From the NCBI RefSeq assembly GCF_007474535.1, contig NZ_VKNW01000015.1:1-64000 (forward strand): 64,000 bases of DNA. Reading direction: 5' to 3'. The notes below the pieces were generated by a model that worked only from the letters and a program-made list of their open reading frames with translations, was not told where the DNA came from and made no database searches. Each line of letters begins with the position of its first letter. Position 1 is the stretch's first letter. The translations under genes were made by a program, and so were the position numbers. This DNA comes from Chryseobacterium echinoideorum (GTDB taxonomy: Bacteria; Bacteroidota; Bacteroidia; Flavobacteriales; Weeksellaceae). Positions 1-64,000 of the stretch are shown here, piece by piece.

Positions 1-281
1 TAACATAAAATTAATCCTAAATTAATATCTCCCCTTAACTCCCTGAATAACTGTGAGAAAAATTTAAAAAAAAAGCAAAAAGGAAAAGTGAAGGACGACG
101 GGTGGGAAGTTGGGGTTGAAGCACTGGAGATAGAAAGTCTGTATTAAAAAATACCTCCTAATAGATAGAATACATTTTCTTATGTCTGGAAAAATGATGA
201 GATATTATAATATAGAGTATAAGAAGAAAGATACTAAGACTTAAAATTTCAAGCAAATTTCTCAGAATTGTTTTTTTTATA
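1..281. other. Gene-free stretch before rpsP
   Basis: I see no convincing coding region, RNA gene or strong hairpin in these bases. The sequence is AT-rich with a purine-rich patch near 60-135. It ends at the rpsP promoter, so it may hold the 3' flank of a gene lying left of the window. Confidence 0.5.
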
Positions 282-289
282 TATCTTTG
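282..289 (+). promoter_or_regulatory. Promoter -7 element for rpsP
   Basis: TATCTTTG matches the Bacteroidetes -7 consensus TAnnTTTG and is followed by C. It lies about 50 nt upstream of the rpsP ATG, leaving a leader of about 42 nt. A clear TTTG -33 box at the ideal spacing is not obvious. Confidence 0.55.
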
Positions 290-338
290 CAGACTTAAAT
301 ATTTAACCGGGACGAGTTCCCATAACAATCAAACATTT

Positions 339-902
339 ATGTCAGTAAAAATCAGATTACAAAGACACGGTAAAAAAGGTAAGCCTTTCTTTCACATCGT
401 GGTTGCAGATTCCAGAGCAAGAAGAGATGGTAGATTCATCGAAAAAATAGGAACTTACAACCCAGTTACTAACCCTGCTACTATTGACCTGAACGTTGAT
501 GCTGCTGTAAAGTGGTTAAACAACGGAGCTCAGCCAACTGATACGGCAAGAGCTATTCTTTCTTACAAAGGTGCTCTTTACAAAAAACACTTACAAGGTG
601 GTGTGGCTAAAGGTGCTTTTGACGAGGCTGAAGCAGAAAAAAGATTCAATGCTTGGCTAGAAGCTAAAGATGCAAAAGTACAAGGTAAAGTTGAAGGTTT
701 GGCAACTGCTAAGGCTGATGCAAAAAAATCGGCTTTAGAAGCTGAGCAAAAAGTAAATGAAGCTAGAATTACTGCTGCTGCACAGGCAGAGGCAGATGCA
801 AAAGCCGCCGAAGAGGCTGCTAATGCTCCGGCTGAAGAAACTACTGCTGAAGGAGAAGCTCCAGCTGCTGATGCAGAAGGAACTGAAGAAGCTCAGGCTT
901 AA
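339..902 (+). CDS. rpsP: 30S ribosomal protein S16 (bS16), long-tailed
   Basis: Structural protein of the small ribosomal subunit, binding 16S rRNA during 30S assembly. The first 80 or so residues are a typical S16 domain ([20 protein letters not shown], then [22 protein letters not shown]). The protein is 187 residues, about twice the usual 80-100. The extra C-terminal part from about residue 100 is a charged Ala/Glu/Lys-rich, probably helical and disordered tail. I recall such tails from Bacteroidetes S16 proteins. rimM follows 100 nt downstream, the usual rpsP-rimM pairing, and both probably share the promoter at 282. Confidence 0.97.
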
Positions 903-1002
903 TCTTTTAAGAAAATACAAAGTAAAGGCACGATTTTTATCGTGTCTTTATTGTTTAATAAATTTTGAAGATATTTATAAACTACCACTAAAATTCATAA
1001 AA

Positions 1003-1545
1003 ATGAAAAAAGAAGACTGCTATTTACTCGGTAAAATTACCAGAAGACATGGTCTTGCCGGAAATGTTATCCTAAAACTTGATACTGATCAGCCAGAGAT
1101 TTACAATAAGCTGGAATCTATTTTTTTAGAAATTAATGGCTTACTGGTTCCTTTTTTTATTGCTAAATCTTCATGGAGTAAAAATGATGCATTGAATATT
1201 GCTTTCAAAAATTCTACAGAAGCATTGGTAGATCAGTCTTTGGGAAAAAATGTCTATTTGCCGTTGTCTACGCTTCCAAAACTTACCGGAAAACAGTTTT
1301 ATTATCACGAAATTATCGGTTTTGAAATTTTGGATCATACAGGAAATAACTGCGGTGTTATAAGATCTGTAAACGATCAGACAGCTCAAAATTATTTTGT
1401 AACCAATCTGGACGGAAAAGAAGTAGTCATCCCAATCATTAAAGACTGGATTCTTGAGGTAAACAGAGATGAAAGATTCATCAAAATGGAGCTTCCGGAA
1501 GGTCTTATTGATGTATTTTTAGTTCCTTCTAAGAAAGACGAATAA
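1003..1545 (+). CDS. rimM: Ribosome maturation factor RimM
   Basis: Assembly factor for the 30S subunit head that works with S19 and 16S rRNA. The 180-residue protein starts MKKEDCYLLGKITRRHGLAG, the N-terminal RimM beta-barrel signature. A C-terminal PRC-barrel part contains EVVIPIIKDWI and ends in the family motif LPEGLIDVF. The ATG at 1003 was chosen because the open frame upstream to 757 lies mostly inside rpsP in another frame and has low-complexity, non-RimM content. The 3' end overlaps the convergent regulator gene at 1529 by 17 bp. Confidence 0.95.
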   Translation: MKKEDCYLLGKITRRHGLAGNVILKLDTDQPEIYNKLESIFLEINGLLVPFFIAKSSWSKNDALNIAFKNSTEALVDQSLGKNVYLPLSTLPKLTGKQFYYHEIIGFEILDHTGNNCGVIRSVNDQTAQNYFVTNLDGKEVVIPIIKDWILEVNRDERFIKMELPEGLIDVFLVPSKKDE

Positions 1546-2473
1546 CTTTTAATTTTTCTTTCAGGCTCTCAATACGGAGATACATTTTATTAAAGAATAT
1601 TTTCCGGTCCCGGTTACCGGAAGTATTCAGTGACTTTGAATTTTTGATCTGATGTTCAAAATAATTCTGTGTTTCTTTACAGGTTTTCTCATCATTAATC
1701 AGGATGTAACCAAACATATTGGTAGGAATGGCAAAAAGTGATTGTTGCGGATGATGAAAAAAGATGTCATTAGAGAGATGCATCAGTTCATTTTCATACA
1801 ATTGAAATTTATAATTATTTTCTGTTTTGTCTTCAATATACTTGATGAGTTCCTTTAATTCCTGAAGAATAACCTGTGCTTCATTTTTTTCAAGCAATGC
1901 TGTTTCATAATAAAATAAAATCTGCTGTAAAATGCTGGAGATAGTATTTTCATTCCATAGTTCAACTACATTCTGTTCTTCATATTTTTTCTTTAATTCT
2001 TTTGTGTCCAATTCAAAATCAGGCGGGTAAAATTCCAAAAAAGGAATAAAGACCTGTTTCCCATTCAGTAGATTCATCCATACATAAACTTTGAAACGGG
2101 AAAGCATGGTATCTGAGAGTGTATAAAAAAATGGAATATCTTTCGCAGAATAATAAATCGTCATCTCATCGGAAAGAGGAAGACTTTCAAAAACATTCAG
2201 ATTATTCTGAAAAAAAGATTTTAAATCTTCTGTACATTCTACAGCTGTTGTTCTTTTAACCAAAATATGATGATCAGAAGTATGAAACTGATCCAAAGAA
2301 ATCTGAAAATATTTTGCCAATTCCAAAGCTTCCTCAAAACTAAATTTCGCCTTTAGAGAGGTTCTTCTATGCGCTGCATCATAACTGATGTTAAGAATAT
2401 TCGCAATCTCATCATTAAGAGATTTGCTGCCGATTCTCCTTCGAATTTCCTTTAGTAAAAGTTCCTGAAACAT
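1529..2473 (-). CDS. Helix-turn-helix transcriptional regulator, family unclear
   Basis: A 314-residue protein. Residues 1-60 look like an HTH domain of the XRE/lambda-repressor kind (EIANILNISYDAAHRRTSLK, then a helix with EEALELAKYFQISLDQF). The remaining 250 residues are helix-rich with no motif I can name, perhaps a sensor or dimerisation region. It lacks membrane segments. It converges on rimM with a 17-bp overlap and is divergent from the small lipoprotein-like gene at 2577, with which it shares a 103-bp intergenic region. Its targets are unknown; the HTH assignment is moderately secure. Confidence 0.65.
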   Translation of the reverse strand: MFQELLLKEIRRRIGSKSLNDEIANILNISYDAAHRRTSLKAKFSFEEALELAKYFQISLDQFHTSDHHILVKRTTAVECTEDLKSFFQNNLNVFESLPLSDEMTIYYSAKDIPFFYTLSDTMLSRFKVYVWMNLLNGKQVFIPFLEFYPPDFELDTKELKKKYEEQNVVELWNENTISSILQQILFYYETALLEKNEAQVILQELKELIKYIEDKTENNYKFQLYENELMHLSNDIFFHHPQQSLFAIPTNMFGYILINDEKTCKETQNYFEHQIKNSKSLNTSGNRDRKIFFNKMYLRIESLKEKLKVIRLS

Positions 2474-2545
2474 AATTTGCGATTTTCACAAATTTAAGTA
2501 ATTATTTTAATTTTTTTTCGCATTTATTAAAACGGTTTTCAAAAG

Positions 2546-2553
2546 TAGCTTTG
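2546..2553 (+). promoter_or_regulatory. Promoter -7 element
   Basis: TAGCTTTG fits TAnnTTTG and lies 23 nt upstream of the ATG at 2577, in the divergent region shared with the HTH regulator gene. It probably drives the small lipoprotein-like gene and the CDP-alcohol phosphatidyltransferase as one unit. Confidence 0.5.
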
Positions 2554-2576
2554 AAGTGTAATTTAAAATATTGAAA

Positions 2577-2813
2577 ATGAAAAAATTGATTTTTTATTTA
2601 TTCTTATCACTTTTTATAATGAATTGCGTAGGTTTTAGAAATATAGAGTCATGCGAATCGGTTATTCAAGGATGGAATATCCAGAAATCCAGATTGGGAA
2701 TGGAAGGTAATCATTTGAAGGTTCAAAGCAATTATTTCTTTTGCAACGGATTTGCAGTTGTAATGAGCGACTGGAAAACACTTCACTATAATTTAACTTT
2801 TGAAAAACAATAA
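2577..2813 (+). CDS. Small exported hypothetical protein
   Basis: A 78-residue protein that begins MKKLIFYLFLSLFIMNC, a basic start followed by a hydrophobic stretch and a cysteine. This could be a lipoprotein signal, although Asn before the Cys is an unusual lipobox residue. The rest has three more cysteines and no recognised domain. An in-frame TTG at 2571 is less likely than the ATG. The stop is 3 nt before the next ATG, so it is translationally linked to the CDP-alcohol phosphatidyltransferase. Function unknown. Confidence 0.6.
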   Translation: MKKLIFYLFLSLFIMNCVGFRNIESCESVIQGWNIQKSRLGMEGNHLKVQSNYFFCNGFAVVMSDWKTLHYNLTFEKQ

Positions 2814-2816
2814 ATC

Positions 2817-3416
2817 ATGAAAACAATGCCTTATTTATTAGTCGCCACCAGATTTATTCTTTCACCCATCATTATTTTATTAGCTTATTTAAAAGGAGAA
2901 GATTCCCGATGTTTAATTTTAGTTTTAATGTATTTTGGTCTGCTAACAGATATTTTCGATGGAATTATCGCCCGGAAAGTTGGCGTTTCCTCAGAAAAAT
3001 TGAGAAGACTAGATAGCCAGACCGATTTGATTTTTTGGCTTTCCTTAGGACTCGCCGCATATTTTTTAAGTCCTCAGTTGATAAAAAATGAATGGAAAGG
3101 AATTGCTTTAATTTTTATAATGGAAGGATTATGCTATATCATAAGCTGGTTAAAATTCGGAAAGGAAACCTGCACTCATGCATGGCTTTCAAAGTTGTGG
3201 GGATTAAGTTTACTTTTAGCTTTAACTTATTTAATAGGTTGGCAAAGAACAGACTGGACTTTTAATCTGACAGTCATTCTGGGATTTATTTCTCACCTTG
3301 ACGTTATTCTGATTATTTTAATACTTCCAAAGTGGCAATATGATGTGCCCAGTTTTTATCATGCATGGAAAATCAGGAAAGGAAAACATAGGAACAAATC
3401 AGTTTTCTTTAATTGA
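2817..3416 (+). CDS. CDP-alcohol phosphatidyltransferase family protein
   Basis: An integral membrane enzyme expected to transfer a phosphatidyl group from a CDP-linked lipid to an alcohol. At about residues 47-72 it has DIFDGIIAR...LRRLDSQTD, which matches the family motif D-x2-DG-x2-AR-x8-G-x3-D-x3-D except that the expected Gly is Leu. All four metal-binding Asp residues are present. Several hydrophobic segments follow (residues 5-25, 78-100, 135-165), in a protein of 199 residues. It is close in design to phosphatidylglycerophosphate synthases, but the actual alcohol cannot be told from sequence. It is followed by a terminator at 3471. Confidence 0.8.
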   Translation: MKTMPYLLVATRFILSPIIILLAYLKGEDSRCLILVLMYFGLLTDIFDGIIARKVGVSSEKLRRLDSQTDLIFWLSLGLAAYFLSPQLIKNEWKGIALIFIMEGLCYIISWLKFGKETCTHAWLSKLWGLSLLLALTYLIGWQRTDWTFNLTVILGFISHLDVILIILILPKWQYDVPSFYHAWKIRKGKHRNKSVFFN

Positions 3417-3470
3417 CTCTTATCTAAAGAATAGTTTTTTCATCAAATAATTGATAAATGATTTTAATTA

Positions 3471-3504
3471 AAACAGCCTAATCTTCAAATTGCGCTGTTT
3501 TTTT
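3471..3504 (+). terminator. Rho-independent terminator
   Basis: The 7-bp stem AAACAGC/GCTGTTT with a 16-nt loop is followed by a T run (TTTT), 55 nt after the CDP-alcohol phosphatidyltransferase stop. The asnS -7 element begins just after it. Confidence 0.6.
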
Positions 3505-3505
3505 G

Positions 3506-3513
3506 TAACTTTG
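3506..3513 (+). promoter_or_regulatory. Promoter -7 element for asnS
   Basis: TAACTTTG followed by C fits TAnnTTTG. It lies 40 nt upstream of the ATG at 3553, and inside the longer open frame that starts at 3490. This favours 3553 as the true start of asnS. Confidence 0.6.
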
Positions 3514-3552
3514 CACACATTAATTTTTAGACAAAAATTTTATCATCAACAA

Positions 3553-5001
3553 ATGAAAAAGCAGACAATTAAGGAAATCCTACAGGATTACAAAAAAGTA
3601 TTACATCATGATATTACGGTTTATGGCTGGGTAAGAGCTTTCCGTTCTAATCGCTTTATTGCGCTAAATGATGGCTCTACAATTAATAATTTGCAAATCG
3701 TTGTTGATTTTGAGAATTTTGATGAAGAAGTAATTTCTAAAATCAGTACAGCAGCTTCGCTTAAAATTGTTGGTGAAGTTGTTGAAAGTCAGGGAGCGGG
3801 ACAAACGGTAGAGATTCTGGCGAAAAAAATTATCGTTTTAGGAGATAATTTTACCGAAGAAAGAGACAAAACAATTCTTCAGCCTAAAAAACACTCTTTA
3901 GAAACCTTGAGAGATCAGGCACATTTGAGATTCAGAACCAACTTATTCGGAGCTGTTTTCAGAGTGCGTCATGCGGTGAGTTTTGCCGTTCATTCTTTCT
4001 TTAACCAAAACCAGTTCTTTTATATCAATACACCGGTAATTACAGGAGCTGACGCAGAAGGAGCAGGTGAAATGTTTGGGGTAACCAATTTTGATTTAAA
4101 CAATATTCCGAGAGATGAGCAGGGAGACATTGATTATTCCCAGGATTTCTTCGGAAGAAAAACCAATTTGACGGTTTCCGGACAGCTTGAAGGAGAAACA
4201 GCAGCTATGGGATTGGGAAGAATTTATACTTTTGGACCCACTTTCCGTGCAGAAAATTCAAACACAACGCGTCACTTGGCAGAATTCTGGATGATTGAAC
4301 CAGAAGTAGCATTCAATAATCTGGAAGACAATATTGATTTGGCGGAAGATTTTCTGAAGTACGTTATTCAATATGTTTTAGATAACTGTAGAGATGATTT
4401 GGAGTTTCTGGATAAACGTTTTGCAGAAGAACAAAAATCTAAACCTGAAAAAGAGAGAGCAAAAGAAGGTTTGATTGAAAAGCTTGAAAATGTAGTTTCT
4501 AAGCGATTCAAAAGGGTTTCTTACACAGAAGCAATAGAGATTTTATTAAATTCAAAAGAAAATAAAAAAGGAAAATTCCAGTTTCCGGTTGAAAACTGGG
4601 GAACTGATCTTCAGTCTGAACACGAAAGATATCTTGTTGAAAAACATTTTGAAAGCCCGGTAGTACTATTTGATTATCCAAAAGAAATCAAAGCATTCTA
4701 CATGAAGCTTAATGATGATAATAAAACGGTTGCTGCAATGGATGTACTTTTCCCGGGAATCGGTGAAATCATCGGTGGTTCCGAAAGAGAAGCAAGATTA
4801 GATGTTCTAAAAACAAAAATGGCAGAAATGCACGTTGATGAGCACGAATTGTGGTGGTATTTAGATACCAGAAAATTCGGTTCTGTACCGCATGCCGGAT
4901 TTGGTCTGGGATTGGAAAGATTAGTTCTTTTCGTAACGGGAATGACGAACATCAGAGATGTGATTCCTTTTCCGAGAACGCCTAAGAATGCTGAATTTTA
5001 A
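3553..5001 (+). CDS. asnS: Asparagine--tRNA ligase
   Basis: Class II aminoacyl-tRNA synthetase that charges tRNA-Asn. The 482-residue protein has an N-terminal OB-fold anticodon-binding domain ([20 protein letters not shown], about residues 18-37). The class II catalytic core has motif 2 ([20 protein letters not shown]) and motif 3 ([12 protein letters not shown]) near the C terminus. The start at 3553 gives the family length; the open frame extends 21 codons further upstream but across the promoter. It stands alone, with a strong terminator immediately downstream. Confidence 0.97.
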
Positions 5002-5014
5002 CGATTAAACTTAC

Positions 5015-5046
5015 AATGTCTCTGAAATTTTCAGAGACATTTTTTT
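5015..5046 (+). terminator. Rho-independent terminator of asnS
   Basis: Perfect 11-bp inverted repeat AATGTCTCTGA/TCAGAGACATT with a 5-nt loop, followed by TTTTTT, 14 nt after the asnS stop. Confidence 0.85.
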
Positions 5047-5099
5047 ATTTGCTAAATACTGAAATTAAAATTAAATTTACTTATCATTATATTTTTCAA

Positions 5100-5125
5100 A
5101 TTTTATTCTAATGACAGAATTACTT
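5100..5125 (+). promoter_or_regulatory. Candidate ECF-sigma promoter (shared motif, copy 1)
   Basis: ATTTTATTCT, then 11 bases, then TACTT. Exactly the same two blocks with the same spacing occur at 6002-6027, before the DUF417/msrAB unit. Here the motif ends 27 nt before the sigma factor ATG. The arrangement suggests a promoter read by the adjacent ECF sigma factor itself. This is inferred from two copies only. Confidence 0.4.
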
Positions 5126-5152
5126 CCAGGTGCTTAATCCATCAGTAAAAGA

Positions 5153-5707
5153 ATGACTAAAAACGAAACATTCAGAAACTGGATTAATCAGTATTCGGCT
5201 CCTTTACTACAACGTGCCGTTTTTCTACTTTCAGACAAAACAGAAGCAGAAGACATCGTACAGGAGGTTTTTGTTGCCGCCTTTCATTCTTATGAATCTT
5301 TTGAAGGCAAAAGCAAACCTTTGACGTGGCTTATGGTCATTTTGCAAAGAAAAGTTTCTGATTATTACCGAAAAAAATATAAATCTAAGCCTCACATCAG
5401 TTTTGATCAGTATTTTGATGAAACAGGTTCCTGGAGAAATGATGATGTTTTGGCAGACTGGAATATTTCAGATAAAGAAAATGAGTTGATGAATGATACA
5501 GATTTTAATATAACTTTTGATCATTGTATAGAAAACTTACCGGAAAGATGGAAAATTCCCGTAAAATTGTATTATCTTCAAGAAAAAAAAGGAGAAGAAG
5601 TGTGTCAGGAACTAAAAATTTCTGCGACTAACCTTTGGAAGATTCTACAAAGAAGCAGGTTACAGCTAAGAGAGTGTTTGCAACTCAATTGGTTTTCTCC
5701 AACATAA
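5153..5707 (+). CDS. RNA polymerase ECF-type sigma factor
   Basis: A 184-residue extracytoplasmic-function sigma factor. Region 2 lies in residues 10-75, with DKTEAEDIVQEVFVAAFHSY and the tryptophan-containing LTWLMVILQRKVSDYYRK. Region 4 is near residues 120-175 (ENLPERWKIPVKLYYLQEKK, then the HTH with LKISATNLWKILQRSRLQLR). The anti-sigma gene starts 11 nt after the stop, the classic sigma/anti-sigma pair. The ATG at 5153 is the first in frame. Its upstream motif recurs before the DUF417/msrAB genes, which suggests autoregulation and a small regulon for oxidant defence (inference). Confidence 0.92.
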   Translation: MTKNETFRNWINQYSAPLLQRAVFLLSDKTEAEDIVQEVFVAAFHSYESFEGKSKPLTWLMVILQRKVSDYYRKKYKSKPHISFDQYFDETGSWRNDDVLADWNISDKENELMNDTDFNITFDHCIENLPERWKIPVKLYYLQEKKGEEVCQELKISATNLWKILQRSRLQLRECLQLNWFSPT

Positions 5708-5718
5708 ATGAACTGAAG

Positions 5719-5985
5719 ATGCTAAAAAAACTAATTCATAAACTCTTTTTACCATGCAGTACCGCTACCCTGCTCATGGAGAAAAGTATGGCAAAAACCA
5801 TCTCTTCCAAAGAGCAAAAACAACTCAATATTCATTTGAAAATATGCAAGTGGTGCAGATCTTATCAGGAAAAATTAAAAATTCTGGATGATATTCTAAA
5901 AAGAAAAATACAATCCGAAGACCAAACTGATTCAGTTGATATTCAGAAATTTAAAGAAAAAACGATAAAAAATCTCAAAATATAG
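5719..5985 (+). CDS. Zinc-finger anti-sigma factor
   Basis: An 88-residue protein directly behind the ECF sigma gene. It carries the ZAS-type motif H-x3-C-x2-C (HLKICKWC, about residues 49-56) plus an earlier Cys at residue 12, the layout of soluble zinc-binding anti-sigma domains that release sigma when thiols are oxidised. There is no membrane segment, so it is probably cytoplasmic. I chose the ATG at 5719 (MLKKLIHKL) rather than an in-frame ATG inside the sigma gene, because homologous proteins start just before the finger region and the spacing to the sigma stop is then 11 nt. Confidence 0.75.
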   Translation: MLKKLIHKLFLPCSTATLLMEKSMAKTISSKEQKQLNIHLKICKWCRSYQEKLKILDDILKRKIQSEDQTDSVDIQKFKEKTIKNLKI

Positions 5986-6001
5986 AAAAAAATCTGTCAG
6001 G

Positions 6002-6030
6002 ATTTTATTCTTGTTCCGACTATACTTTTG
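6002..6030 (+). promoter_or_regulatory. Candidate ECF-sigma promoter (copy 2), overlapping a TAnnTTTG box
   Basis: ATTTTATTCT, 11 bases, TACTT, as at 5100. TACTTTTG at 6023-6030 also fits the housekeeping -7 consensus, so both sigma factors might use this site. It lies about 33-61 nt before the DUF417 ATG. Confidence 0.4.
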
Positions 6031-6062
6031 AAACTAAAAGTATTTCATTTAAAACTAAAAAA

Positions 6063-6500
6063 ATGAGCGGAACAACATCAGTTAAAAACAAAACGTATCA
6101 AACAGGCTACACTATTTCCTTATTAGGAGCTTCCCTGATCTTGCTTTGGATAGGACTTTTTAAGTTTACCCCTACTGAAGCCAACGCAATAAAACCTTTA
6201 TTGGAAAACCATTTCCTTACTTTTTTCGTTTATGATTATATAAATGTTCAATGGGTATCAAATACTATCGGAACGATAGAAATTATCATTGCAATTGTAT
6301 TATTGTTTAGTGCGAAATTTGCAGTTCTGAAAAGGTTTGCAGGAATCGGAATGATCGCAGTGTTCACAGTAACACTCAGCTATCTCTTCACAACTCCCGG
6401 AATGTGGAAAGTTGTTGACGGATTTCCTGTTACAGATTTTTTCATTCTGAAAGATTTGATGCTCTTGGGATTTGGGTTAATGATTTTAAATGATAAATAA
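6063..6500 (+). CDS. DUF417 / RclC-like inner membrane protein
   Basis: A 145-residue membrane protein with about four hydrophobic segments (residues 15-32, 67-86, 95-115, 128-142). Landmarks of the DUF417 (YkgB/RclC) family are [18 protein letters not shown] at about residues 30-47 and KDLMLLGFG near the end. E. coli RclC belongs to the reactive-chlorine resistance regulon, though its biochemical role is unclear. It overlaps the msrAB start by one base (TAATG), so the two are translationally coupled. With the upstream sigma/anti-sigma pair this suggests an oxidant-response unit. Confidence 0.8.
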
Positions 6501-7618
6501 TGAATTTAAATAATAAGAGAAAAATGAAAAGTATATTAATGTTATTCGGATTGAGCTTCGGAATAGCTGTATTCGCAGGAAGTTGTGGAGATGCAAAACC
6601 AAAAGCCACAGAAAATAAAAAAGAAAATAACACCATTATGAACAGTAAAAACTTAAAAGAAATCTATTTTGCAGGAGGATGTTTCTGGGGAACCGAGCAT
6701 TTTTTTCAGCAAGTTCGAGGAGTGGTAAAAACCGAAGTAGGATATGCCAACGGCAATACTAAAAATCCCACTTATGAAGAAGTGGTAAGCCACACTACGG
6801 GTTTTGCCGAAACGGTAAAAGTACTTTACGATCCTGAACAGATAGATCTTAAACTTTTAATTGATTTGTATTTTAAAACGATTGATCCTACAAGTATAGA
6901 CAAGCAGGGAAATGACAGAGGAAATCAATACCGAACAGGAATTTACTCGACCGACAAAGAAACTGAAGCGATTGTAAAAGCTCAAGTCGAAAAATTAGCC
7001 CGGAATTATAGTAAACCTGTCGTTGTAGAAACTATTGCTCTGAAAAATTTCTATAAAGCAGAAGATTATCATCAGGATTATCTGGACAAAAATCCGGGAG
7101 GATACTGTCATATTGAACCAGGTCTTTTTGAAATGGCAAGAAATGCAAACCCACTGCCCAAAAAAGAAATAAAATACCAAAAACAGGACAAAAAAGCTTT
7201 GAAAGAAAAACTGACTGCCGAACAATATAATGTAACGCAGGAAAACGGAACAGAAAGACCATTTCAAAATGAATACTGGGACGAAACAAGAGAGGGAATT
7301 TATGTAGATATTACGACAGGTGAGCCTTTGTTTATTTCAACAGATAAATTTGAATCAGGCTGCGGATGGCCAAGTTTTTCTAAGCCGATTACCAAAAAGC
7401 TGATTGATGAAAAATTAGACCGTTCTCACGGAATGACCAGAGTGGAAGTAAGAAGCAAAACAGGAGATGCGCATTTGGGTCATGTTTTCAACGATGGTCC
7501 TGCTGATAAAGGCGGGCTTCGCTACTGCATCAATTCAGCTTCTCTGAAATTTATTCCGAAAGCTGAAATGGAACAGAAGGGATATGGAGAATATATTTCG
7601 CTTTTAGACAAAAAATAA
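6500..7618 (+). CDS. msrAB: Bifunctional peptide methionine sulfoxide reductase MsrA-MsrB, lipoprotein
   Basis: Reduces both S- and R-methionine sulfoxide in oxidised proteins. The MsrA half carries the catalytic Cys in [11 protein letters not shown] (C61) at about residues 50-205. The MsrB half (about 220-365) has SGCGWPSF and the catalytic Cys in GLRYC (C343). It lacks the CxxC zinc pairs of zinc-type MsrB. The N terminus ([18 protein letters not shown], Cys29) looks like a lipoprotein signal, so the enzyme is probably anchored in the periplasmic or outer membrane. The ATG at 6500 overlaps the DUF417 stop; an ATG at 6524 (MKSILML) gives an equally good signal peptide. Confidence 0.95.
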
Positions 7619-7639
7619 TAGATCTTAATATCAAATAAA

Positions 7640-7675
7640 AATCGGCGCGCCTCTGCGAGGCGCGCCGATTTTTTG
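7640..7675. terminator. Strong bidirectional terminator between msrAB and clpP
   Basis: Perfect 14-bp stem AATCGGCGCGCCTC/GAGGCGCGCCGATT with a 3-nt loop, flanked by A and T runs on both sides. It is strikingly GC-rich for this AT-rich region and serves the two convergent genes. Confidence 0.92.
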
Positions 7676-7693
7676 TTTTGTTCAGGGAAAAAA

Positions 7694-8377
7694 TTATTTC
7701 TCTTTTGATCTGTGTAAAACCTCATCCACCATTCCAAACTCTTTGGCTTCTGAAGAAGTCATCCAATAATCTCTGTCAGACGCTTTTTCTACCCATTCAT
7801 AAGTCTGACCGGAGTGTTCAGAAATAATATCGTACAACTCTTTTTTCAGCTTAAGCATTTCTCTCAGATTAATTTCCATATCTGAAGCAACCCCTTGTGC
7901 ACCGCCGCTCGGCTGGTGAATCATCACTCTGGAATGCTTCAATGCAGAACGCTTTCCTTTCTCACCTGCTACCAAAAGAACTGCTCCCATAGAAGCTGCC
8001 ATTCCGGTACAGATGGTTGCAACATCGGGCTTAATGATCTGCATGGTATCATAAATTCCCAAACCTGCGTAAACGCTTCCGCCCGGAGAATTGATGTAAA
8101 TCTGAATATCCTTATTAGGATCCGAACTTTCTAAGAATAATAACTGTGCTGTGACAATATTCGCAACCTGATCATCTATTCCTGTTCCAAGGAAAATAAT
8201 TCTGTCCATCATCAATCTGGAAAAAACGTCCATCTGCGCTACGTTCATTCTTCTTTCCTCCATAATGTAAGGCGTAAGATTGGTAGGATTGAATGCTCCC
8301 ATATATTGATCGGTTACCAAACCGCTGTTTCCCAAATGCTTTACTGAGAAATCTCTGAATTCTTTTTTTATGTCCAT
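7694..8377 (-). CDS. clpP: ATP-dependent Clp protease proteolytic subunit
   Basis: Serine protease subunit that forms a tetradecameric barrel and degrades substrates delivered by ClpX or other Clp ATPases. The protein has 227 residues with the catalytic triad visible: Ser129 in GMAASMGA, His154 in MIHQPSGG and Asp203 in DRDYWM. The oxyanion segment INSPGGSV is present. An N-terminal stretch of about 25 residues before the mature fold may be a propeptide. It lies 55 nt downstream of dnaG on the same strand; its ATPase partner is not in the window. Confidence 0.97.
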   Translation of the reverse strand: MDIKKEFRDFSVKHLGNSGLVTDQYMGAFNPTNLTPYIMEERRMNVAQMDVFSRLMMDRIIFLGTGIDDQVANIVTAQLLFLESSDPNKDIQIYINSPGGSVYAGLGIYDTMQIIKPDVATICTGMAASMGAVLLVAGEKGKRSALKHSRVMIHQPSGGAQGVASDMEINLREMLKLKKELYDIISEHSGQTYEWVEKASDRDYWMTSSEAKEFGMVDEVLHRSKEK

Positions 8378-8432
8378 ATCTATTGGTATAATTTCTTAAA
8401 ATTTATTGATACCTAAATTACAATTTTTATTC

Positions 8433-10406
8433 CTAAAATTTTATAGGACTTTTTGTCACAGGTGACCAGCCTAGTCTATCAATAATATGTTTAGAAAATT
8501 CTGTAAGCATCATGATCTTTTTAATATTTTCAAAATATGTCTGATGATCCGTATCGCGGTACTGTTCTAATTCCTGTGTCATTTTTTTAATCATAAAATG
8601 AATATAATAATACTTGTGAATCAGAATATCAGCTTCCACTTCAGTAGAAACAAAATCACCGATATTGGGTGGAAAAATATTTCGGGTTGTCCAGTCACTC
8701 AATTCATTCGGAATCATAAGAGCATCTGCAACTTTATGGGTAATATTTTCATCCATCATTTTAAGGAAAAAGTTACCCGAACGCAGTTCTTCGTTTTCAA
8801 TTCCTTCCTTAATAGAGTCAATAATTTTTTGATTAATTTCTATCTGAAATTCATAGTTTTCCTCTTCAAAATGATGGAGAATTTCTTCAATCACTGTAAT
8901 TTCGTATTCCTGTTTTTCATCATTTACACGTTGCAGCACTACATCTCCAAACATCATCATCAAATTGATAAGCTTGTTTTCCTGGTGAAAGATGTTGAAC
9001 TGAACAGAATCAACTTCCACTTCAGGTTTAGGAACAATTTCAAGCTTGGCAGGTTTTTGTTCTTTCTGCTGAAGTCTCTGGTTTTGATTATCGGTAATTT
9101 GCCGCTGCACATCCAGCTCATTAAATAAGCTCTGCTCAGAAAGACCAAATTTACTGGAAACTTCTTTTAAATAAATTTCTTTCTTTAAAGCATTCTGTAC
9201 AAAAGACACAGATTTTACAATATTTCTTATCGCTTCTGCTTTTTTGATCGGATCATTCCCCGCATCTTTCAGAAGAATTTCTGCTTTAAAATCTATAAAA
9301 TCTGTTGCTTCGTTTTCGATAAATTTTTCCACATAATCCTGCGGATGTTTTCGGGCAAAAGAATCAGGATCATCACCTTCAGGAAAAAGCAGAACACGAA
9401 TATTCATTCCTTCTGTCAAAAGCATGTCAATACTTCTGAAACTCGCCTTAATTCCTGCATTGTCGCCATCAAACAAAATAGTGACATTTTCCGTCAGTCT
9501 TTTGATGAGCTTAATCTGCTCCGTTGTGAGAGAAGTTCCCGAACTCGCCACTACATTTTCAATTCCTGAAAGATGCAGAGAAATCACATCCATATATCCT
9601 TCTACCAAAAGGCAGACATTTTTCCGGGAAATTGCCTGCTTACTTTGGTTTAAACCATACAGGACATTAGATTTATGATAAATTTCTGTTTCAGGCGAAT
9701 TGAGATATTTGGCAGTCTTAACATTGCTTTTTAAAATTCTGGCTCCAAAACCCAGAACTCTTCCCGAGAAGCTGTGGATCGGAAAAATCACTCTTTCCCG
9801 GAAACGGTCGATTCCGCCGGGAGAATTTTCAGGGAAAATAGATAGTCCGGATTTTTCTAAAACTTCTTTGGAATACCCTTTTTCAAGTGCAAATTCCGTA
9901 AAGGCATTCTTTTTTTCAGGAGAATATCCGAGCTGGAATTTTCTGATGATATCATCTTTCAGTTCCCGTTCTCTGAAATAAGAAAGACCAATTGATCTTC
10001 CCTCTTCGTTTTCCCAAAGAATATTCTGGAAAAACTCATTGGCAACTTCATGAATTTTGTAGAGCAGATCTCTTTCCGACTGCGCAATTTTGGCTTCTTC
10101 AGAAAATTCCCGTTTGTCTTCTTCAATTTCAATTCCGTATTTTTTAGCTGCATGGCGAAGCGCTTCCGGATAGGTGAAATTTTCGATTTCCATAAGAAAT
10201 GAAATCGCCGTTCCTCCTTTTCCTGTTGAGAAATCTTTCCATATCTGTTTGCTGGGAGAGACGATAAAGCTGGGCGATTTTTCTTCGTGAAAAGGACTCA
10301 AACCTTTAAAATTGGATCCTGCCCTTTTCAGCTGCACATATTCGCCAACAATCTCTTCTACCCTGATTGTGGAAAATATTTTATCTATCGTCTGCTTGGA
10401 AATCAT
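8433..10406 (-). CDS. dnaG: DNA primase, zinc ligands lost
   Basis: Makes RNA primers for replication. A protein of 657 residues with the N-terminal CHC2-type region, the TOPRIM catalytic core (VEGYMDVISL with the metal-binding Glu, and DGDNAGIKAS) and a C-terminal DnaB-interaction region. In the zinc-binding domain the usual CPFHxEKxPSF reads SPFHEEKSPSF, and the second cysteine pair is replaced by WKDFSTGKGG. Zinc therefore cannot be bound in the usual way. I recall the same change in other Flavobacteriia. The ATG at 10406 (MISKQTID) is preferred over the longer frame to 10475, because a -7 box lies at 10412-10419. Confidence 0.95.
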   Translation of the reverse strand: MISKQTIDKIFSTIRVEEIVGEYVQLKRAGSNFKGLSPFHEEKSPSFIVSPSKQIWKDFSTGKGGTAISFLMEIENFTYPEALRHAAKKYGIEIEEDKREFSEEAKIAQSERDLLYKIHEVANEFFQNILWENEEGRSIGLSYFRERELKDDIIRKFQLGYSPEKKNAFTEFALEKGYSKEVLEKSGLSIFPENSPGGIDRFRERVIFPIHSFSGRVLGFGARILKSNVKTAKYLNSPETEIYHKSNVLYGLNQSKQAISRKNVCLLVEGYMDVISLHLSGIENVVASSGTSLTTEQIKLIKRLTENVTILFDGDNAGIKASFRSIDMLLTEGMNIRVLLFPEGDDPDSFARKHPQDYVEKFIENEATDFIDFKAEILLKDAGNDPIKKAEAIRNIVKSVSFVQNALKKEIYLKEVSSKFGLSEQSLFNELDVQRQITDNQNQRLQQKEQKPAKLEIVPKPEVEVDSVQFNIFHQENKLINLMMMFGDVVLQRVNDEKQEYEITVIEEILHHFEEENYEFQIEINQKIIDSIKEGIENEELRSGNFFLKMMDENITHKVADALMIPNELSDWTTRNIFPPNIGDFVSTEVEADILIHKYYYIHFMIKKMTQELEQYRDTDHQTYFENIKKIMMLTEFSKHIIDRLGWSPVTKSPIKF

Positions 10407-10411
10407 AACCG

Positions 10412-10419
10412 CAAAAGTA
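10412..10419 (-). promoter_or_regulatory. Promoter -7 element of dnaG, very close to the start codon
   Basis: Reading leftward the sequence is TACTTTTG followed by C, a TAnnTTTG match ending 6 nt before the dnaG ATG. Transcription would begin at or next to the start codon, so the mRNA would be leaderless or nearly so. Confidence 0.5.
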
Positions 10420-10461
10420 ATGAAAATAGGAATTAAAGTATCAAATATGATAGTTTTGTTA

Positions 10462-10469
10462 TAATTTTG
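10462..10469 (+). promoter_or_regulatory. Promoter -7 element of tsaE
   Basis: TAATTTTG followed by C, 16 nt upstream of the tsaE ATG at 10485. It is divergent from the dnaG promoter. Confidence 0.5.
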
Positions 10470-10484
10470 CAACAAATAAATTTA

Positions 10485-10892
10485 ATGAATTTCAGCATAA
10501 AAAACATCACCGACTGGCAAAAAGTCACCGATGCAATTTTACCTGAGCTGCAGCATAACATTCTTTTGCTAAAAGGAAATTTGGGAGCCGGAAAAACAAC
10601 TTTCACGCAATTTTTGCTTAAAAAGATGGGAAGTGAAGATGAAATAAGCTCACCCACCTACTCCATCGTCAATGAATACAGTTCTCCAAGGGGAAAAATT
10701 TTTCATTTTGATCTATACCGTCTGAAAAGCATTGATGAAGTTTACGACATCGGAATTGAAGAATATCTGGATAATTCTTTTTTGTGCATCATAGAATGGC
10801 CCGAAGTATATGAAGATGAGCTCTACGGTCTGAAATTTCACTCAATGAGTATTCAGAATACTGGTGAAAGCAGAGAAATTACATTCGATTAA
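10485..10892 (+). CDS. tsaE: tRNA threonylcarbamoyladenosine biosynthesis ATPase TsaE
   Basis: Small ATPase that works with TsaB and TsaD to make the t6A modification at position 37 of ANN-decoding tRNAs. The 135-residue protein carries a P-loop (GNLGAGKTTF, about residues 29-38), the switch-like SSPTYSIVNEY and the family motif HFDLYRL. It ends with the typical IIEWPE segment. The start at 10485 (MNFSIKN) was taken because the -7 element overlaps the longer frame. ald follows 48 nt downstream with its own -7 box. Confidence 0.95.
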   Translation: MNFSIKNITDWQKVTDAILPELQHNILLLKGNLGAGKTTFTQFLLKKMGSEDEISSPTYSIVNEYSSPRGKIFHFDLYRLKSIDEVYDIGIEEYLDNSFLCIIEWPEVYEDELYGLKFHSMSIQNTGESREITFD

Positions 10893-10899
10893 AAAATTA

Positions 10900-10907
10900 T
10901 ATCTTTG
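10900..10907 (+). promoter_or_regulatory. Promoter -7 element of ald
   Basis: TATCTTTG followed by C, 33 nt upstream of the ald ATG and directly after the tsaE stop. It suggests ald can be transcribed separately from tsaE. Confidence 0.55.
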
Positions 10908-10940
10908 CTGAACAAAATGGTAAGTCATAATTGAATAAAA

Positions 10941-12134
10941 ATGAGTACTACAAATATTTTTACGCCTTTTTCAGAAGAAGAACTGATGCCGAAAGAGGAA
11001 AAACTGGAAGTAATCAAAAAAGGTAAACAATTCAGTATCGGAATTCCAAAAGAGACATGCCTCAACGAAAGAAGAACATGTATCACTCCCGATGCAGTAC
11101 AGGTTTTGATAGAGCATGGTCACGAAATCATTGTAGAATCAGGCGCAGGAAAAGGCTCATTTTTTACAGATTTACAATACTCAGAATCAGGTGCAAAAGT
11201 TACTCAGGATCCCAAAGAAGCGTTTGCACAGGATCTTGTTCTTAAAGTAAATCCTCCCACTGAAGAGGAAATAGAATATCTGAAATCCAATTCTTATCTT
11301 GTTTCTGCTCTTCAGATCAATCTTCGCGACAAAGATTATTTCATGAAGCTTGCCGAGAAAAAAATCAATGCCATTGCTTTTGAATTTATTGCGGATGAAT
11401 ACAAACAGCTTTCATTGGTAAGATTAATCGGGGAAATTGCAGGAAGCGTTTCTATTCTTTATGCATCAGAATTATTAGCATTATCCAACGGATTGATGCT
11501 TGGCGGAATTACCGGAGTACGACCTACAGAAGTTGTGATTCTGGGAGCAGGAATTGTAGGAGAATTTGCTACCAAAGCTGCGATCGGACTGGGAGCCAGC
11601 GTAAAAGTTTTTGATAACTCACTTTCCAAACTCAGAAGACTACATACTTTGGTAGACAGCCGAGTTCCTACTTCTATTATTGATCCGAAAGAACTCAGCA
11701 AAAGCATCCGAAGAGCTGATGTGGTGATCGGAGCTTTACCAAGACTCAATATGCAGCCTATTGTCACGGAAGAAATGGTGATGAAAATGAAAAAAGGAAG
11801 CGTAATTATTGATATTGTTATTGACAACGGTAAAGCGATAGAAACGTCTGAGCTTACTACGATGGAAGATCCTTATATCATTAAGCACGGCGTTATCCAC
11901 TGCGGACTTCCGAATCTTACTTCTAAAATGCCAAGAACCACAACCAAAGCAATTTCAAATTTCTTTTTATCATACATCCTGAATTATGATGAAGAAGGAG
12001 GTTTTGAAAATATGCTTTTAAGAAAAAATGAAATGAAGCAAAGTCTTTATATGTATAAAGGCAGGCATACTAAAAAAGTAATCTGCGACCGTTTCGGACT
12101 TACTTACCATGACATCAATCTTTTAATTTTCTAA
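10941..12134 (+). CDS. ald: Alanine dehydrogenase
   Basis: NAD-dependent oxidative deamination of L-alanine to pyruvate and ammonia, or the reverse. The protein has 397 residues. The N-terminal catalytic domain has IGIPKETCLNERRTCITP with the substrate-binding Arg/Lys region. The Rossmann domain has VVILGAGIVGEFATKAAIGL at about residues 195-214. The C-terminal part has HCGLPNLTSKMPRTTT. The roughly 25-residue N-terminal extension before the catalytic domain is longer than in the Bacillus enzyme. The stop overlaps the ATG of the next gene by one base. Confidence 0.93.
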   Translation: MSTTNIFTPFSEEELMPKEEKLEVIKKGKQFSIGIPKETCLNERRTCITPDAVQVLIEHGHEIIVESGAGKGSFFTDLQYSESGAKVTQDPKEAFAQDLVLKVNPPTEEEIEYLKSNSYLVSALQINLRDKDYFMKLAEKKINAIAFEFIADEYKQLSLVRLIGEIAGSVSILYASELLALSNGLMLGGITGVRPTEVVILGAGIVGEFATKAAIGLGASVKVFDNSLSKLRRLHTLVDSRVPTSIIDPKELSKSIRRADVVIGALPRLNMQPIVTEEMVMKMKKGSVIIDIVIDNGKAIETSELTTMEDPYIIKHGVIHCGLPNLTSKMPRTTTKAISNFFLSYILNYDEEGGFENMLLRKNEMKQSLYMYKGRHTKKVICDRFGLTYHDINLLIF

Positions 12135-12505
12135 TGAAAAAACTAAAATTCTTTCTAATTGGTCTTGTTCCGGGGCTGATCATTGTTTTTTTCGTACTTA
12201 ATAAAAAAGGCGTAAGCTGCAGCGGATATCTTCCCAACAGCCGTGTTATTGCCGAAACACTTTCTAAAGACTTTGAATATTCTGATCAGTTTAAATCTGA
12301 AATGAATGCTTTGAAAATAGATGAAAAATTTCTAAAAGACAGCATCATTACCAACGGAAAAATTGATTTTGACCGAAGCAATGCTCAAAAGAAACCATGT
12401 CCGGATTACCTTTTGTCTTATCCTGAAAAAAATCCTTCTTTTGAAATTACATTTGAAAAATGTGAAGAAAAGGCGGTTTTACTTTCCCTGAAAAAACTGA
12501 AATAA
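12134..12505 (+). CDS. Membrane-anchored DUF4258-like protein
   Basis: A 123-residue protein with one N-terminal membrane anchor (FFLIGLVPGLIIVFFVL) followed by a soluble domain with four Cys, including VSCSGYLPNSRVI and KKPCPDYLL. The shape and its position directly behind ald resemble DUF4258 proteins I recall from Flavobacteriia; this family call is from memory. It is translationally coupled to ald through a TAATG overlap. Biochemical role unknown. Confidence 0.6.
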   Translation: MKKLKFFLIGLVPGLIIVFFVLNKKGVSCSGYLPNSRVIAETLSKDFEYSDQFKSEMNALKIDEKFLKDSIITNGKIDFDRSNAQKKPCPDYLLSYPEKNPSFEITFEKCEEKAVLLSLKKLK

Positions 12506-12650
12506 TTTGAATTAAATTATTAACGTAGCTAAATCTCTGTGGTAAATATTGGAAATTAAGTACGGTTTTAAAATAACAAACAGTAAGTTTTAAATTTCTT
12601 TTACGGGATTGAAGTTATAAAACCCTGTTTTGCTCAGTTTAAAATAAAAT

Positions 12651-13046
12651 TTATTCCGAGATTTTAATTCTGTAAATATCCGATGTATTTCTTTTAATAG
12701 ATTTAACGAAAAAACCACCTTCTTCGGGAATAACTTCTTTGAAGTCAAAACTCTTACAATCTTTAGGCAAACCCGAAAAAACCAGTGTAAACCAAAAGTC
12801 TCTCATAAAAGGAACGGGAGTCCAGTTGGGATAAATGCTGATATTTTCTGCGTGAATAAGTTTACTTTTGTGTCCTGAAGTCTCATCAATAAGGTAAGTT
12901 GTATTCCAAATTCTGATAAGATTTCCCCAAAAGGGAGATGCCGGAAAACAACAGTGTACAATGACCTGTTTCTCTTCCTCTATTTTTGTCTGGAGAGATT
13001 CCAGCAATTCTTTCGCAATAATTGGTTTTACAATAACTTGTTCCAT
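12651..13046 (-). CDS. Hypothetical protein
   Basis: A 131-residue soluble protein starting MEQVIVKPIIAKELLESLQT. It has aromatic-rich beta-like segments (SPFWGNLIRIWNTTYLID, NWTPVPFMRDFWFTLVFSGL) and two adjacent Cys in IVHCCFPAS. I do not recognise the family. The ATG at 13046 is preferred over an in-frame TTG four codons upstream. It lies 72 nt downstream of mqo on the same strand, so the two could be cotranscribed. Confidence 0.6.
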   Translation of the reverse strand: MEQVIVKPIIAKELLESLQTKIEEEKQVIVHCCFPASPFWGNLIRIWNTTYLIDETSGHKSKLIHAENISIYPNWTPVPFMRDFWFTLVFSGLPKDCKSFDFKEVIPEEGGFFVKSIKRNTSDIYRIKISE

Positions 13047-13118
13047 AGTGATGGGCAATGAGCAACAATGCAGTATTGCAAAATTACTTATTTTTAAAAC
13101 TACATCTTTACTTATCTT

Positions 13119-14624
13119 TTAGTATTTCAGTTTTAATTTTTCCTTACTATAAGCTCTTATTTGATTGGTAAGCTCAGCGTTATCAGACAGTTTTTGTCCA
13201 TAAGAAGGAATCATTTCAAGCAATTTATTTTTCCATTCTCCGTGTAATTTATCGGGAAAACATTTTTCCAAAACGGTCAGCATGGCAAAAACCGCCGTAG
13301 AAGCTCCGGGTGAAGCGCCCAAAAGTGAAGCAATTGTCCCTCTTTGATTAACCACAACCTCGGTTCCAAATTCCAGCTTGCCGCCATATTTTTCATCTTT
13401 TTTAATAATTTGTACCCGCTGTCCCGCAACTTTCAATTCCCAGTCTTCTTCTTTAGCATCTTTTATAAACTCCCGCAAATGCTGAATTCTTTGAGCTTTC
13501 GTCATGGCAACCTGCTGAATAAGATATTTTGTCAGCGGAATATTGTGCCACCACGCTCCAAATAAAGACCGTATATTTTTAGTATTAATACTTTCAGGAA
13601 GATCAAGATAACTTCCTTCCTTCAGAAATTTTGTTGAAAATCCGGCAAATGGACCAAACAGAAGTGCTTTTTTACCATCAATAATCCTTAAATCAAGATG
13701 CGGAACCGACATTGGCGGCGCATCTACCGTCGCCTGAGTGTAGACTTTTGCATGATGCTTTTCCACAAGATCCTGATTGTAAGAAACCAGCCATTCTCCT
13801 GAAACAGGGAAACCGCCGTATCCTTCACTTTCTTTAATATCCGAACTTTCCAAAAGAGGCAGGGCATAACCGCCCGCTCCTATAAAAACAAAATCTGCAA
13901 CTATTTCCTGTTTGTGGTTGTTAATACGGTCTTTCACTGTTATTTCCCATTTTCCATCTTCACGCGGGTCAATATCTTTTACTTCATGATAAAGAAAAAC
14001 TTCTACATGAGAATCTTCCACCAAATGTCTTCCCATTTTTCTGGTTAATGCACCAAAATTAACATCTGTACCCAGATCCATTTTTGTTGCCGCCAAAATT
14101 TCAGAATCATTTCTTTTGCTCATTACCAGCGGAATCCATTCTCTAAGCTGATGATGATCTGTAGAAAACTCCATTCCAGAAAATAACGGCGATTCGGTCA
14201 TTGCTGTATGTCTTTTACGAAGATATTCGGCATCTTTTTCACCAAAAACCAAACTCATATGAGCACATGAGTTGATAAATTCCTGTGGATTCTGAATATA
14301 TTTTTTATCAACAAGGTAAGACCAAAACTGTTTGGAAATTTCAAATTGTTCAGCAATATTTTCAGCTTTAACAATATCAATTGTTCCGTCTTCTTTTTCC
14401 GGAGTATAATTAAGTTCACAAAAAGCAGAATGTCCTGTTCCTGCATTATTCCATGCAGCAGTACTTTCTTTGGCAAACCTTCCCAATCTTTCAAAGATGG
14501 CAATATTAAGATTCGGATCAAATTCGTGAAGTAAAGTAGCCAAAGTGGCACTCATAATTCCGCCACCTATCAATACAATATCATAATTTGGTTTTGGAGT
14601 TCTGTTAACAATTGCTTTTCGCAT
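13119..14624 (-). CDS. mqo: Malate:quinone oxidoreductase
   Basis: Membrane-associated FAD enzyme that oxidises malate to oxaloacetate and passes electrons to the quinone pool, here presumably menaquinone. A protein of 501 residues with the N-terminal FAD-binding motif (IVLIGGGIMSATLATLL, about residues 16-32) and family-specific segments STAAWNNAGTGHSAFCELNYTP and LLGASPGASTAV. Its length matches the Mqo family. No membrane segment is present, so attachment is peripheral. Confidence 0.95.
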   Translation of the reverse strand: MRKAIVNRTPKPNYDIVLIGGGIMSATLATLLHEFDPNLNIAIFERLGRFAKESTAAWNNAGTGHSAFCELNYTPEKEDGTIDIVKAENIAEQFEISKQFWSYLVDKKYIQNPQEFINSCAHMSLVFGEKDAEYLRKRHTAMTESPLFSGMEFSTDHHQLREWIPLVMSKRNDSEILAATKMDLGTDVNFGALTRKMGRHLVEDSHVEVFLYHEVKDIDPREDGKWEITVKDRINNHKQEIVADFVFIGAGGYALPLLESSDIKESEGYGGFPVSGEWLVSYNQDLVEKHHAKVYTQATVDAPPMSVPHLDLRIIDGKKALLFGPFAGFSTKFLKEGSYLDLPESINTKNIRSLFGAWWHNIPLTKYLIQQVAMTKAQRIQHLREFIKDAKEEDWELKVAGQRVQIIKKDEKYGGKLEFGTEVVVNQRGTIASLLGASPGASTAVFAMLTVLEKCFPDKLHGEWKNKLLEMIPSYGQKLSDNAELTNQIRAYSKEKLKLKY

Positions 14625-14756
14625 ATCCTGAAATTTACTACTAATTTCGGGAAAAGTTTTTTTTGATGTTTACGCTTTAAGTTTTTTTAACATAAAAATT
14701 TTTCAATCTTTTCTGAAATCATTTTAAAATAGATTTATAAAGTGGTGTTTCAGCCA

Positions 14757-14788
14757 ATAAAAAACATCAGCAACAATTACTGATGTTC
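14757..14788 (-). terminator. Terminator of hmgA
   Basis: Inverted repeat AACATCAG/CTGATGTT with a 9-nt loop, followed by a T run when read leftward, 23 nt after the hmgA stop. Confidence 0.75.
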
Positions 14789-14810
14789 TATATTATATTA
14801 ATTATTAACA

Positions 14811-15998
14811 CTATTCCTGCAAACGATCTTTCAAAGTATGATCTTCACTCTCAAGCCAAGAAGTTTTATAAGAAGGATCTTCAACTTTCAAGGCTTCCTC
14901 AGTAATTTTTAAGGGTTTGAAAGGATCTACCATTACGGCATATTCTTCGGTGAATTTCTTTCCGATACTTCTTTCCATAGCCCCCGGATGCGGACCGTGA
15001 ACAATTCCTCCCGGATGAAGCGTAAAATCCATCAGATCAATATGATTTCGGCTCATAAAATCACCCTCAGTATAAAATAAAACCTCATCAGAATCAATAT
15101 TTGAGTGATTATAAGGTGCAGGAATTGCCTGCGGATGATAATCGTACATTCTTGCACAGAAAGAACAAACTACATAATTGTGTCCTTCAAAATTCTGATG
15201 GACCGGAGGCGGCTGATGAATTCTTCCGGTAATTGGTTCAAAGTTTTTAATATTAAATTTATATGGATAAAAGTATCCATCCCAACCTACCACATCAAAC
15301 GGATGTGTCGCATAGATGAAATCTGTGATCTGATTTTCTTTTTTTACTTTAATTAAAAATTCTCCTTTTTCATCTTTTGGCTCAACAAATGTGGGTGCAA
15401 TAATATCCCTTTCGCAAAACGGAGAGTGTTCAAGCAGCTGACCAAATTCATTTCTATATCTTTTGGGGGTATAAATCGGAGAATGGCTTTCCAGAACAAA
15501 CAAGACTGTATCTTCCGAATTCAGTTCAACCTGATAAATCGTCCCTCTTGGAATAATCAGATAATCACCTACAAAAAACTCCAGATTTCCAACAAAAGTT
15601 TTCAGAATTCCGGCTCCGTGGTGCACAAAAAAAAGCTCATCGCATTCTGCATTTTTATAGAAATAATCCATTGACTTTCTCGGCTTCGACAATCCCATTT
15701 TCAGGTCGTTGTTGACCATTAGAAATTTACGGCTGTCTAAAAAATCGTCTTCGGGAGTTACATTCATTCCCTTAAACATTCTTGGAGTTACATTTTTCTC
15801 AATTGCAATTTTCGGAGCAACATCTTTCGCCTCGCCTATTGATTTGATCTGGGTAGGACGGTGAATGTGATATAAAAGTGAAGAAATTCCGTGAAAACCT
15901 TCTGTTCCGAAAAGCTGTTCGTAATAGAATTTGTCTTCCGGTGATTTGAAAATCGTATGTCTTTTTTGAGGGATATTTCCCGACTGGTGGTATCTCAT
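14811..15998 (-). CDS. hmgA: Homogentisate 1,2-dioxygenase
   Basis: Non-haem iron(II) dioxygenase that opens the homogentisate ring to maleylacetoacetate in tyrosine and phenylalanine breakdown. In this 395-residue protein the cupin region has HHGAGILKTFVGNLEFFVGD and DYLIIPRGTIYQVEL. The C-terminal metal site region has HPGGIVHGPHPGAMERS, the family signature. It is a single gene with its own terminator. hppD and fumarylacetoacetase are not in the window. Confidence 0.94.
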   Translation of the reverse strand: MRYHQSGNIPQKRHTIFKSPEDKFYYEQLFGTEGFHGISSLLYHIHRPTQIKSIGEAKDVAPKIAIEKNVTPRMFKGMNVTPEDDFLDSRKFLMVNNDLKMGLSKPRKSMDYFYKNAECDELFFVHHGAGILKTFVGNLEFFVGDYLIIPRGTIYQVELNSEDTVLFVLESHSPIYTPKRYRNEFGQLLEHSPFCERDIIAPTFVEPKDEKGEFLIKVKKENQITDFIYATHPFDVVGWDGYFYPYKFNIKNFEPITGRIHQPPPVHQNFEGHNYVVCSFCARMYDYHPQAIPAPYNHSNIDSDEVLFYTEGDFMSRNHIDLMDFTLHPGGIVHGPHPGAMERSIGKKFTEEYAVMVDPFKPLKITEEALKVEDPSYKTSWLESEDHTLKDRLQE

Positions 15999-16021
15999 TT
16001 TTACTTGCTATATGTGATTCT

Positions 16022-16029
16022 CAAATTTA
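16022..16029 (-). promoter_or_regulatory. Promoter -7 element of hmgA
   Basis: Read leftward it is TAAATTTG, a TAnnTTTG match ending 24 nt before the hmgA ATG. Confidence 0.45.
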
Positions 16030-16139
16030 ACATTTTTAAATGAAATGAATAAGAACAATTTAAATCACATTTTTTAGCATCAGTTTTTATAAAATTTAAT
16101 TTCGAGAATATTTAGTTTTTATATTCTAAAAATAATTGT

Positions 16140-16147
16140 TAGCTTTG
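16140..16147 (+). promoter_or_regulatory. Promoter -7 element of the TonB receptor gene
   Basis: TAGCTTTG, 19 nt before the ATG at 16166. It lies inside the longer open frame from 16136, so that upstream start is unlikely. Confidence 0.5.
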
Positions 16148-16165
16148 TCTAACAATTTTAACTTT

Positions 16166-18238
16166 ATGAGACAAATATTATTTCCTTTCATGTTTTTGTC
16201 TTTATTTTGTTTTGCTCAGGAAAGAGATAGTCTGGTTGCTGATCAATTAAAAAAAACAGATTCGGCTGCAATTCCTGATAAGAAAGAGATCAACACTAAA
16301 GACATTGATGATGTTGTCATTACAGGAACATTAAAACCGGTTAGTAAATCAAAAAGTCCGGTTGCTGTGGAAATTTATTCTCAGAAATTTTTCCAGAAAA
16401 ACCCAACGCCTAATATATTTGAAGCCATCTCAATGGTTAATGGTGTGCAGCCACAGCTAAACTGTTCGGTTTGTAATACAGGAGACATTCACATCAACGG
16501 GTTGGAAGGACCTTATACAATGGTTTTAATTGACGGGATGCCGATCGTAAGCTCCCTTTCCACTGTATATGGATTAAGCGGAATCCCCAATAGTCTGATA
16601 GACAGAGTTGAAGTTGTAAAAGGTCCGGCTTCATCAATCTACGGTTCTGAAGCGATGGGTGGAGTCATCAATATCATTACTAAAAATGCTTTGACAGCAC
16701 CAAAACTGAGTATTGATCTCATGACGACAAGTTGGGCAGAAAATAATTTTGACTTCTCTGCTAAATTTAATGCCGGTAAAAATGCTGCTTCTTTATTGAG
16801 TCTCAATTATTTTAATTTCACCAAAAGATTGGACGAAAATAATGACAACTTTACAGACGGAGCTTTGCAGAACAGGATTTCTGTTTTTAACAAATGGAAT
16901 TTTAGAAGAAAAGAAAACCGACAGGTAAGCTTTGCACTTAGATATCTATATGAAGATCGCTTTGGCGGAGAAATGCAGTGGAATAAATCTTATCGAGGAA
17001 GTAATCAGCTTTACGGAGAAAGCATTTATACTAATCGGTTTGAAGCTTTTGGTATTTATCAGCTCCCTTTCAAAGAAAATATTATGACCCAGTTTTCGTA
17101 TAATTTTCATGACCAGAATTCTTTTTACGGTAATAATTCCTATCTCGCAACACAAAAAACAGCTTTTGTACAGACTTATTGGGATAAAAAAATACAACAT
17201 CATGATCTTATTGTAGGATTGACCTATAAAAAAACTTTTTATGATGACAATACACCCGCAACTTTATCATCAGACGAATTGAATAATGAACCGATGAATT
17301 CACCACTTTTTGGAGCTTTTATTCAGGATCAATGGGAAATCAGCGAAAAAAACACCTTATTGCTCGGTTACCGATTTGATTATGATCGAATACATCACAG
17401 CGTACATTCACCAAGATTTGCATGGAAATTTTCACCCAATCCGTTTCATACTTTGCGGTTCAATTTCGGAACAGGTTTCCGTGTTGTAAATTTATTTACT
17501 GAAGATCATGCTGCTTTAACGGGTTCCAGAGAAGTAATAATCCAATCTGATCTGCAGCCTGAAAGATCAGTCAACGGGAATTTGAATTATATGTGGAAAA
17601 TTCCGGCAGGAAACCAGCTGATCAATCTTGATGCTTCGGCTTTTTACACCTATTTCAGTAATAAAATTGTGGGCGATTTTGACTCAGATCCTGAAAAAAT
17701 TATTTATGATAATCTTAATGGCTACGGTATTTCGAGAGGGGTTTCTCTGAATGCTGATTTTAACTTCAGTTTTCCACTGAGTGTCAACCTGGGAATAACA
17801 TATCTTGATGTTTATCAAAAATTTGATGACGAAAGACAAAAATCGCAGCAGCTTCACGCACCAAAATGGAGCGGAACATACAGCTTAACTTACAAATTTA
17901 ATAATAATCTGACCGTAGATTTTACGGGACAGTTGTACGGACCCATGAGGCTGCCGGTTTTAGAAAACGATTACAGACCGGAATATTCTCCTTGGTATTC
18001 TCTAGCAAATATTCAGATTTCAAAAATTTTCAGATCCGGATTTGAAGTGTATTGCGGAATTAAAAATTTATTCAACTTTACACCAGATGATCCTTTGATG
18101 AGACCATTTGATCCTTTCGATAAAAATGTTGATGATCCTATAAGGAATCCGAATGGTTATACTTTTGATACGACTTACGGATTTGCGCCTATGCAGAAAA
18201 TAAGAGGTTTTTTAGGCGTTAAATATAATTTGAAGTAA
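16166..18238 (+). CDS. TonB-dependent outer membrane receptor
   Basis: A 690-residue receptor starting with a signal peptide (MRQILFPFMFLSLFCFAQ). There is no carboxypeptidase-like N-terminal domain. A TonB-box-like DDVVITGT lies at about residues 48-55. The plug domain (about 60-180) contains HINGLEGPYTMVLIDGMPIV and IDRVEVVKGPASSIYGSEA, and a 22-strand-type barrel follows, ending in the aromatic-rich GFLGVKYNLK. The plug has a CxxC pair (C100, C103 in NCSVCNTGD), which is rare in general but common, as I recall, in one Bacteroidetes subfamily. Substrate not predictable. A thioredoxin-like gene follows 128 nt downstream. Confidence 0.92.
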   Translation: MRQILFPFMFLSLFCFAQERDSLVADQLKKTDSAAIPDKKEINTKDIDDVVITGTLKPVSKSKSPVAVEIYSQKFFQKNPTPNIFEAISMVNGVQPQLNCSVCNTGDIHINGLEGPYTMVLIDGMPIVSSLSTVYGLSGIPNSLIDRVEVVKGPASSIYGSEAMGGVINIITKNALTAPKLSIDLMTTSWAENNFDFSAKFNAGKNAASLLSLNYFNFTKRLDENNDNFTDGALQNRISVFNKWNFRRKENRQVSFALRYLYEDRFGGEMQWNKSYRGSNQLYGESIYTNRFEAFGIYQLPFKENIMTQFSYNFHDQNSFYGNNSYLATQKTAFVQTYWDKKIQHHDLIVGLTYKKTFYDDNTPATLSSDELNNEPMNSPLFGAFIQDQWEISEKNTLLLGYRFDYDRIHHSVHSPRFAWKFSPNPFHTLRFNFGTGFRVVNLFTEDHAALTGSREVIIQSDLQPERSVNGNLNYMWKIPAGNQLINLDASAFYTYFSNKIVGDFDSDPEKIIYDNLNGYGISRGVSLNADFNFSFPLSVNLGITYLDVYQKFDDERQKSQQLHAPKWSGTYSLTYKFNNNLTVDFTGQLYGPMRLPVLENDYRPEYSPWYSLANIQISKIFRSGFEVYCGIKNLFNFTPDDPLMRPFDPFDKNVDDPIRNPNGYTFDTTYGFAPMQKIRGFLGVKYNLK

Positions 18239-18366
18239 GCTTTTATTAATGCAAAGATCCTATTTTAAACAGCAAAGAAGCTTAAAAAAAATTGGTGTGA
18301 TCAAGTTCTAATAAAGTGTAAAATATTTCAATTTAAAATAGAGCAAGAAAATTGAATACTATAAAA

Positions 18367-18828
18367 ATGAAATTTCTAATAATTATATTGTTCTTTATTT
18401 CAGGATTTTGCTTTTCACAGTTAAAATCACATTCTTTTTTGGAGGTAGAAACTCTGCAAAAGAACAATCCCAAACCAGTAATTATTCACATTTATACTGA
18501 TTGGTGTTCGGTTTGTACAATTGAATCATTTAAACTCAATAAAGATAAAGATCTGACTCAATACATCAATGATAATTTTTATTTCATCAATTTTGAAGCA
18601 GAAAAAACAAAAGAAACAATCAATTTTCAAGGAAAAGAATTCAACTATTTACCTAACGGAAATTTAGGAATTCACGAGCTTGCTTTAGCTTTATCTAAAA
18701 ATAAAAATCAGCCGGTTTATCCTTTATGGATTATTTTAGATGCAAACCAGAAGCTTATTGATTATCATGAAGGTTTGTTTACCCCTAAAAACATGGCAGA
18801 AAAACTAAAGAAGATCTTGTTTCCTTAA
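18367..18828 (+). CDS. Secreted thioredoxin-family protein
   Basis: A 153-residue exported protein. The signal peptide MKFLIIILFFISGFCFSQ is followed by a thioredoxin fold with the active-site pair WCSVC (HIYTDWCSVCTIESFKLN, about residues 44-61) and the later strand VYPLWIILDANQKLIDYHEG. It resembles the thioredoxin_7/DUF255-type small reductases in the periplasm. An in-frame TTG at 18352 is a weaker start. It is next to a TonB receptor whose plug carries a CSVC pair, so it may act on that receptor or its cargo (inference). Confidence 0.8.
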   Translation: MKFLIIILFFISGFCFSQLKSHSFLEVETLQKNNPKPVIIHIYTDWCSVCTIESFKLNKDKDLTQYINDNFYFINFEAEKTKETINFQGKEFNYLPNGNLGIHELALALSKNKNQPVYPLWIILDANQKLIDYHEGLFTPKNMAEKLKKILFP

Positions 18829-18880
18829 TTCATAAATTGTTATTCATCCGAATAATGATTCAGAACAGTATTCAACAAAT

Positions 18881-19246
18881 TTATTTCAAAAGAACAGCAA
18901 CTATTGCTATAATTGCGGGTAATGCCTGAACAAAGAATATTTTTTTTGTTGCAGAAACAGCTCCGTAAATCCCGGCTATCGCAACACATCCTAAAAAGAA
19001 TAAAGCAATATTGGTCTGCCATTTGGGATCTTCAATGAAAAAAGACCAGATCAAGCCTGCAGCCAGAAAACCGTTGTACAAACCCTGGTTTGCCGCTAAA
19101 CCTTTTGTTGGTGTAAACAGTTCTGAAGGTAAAGCTTTTTTAAAAACTTCCTTTCCCTTGGTTTCCCAGGCAAACATTTCCATCCAGAGAATATAAAAAT
19201 GTTCTATGGCTACAACTGCAATTAAGATTTTGGCTACGATTTCCAT
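18881..19246 (-). CDS. DUF1304 family membrane protein
   Basis: A 121-residue protein with about four hydrophobic helices. It opens MEIVAKILIAVVAIEHFYIL with the family-typical EMFAW segment, then NQGLYNGFLAAGLIWSF and GIYGAVSATKKIFFVQALPA. These fit the DUF1304 family of small integral membrane proteins of unknown function. The ATG at 19246 gives the family start; the longer frame to 19300 adds 18 unlikely residues. Confidence 0.85.
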   Translation of the reverse strand: MEIVAKILIAVVAIEHFYILWMEMFAWETKGKEVFKKALPSELFTPTKGLAANQGLYNGFLAAGLIWSFFIEDPKWQTNIALFFLGCVAIAGIYGAVSATKKIFFVQALPAIIAIVAVLLK

Positions 19247-19357
19247 TGTTGAGTGTTTTTTGAATTGTAAAGCTAAAGAAATAAAATAAATCCTCTTCAA
19301 AGAATTTAAAAATTATTATTCATTTTAAAGAGATAAGTGTATTCCTAAAGAGGAAAT

Positions 19358-19393
19358 AAAAATAGCTTTTCCAAATTGAAAAGCTATTTTTTA
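19358..19393. terminator. Bidirectional terminator
   Basis: 14-bp stem AAAAATAGCTTTTC/GAAAAGCTATTTTT with a 6-nt loop. It lies 22 nt after the leftward lipoprotein gene at 19415 and upstream of the DUF1304 gene. Confidence 0.8.
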
Positions 19394-19414
19394 CAAAATT
19401 TAACTGATTTAAAA

Positions 19415-19930
19415 TTATCTTACAGGAACACTGCTGAAATTGAGTGCTACTTTGATATTCATGTCCGATGATGTCTGATTCTTCAGCTCATAAACCGTTC
19501 TTACCGAAAGTCCTGAACTTTTTACAATATTATCCAAAAATCCCGTCTCGTTGTTAAGATCTAAATTTAAACTGGATGAAGTCGTAGAAATATTGTTTCT
19601 GGATGCAACCAGCCTTTCACTTGTCCCATTTGACGAAATGTATACTTTTACTGATTTTAATGCACTTAAATTTCCTCCTACAGGAGAAACTACAGAAATT
19701 TTAGCATCAGAAATACGCACATCTTTGATTTGGGCATTATTATTTCCCCCTACCCAAGTCTGTACATTGGAAGCTGTAGAAGTAGATGAAACTTCTTTGT
19801 TGGCAGGAACACCCGTTGATATAAGAACATTAGTCGTATACGGAAATGTATTCTGAACGATAGATTGTACAGCCCCACAACTCGCCAATAGTACCGACGA
19901 AACAATGGCTATTGAAAATACCTTTTTCAT
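19415..19930 (-). CDS. Putative lipoprotein
   Basis: A 171-residue protein with a clear lipoprotein signal (MKKVFSIAIVSSVLLASCG, lipobox LASC). The mature part is Ser/Thr/Asn-rich and predicted beta-rich, with no domain I can name. It is probably a periplasm- or outer-membrane-facing structural protein. Single gene with a terminator behind it. Confidence 0.7.
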   Translation of the reverse strand: MKKVFSIAIVSSVLLASCGAVQSIVQNTFPYTTNVLISTGVPANKEVSSTSTASNVQTWVGGNNNAQIKDVRISDAKISVVSPVGGNLSALKSVKVYISSNGTSERLVASRNNISTTSSSLNLDLNNETGFLDNIVKSSGLSVRTVYELKNQTSSDMNIKVALNFSSVPVR

Positions 19931-20050
19931 ATGTAGATTTTTTTTAATGATTTTTAAATTTTTGTATAATCGCTACACTGTGATTTTACAGCTGAGACTA
20001 TTTCATACAAAATTTGATATAAAATTCTTAATTACAGAAATTATACCAAC

Positions 20051-20551
20051 TTATTCTATCGTTACCGAAAAATCACCTTCATTCACTCCTTCAGCCATAA
20101 GACTTTTGCCAATTATCAGCCAAACTTCACCTTTCTCTTTAATCTGATAAGAAATTTCCCGTCCAAAAGGACCATCATAATTCCCGTCCGGTAATTTGAT
20201 TTGGTTGAAACGAATATTCATTTTGTTGTTTTGTGGAGAAATACTTCCGTGAATTTCCGATTTGCTGTAATTAGGAATTCTGATCACCAGTTTCTGAATT
20301 TTAGCATCAAATTTCTGATCAATGGTACACGGAAGTTTTTCGGCATTTACAATTTTTACCGCTTCACCCTGCTTCTCTGTTTCTTCTGTTTGAAGCGAAT
20401 CTTCAACGACAGGCTTAGAAACCGAATCGTAAATATCGACGTCAGTATTGACTACGGCTTTGAGTGAATCTGTATTTCTCTGAGCTTCTGAACTTTGTTT
20501 GGTACATGAAGCCATCAGTAAAGGAATGATTAAAAAAACTGATTTTTTCAT
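20051..20551 (-). CDS. Putative lipoprotein
   Basis: A 166-residue protein with the lipoprotein signal MKKSVFLIIPLLMASCTK. A charged linker of about 50 residues follows (many Glu/Asp/Ser), then a beta-rich domain (QKLVIRIPNYSKSEIHGSI, DGPFGREISYQIKEKGEVW). Family not recognised. It lies 17 nt downstream of the DUF4173-like gene on the same strand, so the two are probably cotranscribed. Confidence 0.65.
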   Translation of the reverse strand: MKKSVFLIIPLLMASCTKQSSEAQRNTDSLKAVVNTDVDIYDSVSKPVVEDSLQTEETEKQGEAVKIVNAEKLPCTIDQKFDAKIQKLVIRIPNYSKSEIHGSISPQNNKMNIRFNQIKLPDGNYDGPFGREISYQIKEKGEVWLIIGKSLMAEGVNEGDFSVTIE

Positions 20552-20568
20552 TTTGATATAGTTTAAAC

Positions 20569-21939
20569 TTAATTTATTGTTTTGTAGTACAAAATCTGAG
20601 AAAGAAAAGATGTTGACCGTTGCTGATTAACTGTTTCTGAAATTTTACTTTTCAGTGATGTATCTTTATGATCTTCTGCATATTTCAAAAGCTGTTTTTC
20701 ACTAAAATTGATGCTGTTCAGATGATAATTTATTGCAAAATATTTTCTCTTCATATTTTGAGAAGTGATGATACCACCCCAATTAACAAAACTGCATACT
20801 AAAATTATTCCATAAAAACTCCAGCTCATTGTGTTGAAAAGAAATGCATTGGTTTTTCTGTACTGAATCTTGATGAAAGTAAGCATCAATCCGATTAGTG
20901 ATAAGAGCAGAAAAGCGTATACTCCCAGTCGTTTGTAAGTAAAACCATAGTTACTGATGTATTCCGTATTTTTTAATATTGCCGAAAAAATCAGGACAGC
21001 ATTGAGCAGCAGCCATACTTTGGCAAAAATTTTCAGCATTCCCGCTTTAGAATCAAAATTAAAATTAGACTTAAAATAAAACATCATTACCAGGATTGCC
21101 ATAATAATCGACAAAATCACTGCGTTTACTCTTTCATGCGTTTCTTCAGAAAGTTGATTAGGACTTTTTACTGTTTCATAAAACTGCTCATAATTGTAGG
21201 TGATGATAAAGAATATAAGAAGTACATTCAGAGAAATAAGAGAAATAATACCGCTCATTCTTTCGGTATTCAAGTCCAGAAATGAGTATGTTGGTTGAGG
21301 TATTTTATGCTTTTCCTGAAAATCATTATCCAGCAAGCAATTTTGTTTATACAAAAACTTTTCTACCGCAAAATTGTAGTAATTGAACGCAATGAAAAAT
21401 CCTAAAGCTCCCAATGCAAAAACCTGAAACAGGTTGATATCCAGTTCAACATCTTTAAAAATACTGGCAAAATGACTGCTTCCCACAGAATAAATTCCAA
21501 AAAAAACAGCAACGAAAATAAAAGGAATCAGCACGAAGGCAAAAACTTTCTTCCAGAGTTGTGAAGTATTCTGTTTTGGAAGCCATTCGTCAAAACTGAA
21601 AACCCTGCAAATAAAAGTAAAAACATTCACAACAAATACGGGAAGCAGAAAAAGGCTTTTCATCCTTTTGTTTTTAGCCTTAAAAGACAGCAGCAAAAGC
21701 GATAAAACCAATGCCAGAAAAGAGGCAAAATCAGCAAACCAAGCAAAAGCAAGACTTGATAAAATGCTCGTCACAAAAAGCAAAAGAAATATTTTGCTAT
21801 AATTTCTTTTCGGCGTTTTGATTATTGTAAAAACTGAATAGGAAATTCCGAGAATTCCGAGATTAAGACCAATACTTTCGTTATAAAAAAGGATAACGAA
21901 AAGTATGGTCGAAATGAATATATAGTGATTTGTTTTCAT
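20569..21939 (-). CDS. DUF4153/DUF4173-type polytopic membrane protein
   Basis: A 456-residue integral membrane protein with about ten hydrophobic helices and a short soluble C terminus. The segment YISNYGFTYKRLGVYAFL near residue 325 is typical of the DUF4153/DUF4173 group, whose function is unknown. Its stop is 17 nt before the lipoprotein gene at 20551, and the Coq4-like gene lies 17 nt upstream. These three genes probably form one leftward operon. Confidence 0.75.
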   Translation of the reverse strand: MKTNHYIFISTILFVILFYNESIGLNLGILGISYSVFTIIKTPKRNYSKIFLLLFVTSILSSLAFAWFADFASFLALVLSLLLLSFKAKNKRMKSLFLLPVFVVNVFTFICRVFSFDEWLPKQNTSQLWKKVFAFVLIPFIFVAVFFGIYSVGSSHFASIFKDVELDINLFQVFALGALGFFIAFNYYNFAVEKFLYKQNCLLDNDFQEKHKIPQPTYSFLDLNTERMSGIISLISLNVLLIFFIITYNYEQFYETVKSPNQLSEETHERVNAVILSIIMAILVMMFYFKSNFNFDSKAGMLKIFAKVWLLLNAVLIFSAILKNTEYISNYGFTYKRLGVYAFLLLSLIGLMLTFIKIQYRKTNAFLFNTMSWSFYGIILVCSFVNWGGIITSQNMKRKYFAINYHLNSINFSEKQLLKYAEDHKDTSLKSKISETVNQQRSTSFLSQILYYKTIN

Positions 21940-21956
21940 GAAAATTAAGGTTGAGG

Positions 21957-22442
21957 TTAATAAATAACTGGAGTTTCTTTTTGTCTAATAAAATCTTTCA
22001 GATGTTCAAAATTCTGCCACAGAAGTCCTTCAAAATCCCAGTGATAAAAGGTTCTCATGCTTCTGCCTTTTTTATACGCATTGATGTATGTTTTGCAGTA
22101 TTCCGGAAAGACAATAGTTCCCAAAACCAAAACACCCAAAAGATAAGCGCTTCTTTTTCCGTTTCCGAAAAGCAGATACTGCATGGCAATCTCATCCTGA
22201 ATATTGGTACTGCAATCGGTAATCAGATGATAAACATCGTGATTTTCCATTTTTGGAATCATCCTGAAACCGTGCTTTTTATAAAATTCGCCTAAGGTTC
22301 GTCCCAAAGAATCTTGCTTAAAGCTTAACAATTGTTCTTCGTTAAACTGCCATTGCCTTTTTTTCTTTTTAAAATATTTTCTGTACTGTTTTTGGGAATT
22401 TTCGTACATGAATATGATAAATTTTGTGCGTAGTTTTTTCAT
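21957..22442 (-). CDS. Coq4-like protein
   Basis: A 161-residue basic protein carrying HDVYH followed by Glu 11 residues later (H68, D69, H72, E84). This exactly matches the metal-binding signature HDxxHx11E of COQ4, an organiser of ubiquinone synthesis in eukaryotes. The remaining sequence fits a mostly helical fold (GEFYKKHGFRMIPKMENHDV, GVLVLGTIVFPEYCKTYINA). Bacteroidetes normally use menaquinone, so the role here is open. It is at the head of the operon containing the DUF4173-like protein and a lipoprotein. Family call fairly good, function unknown. Confidence 0.65.
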   Translation of the reverse strand: MKKLRTKFIIFMYENSQKQYRKYFKKKKRQWQFNEEQLLSFKQDSLGRTLGEFYKKHGFRMIPKMENHDVYHLITDCSTNIQDEIAMQYLLFGNGKRSAYLLGVLVLGTIVFPEYCKTYINAYKKGRSMRTFYHWDFEGLLWQNFEHLKDFIRQKETPVIY

Positions 22443-22541
22443 AGTTGATGTATTTTTGAAGATTAATTAGAATTAAAATCCCATTAAGAAAATTACTAAA
22501 TAGAAAATACAGAATTACAATGGGATTGTTAATGCAAATGA

Positions 22542-22756
22542 TTAGTGACGCTTTAACACATTCTTTAAGTTAGTTTTTCGGAATAAACCATAAATGAGTA
22601 AGGACAGAAATAGGAATTGTGAATTGCAATAAAGTAAATCCTGAATCTGGAAAGCATCAATTTTTGTACTCATATATCCGAGAAGACAGATATTTCCAAG
22701 AAGAAAAAACAATCCGAATGTATATTTTCCTATGTTTAAATAGCTTGATTATTCAT
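22542..22756 (-). pseudogene. Frameshifted small membrane protein, paralogue of the gene upstream
   Basis: An ATG overlaps the stop of the preceding gene (ATGA at 22753-22756), but the frame ends after six codons at TAA. One extra T in the T3 run (complement of 22738-22740) would restore a 71-residue protein. It would read MNNQAILNIGKYTFGLFFLL at the start and end KTNLKNVLKRH. Its start resembles the upstream protein (IINIGNYAFWVSFVLISF), so the two are tandem relatives. The break could be a mutation or a base-calling error; recoding is less likely. Confidence 0.7.
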
Positions 22757-23049
22757 AATTCTATTATTTTTATTAAAATTCCATAAAAAATTATAACAAG
22801 AATATTCTTTAAAATTGTCATAGCCGATTTATAACAAATATTGAACTGAGATTCGTGATAAGAACCATAAATCAAAAGGAAAAAAAATATCATCAAATTA
22901 ATAAAGCCTCCAAAAAGTATTAGAATTGCTCCAAGAATTCCAAATAAAAATCTTTCACTTGTAAATGATCCTAAAAAGCAAAAACTTATTAGAACAAACG
23001 AAACCCAGAAAGCGTAGTTTCCTATATTTATGATGGTTGAATCCTTCAT
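22753..23049 (-). CDS. Small membrane protein, hypothetical
   Basis: A 98-residue protein with three or four hydrophobic helices (YAFWVSFVLISFCFLGSF, FLFGILGAILILFGGFINLM, ILKNILVIIFYGILI). Family not recognised. The start lies 4 nt after the metallophosphoesterase stop. The stop overlaps the ATG of the frameshifted relative, so all three formed an operon. Confidence 0.65.
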   Translation of the reverse strand: MKDSTIINIGNYAFWVSFVLISFCFLGSFTSERFLFGILGAILILFGGFINLMIFFFLLIYGSYHESQFNICYKSAMTILKNILVIIFYGILIKIIEL

Positions 23050-23053
23050 TATT

Positions 23054-23893
23054 TTAAGCTTGAATTAAAGTAAACACCGTAATTTCCGGGCGCACCATAA
23101 AACGCACCTGAAAAGAATGTCCCAAAGCACGGTTGATATAAAGCATTCTTCCGTCCTTCAGATCAATTTCTCCTGAAATATATTTCCTGTTTTCTACCGG
23201 AAGAATCGGGGTAACCACTCCTGGAATCCTGCATTGTCCGCCATGAGTATGGCCGCTTAAAATCCAGCCTTGATAACCGTTCCAGACATCTTTATCGCAA
23301 ACATCGGGATTGTGACAAAGTACTACATTGGCTTTTTCAGGACTATAATCTTTCATGACCTTCATCGGATCGAAATTGGGTGACCATAAATCATCAAAGC
23401 CGATAAAATTTAATCCGTGAGATTCTGTCTGCTGATTTTTGAGCATCATGATACCATTATTTTCTAAAATGCGGCAAATTTCTTCCGAAGAACCGAGATC
23501 TTTCCAGTTTTTTCCGTAATCGTGGTTTCCTAAAATTCCGAAAGTTCCCAATGTTCCGAAGACGGCTTTCTTCATTACTTTTTCTAAATTTTTATGATCT
23601 TCAGCTGTTCCATGATTGACGTAATCACCTGTGTACACCACAAAATCAGGATGAAAATTTTGAGCTTTTGCGAAAGACTCAATCAAAAAATTCCAGTCGA
23701 ATCTGTTACCGACATGCAAATCGGAAATCTGCATTAAAATTTTTCCTTCTAAATTTTCAGGCAAATTTTTAACAGGAAGTTTTTTTTCTACAAATTCTAC
23801 CCAGAACGGCTCAATCTGCCACGAATAAAGAAACGGTAATGCTCCGAATGCTGAAAGCTGAAAAAGTCTTTTTATAAATTTTTTTCTGGTCAT
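23054..23893 (-). CDS. Calcineurin-like metallophosphoesterase (YaeI type)
   Basis: A 279-residue phosphoesterase with all core motifs of the family: DLHVG (SDLHVGNRF), GDYVNHG, GNHDYG, CHNPD and GHTHGGQCRIPG. These bind two metal ions. The N terminus has a twin-Lys/Arg start and a hydrophobic segment (KKFIKRLFQLSAFGALPFLY), so it is probably membrane-anchored facing the periplasm. The closest known type is YaeI, a phosphodiesterase with a GHTHGG motif; the natural substrate is unclear. It is cotranscribed with small membrane proteins on either side. Confidence 0.88.
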   Translation of the reverse strand: MTRKKFIKRLFQLSAFGALPFLYSWQIEPFWVEFVEKKLPVKNLPENLEGKILMQISDLHVGNRFDWNFLIESFAKAQNFHPDFVVYTGDYVNHGTAEDHKNLEKVMKKAVFGTLGTFGILGNHDYGKNWKDLGSSEEICRILENNGIMMLKNQQTESHGLNFIGFDDLWSPNFDPMKVMKDYSPEKANVVLCHNPDVCDKDVWNGYQGWILSGHTHGGQCRIPGVVTPILPVENRKYISGEIDLKDGRMLYINRALGHSFQVRFMVRPEITVFTLIQA

Positions 23894-23902
23894 TTTTGTT
23901 TT

Positions 23903-24190
23903 TTAATTACCTGCGAATGGAGTTCCGAATATTCCTACTGCCAATTCTATCCATGTCAAAACAAGAAATATGACAATTATGAGACTTAATAAGATTCTGT
24001 AATTTCTGTTTTGTACGAAAGTCCGCACCAAAAAGATTAAACCCGCTGTTCCGAAAAGTAAGACTGAGGCAACAAGGAAATCAAATCGTGACCAATTCCA
24101 GCCTTCTACAAAAAGGTTTCCTAAAAATGCTGCTGCCAACAAAAGTGCAGGGACAGCAAAAATTGCTAATGTTGTGTTTCTGTGTGTCAT
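23903..24190 (-). CDS. Small membrane protein, hypothetical
   Basis: A 95-residue protein with three hydrophobic helices (TLAIFAVPALLLAAAFLGNL, LVASVLLFGTAGLIFLV, ILLSLIIVIFLVLTWIELAV). Family not recognised. The stop is 9 nt before the metallophosphoesterase ATG, indicating an operon. Confidence 0.65.
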   Translation of the reverse strand: MTHRNTTLAIFAVPALLLAAAFLGNLFVEGWNWSRFDFLVASVLLFGTAGLIFLVRTFVQNRNYRILLSLIIVIFLVLTWIELAVGIFGTPFAGN

Positions 24191-24254
24191 TTCATTTAAT
24201 TTTTATTATAAAGTACTTTGTATTTCAAAGTTAATATTTAAAAAAATATAGCTT

Positions 24255-24545
24255 CTATTTCCCGAGTAATTTTTCCAAAGCATTCAAATGTTGTGTAAAA
24301 GCTGTTCTCCCATTTTGTGTTACCCGATAAGAAGTTTTTGGCTTTTTACCTACAAATTCTTTCTTCACTTCAATATAATTCGACTTTTCAAGCGCATTGC
24401 TGTGGCTTGCCAAATTTCCGTCTGTGATTTCCAACAAACTTTTCATTTCAGAAAAATCAACCCAATCGTTCACCATAAGAACGGACATAATACCCAATCT
24501 TACACGGCTTTCAAATTCTTTGTTGAGTTGACTGATGTTGATCAT
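24255..24545 (-). CDS. Winged-helix transcriptional regulator (HTH_34 type)
   Basis: A 96-residue one-domain regulator. It has the helix pair SRVRLGIMSVLMVNDWVDFS followed by a recognition region EITDGNLASHSNALEKSNYI and a wing VKKEFVGKKPKTSYRVT. This is the pattern of the MarR/ArsR-like HTH_34 proteins. Such regulators commonly sit beside a membrane protein like the one at 24951, from which it is now separated by a repeat and a broken gene. It probably controls this local operon (inference). Confidence 0.85.
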   Translation of the reverse strand: MINISQLNKEFESRVRLGIMSVLMVNDWVDFSEMKSLLEITDGNLASHSNALEKSNYIEVKKEFVGKKPKTSYRVTQNGRTAFTQHLNALEKLLGK

Positions 24546-24592
24546 TGTTAGTATTTTGGTTATTCAGCTAAAAAGTTTTTTAGTTGTAATAG

Positions 24593-24902
24593 CTATTTCT
24601 TTTGATGATAATTCTTAATTGTTTTAATGTATCCGTTTAATAATTTCCCAATTTCCTCACACAAAATAACCGTATTTTCAAATGTTGCATTATTTATATA
24701 ATCTAAATCCTTCAGGTAAGGTTTTCTTACTAAATCCTTCTGCAATATTAGCCTGAATTGATACTGCCGCTCTTTTTACTTGACTCGTCAAAGCATCAAT
24801 TCCCTCTCTTGGAAATGAAGAACTTATTCTATAAATTTCCAAAACAAATGCATGCGACTTTTGCCAGACAATCAAATCTTTAAACGAAATAATGTTTCCC
24901 AT
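24593..24902 (-). pseudogene. Four-helix-bundle (S23/IVP-type) protein with internal deletion
   Basis: The first 60 residues are a normal four-helix-bundle protein (SFKDLIVWQKSHAFVLEIYR, SQVKRAAVSIQANIAEGFS). The frame then stops at 24690. The expected C-terminal half continues in another frame (KDLDYINNATFENTVILCEE, then IGKLLNGYIKTIKNYHQKK) and stops at 24593. About 25 residues of the second helix pair are missing between the two parts. This is a deletion plus frameshift. An ACTA/TAGT tandem repeat starts 4 nt upstream of its ATG. Confidence 0.75.
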
Positions 24903-24905
24903 AAT

Positions 24906-25568
<663 letters not shown>

Positions 25569-25663
25569 ATTAAAAGAACTTTGAATTACAAAGCTATAAT
25601 TATTTTCGAATCTTCCAAAATATTTTTTGATAATTTTACTTTTTTCTTTTAAACCATATTAAA

Positions 25664-25862
25664 ATGATATTTGAAACAATAGAGACAGAGCGATTGCTTC
25701 TTCAAAAACTTAATACAGAAATGATGAATAAAATTTTTGAATCAAATAATGAAATTTACAAAGGAAGGCATCGTTCGTGAACACTATTTGAGTAACGGAA
25801 TTTTTGAGGATTCTGTTTTATATTCTTTATTGAAAGCAGACCATAAAAAAGTAAAGCGTTGA
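25664..25862 (+). pseudogene. GNAT (RimJ/RimL-like) acetyltransferase remnant
   Basis: The frame from 25664 gives a typical acetyltransferase N terminus (MIFETIETERLLLQKLNTEM). It runs into a stop at 25778-25780. A second frame from 25749 gives a typical C terminus (KFTKEGIVREHYLSNGIFED, then SVLYSLLK). The central region of roughly 100 or more residues, with the acetyl-CoA site, is missing. This is an internal deletion with a frame change at about 25750. Confidence 0.8.
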
Positions 25863-25877
25863 AACCCTCAACGCTTT
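25853..25877. terminator. Terminator between the GNAT remnant and the antiporter
   Basis: Perfect 10-bp stem AAAGCGTTGA/TCAACGCTTT with a 5-nt loop. Leftward it is followed by ACTTTTTT, so it serves the antiporter gene. The GNAT remnant's stop lies inside it. Confidence 0.8.
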
Positions 25878-25894
25878 ATTTTCGTTTAAATTTA

Positions 25895-27121
25895 TTATTT
25901 ACTCCATTTGGCGACCTTTCCTACAGTAAGCCCCTGAATCAGAATACTGAATAAAACTGTACAATATGTCGCAACCAGCAAAATTTCTTTAGAAGAATTA
26001 TGAGGAAGCGACAAAACCAATGCGAGCGAAAGTCCGCCACGAAGTCCACCCCAGGAAATAATTCTTGCATCTGCTCTATTCAGATTAAAAAATTTAGGAA
26101 AAATACTTAATGGTAGATATACTAAAAAAGCACGGGTTAAAAGAATAATGAGAACTGAGACAATACCAAGAATTACATATTCGATCTTAAAATCAACCTC
26201 AATAAGCACAAATGCGATCAGAATAAAAAGTAATGCATTGAGCACCACATCCACCAATTCCCAAAATTTATTGACGTATTCCTGAGTAGTATCACTCATC
26301 GAAACACTGGTGCGAAAATTTCCGACCATTAATCCCATTACGACCATAGATAAAGCTCCTGAAATATGAAAATGATTGGCAAGATAATATCCTCCCATTA
26401 CAAAAGCCAGAGTAATCAGAATTTCGGTCTCGTAGTGATCTACAGCTTTCAATAGCAAATGGAGGAAATATCCATAAACAAGACCGAGCAAAATTCCTCC
26501 CACCGCTTCCTGCATAAACAGAAAACCAAAATGTCCCAAATCAAATTCTCCCACACGAAGTGTATCCAGCAATGCAATAAACAAAACTACGCCGATTCCG
26601 TCATTAAACAAGCTTTCTCCTACAATGATAGATTCTGTTTTCTTAGGAACTCCTGCCTGTTTTAAAATCCCCAGAACAGCAATCGGATCGGTAGGTGAAA
26701 TTAAAGCTCCAAAAATAAGACAGTATACAAAATTGATCTCAATTCCCAGTAAGCCTGCACAAAAATAAAATAAACCAGCAATAATAACGGTGGAAAGAAT
26801 AACTCCTCCTAAAGCAAAACTTGCAATAGGCTTGATCTGAGATCGCAGATTACCCCAATTGGTATGAAGCGCACCGGCAAAAAGAAGAAACCCAAGAAAG
26901 ACATCAATGATCAGCCTGTCCAGATGTGAGTTTTCAAGATATTTTTCAATGCCCTGGACATCTATATCCATCCAAAACTGTGAGCTGATTACAACCACCG
27001 ATAAGGCTGTCGATAAAAAAAATAAACCTATCACAAAAGGCAGTTTCAAAAATTTTTGATTAATGAAGGCAAATGCGGCTGAAAGGCATATCAGCAAAAT
27101 GAAAATTTCGTAAGAACCCAT
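25895..27121 (-). CDS. Na+/H+ (or K+/H+) antiporter of the CPA1/NhaP family
   Basis: A 408-residue membrane protein with about 12 helices. The signature residues are LISPTDPIAVLGILK and ESLFNDGIGVVLF, which hold the two ion-coordinating acidic residues of CPA1 exchangers. It ends soon after the last helix with no C-terminal regulatory domain. It exchanges monovalent cations for protons across the inner membrane; cation preference is not readable from sequence. Single gene between two terminators. Confidence 0.9.
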   Translation of the reverse strand: MGSYEIFILLICLSAAFAFINQKFLKLPFVIGLFFLSTALSVVVISSQFWMDIDVQGIEKYLENSHLDRLIIDVFLGFLLFAGALHTNWGNLRSQIKPIASFALGGVILSTVIIAGLFYFCAGLLGIEINFVYCLIFGALISPTDPIAVLGILKQAGVPKKTESIIVGESLFNDGIGVVLFIALLDTLRVGEFDLGHFGFLFMQEAVGGILLGLVYGYFLHLLLKAVDHYETEILITLAFVMGGYYLANHFHISGALSMVVMGLMVGNFRTSVSMSDTTQEYVNKFWELVDVVLNALLFILIAFVLIEVDFKIEYVILGIVSVLIILLTRAFLVYLPLSIFPKFFNLNRADARIISWGGLRGGLSLALVLSLPHNSSKEILLVATYCTVLFSILIQGLTVGKVAKWSK

Positions 27122-27157
27122 TTTAGTTATTTTTTAAAGGATGATTAAGTTTTTATA

Positions 27158-27192
27158 AAAAAAACCGTTGTAATATAGTCAACGGTTTTTAA
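27158..27192. terminator. Bidirectional terminator
   Basis: Perfect 11-bp stem AAAAACCGTTG/CAACGGTTTTT with a 9-nt loop, 20 nt after the crotonase stop. Confidence 0.85.
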
Positions 27193-27211
27193 GGATCAAA
27201 GAAAGAAGGTA

Positions 27212-27976
27212 TTATTTAGCCCTTAATTTTTCTTTGATTGCCTGAATGTTTTTCTTTGCAGATTCTTCAAGAATCAGACTTGCACTCATGTGAATTCTTG
27301 CCGGCATCAATTCATCAAAATACTCTGTACCTTCCCAGGAAACCTTTTTAATCAATGCTAAAGCATCTTTGCTTCTCGAAGAGAGTTTTTCTAAAAATTT
27401 TCCAAGCTGAGAATCCATTTCAGCAATGGTAGGCGAAACAGAATGATAAATGTTGTGCTGCTCTGCCCATTCTGCCGACCTGAAATCTGCATCAATCGCC
27501 ATTGCTGAGAATTGTGACTTTCCTATTTTTCTTTCAACATAAGGTCCGATAACAAAAGGTCCGATTCCTAAATTAATCTCAGTTAATGCCAAAGCAGAAT
27601 CTTTAGTTGCAAAACAGTAATCTGCTCCACAAGCCAGACCTACTCCGCCACCGGTAGTTTTTCCCTGAACTCTTACCACTACAATTTTGCCGCAGTTTCT
27701 CATGGCATTCAGAACTTTTGCAAAACCTCCGAAAAATTTCTTAGAAGATTCTAATTCTTCAATAGCCAAAAGCTCGTCAAAACTTGCTCCTGCACAGAAA
27801 GCTTTTTCGCCATCACTTTTCACAAGAATTGCTTTCACTTCATTTTTTGCGCCTTCATCAAGAATGGTTTGGGCTAATTTTTCGAGAATTGCTCCCGGAA
27901 GAGAATTGCTTTTTGCTGTTCCGAAGGTAATTTCGGCAATATTATTTTTAATTTCAGATGTTACGAAATCGCTCAT
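27212..27976 (-). CDS. Enoyl-CoA hydratase/isomerase family protein
   Basis: A 254-residue crotonase-fold enzyme. The oxyanion-hole segments are CAGASFDEL (about residue 62) and GKTTGGGVGLACGADYC (about 104-120). At the second acidic position it has NLGIGPFVIGP rather than the Glu-containing GxxPGxGG of classical hydratases, so the exact reaction is uncertain. It is separate from the paa operon (terminators on both sides of the intervening glycosylase region) and may act in amino-acid or fatty-acid degradation. Confidence 0.85.
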   Translation of the reverse strand: MSDFVTSEIKNNIAEITFGTAKSNSLPGAILEKLAQTILDEGAKNEVKAILVKSDGEKAFCAGASFDELLAIEELESSKKFFGGFAKVLNAMRNCGKIVVVRVQGKTTGGGVGLACGADYCFATKDSALALTEINLGIGPFVIGPYVERKIGKSQFSAMAIDADFRSAEWAEQHNIYHSVSPTIAEMDSQLGKFLEKLSSRSKDALALIKKVSWEGTEYFDELMPARIHMSASLILEESAKKNIQAIKEKLRAK

Positions 27977-28069
27977 TTTTACAATTTAAAGTGGATTTTT
28001 ACAAAAATACTAATAACAGAGTTTTTAGAAAAATAAAAGTGAAAATATGATTCAAAATAAATCTGGCTA

Positions 28070-28753
28070 TTATTTTTTTAAAGCTAAAATATATTTGTCA
28101 ATATACAATTGCTGCTCTTTCGATTTGTATTGCTGAATATATCTCGGATGTTCCAAAACTGTCATTTTATCAAATAATTTAGCTTCCTGATTCAGCTTTG
28201 AAATAAAATCAGCATTCTTTTTCCCTAAAATAAAAACTTCCGAAGTATCAAGATTTAAACTTAAATGTTTTCGTAAAGAACTGATCATAAATTCTTTCAC
28301 ATCATTAAATAAAGCTTTATCATCATAATAATTGGCGTTGATCCAGCTTCCTTTCGATTTTCTTACAATCGCCAACGGAAATGGAGAATTGATGTAAGTC
28401 TCTTTGTAAAATTTTTCTGCCCCACCATATTGTTCGATCATATTATATATAAAAACCGAAGAAACTTCATGAGTTCGGGCAGATTTCATTTTGATTCCGC
28501 AAACATTTTCCAAACGTTTGGTATCGGTAAACGGCACTCCTGTAACTCCAGCCCCATGACGACTTGGATTAATTCCTATTAAAAATTTTCTTTGATTGGA
28601 ATCGTTGTAAAACTTTTGATAAAATTTCTCCATGACGACCAGCGTTTCAGGATTATCAAGATATGGATTAAGCACCTGAAAATCATCGGGAAGATTTCCA
28701 GAATATTGCAATTTTTTATTGAATTCAATTACTTGCTGAGCAAAAGTTTCCAT
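28070..28753 (-). CDS. Uracil-DNA glycosylase superfamily protein, SMUG2-like
   Basis: A 227-residue protein with the glycosylase motif A region LIGINPSRHGAGVTGVPFTD (about residues 58-77) and a motif B-like LEHPRYIQQYK near residue 200. This pattern resembles the SMUG2 branch (formerly DUF4918) that I recall from Bacteroidetes, which removes uracil from DNA. No membrane or signal segment is present. It lies just downstream of the paaZ terminator and is unlikely to be part of phenylacetate metabolism. Confidence 0.8.
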   Translation of the reverse strand: METFAQQVIEFNKKLQYSGNLPDDFQVLNPYLDNPETLVVMEKFYQKFYNDSNQRKFLIGINPSRHGAGVTGVPFTDTKRLENVCGIKMKSARTHEVSSVFIYNMIEQYGGAEKFYKETYINSPFPLAIVRKSKGSWINANYYDDKALFNDVKEFMISSLRKHLSLNLDTSEVFILGKKNADFISKLNQEAKLFDKMTVLEHPRYIQQYKSKEQQLYIDKYILALKK

Positions 28754-28810
28754 AAAATAAATATAATGATTTAACAGATGTATTTTTATGATTGTAAAGT
28801 TTGAAATAAA

Positions 28811-28841
28811 AAACAGCGCAACAAAATTGTTACGCTGTTAT
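28811..28841. terminator. Terminator at the end of the paa operon
   Basis: Stem AACAGCG-AACAA/TTGTT-CGCTGTT with one internal mismatch. Read leftward it ends in TTTTTTATTT, 24 nt after the paaZ stop. Confidence 0.8.
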
Positions 28842-28863
28842 ATTGGTATATTGATTATTTGAA

Positions 28864-31359
28864 TTAAATCAATCCAAACTGTTCAAAATGATGGGTAAAA
28901 TGTTTTTTATGCATCAATTCCCACATTTCTTTATTCAATTTTCCAAATACGAAATTCATGTGTTCCGCCTGTGGATTTTCTTTGTAATACATCACAAATT
29001 TCTTCAAATTATCAATAAAAGACTGTTTTGCAGCATCCAAATTTTTATGCTTTAATTCTAATAATTTTTCGTCTTCCGCTAAGAACGGTGCAGGGAAATC
29101 TTTGGGCATCTTTCTGTGATTATACAGAGAATCCTGCCATTTTTCCAACTGTTCTTCAGGAGTGAAGCATTTGTCTGCTTCCGGTTCACCAAGACTTACC
29201 AAAATGCCATGCTCCAAATGCTCAATCATTTGCTGCGGAGACATTTTACCCCAACCTGGCTGAGTAGATTCCGTTAATCCATTTAAAGCTTTTTGAATGT
29301 TTTTTACGTTTAAATCAATAAAAGGAGACTGTTTTGCCACCAAAGTTAAAATAGTAGCAACACAAACGATTTCATCTCTTTGATTTACCACCTCAACCAG
29401 CCATTTTACCACTCCGGAAGGAATGTTTCTTCCTTTTACGCCACGATTGATTTTTTCTTTCGCCGTTAAATATACCGTAATGGTATCTCCCGCATAAACC
29501 GGCTTGAAGAACGAACAGTTTTCCAACCCGTAATTGGCGATAACCGGTCCTTTTTTACCTGAAACAAACAATCCAGCCGCTGCGGAAAGGATGAAATAGC
29601 CGTGAGCAACGGTTTTATCGAAGATCGTTCCTGTTAAGCTTGTAGCATCCGTATGTGCGTAGAAATGATCCCATGAAACATTGGAGAAATTCACAATATC
29701 CGCATCAGTAACCGTTCTTCCTGCTGTTTCCAAAGAATCTCCAACCTCCACTTCTTCAAAATATTTCTGGAAAGGATGTTTGTCTGAATATTTTTTCTCA
29801 GCACCCTGCTGATAAACTTTTGTAATGGCTGTTAAAACATCCGGAGAACCCTGAATTGCTGTCTTTTGTAAAAAGAAATGAAGACCGTTTAATCCACCCA
29901 TTTCCTCTCCTCCTCCTGCTCTTCCGGGACCACCGTGCATCAAAGTCGGAAGCGGAGAACCGTGACCTGTACTTTCTTTTGCGCTGTCTCTGTTTAGCAC
30001 AAAAATTCTTCCGTGCTGTGAAGCCATTTTCCAAGACGTTTCGGCTACGAAATGGTTATCATGAGAAACGATGGAACCTACCAAACTTCCTTTTCCTCTT
30101 TTTGCCAACGCCGCCGCTTCTTTCGCATCTTTGTAAGGCATTAATGTAGAAACCGGACCGAAAGCTTCAACATCGTGAGAGATGTTTTTTTCAAATGGTT
30201 TATCATTCAGGAACAGTTTCGGACTCATAAATGCTCCGTTTTCGTAATCGGCATCTACCAATTCGTGCTTTCCGTCGTATATTAATTCTGTTTCAGCTTT
30301 TAATAAATTGATTTTTCTTACAACTTCATCGTACTGCTGTTTTCCCACCAAAGATCCCATTCTTGTTTCTCTGCTCAACGGGTTTCCGATTTTTGTCTGG
30401 TCTAAAGCCTTAGACAAAGCATTCTGAACATCTCCGATTAAATTTTCCGGAACGATAATTCTACGAATAGCCGTACATTTTTGTCCTGCTTTTGTAGTCA
30501 TTTCATTACGGACTTCCTTGATAAACAAATCAAATTCCGGAGTTCCCGGTTTTGCATCCAATCCAAGAATTGAGCAGTTTAAAGAATCTGCTTCCATATT
30601 GAAACGAACGGCATTTCCGGCAATCGAAGACAGAGATTTTAACTTTCTTCCTGTATTTGCAGAACCTGTAAACAGCACAGAATCTCCATCCTGAACATAA
30701 TCCAAAATATTTCCCGGATCACCACAAACCAACTGAACCGCTCCTTCCGGAAGGATTCCGCTTTCAATCATATCCTGAAAAACGGCATTCGTTAAATAAG
30801 AACCAAACGGAGAAGGCTTCACAATTGACGGAACACCCGCCAATAAAGAGGTGGATAATTTTTCCAACATTCCCCAAACAGGAAAGTTATATGCATTGAT
30901 TTGAATTGAGACCCCTTCACTTGGTGTTAAAATGTGAGTTCCCAGGAAAGTTCCGTTTGCAGAAATTTTCTGCGTATCACCATCTACCCAAAACGGAGTA
31001 TTCGGAAGCATTCTTTTTGCCAAACCTGAATACGTGAAAAAAGTACCAAAACCTCCTTCAATATCAACCCAGGAATCAACGTGAGTTGCGCCTGTTTTGT
31101 ATGATAATTCGTAATATTTTTTCTTTCTTTCTAAAAGGTAAAGCGCTACTTTTTTCAGCATTTCCCCACGATTGTAGAACGTCATGGATGAAAGGTTTTT
31201 GTAGCCTACTGTTCTTCCGTAATCCAAAGCCTGCTCAAAATTCAGACCTTCTGTGTCGGAAACAGCAACCTGCTCTCCATTGACAGCGTTATATAAAGGA
31301 ATTCCGTTTCCGTTTCCTTCAATCCATTCGCCGTAGATATAGTTTTTTAATTTTTCCAT
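28864..31359 (-). CDS. paaZ: Bifunctional oxepin-CoA hydrolase / aldehyde dehydrogenase PaaZ with extra C-terminal domain
   Basis: Opens the oxepin-CoA ring and oxidises the resulting semialdehyde in phenylacetate breakdown. The protein has 831 residues. An aldehyde dehydrogenase domain spans about 1-515 (catalytic Cys in GQKCTAIRRI, NFPVWGMLEKL, VLFTGSANTG). A MaoC-type hydratase domain spans about 530-680 (SWDHFYAHTDATS with the Asp/His pair). Usual PaaZ proteins stop near 680. This one continues about 150 residues into a domain resembling DUF1569/DinB (MSPQQMIEHLEHGILVSLGE, HMNFVFGKLNKEMWELMHKKH). It is the last gene of the paa operon. Confidence 0.93.
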   Translation of the reverse strand: MEKLKNYIYGEWIEGNGNGIPLYNAVNGEQVAVSDTEGLNFEQALDYGRTVGYKNLSSMTFYNRGEMLKKVALYLLERKKKYYELSYKTGATHVDSWVDIEGGFGTFFTYSGLAKRMLPNTPFWVDGDTQKISANGTFLGTHILTPSEGVSIQINAYNFPVWGMLEKLSTSLLAGVPSIVKPSPFGSYLTNAVFQDMIESGILPEGAVQLVCGDPGNILDYVQDGDSVLFTGSANTGRKLKSLSSIAGNAVRFNMEADSLNCSILGLDAKPGTPEFDLFIKEVRNEMTTKAGQKCTAIRRIIVPENLIGDVQNALSKALDQTKIGNPLSRETRMGSLVGKQQYDEVVRKINLLKAETELIYDGKHELVDADYENGAFMSPKLFLNDKPFEKNISHDVEAFGPVSTLMPYKDAKEAAALAKRGKGSLVGSIVSHDNHFVAETSWKMASQHGRIFVLNRDSAKESTGHGSPLPTLMHGGPGRAGGGEEMGGLNGLHFFLQKTAIQGSPDVLTAITKVYQQGAEKKYSDKHPFQKYFEEVEVGDSLETAGRTVTDADIVNFSNVSWDHFYAHTDATSLTGTIFDKTVAHGYFILSAAAGLFVSGKKGPVIANYGLENCSFFKPVYAGDTITVYLTAKEKINRGVKGRNIPSGVVKWLVEVVNQRDEIVCVATILTLVAKQSPFIDLNVKNIQKALNGLTESTQPGWGKMSPQQMIEHLEHGILVSLGEPEADKCFTPEEQLEKWQDSLYNHRKMPKDFPAPFLAEDEKLLELKHKNLDAAKQSFIDNLKKFVMYYKENPQAEHMNFVFGKLNKEMWELMHKKHFTHHFEQFGLI

Positions 31360-31368
31360 ATTTATATA

Positions 31369-31449
31369 ATTTGAAAATTTGAGAATGAGTCAATTTGAAA
31401 ATTAGTTTCCTATGATAAAATTTTCAAATTAGCACATTTTCAAATTATT
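31369..31449. repeat. Intergenic inverted repeat, family B copy 1 (paaY-paaZ spacer)
   Basis: AATTTGAAAATTTGAGAAT on the left faces ATTTTCAAATTAGCACATTT on the right, giving an AT-rich hairpin. A second copy with the same words fills the paaA-paaB spacer at 38712-38836. Confidence 0.75.
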
Positions 31450-31454
31450 TAATT

Positions 31455-32048
31455 TTACTTAATATCATCCCAGATGCTGTAATCCACAACTTTCGTAGGA
31501 ATTTGCTGAACATATTCTGAAAAAGGTTCGCAAGGCAAAATAGCATCTTTTCCTTCTCTTGCCAATTCCTGATATAGTTTTGTTCCTTCTGTTTTCCATT
31601 TGATCATTTCATCAGAAACATCACGGATAATCTTTGCAGGACTTCCCACAATTAATTTTCTTGCTTCACATCTGAAGTTGGCAGGAACAAAAGCCAGAGC
31701 AGCGATGATGCATTCATCACCAATAACCGCTTTGTCCATCACGACTGAATTCATTCCGACAAGACAATTTTTTCCGATATGTCCGGAATGAATAATCGCA
31801 CCGTGACCGATGTGTGCAGATTCTTCAAGTATGGTTTCAATTCCCGGAAAAACGTGCAGAGTACAGTTTTCCTGAACATTGGCTCCGTCTTTCACAATAA
31901 TTTTACCCCAGTCACCACGGATCACCGCATTGGGACCAATATAAACTTCTTCACCAATTTCCACATTCCCAATAATCACCGCTTGTGGATGAACATAAGC
32001 CGATGTTTTGATAATGGGACGAATTCCATGATAAGAGTAAATATTCAT
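31455..32048 (-). CDS. paaY: PaaY-like hexapeptide-repeat thioesterase / gamma-carbonic-anhydrase fold
   Basis: A 197-residue left-handed beta-helix protein with hexapeptide repeats (AVIIGNVEIGEEVYIGPNAV, AHIGHGAIIHSGHIGKNCLV) and the metal-site histidines in ENCTLHVFPG and IGHGAIIHSGH. In phenylacetate clusters PaaY is thought to hydrolyse dead-end CoA thioesters. The ATG at 32048 (MNIYSYHG) is preferred over the in-frame TTG at 32063. It lies between paaJ and paaZ. Confidence 0.87.
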   Translation of the reverse strand: MNIYSYHGIRPIIKTSAYVHPQAVIIGNVEIGEEVYIGPNAVIRGDWGKIIVKDGANVQENCTLHVFPGIETILEESAHIGHGAIIHSGHIGKNCLVGMNSVVMDKAVIGDECIIAALAFVPANFRCEARKLIVGSPAKIIRDVSDEMIKWKTEGTKLYQELAREGKDAILPCEPFSEYVQQIPTKVVDYSIWDDIK

Positions 32049-32068
32049 AAAATTTTTGTTCAAAAATT

Positions 32069-32172
32069 TAATTTAACAATGTATCAATCTAACAGTTTAC
32101 CAATAGATGCTTCGACAAGCTCAGCATGACAATGGAATTGATACATTGATAAATTTCTATATTGTTACATTA
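32069..32172. repeat. Intergenic inverted repeat, family A copy 1 (paaJ-paaY spacer)
   Basis: Outer arms AACAATGTATCAATCTAACA and the complementary-type right arm ending ATATTGTTACATTA flank the core GATGCTTCGACAAGCTCAG. The same arms recur at 34223, 36366 and 39782; the same core recurs at 39782. Confidence 0.8.
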
Positions 32173-32181
32173 TTGAAAAAG

Positions 32182-33387
32182 TTATACTTTTTCAATCACC
32201 ATTGCATAACCTTGTCCAACACCGATACAAAGTGTACACAAAGCATATTTTTTATTTTGTTTGTGAAGTTCTAAAGCTGCAGAACCAATAATTCTTGCTC
32301 CAGAAACTCCAAGTGGGTGACCAATCGCGATGGCTCCACCGTTTGGATTAATTCTGGAATCATCATCTTTTAAACCTAAACTTCTTGTTACTGCTAAAGA
32401 TTGAGCAGCAAACGCTTCGTTCAGCTCGATAACGTCCATATCATCTAGTGAAAGATTTAATCTTTTCAATAGTTTTTGAGTCGCTTCAACAGGTCCGATT
32501 CCCATGATTCTTGGTTCAACACCTGCAACAGAAGATCCTAAGATTTTAGCTTTTGGCTGTAAGCCATATTTTTTTACTGCTTCTTCGCTTGCTAAAATTA
32601 AAGCTGCTGCTCCGTCATTCATTCCAGAAGCATTTCCTGCCGTTACTGTTCCTTCTTTTCTGAAAGCCGGACGAAGTTTTCCTAATCCTTCCATAGAAGA
32701 AGTAGGTTTAATAAATTCGTCAGTGTCGAAAATCTTCGGTTCGCCTTTTTTCTGTGGAATTTCAACTTTTACAATTTCTTCTGCCAATCTTCCGCTTTCC
32801 TGAGCTTTTGAAGCTTTCTGTTGTGACCAAAGTGCAAATTTATCCTGATCTTCTCTGCTGATATTATGCATATCTGCTAAATTTTCGGCAGTATCTCCCA
32901 TTCCGTCAACACCGTACATTTCTTTCATTTTAGGATTGACAAATCTCCATCCGAAAGTGGTATCAAACATCTGGCTGTCTCTTCCAAAGGCTGTACTTGG
33001 TTTTGACATTACATAAGGCGAACGTGTCATATGCTCTACTCCACCTGCGATATAAATTTCACCTTCACCGGAAGCAATCGAACGGAACGCATTAGCTACC
33101 GCCGACATTCCCGAAGCACACAATCTATTCACAGTTTCGCCTCCGATTTTATAAGGAAGTCCGGCCAGTAAAAGTGCCATTCTTGCAACGTTTCTGTTGT
33201 CTTCTCCTGCCTGATTCGCACATCCGAAAATAACATCCTCAATTTCCTCAACAGGAACTTCAGGGTTTCTTGCAACGATTTCTTTAATAACAATGGCAGC
33301 CAAATCGTCGGCTCTAACTTCTGAAAGTCCCCCGCTTAATTTTGAAATGGGAGTTCTTATGTAATCTATAATGTATACGTTGTTCAT
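32182..33387 (-). CDS. paaJ: 3-oxoadipyl-CoA / 3-oxo-5,6-dehydrosuberyl-CoA thiolase
   Basis: A 401-residue thiolase that releases acetyl-CoA and succinyl-CoA in the last steps of the pathway. The nucleophilic Cys is in NRLCASGMSAVANA (about residue 90). The C-terminal GGAIAIGHPLGVSGARI and LCIGVGQGYAMVIEKV carry the catalytic His and second Cys. Length is normal. Its place between paaI and paaY supports paaJ over a general fatty-acid thiolase. Confidence 0.92.
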   Translation of the reverse strand: MNNVYIIDYIRTPISKLSGGLSEVRADDLAAIVIKEIVARNPEVPVEEIEDVIFGCANQAGEDNRNVARMALLLAGLPYKIGGETVNRLCASGMSAVANAFRSIASGEGEIYIAGGVEHMTRSPYVMSKPSTAFGRDSQMFDTTFGWRFVNPKMKEMYGVDGMGDTAENLADMHNISREDQDKFALWSQQKASKAQESGRLAEEIVKVEIPQKKGEPKIFDTDEFIKPTSSMEGLGKLRPAFRKEGTVTAGNASGMNDGAAALILASEEAVKKYGLQPKAKILGSSVAGVEPRIMGIGPVEATQKLLKRLNLSLDDMDVIELNEAFAAQSLAVTRSLGLKDDDSRINPNGGAIAIGHPLGVSGARIIGSAALELHKQNKKYALCTLCIGVGQGYAMVIEKV

Positions 33388-33395
33388 TTTTATCT

Positions 33396-33478
33396 GCTTT
33401 AGGCTTTAAGCTATATGCAGTAGGCATTACCAGATTTGAAAAAAGCTTACTGCCTATTGCTTGAAGCTTACCGCTTAT
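33396..33478. repeat. Intergenic inverted repeat, family D (paaI-paaJ spacer)
   Basis: GCTTTAAGCTATATGCAGTA on the left is mirrored by TTACTGCCTATTGCTTGAAGC on the right (left quoted 20 bases, right arm 33447-33467). It is different in sequence from families A, B and C but has the same spacer-filling position. Confidence 0.65.
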
Positions 33479-33892
33479 TTATAATTCTATTACTTTTTTA
33501 CCAATTTTGTAAACTGTTCCGACAAATTTTGCAACCAATTCTTCGTTTTGATTGGTAATTTTAATGTCGTAAACAGCTGTTTTTCTGGTTTCATTTACTA
33601 AAATGCTTTCTGCTCTGAAAATATCGCCTTCTTTTCCTGCTTTCGTAAAATTGATGATGCAATTTAATGCAACGGCTGCATCTCCGGAATTATTTGATGA
33701 AAAAGCCAGTGCAGAATCTGCAAAAGCAAATGTAACGCCTCCGTGAACCGTTTTCAGCCCATTAATCATTTCTTTTTTAATGGGCATTTCTATTAAACAA
33801 TAACTTTCTCTGACTTCAATCAGCTTGATATTCATCCATTGGGAAAAAAAATCCTGATCGAACATATATTCTGCAATCTGTCTCGGATTCAT
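33479..33892 (-). CDS. paaI: Phenylacetyl-CoA thioesterase PaaI
   Basis: A 137-residue hotdog-fold thioesterase that frees CoA from stalled ring-hydroxylated phenylacetyl-CoA intermediates. The signature NGLKTVHGGVTFAFADSALA (about residues 44-63) contains the catalytic Asp region. It is followed by ALNCIINFTKAGKEGDIF. The start is 2 nt after the stop of orf104, so the two are translationally linked. Confidence 0.92.
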   Translation of the reverse strand: MNPRQIAEYMFDQDFFSQWMNIKLIEVRESYCLIEMPIKKEMINGLKTVHGGVTFAFADSALAFSSNNSGDAAVALNCIINFTKAGKEGDIFRAESILVNETRKTAVYDIKITNQNEELVAKFVGTVYKIGKKVIEL

Positions 33893-33894
33893 TC

Positions 33895-34209
33895 TTAATT
33901 TTTGCTTGTTACTTTTTCATATAATTCATCAGCCAATTGATCATAAATATTCATGGTTTTGCCAAGAATGATCTGCTCGTATGAAAGACTTTCTAAGTTT
34001 AATGGATTTTCTTCTGGATAAAAAGCATTCAAGTCAATTCCTTCTTCATTAGCAATCCTTTTAACCAGCTCCTTATATTTTTCATTGAATTTCCCTAACA
34101 ATTCAAGCTTTTCCTGATAATCATTTATCGAAGAAAGCTCCTGAGTAATGTATTCTTTTTCAATGATAAGCCTTGTTTCCAGTTCGGCTCGGAATCCATC
34201 TATATTCAT
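33895..34209 (-). CDS. Hypothetical protein in the paa operon (orf104)
   Basis: A 104-residue protein, strongly acidic and helical (ELETRLIIEKEYITQELSS, EKLELLGKFNEKYKELVKRI). It may form a coiled coil; no family recognised. It starts at the ATG 34209 (MNIDGFRAELE) just after a family A repeat. It ends 2 nt before paaI, so it is probably expressed with the pathway. An accessory or assembly role is possible but not shown. Confidence 0.6.
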   Translation of the reverse strand: MNIDGFRAELETRLIIEKEYITQELSSINDYQEKLELLGKFNEKYKELVKRIANEEGIDLNAFYPEENPLNLESLSYEQIILGKTMNIYDQLADELYEKVTSKN

Positions 34210-34222
34210 AGTTTTAATGTAA

Positions 34223-34320
34223 AAATTTAACAATGTAACAGTTTACCAATTGAGATTCTTCGCTTTGCTCAGAATGACAAATAAATTCCTACATTATTAG
34301 ATTAGTATATTGTTACATTT
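34223..34320. repeat. Intergenic inverted repeat, family A copy 2, reaching into paaH
   Basis: AACAATGTAACAGTTTACCA on the left, a shorter core GATTCTTCGCTTTGCTCAG and right arm TATATTGTTACATTT. The right arm supplies the paaH stop codon (34313-34315) and its last residues. Confidence 0.75.
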
Positions 34321-35446
34321 TACGAAGTAACAGGCTTTGTCTGTATCTTTCTTCCTGATATTCTTCGTAAAGATTTTCTAATATATCTGATATTAAATCA
34401 AATCCGATTTCTTTTCCCCAAGCCAATAATCCTTTCGGATAATTTACACCTTTCTGCATTGCGAGTTCAAGATCTTCATCACTTGCTATTTTTAATCTTT
34501 TTGCTTCTACCGCTTCATTGATGAGCATTGCCATAATTCTGTGAAAAATATCATCATACAAATTTTCGTTTTTCTCAGCAATTGGTTTTACAGCTCCTTC
34601 GCTATAATCATAGAAACCTTTTCCTGTTTTTCTGCCATGAAGTTTGGCTTCAGACATTCTTTGCTGAAGAAGAGATGGTTTGTATTTCGGATCGTAGAAA
34701 TAATCTTTGTAAACGGTCGTGGTAACCGAGAAATTCACATCCACACCAATTAGATCCATCAGTTCAAAAGGTCCCATTTTAAAGTTTCCCATAGTTTTCA
34801 TGGCTTCATCCACCTGTTCTACCGTTGCGATATTTTCTTCAACAATTCTTAGCGCTTCACCATAGTAAGGACGGGCGATTCTGTTGACGATAAATCCCGG
34901 GATGTCTTTTGCAATAACCGGTGTTTTCCCCCAATCTTTCATCAAATTGTAGATTTTATTCACTAAAGATTTTTCTGTTAATAAAGAGGGAATAACCTCA
35001 ACCAGAGGCATCAACGGAGCCGGATTAAAAAAGTGAATCCCGATGAAACGCTCCGGTTTCTGTAGCTCTGCACCAAGAGAGGTGATGGAAATGGATGATG
35101 TATTGGAACCAATAACACAGCTTTCAGAAATATATTTTTCTAATTCTGTGAAAACTTTGGTTTTGATTTCTTTGTTTTCGATGATGGCTTCAATAATGAG
35201 ATCACATTCTTTGAAATCCTTCAATTCTGTAGCAATGGAAATATTAGTTAAAATTTCGGTCATTTTTTCTGCCGAAATTTTTTGTTTATCAACTAATTTG
35301 GTTAATGTTTTTTCCAAACCTACGGTCGCCGCTTCTACTTGTTTTGCGTTCGCATCATAAACCCAAACTTTGCATCCATTCGTTGCGGCTACTTGTGCAA
35401 TGCCGATTCCCATCGTTCCGGCACCAATAATTCCTACATTTTTCAT
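34313..35446 (-). CDS. paaH: 3-hydroxyadipyl-CoA dehydrogenase
   Basis: NAD-dependent 3-hydroxyacyl-CoA dehydrogenase of the lower phenylacetate pathway, 377 residues. An N-terminal Rossmann motif (VGIIGAGTMGIGIAQVAA, residues 4-21) and the catalytic His in IGIHFFNPAPLMPLVEVI are followed by the C-terminal dimerisation domain (MGPFELMDLIGVDVNF). The last residues and stop lie in a family A repeat. Confidence 0.93.
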   Translation of the reverse strand: MKNVGIIGAGTMGIGIAQVAATNGCKVWVYDANAKQVEAATVGLEKTLTKLVDKQKISAEKMTEILTNISIATELKDFKECDLIIEAIIENKEIKTKVFTELEKYISESCVIGSNTSSISITSLGAELQKPERFIGIHFFNPAPLMPLVEVIPSLLTEKSLVNKIYNLMKDWGKTPVIAKDIPGFIVNRIARPYYGEALRIVEENIATVEQVDEAMKTMGNFKMGPFELMDLIGVDVNFSVTTTVYKDYFYDPKYKPSLLQQRMSEAKLHGRKTGKGFYDYSEGAVKPIAEKNENLYDDIFHRIMAMLINEAVEAKRLKIASDEDLELAMQKGVNYPKGLLAWGKEIGFDLISDILENLYEEYQEERYRQSLLLRKM

Positions 35447-35452
35447 TATTTA

Positions 35453-35527
35453 TAGATGTTAGAAGCCAGAAGTTAGAAGTTAGACTTTTGCTAAATTTCT
35501 AACCTCTAATTTCTAAATTCTATAATT
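35453..35527. repeat. Intergenic inverted repeat, family C copy 1 (paaG-paaH spacer)
   Basis: AGAAGTTAGAAGTTAGAC on the left faces TTTCTAACCTCTAATTTCT on the right. The same words occur at 38362-38426. Confidence 0.7.
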
Positions 35528-36328
35528 TTATTTTCCTTTATAGTTAGGTTTTCTTTTCTCTAAAAATGCACTTACCCCTTCCTTGAAGTCTTCTGTTTCG
35601 GCAGCTTCCTGTTGTAAATCTCCTTCGAGTTCCAATTGTTGTTTCAGTGTATTAGCGTAAGAATGAGCGAACGCTTTTTTGGTTAATTTTAACCCAATTG
35701 TCGGCATACTGGAAACTCTTTCCAAAATTTCCATTGATTTTGAATTGAATTCTTCTTCAGTGAAAACTTCAGCAACTAAACCGTAAGATTTAGATTCTTC
35801 TGCGGATAATTTTTTCCCGGTAAACGCTAAATAATTTGCTAATTGTCTTCCTAATAATTTAGGTAAGAAATATGTTCCTCCTGTATCAGGAATTAACCCA
35901 ATATTAGAGAATGCCTGAGCAAAATAAGCTTTATCATTGGCTAAAACGAAGTCACAAATTAAAGCTAACATCGCACCGGCTCCTACTGCAGGACCATTTA
36001 CTAATGCAACTACAGGTTTTTTGCAATGCGTAATTTCGATTACCAAAGGATTGTAATAATCGGTTACAATTCTTCTGATGATGTCTTCATCGTGATGTTC
36101 GCTTCCTTGAACGAAGGCATCATCCAAATTCTGACCGGAACAAAAAGCTCTTCCCCTTCCTGAAATTGCCACACATCTTACTGTGGGATCGTCACTGCAT
36201 TCTTTTACAAAATCTTTCAGATCTGATAAAGACGGCTTTGTAAGCGCGTTCATGGTATCTGGCTGATTGAGATAAGCAATTTTAAGTTTTCCGTCAAAAT
36301 GCGATTCAATATCAAGTTGTGTGTACAT
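35528..36328 (-). CDS. paaG: Ring-1,2-epoxyphenylacetyl-CoA isomerase
   Basis: Crotonase-fold enzyme converting the epoxide to oxepin-CoA. A 266-residue protein with the oxyanion segments FCSGQNLDDAF and VNGPAVGAGAMLALICD, and the isomerase-type Asp in GLIPDTGGTYFLP where hydratases have Gly/Glu arrangements. This supports paaG over paaF. The ATG at 36328 (MYTQLDIE) is used; the upstream extension is AT-rich and unlikely. No second crotonase (paaF) is seen inside the operon. Confidence 0.9.
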   Translation of the reverse strand: MYTQLDIESHFDGKLKIAYLNQPDTMNALTKPSLSDLKDFVKECSDDPTVRCVAISGRGRAFCSGQNLDDAFVQGSEHHDEDIIRRIVTDYYNPLVIEITHCKKPVVALVNGPAVGAGAMLALICDFVLANDKAYFAQAFSNIGLIPDTGGTYFLPKLLGRQLANYLAFTGKKLSAEESKSYGLVAEVFTEEEFNSKSMEILERVSSMPTIGLKLTKKAFAHSYANTLKQQLELEGDLQQEAAETEDFKEGVSAFLEKRKPNYKGK

Positions 36329-36365
36329 AGTTTTAATTTTTATAATTAATGTAAATTTACGCATA

Positions 36366-36456
36366 AAAATGTAGCAATGTATCAGTTTACCGGTCTAACA
36401 ATATTTGCCGCATTCAAAATTGTTACATATTTACATTGCTCAATTGTTACATTAAT
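36366..36456. repeat. Intergenic inverted repeat, family A copy 3 (paaD-paaG spacer)
   Basis: GTAGCAATGTATCAGTTTAC and right arms TTACATTGCTCAATTGTTAC, ending directly at the paaD stop codon. The CTTCGACAAGCTC core is missing, so only the arms are shared with the other copies. Confidence 0.65.
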
Positions 36457-36921
36457 CTAGTGGCATTTAAAATAATCAAAAGGTTCTAGACAGTCTAAGC
36501 ATTGGTATGAAGCCTTACACAAAGTGGACCCGAATCTGCTGATCTGTTTTGAATTCATAGAACCGCAACGCGGACATTTTTTCGGTTTCCCGATGTGATG
36601 TTCGTCTGCTCCTTTTTCAGGAGGAGTGATTCCGTACACCCGGAGTTTTTCTCTCGCTTCATCCGTTAACCAATCCGTCGTCCAAATCGGAAACATTTTG
36701 GTAACGACTTTCGCATCCCAACCATTTTCCTTCATGATTTTTATGATATCTTCTTCAATGGTAAACATGGCGGGACAGGCAGAATACGTTGGCGTAATTG
36801 TTACTTCGCAAGAATTCTCACTGGTAATTTTCGCTTCTCTTACAATACCCAATTCCACAATATTGATCACAGGAATTTCCGGATCGGGAACCATTTCTAA
36901 TATTTCTAAAGGATTTTTCAA
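36457..36921 (-). CDS. paaD: Phenylacetyl-CoA epoxidase assembly protein PaaD, TTG start
   Basis: A 154-residue protein with an N-terminal MIP18/DUF59 domain (PDPEIPVINIVELGIVREA, CPAMFTIEEDI) and a C-terminal zinc-ribbon (CPRCGSMNSKQI and YQCLDCLEPFDYFKCH). PaaD is thought to help insert iron into the PaaABCE epoxidase. The reading frame starts with TTG at 36921; an in-frame stop is close upstream. The only nearby ATG (residue 10) would remove conserved residues, so TTG is my choice. Confidence 0.88.
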   Translation of the reverse strand: MKNPLEILEMVPDPEIPVINIVELGIVREAKITSENSCEVTITPTYSACPAMFTIEEDIIKIMKENGWDAKVVTKMFPIWTTDWLTDEAREKLRVYGITPPEKGADEHHIGKPKKCPRCGSMNSKQISRFGSTLCKASYQCLDCLEPFDYFKCH

Positions 36922-36944
36922 TATTCTTTAATCTGAAAAGTTTT

Positions 36945-37025
36945 TTAAAACGCAAAGCGCGCTAAGTTTTTTTTGACTACTAAATGTTTTTAAGTTCGCA
37001 AAGGCGTTTCACTCAGCAAAGTCAA
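36945..37025. repeat. Interspersed repeat-like sequence, family E
   Basis: AAACGCAAAGCGCGCTAAG and, further on, TTCGCAAAGGCGTTTCACTC. It resembles the 'cgcaaag' type of dispersed repeat seen in many Bacteroidetes genomes. No second copy was found in this window, so the family call rests on general familiarity. Confidence 0.4.
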
Positions 37026-37051
37026 CAAAATATAAATCTAACAGTTGCAAA

Positions 37052-37597
37052 TCATCTATAAATAAACTTATCATTTGCATCGACTAAATCATGAAACTGA
37101 TGTTCGCAATGCCTCACGTAATCACCAACTAATGCTATGTGATTTCTAACAACCTTTCTTTTAGGAATCACACCAATATAATTATTCTCACCTTCAAGAA
37201 GAAAATAATTATCATAAATTTCTTTAATCCTTATTTTTTTTCTGAATGTTGTTGAATGAAAAACTAGATTTTCACCAATTTTTGGTTGTTCTTTGTGACC
37301 TATTGGAGAGATTTTATACAGTCTGATGTTTTTTTCTTCTCTATTTTTAAGTACTTCGGAACTTAATGGATTTTTAGAATTAATATGTGAAAAAACTATC
37401 TCTTCATTGTCAAAACGTTTTTCTTCAAGATTTTCAATAATTCTTTGTTCAATTTCCCAAAATAAATTTGAATGTACGGATTTTAAAACCGCTTTTTCAA
37501 CAGGAAAACCGTTTTCCACATTATCTAATTCAATAATTATCCCATAATTTGTGAGAATGTTCGAATTGATAACTTGATATTTTATTTTGAAATCCAT
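37052..37597 (-). CDS. Unrecognised protein inserted between paaC and paaD (orf181)
   Basis: A 181-residue protein starting MDFKIKYQVINSNILTNYGI, 7 nt after the paaC stop. It seems to consist of an N-terminal region with helix QRIIENLEEKRFDNEEIVF and a C-terminal region rich in beta strands and basic residues (VIPKRKVVRNHIALVGDYV, RHCEHQFHDLVD). No family recognised. The gene is AT-richer than its paa neighbours. PaaC and PaaD are usually adjacent, so this looks like a later insertion; the coding frame is intact. Confidence 0.6.
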   Translation of the reverse strand: MDFKIKYQVINSNILTNYGIIIELDNVENGFPVEKAVLKSVHSNLFWEIEQRIIENLEEKRFDNEEIVFSHINSKNPLSSEVLKNREEKNIRLYKISPIGHKEQPKIGENLVFHSTTFRKKIRIKEIYDNYFLLEGENNYIGVIPKRKVVRNHIALVGDYVRHCEHQFHDLVDANDKFIYR

Positions 37598-37604
37598 ATT
37601 AATC

Positions 37605-38354
37605 TTACCAAGTACAACCCGGATACGCTCTCTGCATATACTGCAATTCACAAAGAATATATCCAAAATATTCTGTGTGGTAACCTGTTCTTGATTTTGG
37701 CTGCATGAAAGGATTTGTAGGGTATTCTAAACCAAAGTCCGTAAAGTCTTTTTGTGTAATCACAAGAAATTCTTCGTAAAGAGCGTCTGAATTCGGAGCA
37801 ATATTTAAAGCTATCAAATCATCTTCTCCTTCTGTTTTTGCAAACAAACCTTTGGTATATTCCCAAATATTTTCGATTGCTTTTTCTAAACGGGATTTAC
37901 TTTCTTCAGTTCCCTGAGCGAAAATTTTCATCCATGAAGCAGCGTGAGTATAATGATATCTTACTTCTTTCAAAGATTTCTGAGCAATAGCAGAAAGTTC
38001 TTCATTCGTAGAATTTGATAATGCTTCGTACATCAGTTTCTGGTATACTGCAAAAACATACACTTTTAAAATCGTCTGAGCATAATCTTCGTTCGGAAGT
38101 TCTGTCCAGTGTGCATTCAAATATTCGTGTTCATATCTTAAAAAGGCGATATCATCTTCAGATTTTCCGTCGTCTAAAAGTCTTGAAGCGTACACGTAAA
38201 AGTTATTTGCCTGACCAAGCTCATCCAACGCGATATTCGTTAATGCAATATCTTCCTCTAAATAAGGACCTTCACCGCACCACGCAGACAAACGCTGTCC
38301 CATAATGAAACTGTCGTCTGCTAGTTTTAATAAATAATTATATAATGGGTTCAT
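37605..38354 (-). CDS. paaC: Phenylacetyl-CoA 1,2-epoxidase subunit PaaC
   Basis: Structural, non-catalytic ferritin-like subunit that pairs with PaaA in the multicomponent epoxidase. It has 249 residues, all helical. Family segments are LADDSFIMGQRLSAWCGEGP, ALDELGQANNFYVYASRLL and ARYHYTHA-like VRYHYTHAASWMKI. The C terminus LQYMQRAYPGCTW is the normal PaaC ending, so it is not truncated by the following insertion. Confidence 0.94.
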   Translation of the reverse strand: MNPLYNYLLKLADDSFIMGQRLSAWCGEGPYLEEDIALTNIALDELGQANNFYVYASRLLDDGKSEDDIAFLRYEHEYLNAHWTELPNEDYAQTILKVYVFAVYQKLMYEALSNSTNEELSAIAQKSLKEVRYHYTHAASWMKIFAQGTEESKSRLEKAIENIWEYTKGLFAKTEGEDDLIALNIAPNSDALYEEFLVITQKDFTDFGLEYPTNPFMQPKSRTGYHTEYFGYILCELQYMQRAYPGCTW

Positions 38355-38361
38355 TTTTTTT

Positions 38362-38426
38362 ATAGAATTTAGATATTAGAGGTTAGATATTAGACTAAAT
38401 TCTAGAATCTAACTTCTAACTTCTTT
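38362..38426. repeat. Intergenic inverted repeat, family C copy 2 (paaB-paaC spacer)
   Basis: ATTAGAGGTTAGATATTAGA on the left faces TCTAACTTCTAACTTCT on the right, as in the copy at 35453. Confidence 0.7.
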
Positions 38427-38427
38427 A

Positions 38428-38709
38428 TTACATATTTTTTACATCGTTTGGAATGTCGTAGAACGTCGGGTGACGGTATAATTTGTCATCAGCCGGATCG
38501 AAGAAAGCTTCTTTATCCACTCCTTCTGAAGTTACAATGTATTTGCTTGGAACCACCCAGACTGAAGTTCCCTCCTTTCTTCTTGTATAAACGTCTCTTG
38601 CGTTTTGTAAAGCCATTTCTGCTGTTGGCGCCTGTACAATTCCAACATGTTTGTGAGATAATCCCGGTTTAGTCTGAATAAACACTTCCCACATATCTAA
38701 ATTTGCCAT
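38428..38709 (-). CDS. paaB: Phenylacetyl-CoA 1,2-epoxidase subunit PaaB
   Basis: Small 93-residue subunit bridging PaaAC heterodimers. Typical features are MWEVFIQTKPGLSHKHVGIV, TAEMALQNARDVYTRRKEG and SVWVVPSKYIVTS. Length is normal. It lies between paaA and paaC, as in characterised clusters. Confidence 0.95.
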   Translation of the reverse strand: MANLDMWEVFIQTKPGLSHKHVGIVQAPTAEMALQNARDVYTRRKEGTSVWVVPSKYIVTSEGVDKEAFFDPADDKLYRHPTFYDIPNDVKNM

Positions 38710-38711
38710 AT

Positions 38712-38836
38712 TCTAATTTGAAAATTTGAGAATTAGTTAATTTGAAAATTGATGAATCTGAGTAATTGAAAATTTGAGAATAATGAACGTGATTAAGGTC
38801 ATTTTCAAATTTCCAAATTAGCACATTTTCAAATTA
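38712..38836. repeat. Intergenic inverted repeat, family B copy 2 (paaA-paaB spacer)
   Basis: AATTTGAAAATTTGAGAATT on the left and TTTCCAAATTAGCACATTTT on the right, the same words as at 31369-31449, with extra internal copies. The right end contains the paaA stop codon (38834-38836). Confidence 0.75.
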
Positions 38837-39772
38837 TATTACTTCCTTTTGTTGTTTTTCTGCGAAAGCCGCCGCCGCTTCTTTTACCCAAGAATTTTCT
38901 CTCTGTGCTTTTCTCTTGGTTTCGATACGTTTTTTGTTGGCAGGTCCGTTTCCTTTCAATATTTCCATAAATTCATCCCAAGGAAGTTGTCCGAAATCGT
39001 AATGCTGTCTTTCTTCATTCCATTTCAAATCTGGGTCTGGAATCGTTAATCCTAAAAATTCTGCCTGAGAAACGGTAACATCAATAAATCTTTGACGAAG
39101 ACTGTCATTGCTTTCTCTTTTCACTCTGTAATTCATAGAAATTTTAGAGTTTGGCGAACTGTCGTCATTGGGACCAAACATCATCAAAGCCGGCCACCAG
39201 AAACGGTTTAACGAAGCCTGAGCCATTTCCTTCTGTTGTTTTGTTCCACGGCAAAGTGCCATCAAAATCTCGTAACCCTGTCTTTGGTGGAAAGATTCTT
39301 CTTTGCATATTTTTACCATAGCTCTTGAATAAGGACCATAAGAATTCCCCATCAACATAACCTGATTCATAATCGCAGCACCATCAACCAACCAACCGAT
39401 TGCTCCGATATCTGCCCAGCTCAAAGTAGGATAATTGAAAATACTTGAATATTTTGCTTTTCCTTCCAACATATCTTCATAAGTCGCGTCTCTGTCTGCT
39501 CTGATCGTTCCGTTTCCTAAAGTTTCAGTAGCCGAATAAAGGTATAAACCATGACCTGCCTCATCCTGAACTTTCGCCAGAAGAGCCATTTTTCTTCTCA
39601 ATGAAGGTGCTCTTGAAATCCAGTTGGCTTCCGGCAACATTCCTACAATTTCAGAATGGGCGTGCTGTGAAATCTGACGAACCAATAGTTTTCTGTAATC
39701 ATCGGGCATTACATCTTTTGGTTCTACTTTATTTTCGTCGTGTACGTATTGTACAAATTTTTCTAAATCCAT
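38834..39772 (-). CDS. paaA: Phenylacetyl-CoA 1,2-epoxidase catalytic subunit PaaA
   Basis: Diiron oxygenase subunit that inserts oxygen into the aromatic ring of phenylacetyl-CoA. A 312-residue protein with carboxylate/His iron-ligand motifs [11 protein letters not shown] and [19 protein letters not shown]. The C-terminal [10 protein letters not shown] lies in the adjacent repeat. The ATG at 39772 ([10 protein letters not shown]) is used; the TTG three codons upstream is weaker. Downstream of paaE, upstream of paaB. Confidence 0.96.
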
Positions 39773-39781
39773 AACTTTCAA

Positions 39782-39886
39782 TTTAGCAATGTATCAGTTT
39801 AGCAATGTACCAATTAGAGATGCTTCGACAAGCTCAGCATGACAGTGATTGTTACACTGGTAAATTGTTAGATTGTTATAATAATT
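39782..39886. repeat. Intergenic inverted repeat, family A copy 4 (paaE-paaA spacer)
   Basis: GCAATGTATCAGTTTAGCAA on the left, core GATGCTTCGACAAGCTCAG (identical to that at 32069) and the right arm CTGGTAAATTGTTAGATTGT. It fills the whole spacer between paaE and paaA. Confidence 0.8.
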
Positions 39887-40972
39887 TTAAACATCATAAT
39901 TAAGCATCACCACATTCGTTGTCGGGTGACATTGACAGGTAAGAACGTACCCTCTGGCTACTTCTTCTTCGGTAAGCGCGTAGTTTTTTTCCATGAAAAC
40001 TTCACCTTCCAAAACTTCGGCTTTACACGTACAACATACTCCTCCTTTGCATGCAAAAGGTACAGGAAGATTGTCTTTCAATGCTTTATCTAAGATACTC
40101 TCTTTTTTTGAATTCAGGTGGAAAGAATATTCATCATCATCAATAATCACCGTTACCATACTTTCAATGTTGGCAATCGCTTTGAACTCATCGCTCATTT
40201 CTTCCGTATTTTCTTCGTCAGGAGCGGTGAAATATTCAAATAAAACCTGAATTGCCGGTACTTTTTTATCTTTCTTTAAATAATCTGCAATCCCTTTGAT
40301 CATTTCCGAGGGTCCGCAAATGAAGTAAGTGGCTTCTTTCACATCAATATCCGCATATCTTTCAAACAAAAGCTCCAGTTTATCCGGACAGATTCTTCCT
40401 TCAAAAATAGGATCTTCATGCTTTTCACGGCTAACCAAGTAGACTACTTTCAGCCTTCCGTTAAACTGCTCTACCAACCTCTCAATTTCTGCCTTTTTCA
40501 TTATGTGATTCATGCTCCTGTTGCTGTAAAACAGATAAGCATTTGAGTTTGGTTCCTGATAAAGACTTTCTTTAAGATTCGATAAAACTGGAGAAATCCC
40601 GCTTCCTGCTGCCAAACCCACATACGTTTTTACGTTGGTAGGATGATACGAAGTATTGAAACCACCCATCGGAGGCATCACTTCCAAAATCTCATCCATG
40701 TGGAGATGCTCATTGAAATAGCCGGAAACTTTTCCTCCTTCCAGTAATTTTACCAGAACTTCCAGCGTATTGCTTTTCTCGCTGGGTGCATTGCAAATGG
40801 AATAAGAACGTCTCTCTTCGTTTCCATTAACCATCAATTTAAAATTAAGATACTGACCTTGTTTGAATCTGAATTTATCTTTCAGCTCCTCCGGAATCTC
40901 AACAGCTACACTCACCGCATCGTTGGTATCTTTCTCGACCTTAACGGTTTTTAGTTTATAAAATGAATTCAT
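39887..40972 (-). CDS. paaE: Phenylacetyl-CoA 1,2-epoxidase reductase subunit PaaE
   Basis: Ferredoxin-NADP-type reductase that feeds electrons to PaaA. In this 361-residue protein, an FAD-binding domain at the N terminus (EERRSYSICNAPSEKSN) and an NAD domain (VGLAAGSGISPVLSNLKE, TYFICGPSEMIKG) are followed by a plant-type 2Fe-2S domain with CKGGVCCTC and a later Cys in VLTCQCHP. It is the first gene of the operon here, ahead of paaA, rather than after paaD as in E. coli. A candidate operator lies 47 nt upstream. Confidence 0.94.
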   Translation of the reverse strand: MNSFYKLKTVKVEKDTNDAVSVAVEIPEELKDKFRFKQGQYLNFKLMVNGNEERRSYSICNAPSEKSNTLEVLVKLLEGGKVSGYFNEHLHMDEILEVMPPMGGFNTSYHPTNVKTYVGLAAGSGISPVLSNLKESLYQEPNSNAYLFYSNRSMNHIMKKAEIERLVEQFNGRLKVVYLVSREKHEDPIFEGRICPDKLELLFERYADIDVKEATYFICGPSEMIKGIADYLKKDKKVPAIQVLFEYFTAPDEENTEEMSDEFKAIANIESMVTVIIDDDEYSFHLNSKKESILDKALKDNLPVPFACKGGVCCTCKAEVLEGEVFMEKNYALTEEEVARGYVLTCQCHPTTNVVMLNYDV

Positions 40973-41018
40973 TATTTTTATAAAGTAATCTTTAATTCTT
41001 AGCTTTTACTAAAACTAA

Positions 41019-41032
41019 CTAACACTTGTTAG
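41019..41032. promoter_or_regulatory. Candidate operator at the head of the paa operon
   Basis: CTAACACTTGTTAG is a perfect 6-bp inverted repeat around a 2-bp spacer. The flanks extend the symmetry with AA before and GTT after. It lies 47-60 nt before the paaE ATG, next to a -7-like TAGTTTTA on the same strand. TetR-family PaaR repressors control paa operons in other bacteria, but no regulator gene is in the window. Confidence 0.45.
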
Positions 41033-41069
41033 GTTGTAAATTTAAAAATAATTTTACGGATAGCAAAAT

Positions 41070-42410
41070 TTATCTTGAATCATGCTGATTGATTTTTTTT
41101 ATTTCTAAAACTTTCGATGTTCGTAAGTTGTCTGAAACCTTTCCTGTTCTGGCAAATTCTGCCCAAAGTGCACGGATTTTTTTACCTTCTTCAAAAATAT
41201 CTTTCCATACAATATCTTTCATAAGTTGGGAATTTTTCCATGCCTTTTCATTCGCAAATATCAAGGGAAGATCTATACAATGAGAAGCTCCGGTGTAACT
41301 TTTATCTGACAAAGAATAAATTTTATACAGATAAATATTTCCACCTCCCTTCGCATAATTTTCCGCAAAAATATGAGCAGGTTTTTCGTAAATGGATTTT
41401 GTGGTCGATCGTACAATTCTATTGAGAATTTTTTCAGGAAGATAAGTATACAATCCTTCTTGGGCTGTCTTTACATAAAATGCAGTCTCATCATGATTTG
41501 AACCGATCAAAACGTCATATTTAGAAGCATTTTTTTTCCACAAACCTAAACTTTCTTCTTCTTTACAAAGAGGAGGAAAGCCATATTGAGTGCAAAAAGG
41601 CATGGAAGTCTTTAACCCGTACTTTCTGAAAGATGGCAAAACGCCTTCATAGCTGTCTACCATTTTCAGGGCATCTTTTTCATTTTTCAGCACCTCTGTT
41701 TTACGAAAAAATTCTTTTGACATTTGCTGTCTTTTATGCCTGAAACCGAGGGGTGCACTCTGAATAATAGCCCTGTGAAACAATCTTTCTACACCTTCTG
41801 AAATCATCAGATGAGCAATAGCATCACCGCCGGAAGACTGTCCGAAAAGTGTAATGTTGTTTTTATCCCCGCCAAAATCTTCAATATAATTCTGAATCCA
41901 TTCTAAGGCTTTAATAATATCAAACAAACCTAAATTAGCAGGTCTTTCATCATTTCCGCCTAAAAAACCGAACAAACCCAATCGGTAAGAGAGTGAAACC
42001 ACCATTATATTTTGCTCTTTTACCCAAACTGAAGGGTCTGAAGTTGGCAAACTTCCACATCCAATTTCATAAGACCCGCCATGAATCCAAACAATAACAG
42101 GAAATTTCTCGATACTTTGTGAAATTACAGGACGAGTAATGGTAAGAAATTGCGGTGATTCGTCGGGTTGAAAATCATCGGGATCAGTCTTTTGTATCAA
42201 GCGATCTAATAAGGGACTGATTTTTTGCGGACAAACGGGAGTTTTATGGAACAGCTGTTCAGAGTCTTTTTCTTTTAAGCCAACCGGAAGCTTAAATCTT
42301 TCTGAACGCGCATAACGAATATTTTTAATTTTTAAAACGTCATTTTCACAAATTGCGAGAATATTTCCGAAAGAAGTGTGAAATGTATGAGTTTTAGCCT
42401 GATTTTGCAT
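41070..42410 (-). CDS. Type B carboxylesterase
   Basis: A 446-residue alpha/beta-hydrolase of the carboxylesterase B family. The oxyanion segment is VIVWIHGGSYEIGCGS and the nucleophile elbow GQSSGGDAIAHL. An acidic member probably lies in the DVLIGSNHDETAF region and the His in GASHCIDLP near the C terminus. No signal peptide is visible, so it is probably cytoplasmic. It may hydrolyse aromatic or aliphatic esters; its location next to the paa operon is suggestive but the two promoters are separate. Confidence 0.85.
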   Translation of the reverse strand: MQNQAKTHTFHTSFGNILAICENDVLKIKNIRYARSERFKLPVGLKEKDSEQLFHKTPVCPQKISPLLDRLIQKTDPDDFQPDESPQFLTITRPVISQSIEKFPVIVWIHGGSYEIGCGSLPTSDPSVWVKEQNIMVVSLSYRLGLFGFLGGNDERPANLGLFDIIKALEWIQNYIEDFGGDKNNITLFGQSSGGDAIAHLMISEGVERLFHRAIIQSAPLGFRHKRQQMSKEFFRKTEVLKNEKDALKMVDSYEGVLPSFRKYGLKTSMPFCTQYGFPPLCKEEESLGLWKKNASKYDVLIGSNHDETAFYVKTAQEGLYTYLPEKILNRIVRSTTKSIYEKPAHIFAENYAKGGGNIYLYKIYSLSDKSYTGASHCIDLPLIFANEKAWKNSQLMKDIVWKDIFEEGKKIRALWAEFARTGKVSDNLRTSKVLEIKKINQHDSR

Positions 42411-42542
42411 TCTAATTATAATACTTTCAACTATAAATGTAAGATTAAATCAGGAATTAAATGTTTTTTGTAAAGCTAATTTTATTAAAATTAACTTTAT
42501 TTTATAAAGAAATCATTAAAGGATTTTTATTCAAAACAAAAA

Positions 42543-42566
42543 ATGCCCCAGTTTATACTGAGGCAT
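42543..42566 (-). terminator. Terminator of the DUF3467 gene
   Basis: ATGCCCCAGT/ACTGAGGCAT stem with one mismatch and a 4-nt loop, followed leftward by a TTTTTTG tract, 24 nt after the DUF3467 stop. Confidence 0.75.
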
Positions 42567-42590
42567 CTTTATCTTGATTAAGAAAAAATC

Positions 42591-42899
42591 TTAAGCGTTT
42601 ACGTTGTTACCACCTAATACGAAAGGTTCAACTTCTTTGATTTCTCCAAACTGCTGCTCATAGTTGGCAACATTTTGCTGAAGTGCAGCTAAAACTCTTT
42701 TCGCATGAAGCGGAGCCAAGATCACTCTTGATCTTACGTTTGCTTGTTGCACACCCGGCATTAACTGGATGAAATCTACAACGAACTCAGATGGAGAGTG
42801 GTTTACTAAAGCTAAGTTACAGTACACTCCTGAAGCGATCATTTCGTTTAGTTGGATGTTGATGTTTCCGTCTTGTGGATTTTGATTTTGATTGTCCAT
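42591..42899 (-). CDS. DUF3467 domain protein
   Basis: A 102-residue acidic protein with Asn/Gln-rich ends. The central segment (GVYCNLALVNHSPSEFVVDF, then PGVQQANVRSRVILAPLHAK) is the DUF3467 signature as I recall it from Bacteroidetes. Its function is unknown. It is 142 nt downstream of rpoC on the same strand, and may be part of the rpoBC transcript. Confidence 0.85.
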   Translation of the reverse strand: MDNQNQNPQDGNINIQLNEMIASGVYCNLALVNHSPSEFVVDFIQLMPGVQQANVRSRVILAPLHAKRVLAALQQNVANYEQQFGEIKEVEPFVLGGNNVNA

Positions 42900-43041
42900 T
42901 TTTTGTTTAATGTTTTTGTTTTAAAATTCAAGGTTCAAAAATAAATAAAACTTTGAACCCTGAACATTAATTTATAATTATTTTTTTGAATTAAGGATTC
43001 GGTATATGAAAGGCATATAGCGAAACACAAAATTCTTTTTA

Positions 43042-46000
43042 TTAGTTGAGATCTTCGAATTCTTTTCTAGAACCTACGATTACACTTTGATATTCTTTAA
43101 GACCCGTTCCTGCAGGAATTCTGTGTCCTACAATCACGTTTTCTTTAAGACCATTCAATTCATCAACTTTACCAGCAACTGCAGCTTCGTTAAGAACCTT
43201 AGTTGTTTCCTGGAATGATGCAGCAGACATGAATGATTTGGTCTGAAGAGCAGCTCTTGTAATTCCTTGCAATACTGGTGTAGCTGTAGCAGGTAATGCA
43301 TCTCTTACTTCAACCAAAGCCTGATCTTCACGCTTCAATTTTGAGTTTTCGTCTCTCAATTCTCTTGCAGTAATCATCTGTCCCGGTTTGAAAGCTTTAG
43401 AATCTCCTGCTTCAGTAACTACTTTAAGACCGAATACTCTGTTGTTTTCTTCCAAGAAATCATATTTATGCTCAAGAGCTCCTTCAAGGAATTGAGTATC
43501 CCCTCCGTCAACAATAGATACTTTTGTCATCATCTGTCTTACGATGATTTCGAAGTGCTTGTCGTCGATTTTTACCCCTTGTAAACGGTAAACTTCCTGA
43601 ATTTCATTTACTAAATATTCCTGAACGGCAGTTGGTCCTTTGATCTTCAAGATATCGTCCGGAGTAACAGAACCGTCAGAAAGTGGCGAACCAGCTCTTA
43701 CGAAGTCATTCTCCTGTACCAAAATCTGGTTTGATAATTTAACTAAATAAATTTTTCTTTCGCCAGTTTTAGCTTCAACGATCAATTCACGGTTACCTCT
43801 CTTGATTTTTCCGTAAGAAACTACCCCATCAATTTCTGTAACAACCGCCGGGTTTGAAGGGTTTCTTGCTTCGAATAATTCGGTAACTCTTGGAAGACCT
43901 CCGGTGATATCCCCTGCTTTTGCAGATTTTCTCGGGATTTTGATAAGGACTTTACCTGCCTTGATTTTTTCACCATCATTAACCATTAAGTGAGCTCCTA
44001 CCGGTAAGTTGTACCCTTTTTGTTCAACACCTTTAGAATCTACTACTTTCAAGGTAGGTACTGCTTTTTTATTTCTTGATTCGGAGATTACTTTTTCCTC
44101 GAAACCAGTTTGTTCGTCAATTTCCAATTGGAATGAAACACCCTGAATAATGTCTTCGTACTCAACTTTACCTGCAGTTTCAGCAATAATAACGGCGTTA
44201 TACGGATCCCATCTACAGATCATGTCTCCCTTACTTACTTTATCTCCCGGTTTTACAGCCAAGATAGCACCATAAGGAATGTTGGCAACCATCAAAGGAG
44301 TTCTAGCTTCGTTATCAGCAACCAATCTGAATTCTGTTGAACGGGAAACTACCACCTCAGCTTTATTTCCGTTTTCATCCTCAGAAGTAATAGTTCTTAC
44401 TTCGTCCATTTCAACGATACCGTCTCTTCTTGCCACGATGGAAGGATTTTCTGATACGTTACCCGCAGTACCCCCTTGGTGGAAAGTTCTCAATGTAAGC
44501 TGAGTTCCCGGTTCACCAATAGATTGTGCAGCAATTACACCTACTGCTTCACCCATGTGGATTTTTTTACCAGTTGCCAGATTTCTACCATAACATTTAG
44601 CACAAATTCCTTTTTTGGTTTCACAAGTAAGTGGTGAACGTACTTCTAGAGATTCAAGACCCATTTCTTCAACTCTCTTAGCTAAAGCTTCATCAATAAT
44701 TTGATCAGCATTAGCAACCAATTCGTCAGTTTCAGGATCATAAATATTATGAAGAGATACTCTACCTAATATTCTCTCAGAGATTCTTTCAACGATTTCG
44801 TCGTTTTTCTTCAATGCAGTAACTTCGGTTCCTCTTAAAGTTCCACAGTCTTCTTCTGTAACGATAACATCCTGTGCAACGTCTACCAGTCTTCTCGTTA
44901 AGTAACCCGCATCGGCAGTTTTAAGAGCGGTATCCGCAAGACCTTTACGAGCACCGTGGGTAGAGATAAAGTATTCTAAGATGGAAAGACCTTCTTTAAA
45001 GTTGGCAAGGATCGGGTTTTCAATGATCTCCGCACCGGTAGAACCAGCTTTTTGCGGTTTTGCCATCAAACCTCTCATCCCTGATAACTGACGGATCTGT
45101 TCTTTAGAACCCCTCGCACCAGAATCAAGCATCATGTATACAGAGTTGAATCCTCCTTGGTCAACTTTCATTCTGCTCATGATCATTTCAGTTAATCCTG
45201 CGTTTGTGTTTGTCCAAACGTCGATTACCTGATTATATCTTTCTGTATCTGTAATAAGACCCATGTTATAGTTGGCTCTAATTTCGTCAACGGCTTCAAT
45301 AGACTGCGCAATCATCTGCTTTTTCTCAACAGGAACAACAATGTCTCCTAATGAGAAAGAAAGACCTCCTTTGAATGCATTTGAATAACCTAAGTCTTTC
45401 ATTGCATCCAGGAACTTAACTGTTGTAGGGAAATCTGTATCAGCAAGGATCTTACCGATAACATTTCTTAATGATTTCTTAGTCAAAAGTTCATTAATAT
45501 ATCCTGATTGTTTAGGTACAATCTGGTTAAACAAGATTCTACCTACAGAAGTTTCAATCAATCTTGTAACGATTTCTCCGTTTTCTTTGATCGGAAGTCT
45601 ACATCTTACTTTAGCATTTAAAGATACTCTACCTTCAGCATAAGCGATTTCCGCTTCTTCAGGAGAATAGAATGCAAGACCCTCCCCTTTTACTTTCATA
45701 TCTTCCGTAGAGCTTAATTCTTTAGTCATGAAATAAAGACCAAGAACCATGTCCTGAGAAGGTACGGTAATAGGAGAACCATTTGCAGGGTTCAAAATAT
45801 TCTGAGAACCTAGCATCAATAACTGAGCCTCAAGGATTGCTTCAGGACCTAACGGTAAGTGTACCGCCATCTGGTCACCATCGAAATCGGCGTTGAATGC
45901 TGTTGTTACCAACGGGTGTAACTGGATTGCCTTACCTTCGATCATCTTAGGTTGGAAAGCCTGAATACCCAATCTGTGAAGCGTAGGTGCTCTGTTCAGT

Positions 46001-47307
46001 AGAACAGGGTGACCTTTCATCACATTTTCAAGGATATCATACACTACCGGTTCTTTTCTATCAATAATTCTCTTTGCAGATTTTACTGTTTTTACAATCC
46101 CTCTCTCAATTAGTTTTCTAATGATAAATGGTTTGTAAAGCTCAGCAGCCATATCTTTAGGAATACCACACTCGTGAAGCTGTAAGTTTGGACCTACAAC
46201 AATTACCGAACGCGCAGAGTAATCTACCCTTTTCCCTAATAGGTTCTGACGGAAACGACCTTGCTTCCCTTTCAATGAATCTGAAAGTGATTTCAATGGT
46301 CTGTTTGATTCAGATTTTACCGCTGATGATTTTCTTGTATTATCGAATAATGAATCTACTGATTCCTGAAGCATACGCTTCTCGTTTCTCAAGATTACTT
46401 CAGGAGCTTTGATCTCCAATAATCTCTTTAAACGGTTGTTTCTGATAATAACTCTTCTGTAAAGGTCATTCAAATCGGAAGTTGCGAAACGTCCTCCATC
46501 CAACGGAACTAATGGTCTTAGTTCTGGTGGAATAACCGGAAGCACACGCATAATCATCCACTCTGGTCTGTTGATCATTCTTGTATTAGCACCTCTCAAT
46601 GCTTCTACTACGTTTAATCTTTTCAGAGCTTCAGTTCTTCTTTGTTTTGAACCTTCATTGTGAGCTTTGTGTCTCAAGTCGAAAGACAATGCATCAAGAT
46701 CAATTCTTTTTAATAGTTCCTCAACCGCTTCAGCACCCATCTTAGCGATGAATTTGTTTGGATCAGAATCATCAAGATACTGGTTTTCGATCGGAAGAGT
46801 CTCCATAATATCAAGGTATTCTTCCTCAGTAAGAAACTCCATGTGATCGAAATCTGAACCGTCTAATTTTTTAGCAATACCTTGTTGGATCACTACATAT
46901 CTTTCGTAGTAAATGATCATATCCAATTTCTTGGAAGGAATTCCCAAAAGGTAACCGATCTTGTTTGGTAAAGAACGGAAATACCAGATGTGAGCAATAG
47001 GAACTACCAGATTGATATGCCCTATTCTCTCTCTACGTACTTTTTTCTCTGTAACCTCTACCCCACAACGGTCACAAACGATCCCTTTGTAACGAATTCT
47101 CTTGTATTTACCACAAGCACATTCGTAATCTTTGATAGGACCAAAGATTTTTTCACAGAACAAACCGTCTCTTTCAGGTTTATGCGTTCTGTAGTTAATA
47201 GTTTCCGGCTTAAGAACTTCTCCTCTGGAATCCTGAAGAATGGACTCCGGTGAAGCTAAACCGATGGTTATTTTATTAAATCTACTTGATTTATTTTTAT
47301 TTGACAT
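43042..47307 (-). CDS. rpoC: DNA-directed RNA polymerase subunit beta'
   Basis: Largest subunit of RNA polymerase, 1421 residues. The active-site magnesium motif [15 protein letters not shown], the N-terminal zinc ribbon [20 protein letters not shown] and the second zinc site ([16 protein letters not shown]) are all present, as are clamp and trigger-loop regions. It is a full-length, intact gene 114 nt downstream of rpoB. That spacer is filled by an inverted repeat. Confidence 0.99.
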
Positions 47308-47317
47308 AATTTTTATT

Positions 47318-47422
47318 TTGATTAAAAGATTAAAAGGTTGAAAGATTTAAAAATTACTTTCGCACTTATTATCTCTGAGTTTAATTAATGCTTTAATTTT
47401 TTAATAATTAAATCTTTTAATT
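47318..47422. repeat. Inverted repeat in the rpoB-rpoC spacer, family F
   Basis: ATTAAAAGATTAAAAGGTTG and AAAGATTTAAAAATTAC on the left face TTTAATTTTTTAATAATTAA and ATCTTTTAATTT on the right. The element fills the spacer and ends at the rpoB stop codon, like the paa-operon repeats. Confidence 0.65.
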
Positions 47423-50400
47423 TACTCTTCCAATCTTACGTCTAATCCAAGACCTTGTAACTCGTGAAGTAATACGTTGAAAGATTCCGGAATACCAGGT
47501 TCTGGCATTGCTTCGCCTTTCGCAATCGCTTCGTAAGTTTTTGCTCTACCAATCACGTCATCCGACTTCACCGTCAAGATTTCTCTAAGGATATTGGATG
47601 CTCCGAATGCTTCAAGAGCCCAAACCTCCATCTCTCCAAATCTCTGACCACCAAACTGAGCTTTACCTCCTAATGGTTGCTGAGTAATCAATGAATAAGG
47701 ACCAATAGAACGTGCGTGCATCTTATCATCAACCATGTGTCCTAATTTCAGCATATAAATTACTCCAACCGTTGCAGCCTGTGTAAATCTTTCTCCGGTA
47801 CCCCCATCATAAAGATAAGTGTGACCAAATTTAGGAAGACCTGCTTTCTCAGTATATTCAGTAATCTGATCAAGACTTGCACCGTCGAAGATTGGTGTAG
47901 CGAACTTCATTCCCAACTTCTGACCAGCCCATCCTAAAACAGTTTCATAGATCTGACCTATATTCATACGCGAAGGTACCCCAAGTGGATTCAATACGAT
48001 ATCTACCGGTGTTCCATCCTCTAAGAATGGCATATCTTCTTCACGAACGATTCTCGAAACGATACCTTTGTTACCGTGACGACCCGCCATTTTATCTCCT
48101 ACGTTAAGCTTACGTTTTTTAGCAATGTAAACTTTAGCCAGCTTCATGATTCCTGCAGGAAGTTCGTCTCCGATTGAAATAGCAAATTTCTCACGGTTTT
48201 TAACTCCTTGGATGTCGTTGTACTTTATTTTATAATTGTGAATCAACTGCTTGATCAACTCATTTTTATCAGCATCAACGGTCCAGTCTGCACCACTTAC
48301 ATTTACATAATCTTCAACTGAAGTCAATAACTTGTGAGTAAATTTCACCCCTTTACCGATAATCTCTTCATCTAAGTCATTGGTAACCCCTTGAGAGGTC
48401 TTACCACCAACCATAGTATTTAATTTTTCGATTAAAGTATTTCTCAACTCATCAAACTTAGCTTTGTAGGTGTTTTCAATTTCCTCAAGCTTAAGTTTTT
48501 CTTCAGTTCTTTTCTTTTTATCTTTAATGTTTCTTGAGAACAACTTTTTGTTGATCACAACACCTCTCAATGAAGAATCTGCTTTCAATGAAGCATCTTT
48601 CACATCACCAGCTTTGTCACCAAAGATCGCTCTCAAAAGTTTTTCTTCAGGAGTAGGGTCAGATTCACCTTTTGGAGTGATCTTACCGATCATAATATCT
48701 CCAGGTTTCACTTCAGCACCAATTCTGATCATACCATTCTCGTCAAGATCTTTTGTAGCTTCTTCTGAAACATTCGGAATATCTGCTGTCAATTCTTCCA
48801 TACCTAATTTGGTATCACGAACTTCCAAAGAATATTCATCAACGTGGATAGAAGTAAACCAGTCTTCACGCACAACTTTTTCGTTGATTACGATCGCATC
48901 CTCGAAGTTGTACCCCTTCCAAGGCATGAACGCAACCACTAAGTTTCTACCAAGAGCCAATTCTCCTTTTTCAGTAGCGTAACCGTCACAAAGCACCTGT
49001 CCTTTTTCCACTGTATCCCCTACTCTTACGTTTGGTCTTAGAGTGATGGTTGTACTTTGGTTGGTTTTTCTAAACTTAGTTAAGTTATATGTTTTTGTAG
49101 CGGATTCGAAAGACACTAAGTCTTCGTCTTCGCTTCTTTCATATTTAATGATAATCTTATCTGCATCTACATACTCTACAGTACCTCTTCCTTCTGCATT
49201 GATCAGGATTCTTGAATCTTTAGCAACCTGCTGTTCCAGACCTGTCCCTACGATTGGAGCTTGTGGCTTCAACAAAGGAACTGCCTGACGCATCATGTTT
49301 GATCCCATCAATGCACGGTTTGCATCATCATGCTCCAGGAATGGAATCAGTGAGGCTGAAATACCGGAAATCTGGTTCGGAGCAACGTCAATCAAATTAA
49401 CTTCAGAAGGTTCAACAACCGGATAATCACCGTCAAGACGGGCAATAATTCTATCTGTTTCAAAACCACCGTTATCATTCAGCTCAACATTTGCCTGAGC
49501 AATTACTTTATCTTCTTCATCTTCTGCATTTAAGTAGATCGGATCTGCATTCAAATCTACAGTACCATCATTTACTTTTCTGTATGGAGTTTCGATGAAA
49601 CCTAAAGTATTGATTTTAGCATAGATCCCTAAAGAAGAGATCAAACCAATGTTTGGTCCTTCCGGAGTTTCGATAGGACAAATTCTACCATAGTGAGTAT
49701 GGTGAACGTCACGTACCTCGAAACCTGCTCTTTCTCTTGATAAACCACCAGGTCCTAGTGCAGAAAGTCTACGCTTATGCGTGATTTCTGATAACGGATT
49801 GGTTTGATCCATAAACTGAGAAAGCTGGTTGGTACCAAAGAATGAATTAATAACTGATGTTAAAGTTTTCGCATTAACAAGATCAAGCGGAGTAAAGATT
49901 TCGTTATCTCTAACGTTCATTCTTTCCTTGATTGTTCTTGCAATTCTTGAAAGACCTACCCCGAACTGACCTGCCAATTGTTCACCAACAGTTTTAATTC
50001 TTCTGTTTGATAAGTGGTCAATATCATCAACCTCAGCTTTAGAGTTTACCAATTCGATTAGGTGTCTTACAATTGCAATGATATCTTCTTTTGTAAGAAC
50101 CTCGGTAGTTGTAGGAATGTTAAGACCTAATTTTTTGTTTAGTCTGTAACGTCCTACTTCACCAAGAGAATATCTTTGCTCAGAGAAGAACAATTTTTCA
50201 ATAATTCCTCTTGCAGTTTCCTCATCTGGCGGATCTGCATTTCTCAACTGACGGTAAATATATTCTACCGCTTCTTTTTCTGAGTTGGTAGGGTCTTTTT
50301 GTAATGTATTCTGAATGATAGAGAATTCGTTTGAATTTTCTTTGTGAATCAAAATAGATTTCACACCAGCATCCAAAATAAGATCTAAATGTTCTTTTTC

Positions 50401-51243
50401 AAGAATCGTTTCTCTGTCTAAGATGATTTCGTTTCTTTCGATAGAAACAACTTCACCGGTATCTTCGTCTACGAAATCTTCAAACCAAGTGTTCAAAACT
50501 CTTGCAGCTAATGTTCTTCCTTCTACTTTTTTAAGTGCTGCTTTAGAAACTTTCACTTCTTCTGCAAGGTCGAAGATCTGAAGAATATCTTTATCAGATT
50601 CAAAACCGATTGCTCTTAATAATGTAGTTAAAGGTAATTTTTTCTTACGGTCGATATACGCGTACATTACGCTGTTGATATCGGTAGTAAATTCCATCCA
50701 AGATCCTTTGAAAGGAATAATTCTTGAATAGTATAATTTGGTTCCGTTTGCGTGATAAGTCTGTCCGAAGAAAACCCCCGGAGATCTGTGTAACTGAGTT
50801 ACAATAACACGCTCCGCTCCATTGATAATAAATGAACCGGACGGAGTCATATAAGGAACAGGACCTAAATAAACATCCTGTACAACCGTCTGAAAATCTT
50901 CATGTTCAGGATCTGTACAATACAGTTTAAGTCTTGCTTTAAGAGGAACGGAATACGTCAAACCTCTTTCCACACATTCGTCAATCGAATAACGCGGAGA
51001 ATCTACCAGATAATCTAAGAATTCCAATACAAATTGGTTTCTGGAATCGGTAATTGGAAAGTTTTCCTGGAAGGTTTTGTGCAAACCTTCTTTCTTTCTG
51101 TCTTCAGGAAGTGTGTCTAACTGGAAAAACTCTCTGAATGACTCTAATTGGATATCCAAGAAGTCAGGAGTAATAATTTTTCCTTTAGCCGAAGAGAAAT
51201 TAATTCTCTCCACTCCCTTAGTTGTTGATGTTGTTTTACTCAT
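47422..51243 (-). CDS. rpoB: DNA-directed RNA polymerase subunit beta
   Basis: Second-largest subunit of RNA polymerase, 1273 residues. The rifampicin-region segment [20 protein letters not shown], the motif [16 protein letters not shown] and the C-terminal [20 protein letters not shown] are intact. Its start codon is preceded by a leader of about 320 nt with its own consensus promoter. Usually it follows rplL directly; here it is separated by about 8 kb of surface-protein genes. Confidence 0.99.
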
Positions 51244-51567
51244 AAAACTTTTAAGAAAGGGTTAAAAAATATTTTGTTTTTATTAAAAAATATCAGAAAA
51301 AGTTTTAAAGAGAAAAGAAGCAGGAGAAAAGACATTTGATGTTTGGCGCTATCAGAAGTGGTCTTTGTTCTTGATTCTTTATTCTAAAAAATCTAATTCT
51401 AACTGCAACACTGGTATATCTTTTCACAGTGTAGTGCAAAATATTTTTATGATATCTTATGGGATTAAAATAACAGAATAAGCATAAAACACGAAAAGCC
51501 CTTTCAATTTACGAAAGAGTTGATTTTCAATATTTTACCGTATTATGTATAATTTAAGCGCCAAAAG
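51244..51567 (-). promoter_or_regulatory. Long untranslated leader of rpoB
   Basis: About 320 nt without a good ORF lie between the rpoB promoter and its start. Leftward the leader contains CACTACACTGTG and, 14 nt on, CAGTGTTGCAG, which can pair to a hairpin (ACACTG/CAGTGT). A smaller CTTTC/GAAAG pair occurs near 51500. Such a leader could carry autoregulation or attenuation, but I see no known riboswitch consensus. Confidence 0.5.
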
Positions 51568-51573
51568 AGACTG

Positions 51574-51605
51574 CAAATTTACATATTTTTTAGTTCTTAA
51601 ACAAA
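51574..51605 (-). promoter_or_regulatory. Consensus promoter for rpoBC
   Basis: Read leftward: TTTG, 20 bases, then TAAATTTG followed by C. This is an excellent match to the Bacteroidetes promoter (TTTG, 17-23 bases, TAnnTTTG). It lies 331 nt upstream of the rpoB ATG and overlaps the terminator region of the upstream surface-protein gene. Confidence 0.75.
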
Positions 51606-51606
51606 A

Positions 51607-51637
51607 AAACCACCTCAAAATGAAGTGGTTAAAATTT
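51607..51637 (-). terminator. Terminator after the 178-residue secreted protein gene
   Basis: Stem AACCACCTCA/TGAAGTGGTT with one mismatch and a short loop, followed leftward by a run of seven T. It ends the surface-protein island just before rpoB transcription starts. Confidence 0.8.
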
Positions 51638-51654
51638 TATCTGCTAAATTTTAT

Positions 51655-52191
51655 TTATGGTTTCCAGAAAGACCAAACCGTCCCATTGAAAACAGCTAAT
51701 TGCTTATTAAAAGTATCATATACTATCATTCCCGGTGCAGGATTGATAATATTGAGATGAGGACTCGCTACCTTCGGTAAAACCATCGCTTTATTAGTGT
51801 CTTCCAAAACTAAAATTCCAGGAGTGGCAGTAAGCGTTCCTATAGCAGATTTAGCAAGAGTATTTTCTGTTGCTGTGTTTTGTATAAGCGCACCATCAAC
51901 ACTTGTTAAAGGATCTACGGTTGTCCCTTGTGTATTTACACTAAGGTCTTTCCATACTGCGGCATTATATTTTACTTTTACTTTTTTATCTGTAAGATCA
52001 TACACCATACTTCCGTTTACTACGCCAGTAACTGCCGCTGTAGAAGTAACCCAAGGTAAAATCATCCCACGGTTTCCTGTTCCAAAATCTAAAGACACCG
52101 ATGGTGATGCAACAGTTGCTTTTCCGATTGCTACCTGAGAAAAAACAGATACGGAAATCAACGCAAATAGTATTGTGAATATATTTTTCAT
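51655..52191 (-). CDS. Secreted protein with two 'VYDT...W' modules
   Basis: A 178-residue exported protein with signal peptide MKNIFTILFALISVSVFSQ. It contains two similar segments: GMILPWV...GSMVYDLTDKKVKVKYN..WKDL at about 40-80 and AMVLPKV...GMIVYDTFNKQLAVFNG..WSFW at about 133-176. The C-terminal end of the 1029-residue neighbour has the same pattern. No enzymatic motif and no obvious type IX secretion C-terminal domain is present. It is probably a cell-surface structural component. Confidence 0.7.
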   Translation of the reverse strand: MKNIFTILFALISVSVFSQVAIGKATVASPSVSLDFGTGNRGMILPWVTSTAAVTGVVNGSMVYDLTDKKVKVKYNAAVWKDLSVNTQGTTVDPLTSVDGALIQNTATENTLAKSAIGTLTATPGILVLEDTNKAMVLPKVASPHLNIINPAPGMIVYDTFNKQLAVFNGTVWSFWKP

Positions 52192-52218
52192 TTTAAATTT
52201 CTTTAATTATTAATCTGT

Positions 52219-55200
52219 TTAATTAGTAGGACATGTCTGTGTATTAAAGCAAGCCCAGCCTGCCGGAGTACCTGTGGTATTTACCTGTAAACAATCTAAT
52301 GTTGTATTGTAAACCATCATTCCTTCTACCAAATCAGCAGCAGGTATTTGTGAAATTTGAGTTGTTGTCAATCTGTTTAGCACAAAACCTTTTGTTTTAG
52401 ATTCCAAAGCAGTCCACGCTCCTTTTCTTACCATCGGCCAGTTATTTCCCGATGCACTGTTACCCGCTCTGTTTAGAGAAGTAATTCCATGAGAAGTATC
52501 TAAAACAGTCCCGGCAGTAACAGCCGGTTTGTAGCAAACAGCTTGAGTATCTGTATCTGTAGCCGTGTTATTAGCAGGAGTAGTTTCTGTAATATTCGAA
52601 GGCGGAGTCACAGTTACGGTATTTACAAGATTTCCATTAAATGAAAAAGGAATACTCACCACTACAGTATAGGTAACGGTTCCACCAACAGGCAAATCAA
52701 CGACATCATTAATTGCCCCCGTCTGCGTTCCGCTAACTGAAGTGGTAGCACCACCTGCAACAGCTGCGGTGTAACTTACATTTGCCGAAGGAATTCCCGA
52801 AGGAACAGGATCAGAAACGGTAGCGCCCAAAACACCGAAAGGACCATTATTACTTGCTACTATTGTATAGGTTGTATTGGTTCCTGAAGAGTAGGTTGTT
52901 ACGCCATCGGTTTTAGTTACCGCAAGATCAGCACTGAAGGCAATAGGAGATGTAACGCAATGCGCCCCATCATTTGCAGAACTGGCAGGAGAACTTGAAA
53001 TCAAAACTCTTTGCCCATTATTAAGATTAAACTGATAAAAGCCGCCTGTATTATTTGCTCCATACATTTCTCCTGTACTTGAGCCAAACATTGCACCAAA
53101 ATTTACCGCTCCAGGTGTTATCCCTATCCCGATAACTTCACCAGTGGAAGGGTTAATTGATACAAGCTGACCATTCCCAGAATTGACTCCATACAAAAGG
53201 CCATTACTGGTTCTAAAAGCAAAATCTGCCAAATTGATACTTGATGACAATGTAATTAATGTAGCGGTCATTGTATTAAGATTTATACGATAGAGCTGGT
53301 TGTTATTAGTATTCGCTTTCACGTAATAATTACCTGAATTATCAATCTCACCTGAATTATAAGTTGCTACAGGAAGCCCTGTCACAGGACCTAGATTAAT
53401 AGAAGTGCCATCCGTATTAATCACTACAACATTATTAGAATTCAAAGTCTCCATTCCATACATACGCCCGTCCAATGGATTTAATCCTATCGCATTATAA
53501 GTTACAGAGGCTGTTCCTATCGGAGGATAGGTAAAAGGATTTGAGCTCGTGTTTACATTGTACAAAGTAGCACTTTGGGAAAGATACATCGAATTAGTAC
53601 ATCCAAAAGCACTCGCACATTGAACATCCTGTAATGCTGAATTTTGTGAAGCTCCTATTCCTTGTCCAACATCACTTCCAATATCTGCAGCACCTGATGG
53701 GTTGACTAAATTGGGAACACCATTAGCATTTACGCCACCATTAGCAACCGTATTGATACTTCCGTTAGCGTTTATTTGTGACAATGTTACATTTTCATCT
53801 CCTTCTATTGCATCAAAACAACCATCTCCGTCAGAATCCAGATCTAAATGATTAGCAATACCATCTCCATCAGTATCAAGCTCTAAAGGAAGATCAGAAC
53901 AAAAATTTGTAAAACGTACACTTTGCTCATTTACAGCTCCTCCTGTAGAGGCTGTATAACCAAAGTAAACCCTACTCGTACCGCCAAAATAACTGGTAAT
54001 AGGATTTGAAGTTGGGAAGGTATAACTTCCTGCCAAGACTCCCCCTACAGTGTAAGAAAGCCTCTTATTGGGAAAGTCCCATGTTATAACAACCGTTCTC
54101 CAAACATTATCTTCAACATTTCCTAAATCTATAGCAGTTGTAAGCAAGTTAGCTCCACTTTGACTTGCAGAAGCCCAAATCTGACCGTGATCATTAGGAA
54201 TATCTCCCACAGAAGTTCCATTATCATAAGTATCCACTTCGAGTACAATACCATTTTGGATTCCTGAAGCACCAAGCCCTCCTCCTGAAGCACCTACTGC
54301 ATCAACTCCATCCGGAGAATTGTGAAAAACTGTGGCAATCCCGTCTGCACCGGCATCACTACTTCCAAAATTAGCTTGATATGTTAATGTAAAGCTTTTA
54401 CTAAAATCTACTTTACCATAAGACCACATCTCCCCCGCTTGAGTATTGGTAGCAGGAGTAAGTCTTACTTGCATTGGGTTAATCTGTGTAGCATTCCCAT
54501 TAAGCTTAAAAATGTCACTCACTGTAGAATTAGGATCTATTCCTTTTTCGGTACAATCATCAATACCGTCATTATCATCGTCAAGATCCAAAGAATTTGC
54601 AATGCCATCTCCATCAGAATCGCACTCAAGCGGTGTAAATACAATATTATCTATTCCTAAATCATTTCCACTTGCCCCATTTCCCTGTAGATTAACAATT
54701 TCTAAATTCACTGTAGAAGTATTAGCCACAAAATTAAGAGTAAGCCTTCTCCAAACATCATCATTAGCCATTCCCAAAGCAGAAGAAGTCGCAGTCGCAA
54801 GAACATTATTACTTGCATCTCTGATATTCAATCGTAGATTAGGTATATCAGCACAGTTGTTACACAACCCTGCCATATCAATTCTAAATCTATACTCCTG
54901 ACCAGGTATTACACCTAGATTACTTATACGATAGATAGCTTGATTGAGCGTTGCACCAGAATTAATATTGATCATAAGATATCTGCCATCTGTGCTACCA
55001 TCAGTAATTGTATTATAGCCTGCATCTCTATTTCCCGTAAGATCCGTCTGTGTATGTTGTGCCGTTTGTGAAAGCGATCTGGTCACCGTATAAGATCCAT
55101 CTGGTGGAGAAGAAGCCACAAAAGTATGACCAATCACATTGGGATCTGTACTTGTTCCTGTTCCTGTTCCGAAAGTATTACTATAGATTGGTGTCGATTC

Positions 55201-55308
55201 CGCTTTGAAATCACATGGAATAGACTGAGCAAAAGCAACACAACCTAATGACGACATTAAAAGTGTTACTGTTTTTTTTATCGTTGTAAAAATATATTTA
55301 CTTGTCAT
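52219..55308 (-). CDS. Large modular surface protein: lectin-like, calcium-type repeats, DUF11
   Basis: A 1029-residue secreted protein. Signal peptide to about residue 28; an N-terminal jelly-roll-like region (30-230); a calcium-binding-type Asp-rich repeat DSDGDGIANSLDLDDDNDG; an L-type lectin-like region (about 260-480, with GIVLEVDTYDNGTSVGDIPN); a second repeat DTDGDGIANHLDLDSDGDG; a beta-propeller-like region resembling DUF6923 (about 575-800); a DUF11 repeat (DLAVTKTDGVTTYSSGTNTT) and a C-terminal module like that of the 178-residue neighbour. This is an adhesin-like design. It is the largest gene in the island and has intact codons throughout. Confidence 0.78.
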   Translation of the reverse strand: MTSKYIFTTIKKTVTLLMSSLGCVAFAQSIPCDFKAESTPIYSNTFGTGTGTSTDPNVIGHTFVASSPPDGSYTVTRSLSQTAQHTQTDLTGNRDAGYNTITDGSTDGRYLMININSGATLNQAIYRISNLGVIPGQEYRFRIDMAGLCNNCADIPNLRLNIRDASNNVLATATSSALGMANDDVWRRLTLNFVANTSTVNLEIVNLQGNGASGNDLGIDNIVFTPLECDSDGDGIANSLDLDDDNDGIDDCTEKGIDPNSTVSDIFKLNGNATQINPMQVRLTPATNTQAGEMWSYGKVDFSKSFTLTYQANFGSSDAGADGIATVFHNSPDGVDAVGASGGGLGASGIQNGIVLEVDTYDNGTSVGDIPNDHGQIWASASQSGANLLTTAIDLGNVEDNVWRTVVITWDFPNKRLSYTVGGVLAGSYTFPTSNPITSYFGGTSRVYFGYTASTGGAVNEQSVRFTNFCSDLPLELDTDGDGIANHLDLDSDGDGCFDAIEGDENVTLSQINANGSINTVANGGVNANGVPNLVNPSGAADIGSDVGQGIGASQNSALQDVQCASAFGCTNSMYLSQSATLYNVNTSSNPFTYPPIGTASVTYNAIGLNPLDGRMYGMETLNSNNVVVINTDGTSINLGPVTGLPVATYNSGEIDNSGNYYVKANTNNNQLYRINLNTMTATLITLSSSINLADFAFRTSNGLLYGVNSGNGQLVSINPSTGEVIGIGITPGAVNFGAMFGSSTGEMYGANNTGGFYQFNLNNGQRVLISSSPASSANDGAHCVTSPIAFSADLAVTKTDGVTTYSSGTNTTYTIVASNNGPFGVLGATVSDPVPSGIPSANVSYTAAVAGGATTSVSGTQTGAINDVVDLPVGGTVTYTVVVSIPFSFNGNLVNTVTVTPPSNITETTPANNTATDTDTQAVCYKPAVTAGTVLDTSHGITSLNRAGNSASGNNWPMVRKGAWTALESKTKGFVLNRLTTTQISQIPAADLVEGMMVYNTTLDCLQVNTTGTPAGWACFNTQTCPTN

Positions 55309-55386
55309 ATGATAATAAATTTTAATACCTTTTTCCTTTTTAGAAAAAGATATAATTAAAAGTTCAAAAATTTAAATGTGTAAAAT

Positions 55387-56028
55387 TTAGCAAGCAGGAG
55401 GTGGTCTTACAGAAAAGACCTCAGAGAAACAATAATCTAAAGATTTGTTATTATAATAATGAAAACGCGAATCATGTAAAAACTCTAATGATATTTTAAT
55501 AATATAATTCTCTGCAATGCAGTTGGTTTTTAAAAGATGATAAGAATAGAAAGTAGTTGCAGAATCTTTAAGAAGACGTGATAAAGAAAGGAAATCTTCA
55601 GATGAAGAACAGCCCCTTAAATGATGAAAATCAAAAGATTCCTTACGTTTTTCGAAGTCATCAATCTTCTTTTTTATTTCTTTAAAAGCGAGCTTATTTC
55701 TTTTTTCTTTTGCTGCTTTTACATTTTTTTTAAGATCGTATTTTTCTTTTACAGTATTGTTTATTCCATTAAATACGACTACATTTTTACCATTTAAGTT
55801 GTACTCTTCATCAATATATCCTGAAACAACTTTTTCATTAAAATACTTATCAGATGAATATATTTTTACATCACCATGAAGTGTAATTTTCTGATGATTA
55901 TCAAAACTTTGCTGTGCACTCAGAAACAGGTTAAGATTAAGAAAAACAGCAAACAAAAAGAACTTCAATTCCGGAAAAGAAATTGTAATATTTTTACGTA
56001 GATTGATATTCAATAAATGTATTTTCAA
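55387..56028 (-). CDS. Secreted protein with C-terminal SVRPPPA motif (RPPPA-2)
   Basis: A 213-residue protein. A hydrophobic signal (FFLFAVFLNLNLFLSAQ) precedes a short beta region (KITLHGDVKIYSSDKYFNEK), a Lys/Glu-rich helix (KKNVKAAKEKRNKLAFKEIK) and a C-terminal domain with ISLEFLHDSRFHYYNNKSL ending FSVRPPPAC. The whole order of regions matches the 238-residue gene at 58615 (which ends HSVRPPPAYAFSC). No known family recognised. A TAnnTTTG box at 56045 supports the ATG at 56028. Confidence 0.7.
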   Translation of the reverse strand: MKIHLLNINLRKNITISFPELKFFLFAVFLNLNLFLSAQQSFDNHQKITLHGDVKIYSSDKYFNEKVVSGYIDEEYNLNGKNVVVFNGINNTVKEKYDLKKNVKAAKEKRNKLAFKEIKKKIDDFEKRKESFDFHHLRGCSSSEDFLSLSRLLKDSATTFYSYHLLKTNCIAENYIIKISLEFLHDSRFHYYNNKSLDYCFSEVFSVRPPPAC

Positions 56029-56044
56029 AAAAAATAGTAAGCCG

Positions 56045-56052
56045 CAAAAATA
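56045..56052 (-). promoter_or_regulatory. Promoter -7 element of RPPPA-2
   Basis: Leftward TATTTTTG followed by C, 17 nt before the ATG at 56028, after the terminator of the preceding gene. Confidence 0.45.
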
Positions 56053-56099
56053 GCAATTATTCCCGTAAAGAATATGAATATTAAATTAATATTTAAAAA

Positions 56100-56131
56100 A
56101 AAATTGCTTTCATCAATAGAAAGCAATTTAT
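56100..56131 (-). terminator. Terminator of the three-gene surface protein operon
   Basis: Perfect stem AAATTGCTTTC/GAAAGCAATTT with a 7-nt loop, followed leftward by a long T run, 24 nt after the stop at 56153. Confidence 0.85.
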
Positions 56132-56152
56132 AATTAGATTATTCGCATCATA

Positions 56153-56911
56153 TTACTGAATCGGCTCCAGTATTTTCAAAGAAGATGACGTTCCTGCCAT
56201 AGAGGAACTCAAAACTGATGTATTCTGCGATTGACCAATCGTTAAAGTGTTTCCTACAGGAACATTTCTTTGGGCACATGCAAATTTGTAAGTATGAGTT
56301 CCTACCCCTAAATTGGGTATAGAAGCGTTCAGTGTAAGTATTCGGTACGAGCCAGATGCACCACTAACGATGCCGGTTCGCGTAAATCTCAATTCGTTAT
56401 CAATATATATTCCACAGCCGAAAGATCCTGTTCCACTTGTTCCGGTAACTTGCGCCACTGTTTGTACAAAGATATTGACAATATTAGATGCCTTTGTAAC
56501 CTTGAATGCAGGTTCGCTTACTCCACTGATTTCTAACCAATCTGATGGGAGTGCCTGATTTTCATTATATGCAACTCCATCTGCCCCTGCTCCATTGAAA
56601 GATACTCCTACGGTTGTTGATTTTAAAGATGATGCTGTAAGAACAAGACCATCAAGATATCCATTAGGTAAATCAAATTTTTTCCATGTAGGATTAGCTG
56701 CTCCGTTAGCAGAAATAAGGTCACCTACTGTACCGGAGTTACCCACTGTAGAGTTTGTACCTCCCAGATTAATTTCATTATTTACGTTCATTGTTCCGTT
56801 AACATCCAACCTGGAACGTGGTACTGTTGTACCAACCCCTACATTTCCAGATTGCGCCAATAAAACACTCAGATTTGTTATCAGAGATAACAATAAAATA
56901 TATTTTTTCAT
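56153..56911 (-). CDS. Secreted surface protein, paralogue 3 of 3
   Basis: A 252-residue protein with signal peptide MKKYILLLSLITNLSVLLAQ followed by the module NVGVGTTVPRSRLDVNGTM and a linker with NLGGTNSTVGNSGTVGDLIS. The C-terminal domain, with FGCGIYIDNELRFTR and THTYKFACAQRN, is shared with the two upstream genes. The paired Cys probably form a disulfide in a beta-sandwich. No catalytic motif seen. It starts 15 nt after the previous gene. Confidence 0.75.
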   Translation of the reverse strand: MKKYILLLSLITNLSVLLAQSGNVGVGTTVPRSRLDVNGTMNVNNEINLGGTNSTVGNSGTVGDLISANGAANPTWKKFDLPNGYLDGLVLTASSLKSTTVGVSFNGAGADGVAYNENQALPSDWLEISGVSEPAFKVTKASNIVNIFVQTVAQVTGTSGTGSFGCGIYIDNELRFTRTGIVSGASGSYRILTLNASIPNLGVGTHTYKFACAQRNVPVGNTLTIGQSQNTSVLSSSMAGTSSSLKILEPIQ

Positions 56912-56925
56912 TGTAATTTTACTTA

Positions 56926-57735
56926 TTAAGGATTATAGACAGGAACCGTATTTCCAGTACTTGGTTTTTCATATGTTTCTACTACCAAAGATGATTTGGT
57001 CATAAAGTCATTTAAATTACCACTTACTGCTTTCCCAACACCTAATGTCCCTGCAAAAGAATTAAAGTTTGCTCTCCTTTTACAAGATACCTTAGCTGTA
57101 TGTGATGCTATTGTCAAGTTGTTGACTGACGCTACCAAATCAAAAGTATAAAACGGATTCGTAGCCGACCCCGGTTGATTTAAAGTATACACACGAATTC
57201 CCTTTAACAAATCATCTACGAAAATGCCACAAGAAAATTCTACAGCTGAATTTATATCGGTTGAATTCATATGTGCTATAGTCTCAAAAGTCAATATCGT
57301 AATATTCTCCTGATTGTCTATTTGAAAATCCTTTTGTAATGCTGAGATCTGAATTCCACCAAAAGAAGCTAATGTCTGATTTAGTGTATGAATTTCAGCA
57401 CCTGTCGTTGTTGAATTAAAAGTATCTCCCAACTTTGTTTCTGCAGCAACATTATTGAAAATTGTATACAAAAAAGGATCAAAGTCAGGTCTTCTGATGA
57501 CTTTCCAAACCGGAGGATTATTAGCTCCTTGCGAAACCAAAACCGACCCCACATCACCCAACAATCCGTTTGTGCTATCAGAGCCTCCCAGATATATCCT
57601 GTTTCTTATATTTAAGTTTCCCTGCACGTCCAATCTTGCTCTTGGTGTTTCAGTATTGATCCCTACTTGGGAAAAAACAAAACTATTAATGAAAACCAAC
57701 GCAACAGCAGCTATATATTTATTAAAAATCATCAT
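56926..57735 (-). CDS. Secreted surface protein, paralogue 2 of 3
   Basis: A 269-residue paralogue with signal MMIFNKYIAAVALVFINSFVFSQ cut before VGINTETPRARLDVQGNL. It then has YLGGSDSTNGLLGDVGSVLV and a C-terminal domain with FSCGIFVDDLLKGIRV and SHTAKVSCKRRAN. Same order of domains as its neighbours, but only about a third identical by eye. The start is 3 nt after the stop of the first gene, so the three are one operon. Confidence 0.75.
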   Translation of the reverse strand: MMIFNKYIAAVALVFINSFVFSQVGINTETPRARLDVQGNLNIRNRIYLGGSDSTNGLLGDVGSVLVSQGANNPPVWKVIRRPDFDPFLYTIFNNVAAETKLGDTFNSTTTGAEIHTLNQTLASFGGIQISALQKDFQIDNQENITILTFETIAHMNSTDINSAVEFSCGIFVDDLLKGIRVYTLNQPGSATNPFYTFDLVASVNNLTIASHTAKVSCKRRANFNSFAGTLGVGKAVSGNLNDFMTKSSLVVETYEKPSTGNTVPVYNP

Positions 57736-57738
57736 TCT

Positions 57739-58545
57739 CTAATATATTATTTTAACTTGTTCACTGACATCAAACTTCAAAATTGATCTCAGCATAAAAT
57801 TGTTTACTCTCTGGGTACCGTCTGTAGTAGTTCTACCAATTGCTAAATGATACCCGGTTGCGCTTGAGGCAATTCTTCTGCAAGCAACTTTTACCGTGTG
57901 AGAACCTGCTGTAAGATTATTTACAGTATAGCTCAATGTAAAAATTGACTGATTTTTTGCCCCTTTACCAGTTATTCCATTAATTTGATCTGATCTGATG
58001 GCTCTCAACTGATCATCTATAAAGATTCCGCATGCAAAACGCACATATGCACCTGTAGTCGTTCCTACGTTAGACATTTCCAGACCTGTCTGAAACAAAA
58101 AGTTAGTCCTGTTCAATGTATTTTTGATCGTAAAACTTGAAGCTAAACCAGGTATTGGACTCCATACAGGACTTGTGGAGTTGATACTTTCCCCAAAAGG
58201 ACTTGTTGCTATACCATCACCTGAACTTGTATTACTGAAATTAATTCCAGTTTCATCGGCAGTAGCATTTGATTCAGTAATTCTATATTCATCCTGCTCA
58301 AAAAAACCAAGCTTGGATGTTTTCCATTCCGGAGTTACATTATCTCCTTGCGAAACAAGTATCTGATTATTTGTTCCCGGTTTACCATCTGTTGTTTTTG
58401 TACCTCCCACTCTTAGTTCATTCCTAAGAGTAATATCTCCATTTACATCAAGCATAGACTGCGGCGTAGCAGTATTTATCCCTACTTGAGCAAACGAAAT
58501 AATACTGGCAAATAATGCCAATATCATTATGCCTTTAAATTTCAT
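57739..58545 (-). CDS. Secreted surface protein, paralogue 1 of 3
   Basis: A 268-residue protein with signal MKFKGIMILALFASIISFAQ, module VGINTATPQSMLDVNGDITL, VGGTKTTDGKPGTNNQILVS and the C-terminal domain with FACGIFIDDQLRAIRS and SHTVKVACRRIAS. It is the first gene of the three-gene operon. The N-terminal LDVNG module is common in Bacteroidetes exported proteins. No T9SS C-terminal signal is obvious. Confidence 0.75.
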   Translation of the reverse strand: MKFKGIMILALFASIISFAQVGINTATPQSMLDVNGDITLRNELRVGGTKTTDGKPGTNNQILVSQGDNVTPEWKTSKLGFFEQDEYRITESNATADETGINFSNTSSGDGIATSPFGESINSTSPVWSPIPGLASSFTIKNTLNRTNFLFQTGLEMSNVGTTTGAYVRFACGIFIDDQLRAIRSDQINGITGKGAKNQSIFTLSYTVNNLTAGSHTVKVACRRIASSATGYHLAIGRTTTDGTQRVNNFMLRSILKFDVSEQVKIIY

Positions 58546-58614
58546 AGTATTTAAATTAATTGATAAATAAAAAATTGAATTGTTTATTCAGATTGCATTA
58601 TATTCAGATTGTTT

Positions 58615-59331
58615 TTAACAACTGAATGCATAAGCAGGGGGAGGTCTTACAGAATGAAATGGAGTAAAATGATAAGTGAAGCATACATTTTTATACAATG
58701 TATACTTTTGGTTGTAAACAAACTCTAAACTGATGTTTGTTTTCTCGTTGTATTTTAGAAAATTGTACGAAGATGTCTGCTGAACAAAGGAAGTATTTAC
58801 ATTTCTATCCGTATTCAGATGCTCGTCAGAAGGTATATTATTAAACCTGTCATTAATAATTTTCCTCTTTTTAAGATCACTTTTAATTTTAGCTAAAAGT
58901 TTTTTATCCGATTTAGTCTTGGCAGACCTTTCTTTATGAAGGTCTTTTTCAATAATTACTTTACTCGGCTGTACTCCATTAACAGTAAGTTTTGTTTTGT
59001 CAGCAGAGATTGTAAGATTGACTTCTGACTTATTTAATGTTACAGTCTTATCAGTAACCTGTTTAATAAATCCTGGATCAGCAGAATATAAAAAAGCTCC
59101 TTCAGAAACGTATATCTGAGCTTGTTGAGGCTCATCTACATTTTGAGCAAATATGCTGTTGAAGAAAGAAACAAATAACAATAAAAATAAAGACAAAGAT
59201 TTTACATTCTTGTCATTCCAATATTTATTTGACTTCTTGTCTAAAAGAGCAGCTGTTATAATATTTATGTTTTTGCAAAGGTACGAAACTATACCCAAAG
59301 TATTACAGCACAAATGTTTGACAAAATTCAT
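58615..59331 (-). CDS. Secreted protein with C-terminal SVRPPPA motif (RPPPA-1)
   Basis: The open frame gives 238 residues. A hydrophobic signal LSLFLLLFVSFFNSIFAQ begins only at about residue 45. It is followed by IYVSEGAFLYSADPGFIKQV, a Lys-rich helix and ISLEFVYNQKYTLYKN, ending HSVRPPPAYAFSC. It is clearly paralogous to the gene at 55387. The start is uncertain. The ATG at 59331 leaves a long pre-signal stretch, and a promoter-like TACCTTTG at 59276-59283 falls inside it, but no in-frame ATG follows before the signal. Confidence 0.65.
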   Translation of the reverse strand: MNFVKHLCCNTLGIVSYLCKNINIITAALLDKKSNKYWNDKNVKSLSLFLLLFVSFFNSIFAQNVDEPQQAQIYVSEGAFLYSADPGFIKQVTDKTVTLNKSEVNLTISADKTKLTVNGVQPSKVIIEKDLHKERSAKTKSDKKLLAKIKSDLKKRKIINDRFNNIPSDEHLNTDRNVNTSFVQQTSSYNFLKYNEKTNISLEFVYNQKYTLYKNVCFTYHFTPFHSVRPPPAYAFSC

Positions 59332-59372
59332 ATTATCAATGATAATTATACTGTATTAAATATGTATTAAAT

Positions 59373-59401
59373 AAAAAAGCTGCTCCGGGTAGGAACAGCT
59401 T
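59373..59401 (-). terminator. Terminator directly after rplL
   Basis: AGCTGTTCC and GGAGCAGCT form a stem with one mismatch, followed by TTTTTT leftward, 21 nt after the rplL stop. Its presence indicates that transcription from the ribosomal genes does not simply run on to rpoBC. Confidence 0.8.
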
Positions 59402-59421
59402 CAAATATTGTAAAAAATGAA

Positions 59422-59790
59422 TTACTTCAATTCTACTTCAGCACCAGCTTCTTCTAATTGCTTCTTAAGAGCTTCAGCTTCGTCTTTAGAGATACCAGTT
59501 TTGATCGGAGCAGGAGCACCATCTACGATATCTTTAGCTTCTTTAAGACCAGCACCAGTTAAATCTTTTACTAATTTAACGATTGCTAATTTAGAAGCAC
59601 CTGCAGACTTAAGAATTACGTCGAATTCAGTTTTTTCTTCAGCAGCTTCACCTGCACCACCTGCAGCCATAACTACAGCAGCAGCAGCTGGCTCAATTCC
59701 GTACTCATCCTTAAGGATAGCAGCTAATTCATTTACGTCTTTTACTGTTAAGTTTACTAGCGTTTCAGCTAAATTTTTTAAATCTGACAT
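59422..59790 (-). CDS. rplL: 50S ribosomal protein L7/L12 (bL12)
   Basis: Stalk protein that recruits translation factors. 122 residues: N-terminal dimerisation helices ([20 protein letters not shown]), Ala-rich hinge ([18 protein letters not shown]) and the C-terminal factor-binding domain ([36 protein letters not shown]). Normal length and intact. Downstream there is an intrinsic terminator instead of rpoB. Confidence 0.98.
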
Positions 59791-59836
59791 TGTTGTAATG
59801 TTTTTGTTGATTATTTATTTAATTTTTTGAGTGTAA

Positions 59837-60424
59837 TTATTCAGCAGCTGGAGCATCTCCTTCTTCAGCTGGAGTTTCCGGAGTTTCAGTAGCCGGAGCT
59901 TCTTCTACAGCAGGTGCAGCTTCTTCAGCCTTAGCTTCCGCTGTTTCAGATTTATTTTGAAGAGCAGAAACAACTCTTTGAATTGGAGACTGAAGTAATC
60001 CGATGATTTCACCGATCATTTCTTCTCTAGACTTGATGCTTACCAAAGTATCAAGATTGTTGTCACCAACATAGAAAGTTTCTTGTACAAAAGCAGACTT
60101 TAATGCCGGCTTCTCTTCTTTTTTTCTAAAGTCTTTGATTAATTTTGCAGGAGCATTAGCTGTTTCAGCAATCATTAATGCAGAGTTACCTTTGAAAGTC
60201 TGGAACATTTCAGAGTAATCTACTCCTTCAATCTGCTCCATTGCTTTTTGCAAAAGTGTATTTTTCACCACTTTTACTTTGATATTTTGTTTGAAAGCCT
60301 GTCTTCTGAAATCAGAAGATTTAGCAGCGTTCAAACCGTCTAGATCTGCTACGTAAACTACTTTAGCATCCTGAAGCAAATCTTTGATCTCTTGTATTGC
60401 TACAACTTTTTGGTCTTTTGTCAT
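59837..60424 (-). CDS. rplJ: 50S ribosomal protein L10 (uL10)
   Basis: Anchors L7/L12 to 23S rRNA. 195 residues; typical sequence YVADLDGLNAAKSSDFRRQA and FKGNSALMIAETANAPAKL. The C-terminal 25 residues or so are an Ala/Glu/Pro tail after the L12-binding helix, an addition like that on S16. 46 nt lie between this gene and rplL. Confidence 0.97.
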   Translation of the reverse strand: MTKDQKVVAIQEIKDLLQDAKVVYVADLDGLNAAKSSDFRRQAFKQNIKVKVVKNTLLQKAMEQIEGVDYSEMFQTFKGNSALMIAETANAPAKLIKDFRKKEEKPALKSAFVQETFYVGDNNLDTLVSIKSREEMIGEIIGLLQSPIQRVVSALQNKSETAEAKAEEAAPAVEEAPATETPETPAEEGDAPAAE

Positions 60425-60441
60425 TGTCTTAAGGATTATAA

Positions 60442-61134
60442 TTAGTTAACAGATTTAGTATCAATTGCAATACCCGGACTCATAGTAGAAGATAAATAAA
60501 TACTCTTCACATAAGTACCTTTAGCAGCAGTTGGTTTCATTTTAATCAAAGTAGAGATCAATTCCTGGGCATTTTCCTTGATTTTGGCAGCATCGAAAGA
60601 TACTTTACCAATACCAGCGTGGATAATACCGTATTTGTCTACTTTAAAGTCAATTTTACCAGCTTTTACTTCAGTTACTGCCTTACCAATTTCCATCGTT
60701 ACAGTACCTGATTTTGGGTTAGGCATCAAACCTCTTGGTCCTAATACTCTACCCAATGGTCCTAATTTACCCATAACAGCCGGCATCGTAACGATAACGT
60801 CAACATCTGTCCAACCGTCTTTGATTTTTTGTAAATATTCATCAAGACCTACATAATCAGCACCAGCTTCTTTAGCTTCAGCTTCTTTATCTGGAGTTAC
60901 TAAAGCCAAAACTTTAACATCTTTACCAGTACCATGAGGAAGAGATACTACCCCTCTTACCATTTGATTTGCTTTTCTTGGATCTACACCCAATCTTACA
61001 GCGATATCTACAGAAGCATCAAACTTTGCAGTGTTCACCTCTTTTACAAGAGTAGAACCTTCTTCAAGGTTATAGATTCTTCCTTTTTCTACTTTGCTTA
61101 AAGCTTCCTTTTGCTTTTTAGTCAATTTTGCCAT
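60442..61134 (-). CDS. rplA: 50S ribosomal protein L1 (uL1)
   Basis: Forms the L1 stalk that moves E-site tRNA and represses its own operon by binding mRNA. 230 residues with [20 protein letters not shown] and the RNA-binding [17 protein letters not shown]. It is followed by rplJ after 17 nt and lies 11 nt after rplK. Confidence 0.98.
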
Positions 61135-61145
61135 TTCTTTAAGTA

Positions 61146-61592
61146 TTAAGCGTTAAAAGTTGGTTTAGTTCCTGTTACTCTTAATCCCATAGATCTTGCA
61201 GTACCTGCAACCATAGAAACAGCAGAATCCATTGTAAAGCAGTTAAGGTCAGTCATCTTGTCTTCAGCGATCTTTTGAACCTGAGCCCAAGATACAGCAC
61301 CTACTTTGTTTCTGTTTGGTTCTCCGGAACCACCCTTGATTTTAGCCGCATCCATCAACTGGATTGCTGCAGGAGGAGTTTTGATTACGAATTCAAAAGA
61401 TTTGTCTTCGTATACTGTAATTACTACAGGTAAAACTTGTCCTGGCTTATCTTGAGTTCTTCCGTTAAATTGCTTACAAAACTCCATGATGTTCACACCT
61501 GCAGAACCCAAAGCTGGACCTACTGGTGGAGAAGGGTTGGCAGCGCCACCTTTCACCTGAAGTTTTACCATTTTAAAGACTTTTTTAGCCAT
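61146..61592 (-). CDS. rplK: 50S ribosomal protein L11 (uL11)
   Basis: Component of the GTPase-associated centre. 148 residues: [20 protein letters not shown] at the N terminus, then the rRNA-binding C-terminal domain ([29 protein letters not shown]). First gene of the rplKAJL unit, with its own promoter about 95 nt upstream. Confidence 0.98.
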
Positions 61593-61687
61593 TTTTTATT
61601 TTTTAAATTTGAATAATTAATGAGTTTGGAAGCATTTATTATTCAGCAGGTTACCTACTCACATACAGTAATCCTACTTTCGGACTG

Positions 61688-61718
61688 CAAAATTATGAAA
61701 AATATTTTGAATAGCAAA
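61688..61718 (-). promoter_or_regulatory. Consensus promoter of rplKAJL
   Basis: Read leftward: TTTG, 19 bases, TAATTTTG followed by C. An excellent Bacteroidetes promoter. The leader of about 90 nt before rplK is where L1 feedback regulation would be expected, although I cannot confirm an L1 site. Confidence 0.75.
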
Positions 61719-61743
61719 TAAAAAAGATATAGAATTAACAAAC

Positions 61744-61779
61744 AAAAAAGCCACTTATTTTACAATAAGTGGCTTTTAA
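61744..61779 (-). terminator. Terminator of nusG
   Basis: AAAAAGCCACTTATT/AATAAGTGGCTTTT stem with a 4-nt loop, followed leftward by a T run. It sits 17 nt after the nusG stop and separates nusG from rplK. Confidence 0.85.
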
Positions 61780-61795
61780 TATCTATAAGTATATT

Positions 61796-62338
61796 TTATA
61801 CTTTCTCTACCTGCATATAACTTAACTCCATTGGAGTTTTTCTTCCGAAGATTAAAACTGATACTTCAATTTTCTTCTTATCTTCAAGAATCTTTTCAAC
61901 TGTTCCATTAAATCCATTGAAAGGACCGTCAATTACTTTTACGTTTTCACCAACAATGAATGGAATTTCTGCATCAGTAGCAAATTCTGAAAGCTCATCC
62001 ATTCTACCCAGCATTCTGTTCACTTCTGATTTTCTCATTGGAACAGGATCACCTCCTTTTGTTAGACTTAAGAAAGATATTACTCCCGGGATATTTTTAA
62101 TAACGTGAGGAATCTCACCCATTAAATCTGCTTCTACCATTAAATAACCAGGGTAATATGGTCTTTCTTTTGGTACTTTTTTCCCATTTCTAAGCTGAAT
62201 AACCTTTTCCATAGGAATCACTACCTGAGTAACATACTGTTCAAAACCTAAACGTTTGATTTCTGTCTCAATGTAGTTTTTCACTTTATTTTCCTGTCCG
62301 CTGATTGCTTTCAGCACATACCATTTCAATTCGCTCAT
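61796..62338 (-). CDS. nusG: Transcription termination/antitermination protein NusG
   Basis: Binds RNA polymerase and Rho or the ribosome. 180 residues with the NGN domain (KWYVLKAISGQENKVKNYIE and YYPGYLMVEADLM) and a C-terminal KOW domain (GENVKVIDGPFNGFNGTVEK). Located 18 nt downstream of secE, as usual. Confidence 0.97.
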   Translation of the reverse strand: MSELKWYVLKAISGQENKVKNYIETEIKRLGFEQYVTQVVIPMEKVIQLRNGKKVPKERPYYPGYLMVEADLMGEIPHVIKNIPGVISFLSLTKGGDPVPMRKSEVNRMLGRMDELSEFATDAEIPFIVGENVKVIDGPFNGFNGTVEKILEDKKKIEVSVLIFGRKTPMELSYMQVEKV

Positions 62339-62356
62339 TATGGAAAATATCTTTTA

Positions 62357-62563
62357 TTAGTTGAAGCTGTTGATTAGTATTCCTATAATGTTGCTGATTG
62401 CTTTAGAAAACAATTCATCAACTCCAAAAGTAAAAAGTGATAAAATTACAGTTGCTACAGTTACTACAATTGTAGAAGACTGTAGATCTGCCCATTTTGG
62501 CCACTCTACTTTATGTCTGAATTCGTTATAAGAACCTTTTAAAAAATCGACAAATGAACTCAT
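62357..62563 (-). CDS. secE: Protein translocase subunit SecE
   Basis: Single-helix subunit of the SecYEG channel, short form of 68 residues. The amphipathic segment SFVDFLKGSYNEFRHKVEWP and the membrane helix VVTVATVILSLFTFGVDELF are typical. It lies between tRNA-Trp and nusG. Confidence 0.95.
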   Translation of the reverse strand: MSSFVDFLKGSYNEFRHKVEWPKWADLQSSTIVVTVATVILSLFTFGVDELFSKAISNIIGILINSFN

Positions 62564-62575
62564 AATTTATATTTG

Positions 62576-62646
62576 CACGGGCACAAGGATTCGAACCCTG
62601 ATCAACGGTGTTGGAGACCGGTATCCTACCATTGGACGATGCCCGT
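62576..62646 (-). tRNA. trnW: tRNA-Trp (CCA anticodon)
   Basis: A 71-nt cloverleaf: acceptor ACGGGCA/TGCCCGT, D stem GTCC/GGAT, anticodon loop CTCCAAC giving anticodon CCA, and T loop TTCGAAT. The 3' CCA is not encoded. It follows the tuf gene and precedes secE, the arrangement seen in many bacteria. Confidence 0.95.
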
Positions 62647-62651
62647 AGATT

Positions 62652-62686
62652 AAAAAGTTCCGTAAGCTTCCTTACGGAACTTTATT
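62652..62686 (-). terminator. Hairpin between tuf and tRNA-Trp
   Basis: Perfect 12-bp stem AAGTTCCGTAAG/CTTACGGAACTT with a short loop and a T tract leftward. It looks like a tuf terminator but ends only about 6 nt before the tRNA 5' end. It may be leaky, or may guide processing of a joint transcript. Confidence 0.75.
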
Positions 62687-62698
62687 ATATTAAGATGA

Positions 62699-63910
62699 TT
62701 AGTCTAAGATTTCAGTAACCTGACCTGAACCAACTGTTCTACCTCCTTCTCTGATCGCAAATCTAAGACCTACGTTAAGAGCGATTGGCTGTAACAATTC
62801 TACAGAAATTTCTAAGTTATCACCAGGCATTACCATTTCTACACCTTCTGGTAAGAAGATTTCACCTGTAACGTCAGTAGTTCTTACATAGAACTGAGGA
62901 CGATATTTGTTGTGGAATGGAGTGTGACGTCCACCTTCTTCTTTAGAAAGGATATATACAGATGCTTTGAATTTTTTGTGTGGCTTCACAGAATCTTTCT
63001 TAGCGATTACCATACCTCTCTTGATGTCAGTTTTTTCAATACCTCTCAACAATAGACCTACGTTATCACCAGCTTCACCTCTGTCTAGGATTTTTCTGAA
63101 CATCTCAACTCCTGTAATTGTAGAAGTTAATTTTTCATCACCCATACCAACGATATCCACAGGATCACCTGTATTAATAATACCAGCTTCAATTCTACCA
63201 GTTGCTACAGTACCTCTACCTGTAATAGAGAATACGTCTTCGATCGGCATCAAGAATGGCTTATCTGTATCTCTTGTTGGCTCTTCGATCCAAGTATCAA
63301 CAGCATCCATTAAAGCTTCAACGCTCTTGAACCACTGATCTTCAGTATTAACCGGGCTAGAAGTAGCAGCTGTAAGTGCACCTAATGCAGAACCTTGAAT
63401 TACTGGAGAGTTATCACCGTCGAAATCATAAGTAGACAATAAATCTCTCAATTCCATTTCAACTAGCTCTAATAACTCAGCATCATCTACCATGTCAACT
63501 TTGTTCATGAAAACAACAATTCTAGGTACGTTTACCTGACGACAAAGTAGGATATGCTCTCTAGTTTGAGGCATTGGTCCGTCAGTAGCAGCACACACAA
63601 CGATAGCTCCGTCCATCTGAGCAGCACCAGTTACCATGTTCTTTACGTAATCCGCGTGACCTGGACAGTCAACGTGAGCATAGTGTCTTTTTTCAGTTTC
63701 GTACTCGATGTGAGCAGTATTAATAGTGATACCTCTTTCTTTTTCTTCAGGAGCAGAGTCAATAGCAGAGAAATCTTTTTTCTCAGCAAGACCTTTGCTC
63801 GCTAATACAGCAGAAATAGCTGCAGTAAGTGTAGTTTTACCATGGTCAACGTGACCAATAGTACCAATGTTCAAGTGTGGTTTGTTACGATTAAACGTTT
63901 CCTTTGCCAT
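62699..63910 (-). CDS. tuf: Elongation factor Tu
   Basis: GTPase that delivers aminoacyl-tRNA to the ribosome. 403 residues (about 8-10 longer than many). GTP-binding motifs [20 protein letters not shown] and NKVDM are intact, and the C-terminal tRNA-binding domains ([35 protein letters not shown]) are complete. Confidence 0.98.
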
Positions 63911-63955
63911 GATTTAAATTATTTATTTTATTGTTTTATTCAAATTTTCGGTGTG

Positions 63956-63983
63956 CAAATATAATGAATTTTTATATACCAAA
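63956..63983 (-). promoter_or_regulatory. Promoter of tuf
   Basis: Read leftward: TTTG, 16 bases, TATATTTG followed by C. It is close to consensus, with spacing one base under the usual range, and lies 45 nt before the tuf ATG. Confidence 0.6.
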
Positions 63984-64000
63984 ATCTTTTTATCAAAAAA

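Follow-up and report, generated by a model that had tools for sequence, protein, structure and literature searches.

Exported leaders and a proposed ribosome arrest

The closest described counterparts of the genes reported here are exported proteins that arrest the ribosome near their own C termini and are encoded before the gene they control. SecM, encoded before secA, and the RAPP-like arrest peptides (ApdA, ApdP and the RQH family; PMC10987492, PMC12992588) carry R-x-P-P just short of the C terminus, only a few residues following it, and have a spacer exceeding 100 residues. In the cutF-cutO system of Rhodobacter capsulatus (DUF2946; PMC9973294), a Sec-exported nascent protein with a copper-binding motif and a C-terminal proline-rich stall motif precedes a multicopper oxidase gene, whose start region is shielded by an intergenic stem-loop that stalling opens. 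CruR of Bordetella pertussis (DUF2946 family; PMC9426467) is exported, bears RAPP three residues from its C terminus and lies 162 nt before the outer-membrane protein gene bfrG; copper relieves the stall, and the output is Rho termination. RPPP itself is reported as a strong pauser in E. coli, on par with a stop codon in the HisL-lux leader reporter, an engineered transcriptional attenuator in which pausing raises the expression of the following genes (PMC8129111). Replacing Ala by Pro in the RAPP of ApdA and ApdP retains part of the arrest, i.e., proline at position 2 is partly permissive (PMC12992588). Context matters as well, given that the majority of RAPP-like sequences from E. coli and B. 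subtilis proteins gave no arrest in the tests described in PMC10987492.

Two genes in the window analysed here (64,000 nucleotides of Chryseobacterium echinoideorum contig NZ_VKNW01000015.1) share much of this design. Like SecM and the RAPP-like peptides, their products are exported, encoded before a putative target and furnished with a long spacer and a C-terminal R-x-P-P; unlike them, they carry RPPP, outside the R-A/G-P-P or R-A-G-P core of the RAPP-like class, and arrest is here predicted from sequence. With CutF-cutO they have in common an exported nascent chain, a proline-rich motif and, as we propose, an intergenic stem that stalling would open, whereas the stem arm directly behind RPPP, the surface-protein targets and the phylum (Bacteroidota) set them apart, as do the copper-binding motif and the oxidase of that system, to which no sequence relation was seen. 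The likeness to CruR-bfrG takes in the outer-membrane protein gene behind and ends at copper, Rho, the wider gap and DUF2946, while the HisL-lux reporter resembles the leaders in having RPPP in a leader and in the proposed direction of control, of which they would be a natural use. The relevant features of the window are:

58615..59331, minus strand: leader gene A, exported protein of 238 aa, C-terminal SVRPPP-AYAFSC (HSVRPPPAYAFSC), with three LDVNG-type genes behind it
58636..58647, minus strand: RPPP codons of leader A, candidate stall site (DNA-pattern match 58637-58653; position derived from the ORF)
57739..58545, minus strand: LDVNG-type secreted protein 1, separated from leader A by 69 nt
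56926..57735, minus strand: LDVNG-type secreted protein 2
56153..56911, minus strand: LDVNG-type secreted protein 3
55387..56028, minus strand: leader gene B, exported protein of 213 aa, TTG start, C-terminal SVRPPP-AC (...FSVRPPPAC), with a 1029-aa lectin-type gene behind it
55396..55407, minus strand: RPPP codons of leader B, candidate stall site (DNA-pattern match 55397-55413; position derived from the ORF)
52219..55308, minus strand: surface protein of 1029 aa with an L-type lectin domain, DUF6923 and DUF11; proposed target of leader B, from which it is separated by 78 nt
51655..52191, minus strand: SLDFG...WSFWKP protein of 178 aa, encoded second after leader B

As originally predicted, both minus-strand ORFs end in SVRPPPA and a few further residues, they flank the three LDVNG-type genes (56153-58545), and they are paralogous, the 238-aa protein retrieving the 213-aa one at E=2.8e-6 and 35% identity.

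A leader family with a conserved RPPP

RPPP is found near the C-terminal end in 82/82 profile matches that reach that end, preceded by V (70/83), S (72/83) and F or Y (72/83) and followed by 2-8 residues in the 81 members kept for family counts. Every one of the 4 Pro codons occurs in it, as do 6 Arg codons, i.e., it is kept at the amino-acid level with codon choice free. Among 421 other ORFs of the same loci (stop to stop, at least 150 aa) it occurs in three, each time within the last 18 residues, and all three are the same kind of leader by position and shape, having escaped via deduplication or the profile cut-off; since RPPP is absent from these ORFs outside leaders, the tail is beyond chance. 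The predicted SVRPPPA tail with a terminal cysteine survives in its RPPP part, the alanine after PPP and the cysteine not being family traits (other members end in VLG, IKV, SFI, DLI or QI), and the terminal cysteine as an anchor was rejected on this lack of conservation. The YSxDxxF and ISLEF stretches that had also been pointed out are present, though less conserved than RPPP.

Sec/YidC-related arrest peptides are recognised, following PMC10987492, by (i) a small upstream ORF of unknown function before secA, secDF or yidC, (ii) an N-terminal secretion signal, (iii) a C-terminal sequence conserved among homologues and (iv) a distance of over 30 residues from the signal to the conserved end. 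A secretion signal was found in 78/81 members by a simple search for a hydrophobic stretch with a cleavage site, the conserved C-terminal sequence is RPPP, and the distance between them has a median of 174 residues (range 142-327, n=78). As for (i), the ORF fits and the genes next after it are surface-protein genes, not secA, secDF or yidC. A co-directional ORF lies behind the leader in 79/81 members (median gap 73 nt), and in 75/79 of these ORFs a hydrophobic stretch lies close to the N terminus. The two window genes are best read as putative leaders of surface-protein genes. At the A-Q cleavage site, no fewer than 90% of 48 rows have Q, and the N-terminal mature segment is conserved too; this segment and the existence of tail-less paralogues are outside what the attenuator model below accounts for.

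No described family was named for these proteins by the Pfam and NCBIfam scans or the PDB profile search, in agreement with the original prediction. Weak Pfam matches to Cas_Csy4 (E 0.079) and PheRS_DBD2 (E 0.6) and the single PDB match (E 0.37) were judged to be chance. The DUF2946 model (CutF/CruR) was absent for both window proteins and, for 48 members, from the 25 of 32 matched families listed. A structure predicted for leader B from 48 sequences (mean pLDDT 67.2, pTM 0.34) was too poor for fold comparison, and the matches listed from the open-access PMC literature included nothing on RPPP leaders of Chryseobacterium. A DNA pattern for xVRPPP, run over the genome to which the window belongs, picked up leaders A and B alone (control reads 1 and 2); as it called for a T-initial codon two before Arg, it passed over L181, a third leader.

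Pairing between the leader end and the next start

True partners surpass permuted ones in the pairing of the bases that follow RPPP with the region around the next gene's start (z -11.4, 0/20000, n=73, the members with a next ORF at most 130 nt away; of the 81, six have wider gaps and two have no next ORF). The excess persists when only representatives are used (z -7.0, n=44) and in a hold-out of 18 later-gathered members (z -4.8, 0/20000). For 36 control pairs of genes from the loci of the leaders, z was +0.8. In a scan along the leader, the maximum falls at RPPP (z -11.0, -10.7), and positions -150 to -18 give values of -2.1 to +2.0. At least 7 Watson-Crick pairs are formed in 43/73 members vs 20.1 expected, and these comprise 32 different arms. 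L181 ranks 3/74 and 1/74. At the level of sequence, then, the leaders are a family with a conserved RPPP, a position before another gene and a co-varying pairing. For leader B the proposed stem is:

55381..55389, minus strand: 5' arm, TAAATTTTA, starting at the stop codon, weak alone (rank 0.164)
55316..55324, minus strand: 3' arm, TAAAATTTA, 8-16 nt upstream of the ATG at 55308, weak alone

The weak pairing of the window's two leaders taken singly (0.397 for the other one) counts against an attenuator. When the 5' arm was blocked, their start regions barely shifted (0.54 to 0.57 and 0.62 to 0.61), and mean start openness rose only modestly, from 0.48 to 0.55. An Rfam scan of positions 51000-60000 gave no match up to E 1.

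A proposed translational attenuator and its alternatives

We consider both genes to be probable translational attenuators like CutF-cutO or SecM-secA, with RPPP as the stall site; what we infer are the stalling, the direction of control and the signal. The last residues of the exported leader, (F/Y/H)-S-V-R-P-P-P, would act inside the ribosome while the chain is still nascent, stalling it with the prolines at the catalytic centre. The mRNA directly after RPPP would supply one side of a stem, its 5' arm, and the region around the start of the following gene would be covered by the 3' arm: once the leader is completed and the ribosome departs, the stem would form and the next gene be poorly translated, while a ribosome stalled at RPPP would keep the 5' arm open under its footprint, leaving the start accessible and the surface protein made. 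The N-terminal, exported portion of the growing chain most likely senses the signal, which may be SecM-like, namely the export of the leader itself, or CutF-like, an extracytoplasmic cue; the latter is preferred because the targets are cargo and not Sec parts.

The original prediction took the tail to be a sorting, processing, anchoring or binding element, and its notion of a function-bearing, conserved C-terminal element is borne out. That SVRPPP acts in the finished secreted protein, e.g., by docking into the co-encoded surface protein, is unlikely, even if the leaders are exported and adjoin surface proteins, RPPP is selected as amino acids and the N-terminal mature segment is likewise conserved. 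The variable distance from RPPP to the end, the unconserved cysteine, the leader position and the pairing make an arrest motif the better fit; the end residues are unconserved as protein yet suit the RNA pairing, and among the matches listed by the Pfam and NCBIfam scans there was no curated sorting domain for the C terminus, such as that of type IX secretion.

It seems rather improbable that RPPP slows or stalls the ribosome while the next gene is controlled at transcription (through Rho access, as for CruR-bfrG), with the pairing contributing to the stability of the mRNA or to insulation in general. CruR, exported and with RAPP close to its end, does act via Rho (PMC9426467), and five divergent leaders of genera g30 and g40 (L189, L192, L195 and L160 with RPPP, L190 with the variant RYPP) do not pair, which also weighs against the attenuator; yet the pairing, which sets in at the stall site, involves the start region of the gene behind, as masking of a start would predict. 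An artefact of AT-rich sequence and member relatedness we regard as highly improbable: the arms are AT-rich, many members are related, the pairing was first noticed in the data later used for the test and the signal of g28 and g45 alone is weaker (z -3.4, 7/20000, n=16), but permuting partners preserves composition, and the signal holds in representatives and the hold-out and is lacking in the other gene pairs.

Implications and distribution

If the attenuator reading is right, the strong pauser RPPP would have a natural regulatory role, in a Bacteroidota leader family governing surface proteins in place of secretion machinery or metal genes, with some eighty test cases whose stems differ. RNA pairing instead of protein function could then dictate the last codons of a protein, a conserved C-terminal motif in a secreted protein may, as a warning, be a message directed at the ribosome, and the question arises of what an exported nascent chain senses. 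We tentatively suggest that Weeksellaceae might possess a dedicated and multiplying class of nascent-chain sensors, in which the exported N-terminal part would read a cue beyond the cytoplasmic membrane and RPPP would detain the ribosome, while each leader's own stem, co-evolving with the start of its target, would switch one of several surface-protein operons per genome, i.e., a cis-acting choice of surface proteins in Bacteroidota. An order-wide profile search, in which leaders with unrelated N-termini would escape notice, was positive in 16/395 genomes at E <= 0.001. Its strong matches all fall within the taxonomic family of the window, and the four weak ones come from other genera or families.

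Leaders with an RPPP tail before surface-protein genes

In the window, tuf, secE, nusG, rplK, rplA, rplJ and rplL are followed by an inserted block and then by rpoB and rpoC (translations read by eye). rplL and rpoB are usually neighbours, and the gap between them in same-genus genomes (L040-L046) holds blocks related to, but differing from, that of the window.

51244-59421: inserted block of surface-protein genes, about 8 kb, between rplL and rpoB

The original prediction of two related proteins with a shared tail was borne out: leader A (58615-59331, 238 aa) and leader B (55387-56028, 213 aa) both lie on the minus strand, match each other (E 2.8e-6) and share a real SVRPPPA tail; the terminal Cys, also proposed as a shared trait, does not characterise the family. 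By eye, TAnnTTTG-like promoter sites fall at or inside both listed starts (about 59262-59285 and 56030-56050, minus strand), and thus the true starts, above all that of the 238-aa leader, may lie further in. A stricter search (TTG-N17-24-TAnnTTTG, which we take to be a promoter motif) reported no site for the window; across the family, such promoter-like sites occur near the ORF opening of 23 of 81 leaders, against 5.3 in shuffles.

The 238-aa query retrieved full-length relatives in several same-genus genomes. At E <= 0.01 a leader profile of 11 rows (A1) had matches in 85 of 296 family genomes, the weakest of them probably noise; a second profile (A2), at E <= 1e-10, had matches in 36 of 173 genomes of the genus. 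Most of the 18 named loci are from Chryseobacterium, and three are from MAGs. A1 matches 95 distinct ORFs in the loci fetched, and all 82 that reach profile position 220 or more have RPPP near the end. Counting one further weak row (L165), RPPP lies in the last 25 residues of 83 ORFs, the other 12 being two cut at locus ends, seven tail-less paralogues and three weak, apparently unrelated matches; dropping L161 and L165 left a set of 81 members. The residues leading up to the Arg are mostly V (70/83), S (72/83) and F or Y (72/83). Within A2 (48 diverse rows, selected for having RPPP) the four RPPP columns are the only invariant ones, and the cleavage-site Q and the S of IYS reach 90%. The leader family is real, and none of the libraries searched names it.

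Of the 81 leaders, 79 are followed within 400 nt by a co-directional ORF that starts with ATG and is at least 100 aa long; the gap has a median of 73 nt and quartiles of 64.5 and 81.5. A crude signal test, asking for a 10-residue stretch with at least seven residues from AVLIFMWC among the first 45, is passed by 75 of these 79 ORFs. As read by eye, many of the large next-gene proteins end in CLKIYDGTxWxCFxxQTCP, with a small SLEFG...WSFWKP protein encoded next, and others are LDVNG proteins, the secreted surface proteins found behind leader A. A simple search placed rplL within 1.5 kb upstream of 34 of the 81 leaders (45 without it, two too short to tell).

Bases behind RPPP pair with the next start region

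RPPP is written with six Arg codons and all four Pro codons, so that the amino acids and not the bases are kept. The bases that follow show the opposite pattern. Folding the gaps showed the codons after RPPP paired to the next ATG itself or to the bases immediately in front of it, in many cases with a hairpin enclosed; the pattern was noticed first in these folds and tested afterwards. The test covered the 73 members whose gap is at most 130 nt, excluding six with a longer gap and two that lack a next ORF. The 18 nt beginning at the third Pro codon were compared with ATG-30..+18, permuted partners serving as the null. The mean duplex energy was -7.28 for true partners versus -4.69 (sd 0.23) for permuted ones (z -11.4, 0/20000), and the signal held among representatives (tail identity <= 55%, n=44; z -7.0, 0/20000), in the own genus alone (z -9.0, n=57) and in the other genera g28 and g45 together (z -3.4, 7/20000, n=16), versus z +0.8 for 36 other co-directional gene pairs from the same loci. 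Longer segments, used in an earlier version of the test, gave -10.21 versus -7.29 (0/20000); against mispairings, 16 of 73 members then ranked in the best 5% and 33 in the best 10%. When the tested segment was shifted along the leader, z was -11.0 at offset -6 and -10.7 at offset 0. It was -3.7 at -12, where the segment overlaps the peak, stayed within -2.1 to +2.0 between -150 and -18, and was again -3.7 at +30, from where a segment can extend into the start region if the gap is short.

In 43 of 73 members there is an uninterrupted Watson-Crick helix of at least 7 bp (20.1 expected; maximum 34 in 5000 permutations). These helices use 32 different arms, e.g., GTATTAG/CTAATAC, TATTAGCTTA/TAAGCTAATA, AATAGCGTA/TACGCTATT and, over the ATG, TTTTTAGTC/GACTAAAAA. 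Taken one by one, leader B of the window ranks at 0.164 and leader A at 0.397. L040 and L095 have leaders in a similar place, both followed by an LDVNG gene, with ranks of 0.069 and 0.042.

The hold-out comprised 21 new members, gathered later by profile or context, taken from a named locus (one member), or set aside earlier (L039, L160). The 18 with gaps <= 130 nt gave z -4.8 (0/20000), an only partly independent result since some are close relatives of the first set; L207 (no next ORF) and L209 and L210 (long gaps) were left out. L200-L202 were skipped, their last 40 residues being common to L119; these three leader copies in one genome (G625) have matches with identical scores, from a recent duplication or from copying in the assembly. 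The window's own genome has a third leader, which ranks 3/74 and 1/74 in pairing.

L181: third own-genome leader, ...HTVRPPPFYYSSIRA, 65 nt before a 1713-aa gene

No clear pairing was found in the four RPPP leaders tested from genera g30 and g40 (L189, L192, L195, L160), nor in the two variant leaders listed below (L182, L190).

A putative translational attenuator

The 5' arm starts 0 to +11 after PPP (median +3). A stalled ribosome covers about ten further bases, and one stalled at RPPP would cover those where this arm lies. When 11 bases behind RPPP were removed, the start region was computed to be more open, with a mean of 0.55 instead of 0.48; openness rose in 51 of 73 members and by more than 0.1 in 24 of 73, versus 3 of 36 controls, which is modest support. 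Such a stall would turn the next gene on, a direction suggested by the pairing and, by analogy, by the SecM and CutF (PMC9973294) precedents. RAPP peptides are described as stalling with the third codon in the P site and the fourth in the A site (PMC12992588). In E. coli with EF-P, RPPP is reported to be a strong pauser whose effect in a leader reporter compares with that of a stop codon, and CCG, CCA and CCU act alike (PMC8129111), which suits the free codon choice in these leaders.

These sequences are best read as leaders that would act by nascent-chain arrest, coupled to a translational attenuator whose arms co-vary. Arrest leaders with a stem before the next gene are a known type; the RPPP surface-operon version would be new. 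A 2024 screen covered the regions upstream of secA, secDF and yidC and reports Bacteroidota clusters ending NSP or NAP; RPPP is named there once, as one of the motifs looked for in the proteomes of E. coli and B. subtilis (PMC10987492). Among the matches listed in a mostly open-access literature search, nothing concerned RPPP leaders of Chryseobacterium surface operons.

Paralogues, variants and optional occurrence

Tail-less paralogues retain the exported IYSxDxxFN segment and the Lys-rich part and lack RPPP; in L105, L120 and L126 one stands directly before an RPPP leader, and the IYSxDxxFN segment may have a separate role.

L105:977-1373, L163:2436-2856 and minus-strand ORFs in L120, L126, L039, L164 and L167: tail-less paralogues, 112-164 aa
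L182:5422-6018, own genome, contig C1: leader-like exported ORF ending HSVRPPTRLF (RPPT variant)
L190:5868-6293, minus strand: 141-aa ORF with the C-terminal end NRYPPFITV; a 1509-aa surface protein follows after 54 nt

The RPPT ORF, followed by a 112-aa regulator-like ORF and then a 1080-aa surface protein, is perhaps a decayed or altered leader, and the L190 ORF is a possible RYPP variant. The small SLEFG...WSFWKP surface protein, present in 152 of 197 family genomes, is far commoner than the leader: among 16 fetched regions containing it, no leader was seen in 10, four have an RPPP leader (L181, L189, L192, L195) and two have variants (L182, L190). The leader would be an optional control unit. 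Proteins of ~490 aa with a helix-turn-helix-like C-terminal end also recur near leader/surface-protein operons (L181:3513-4955, L182:3724-5196, L035:13092-14588).
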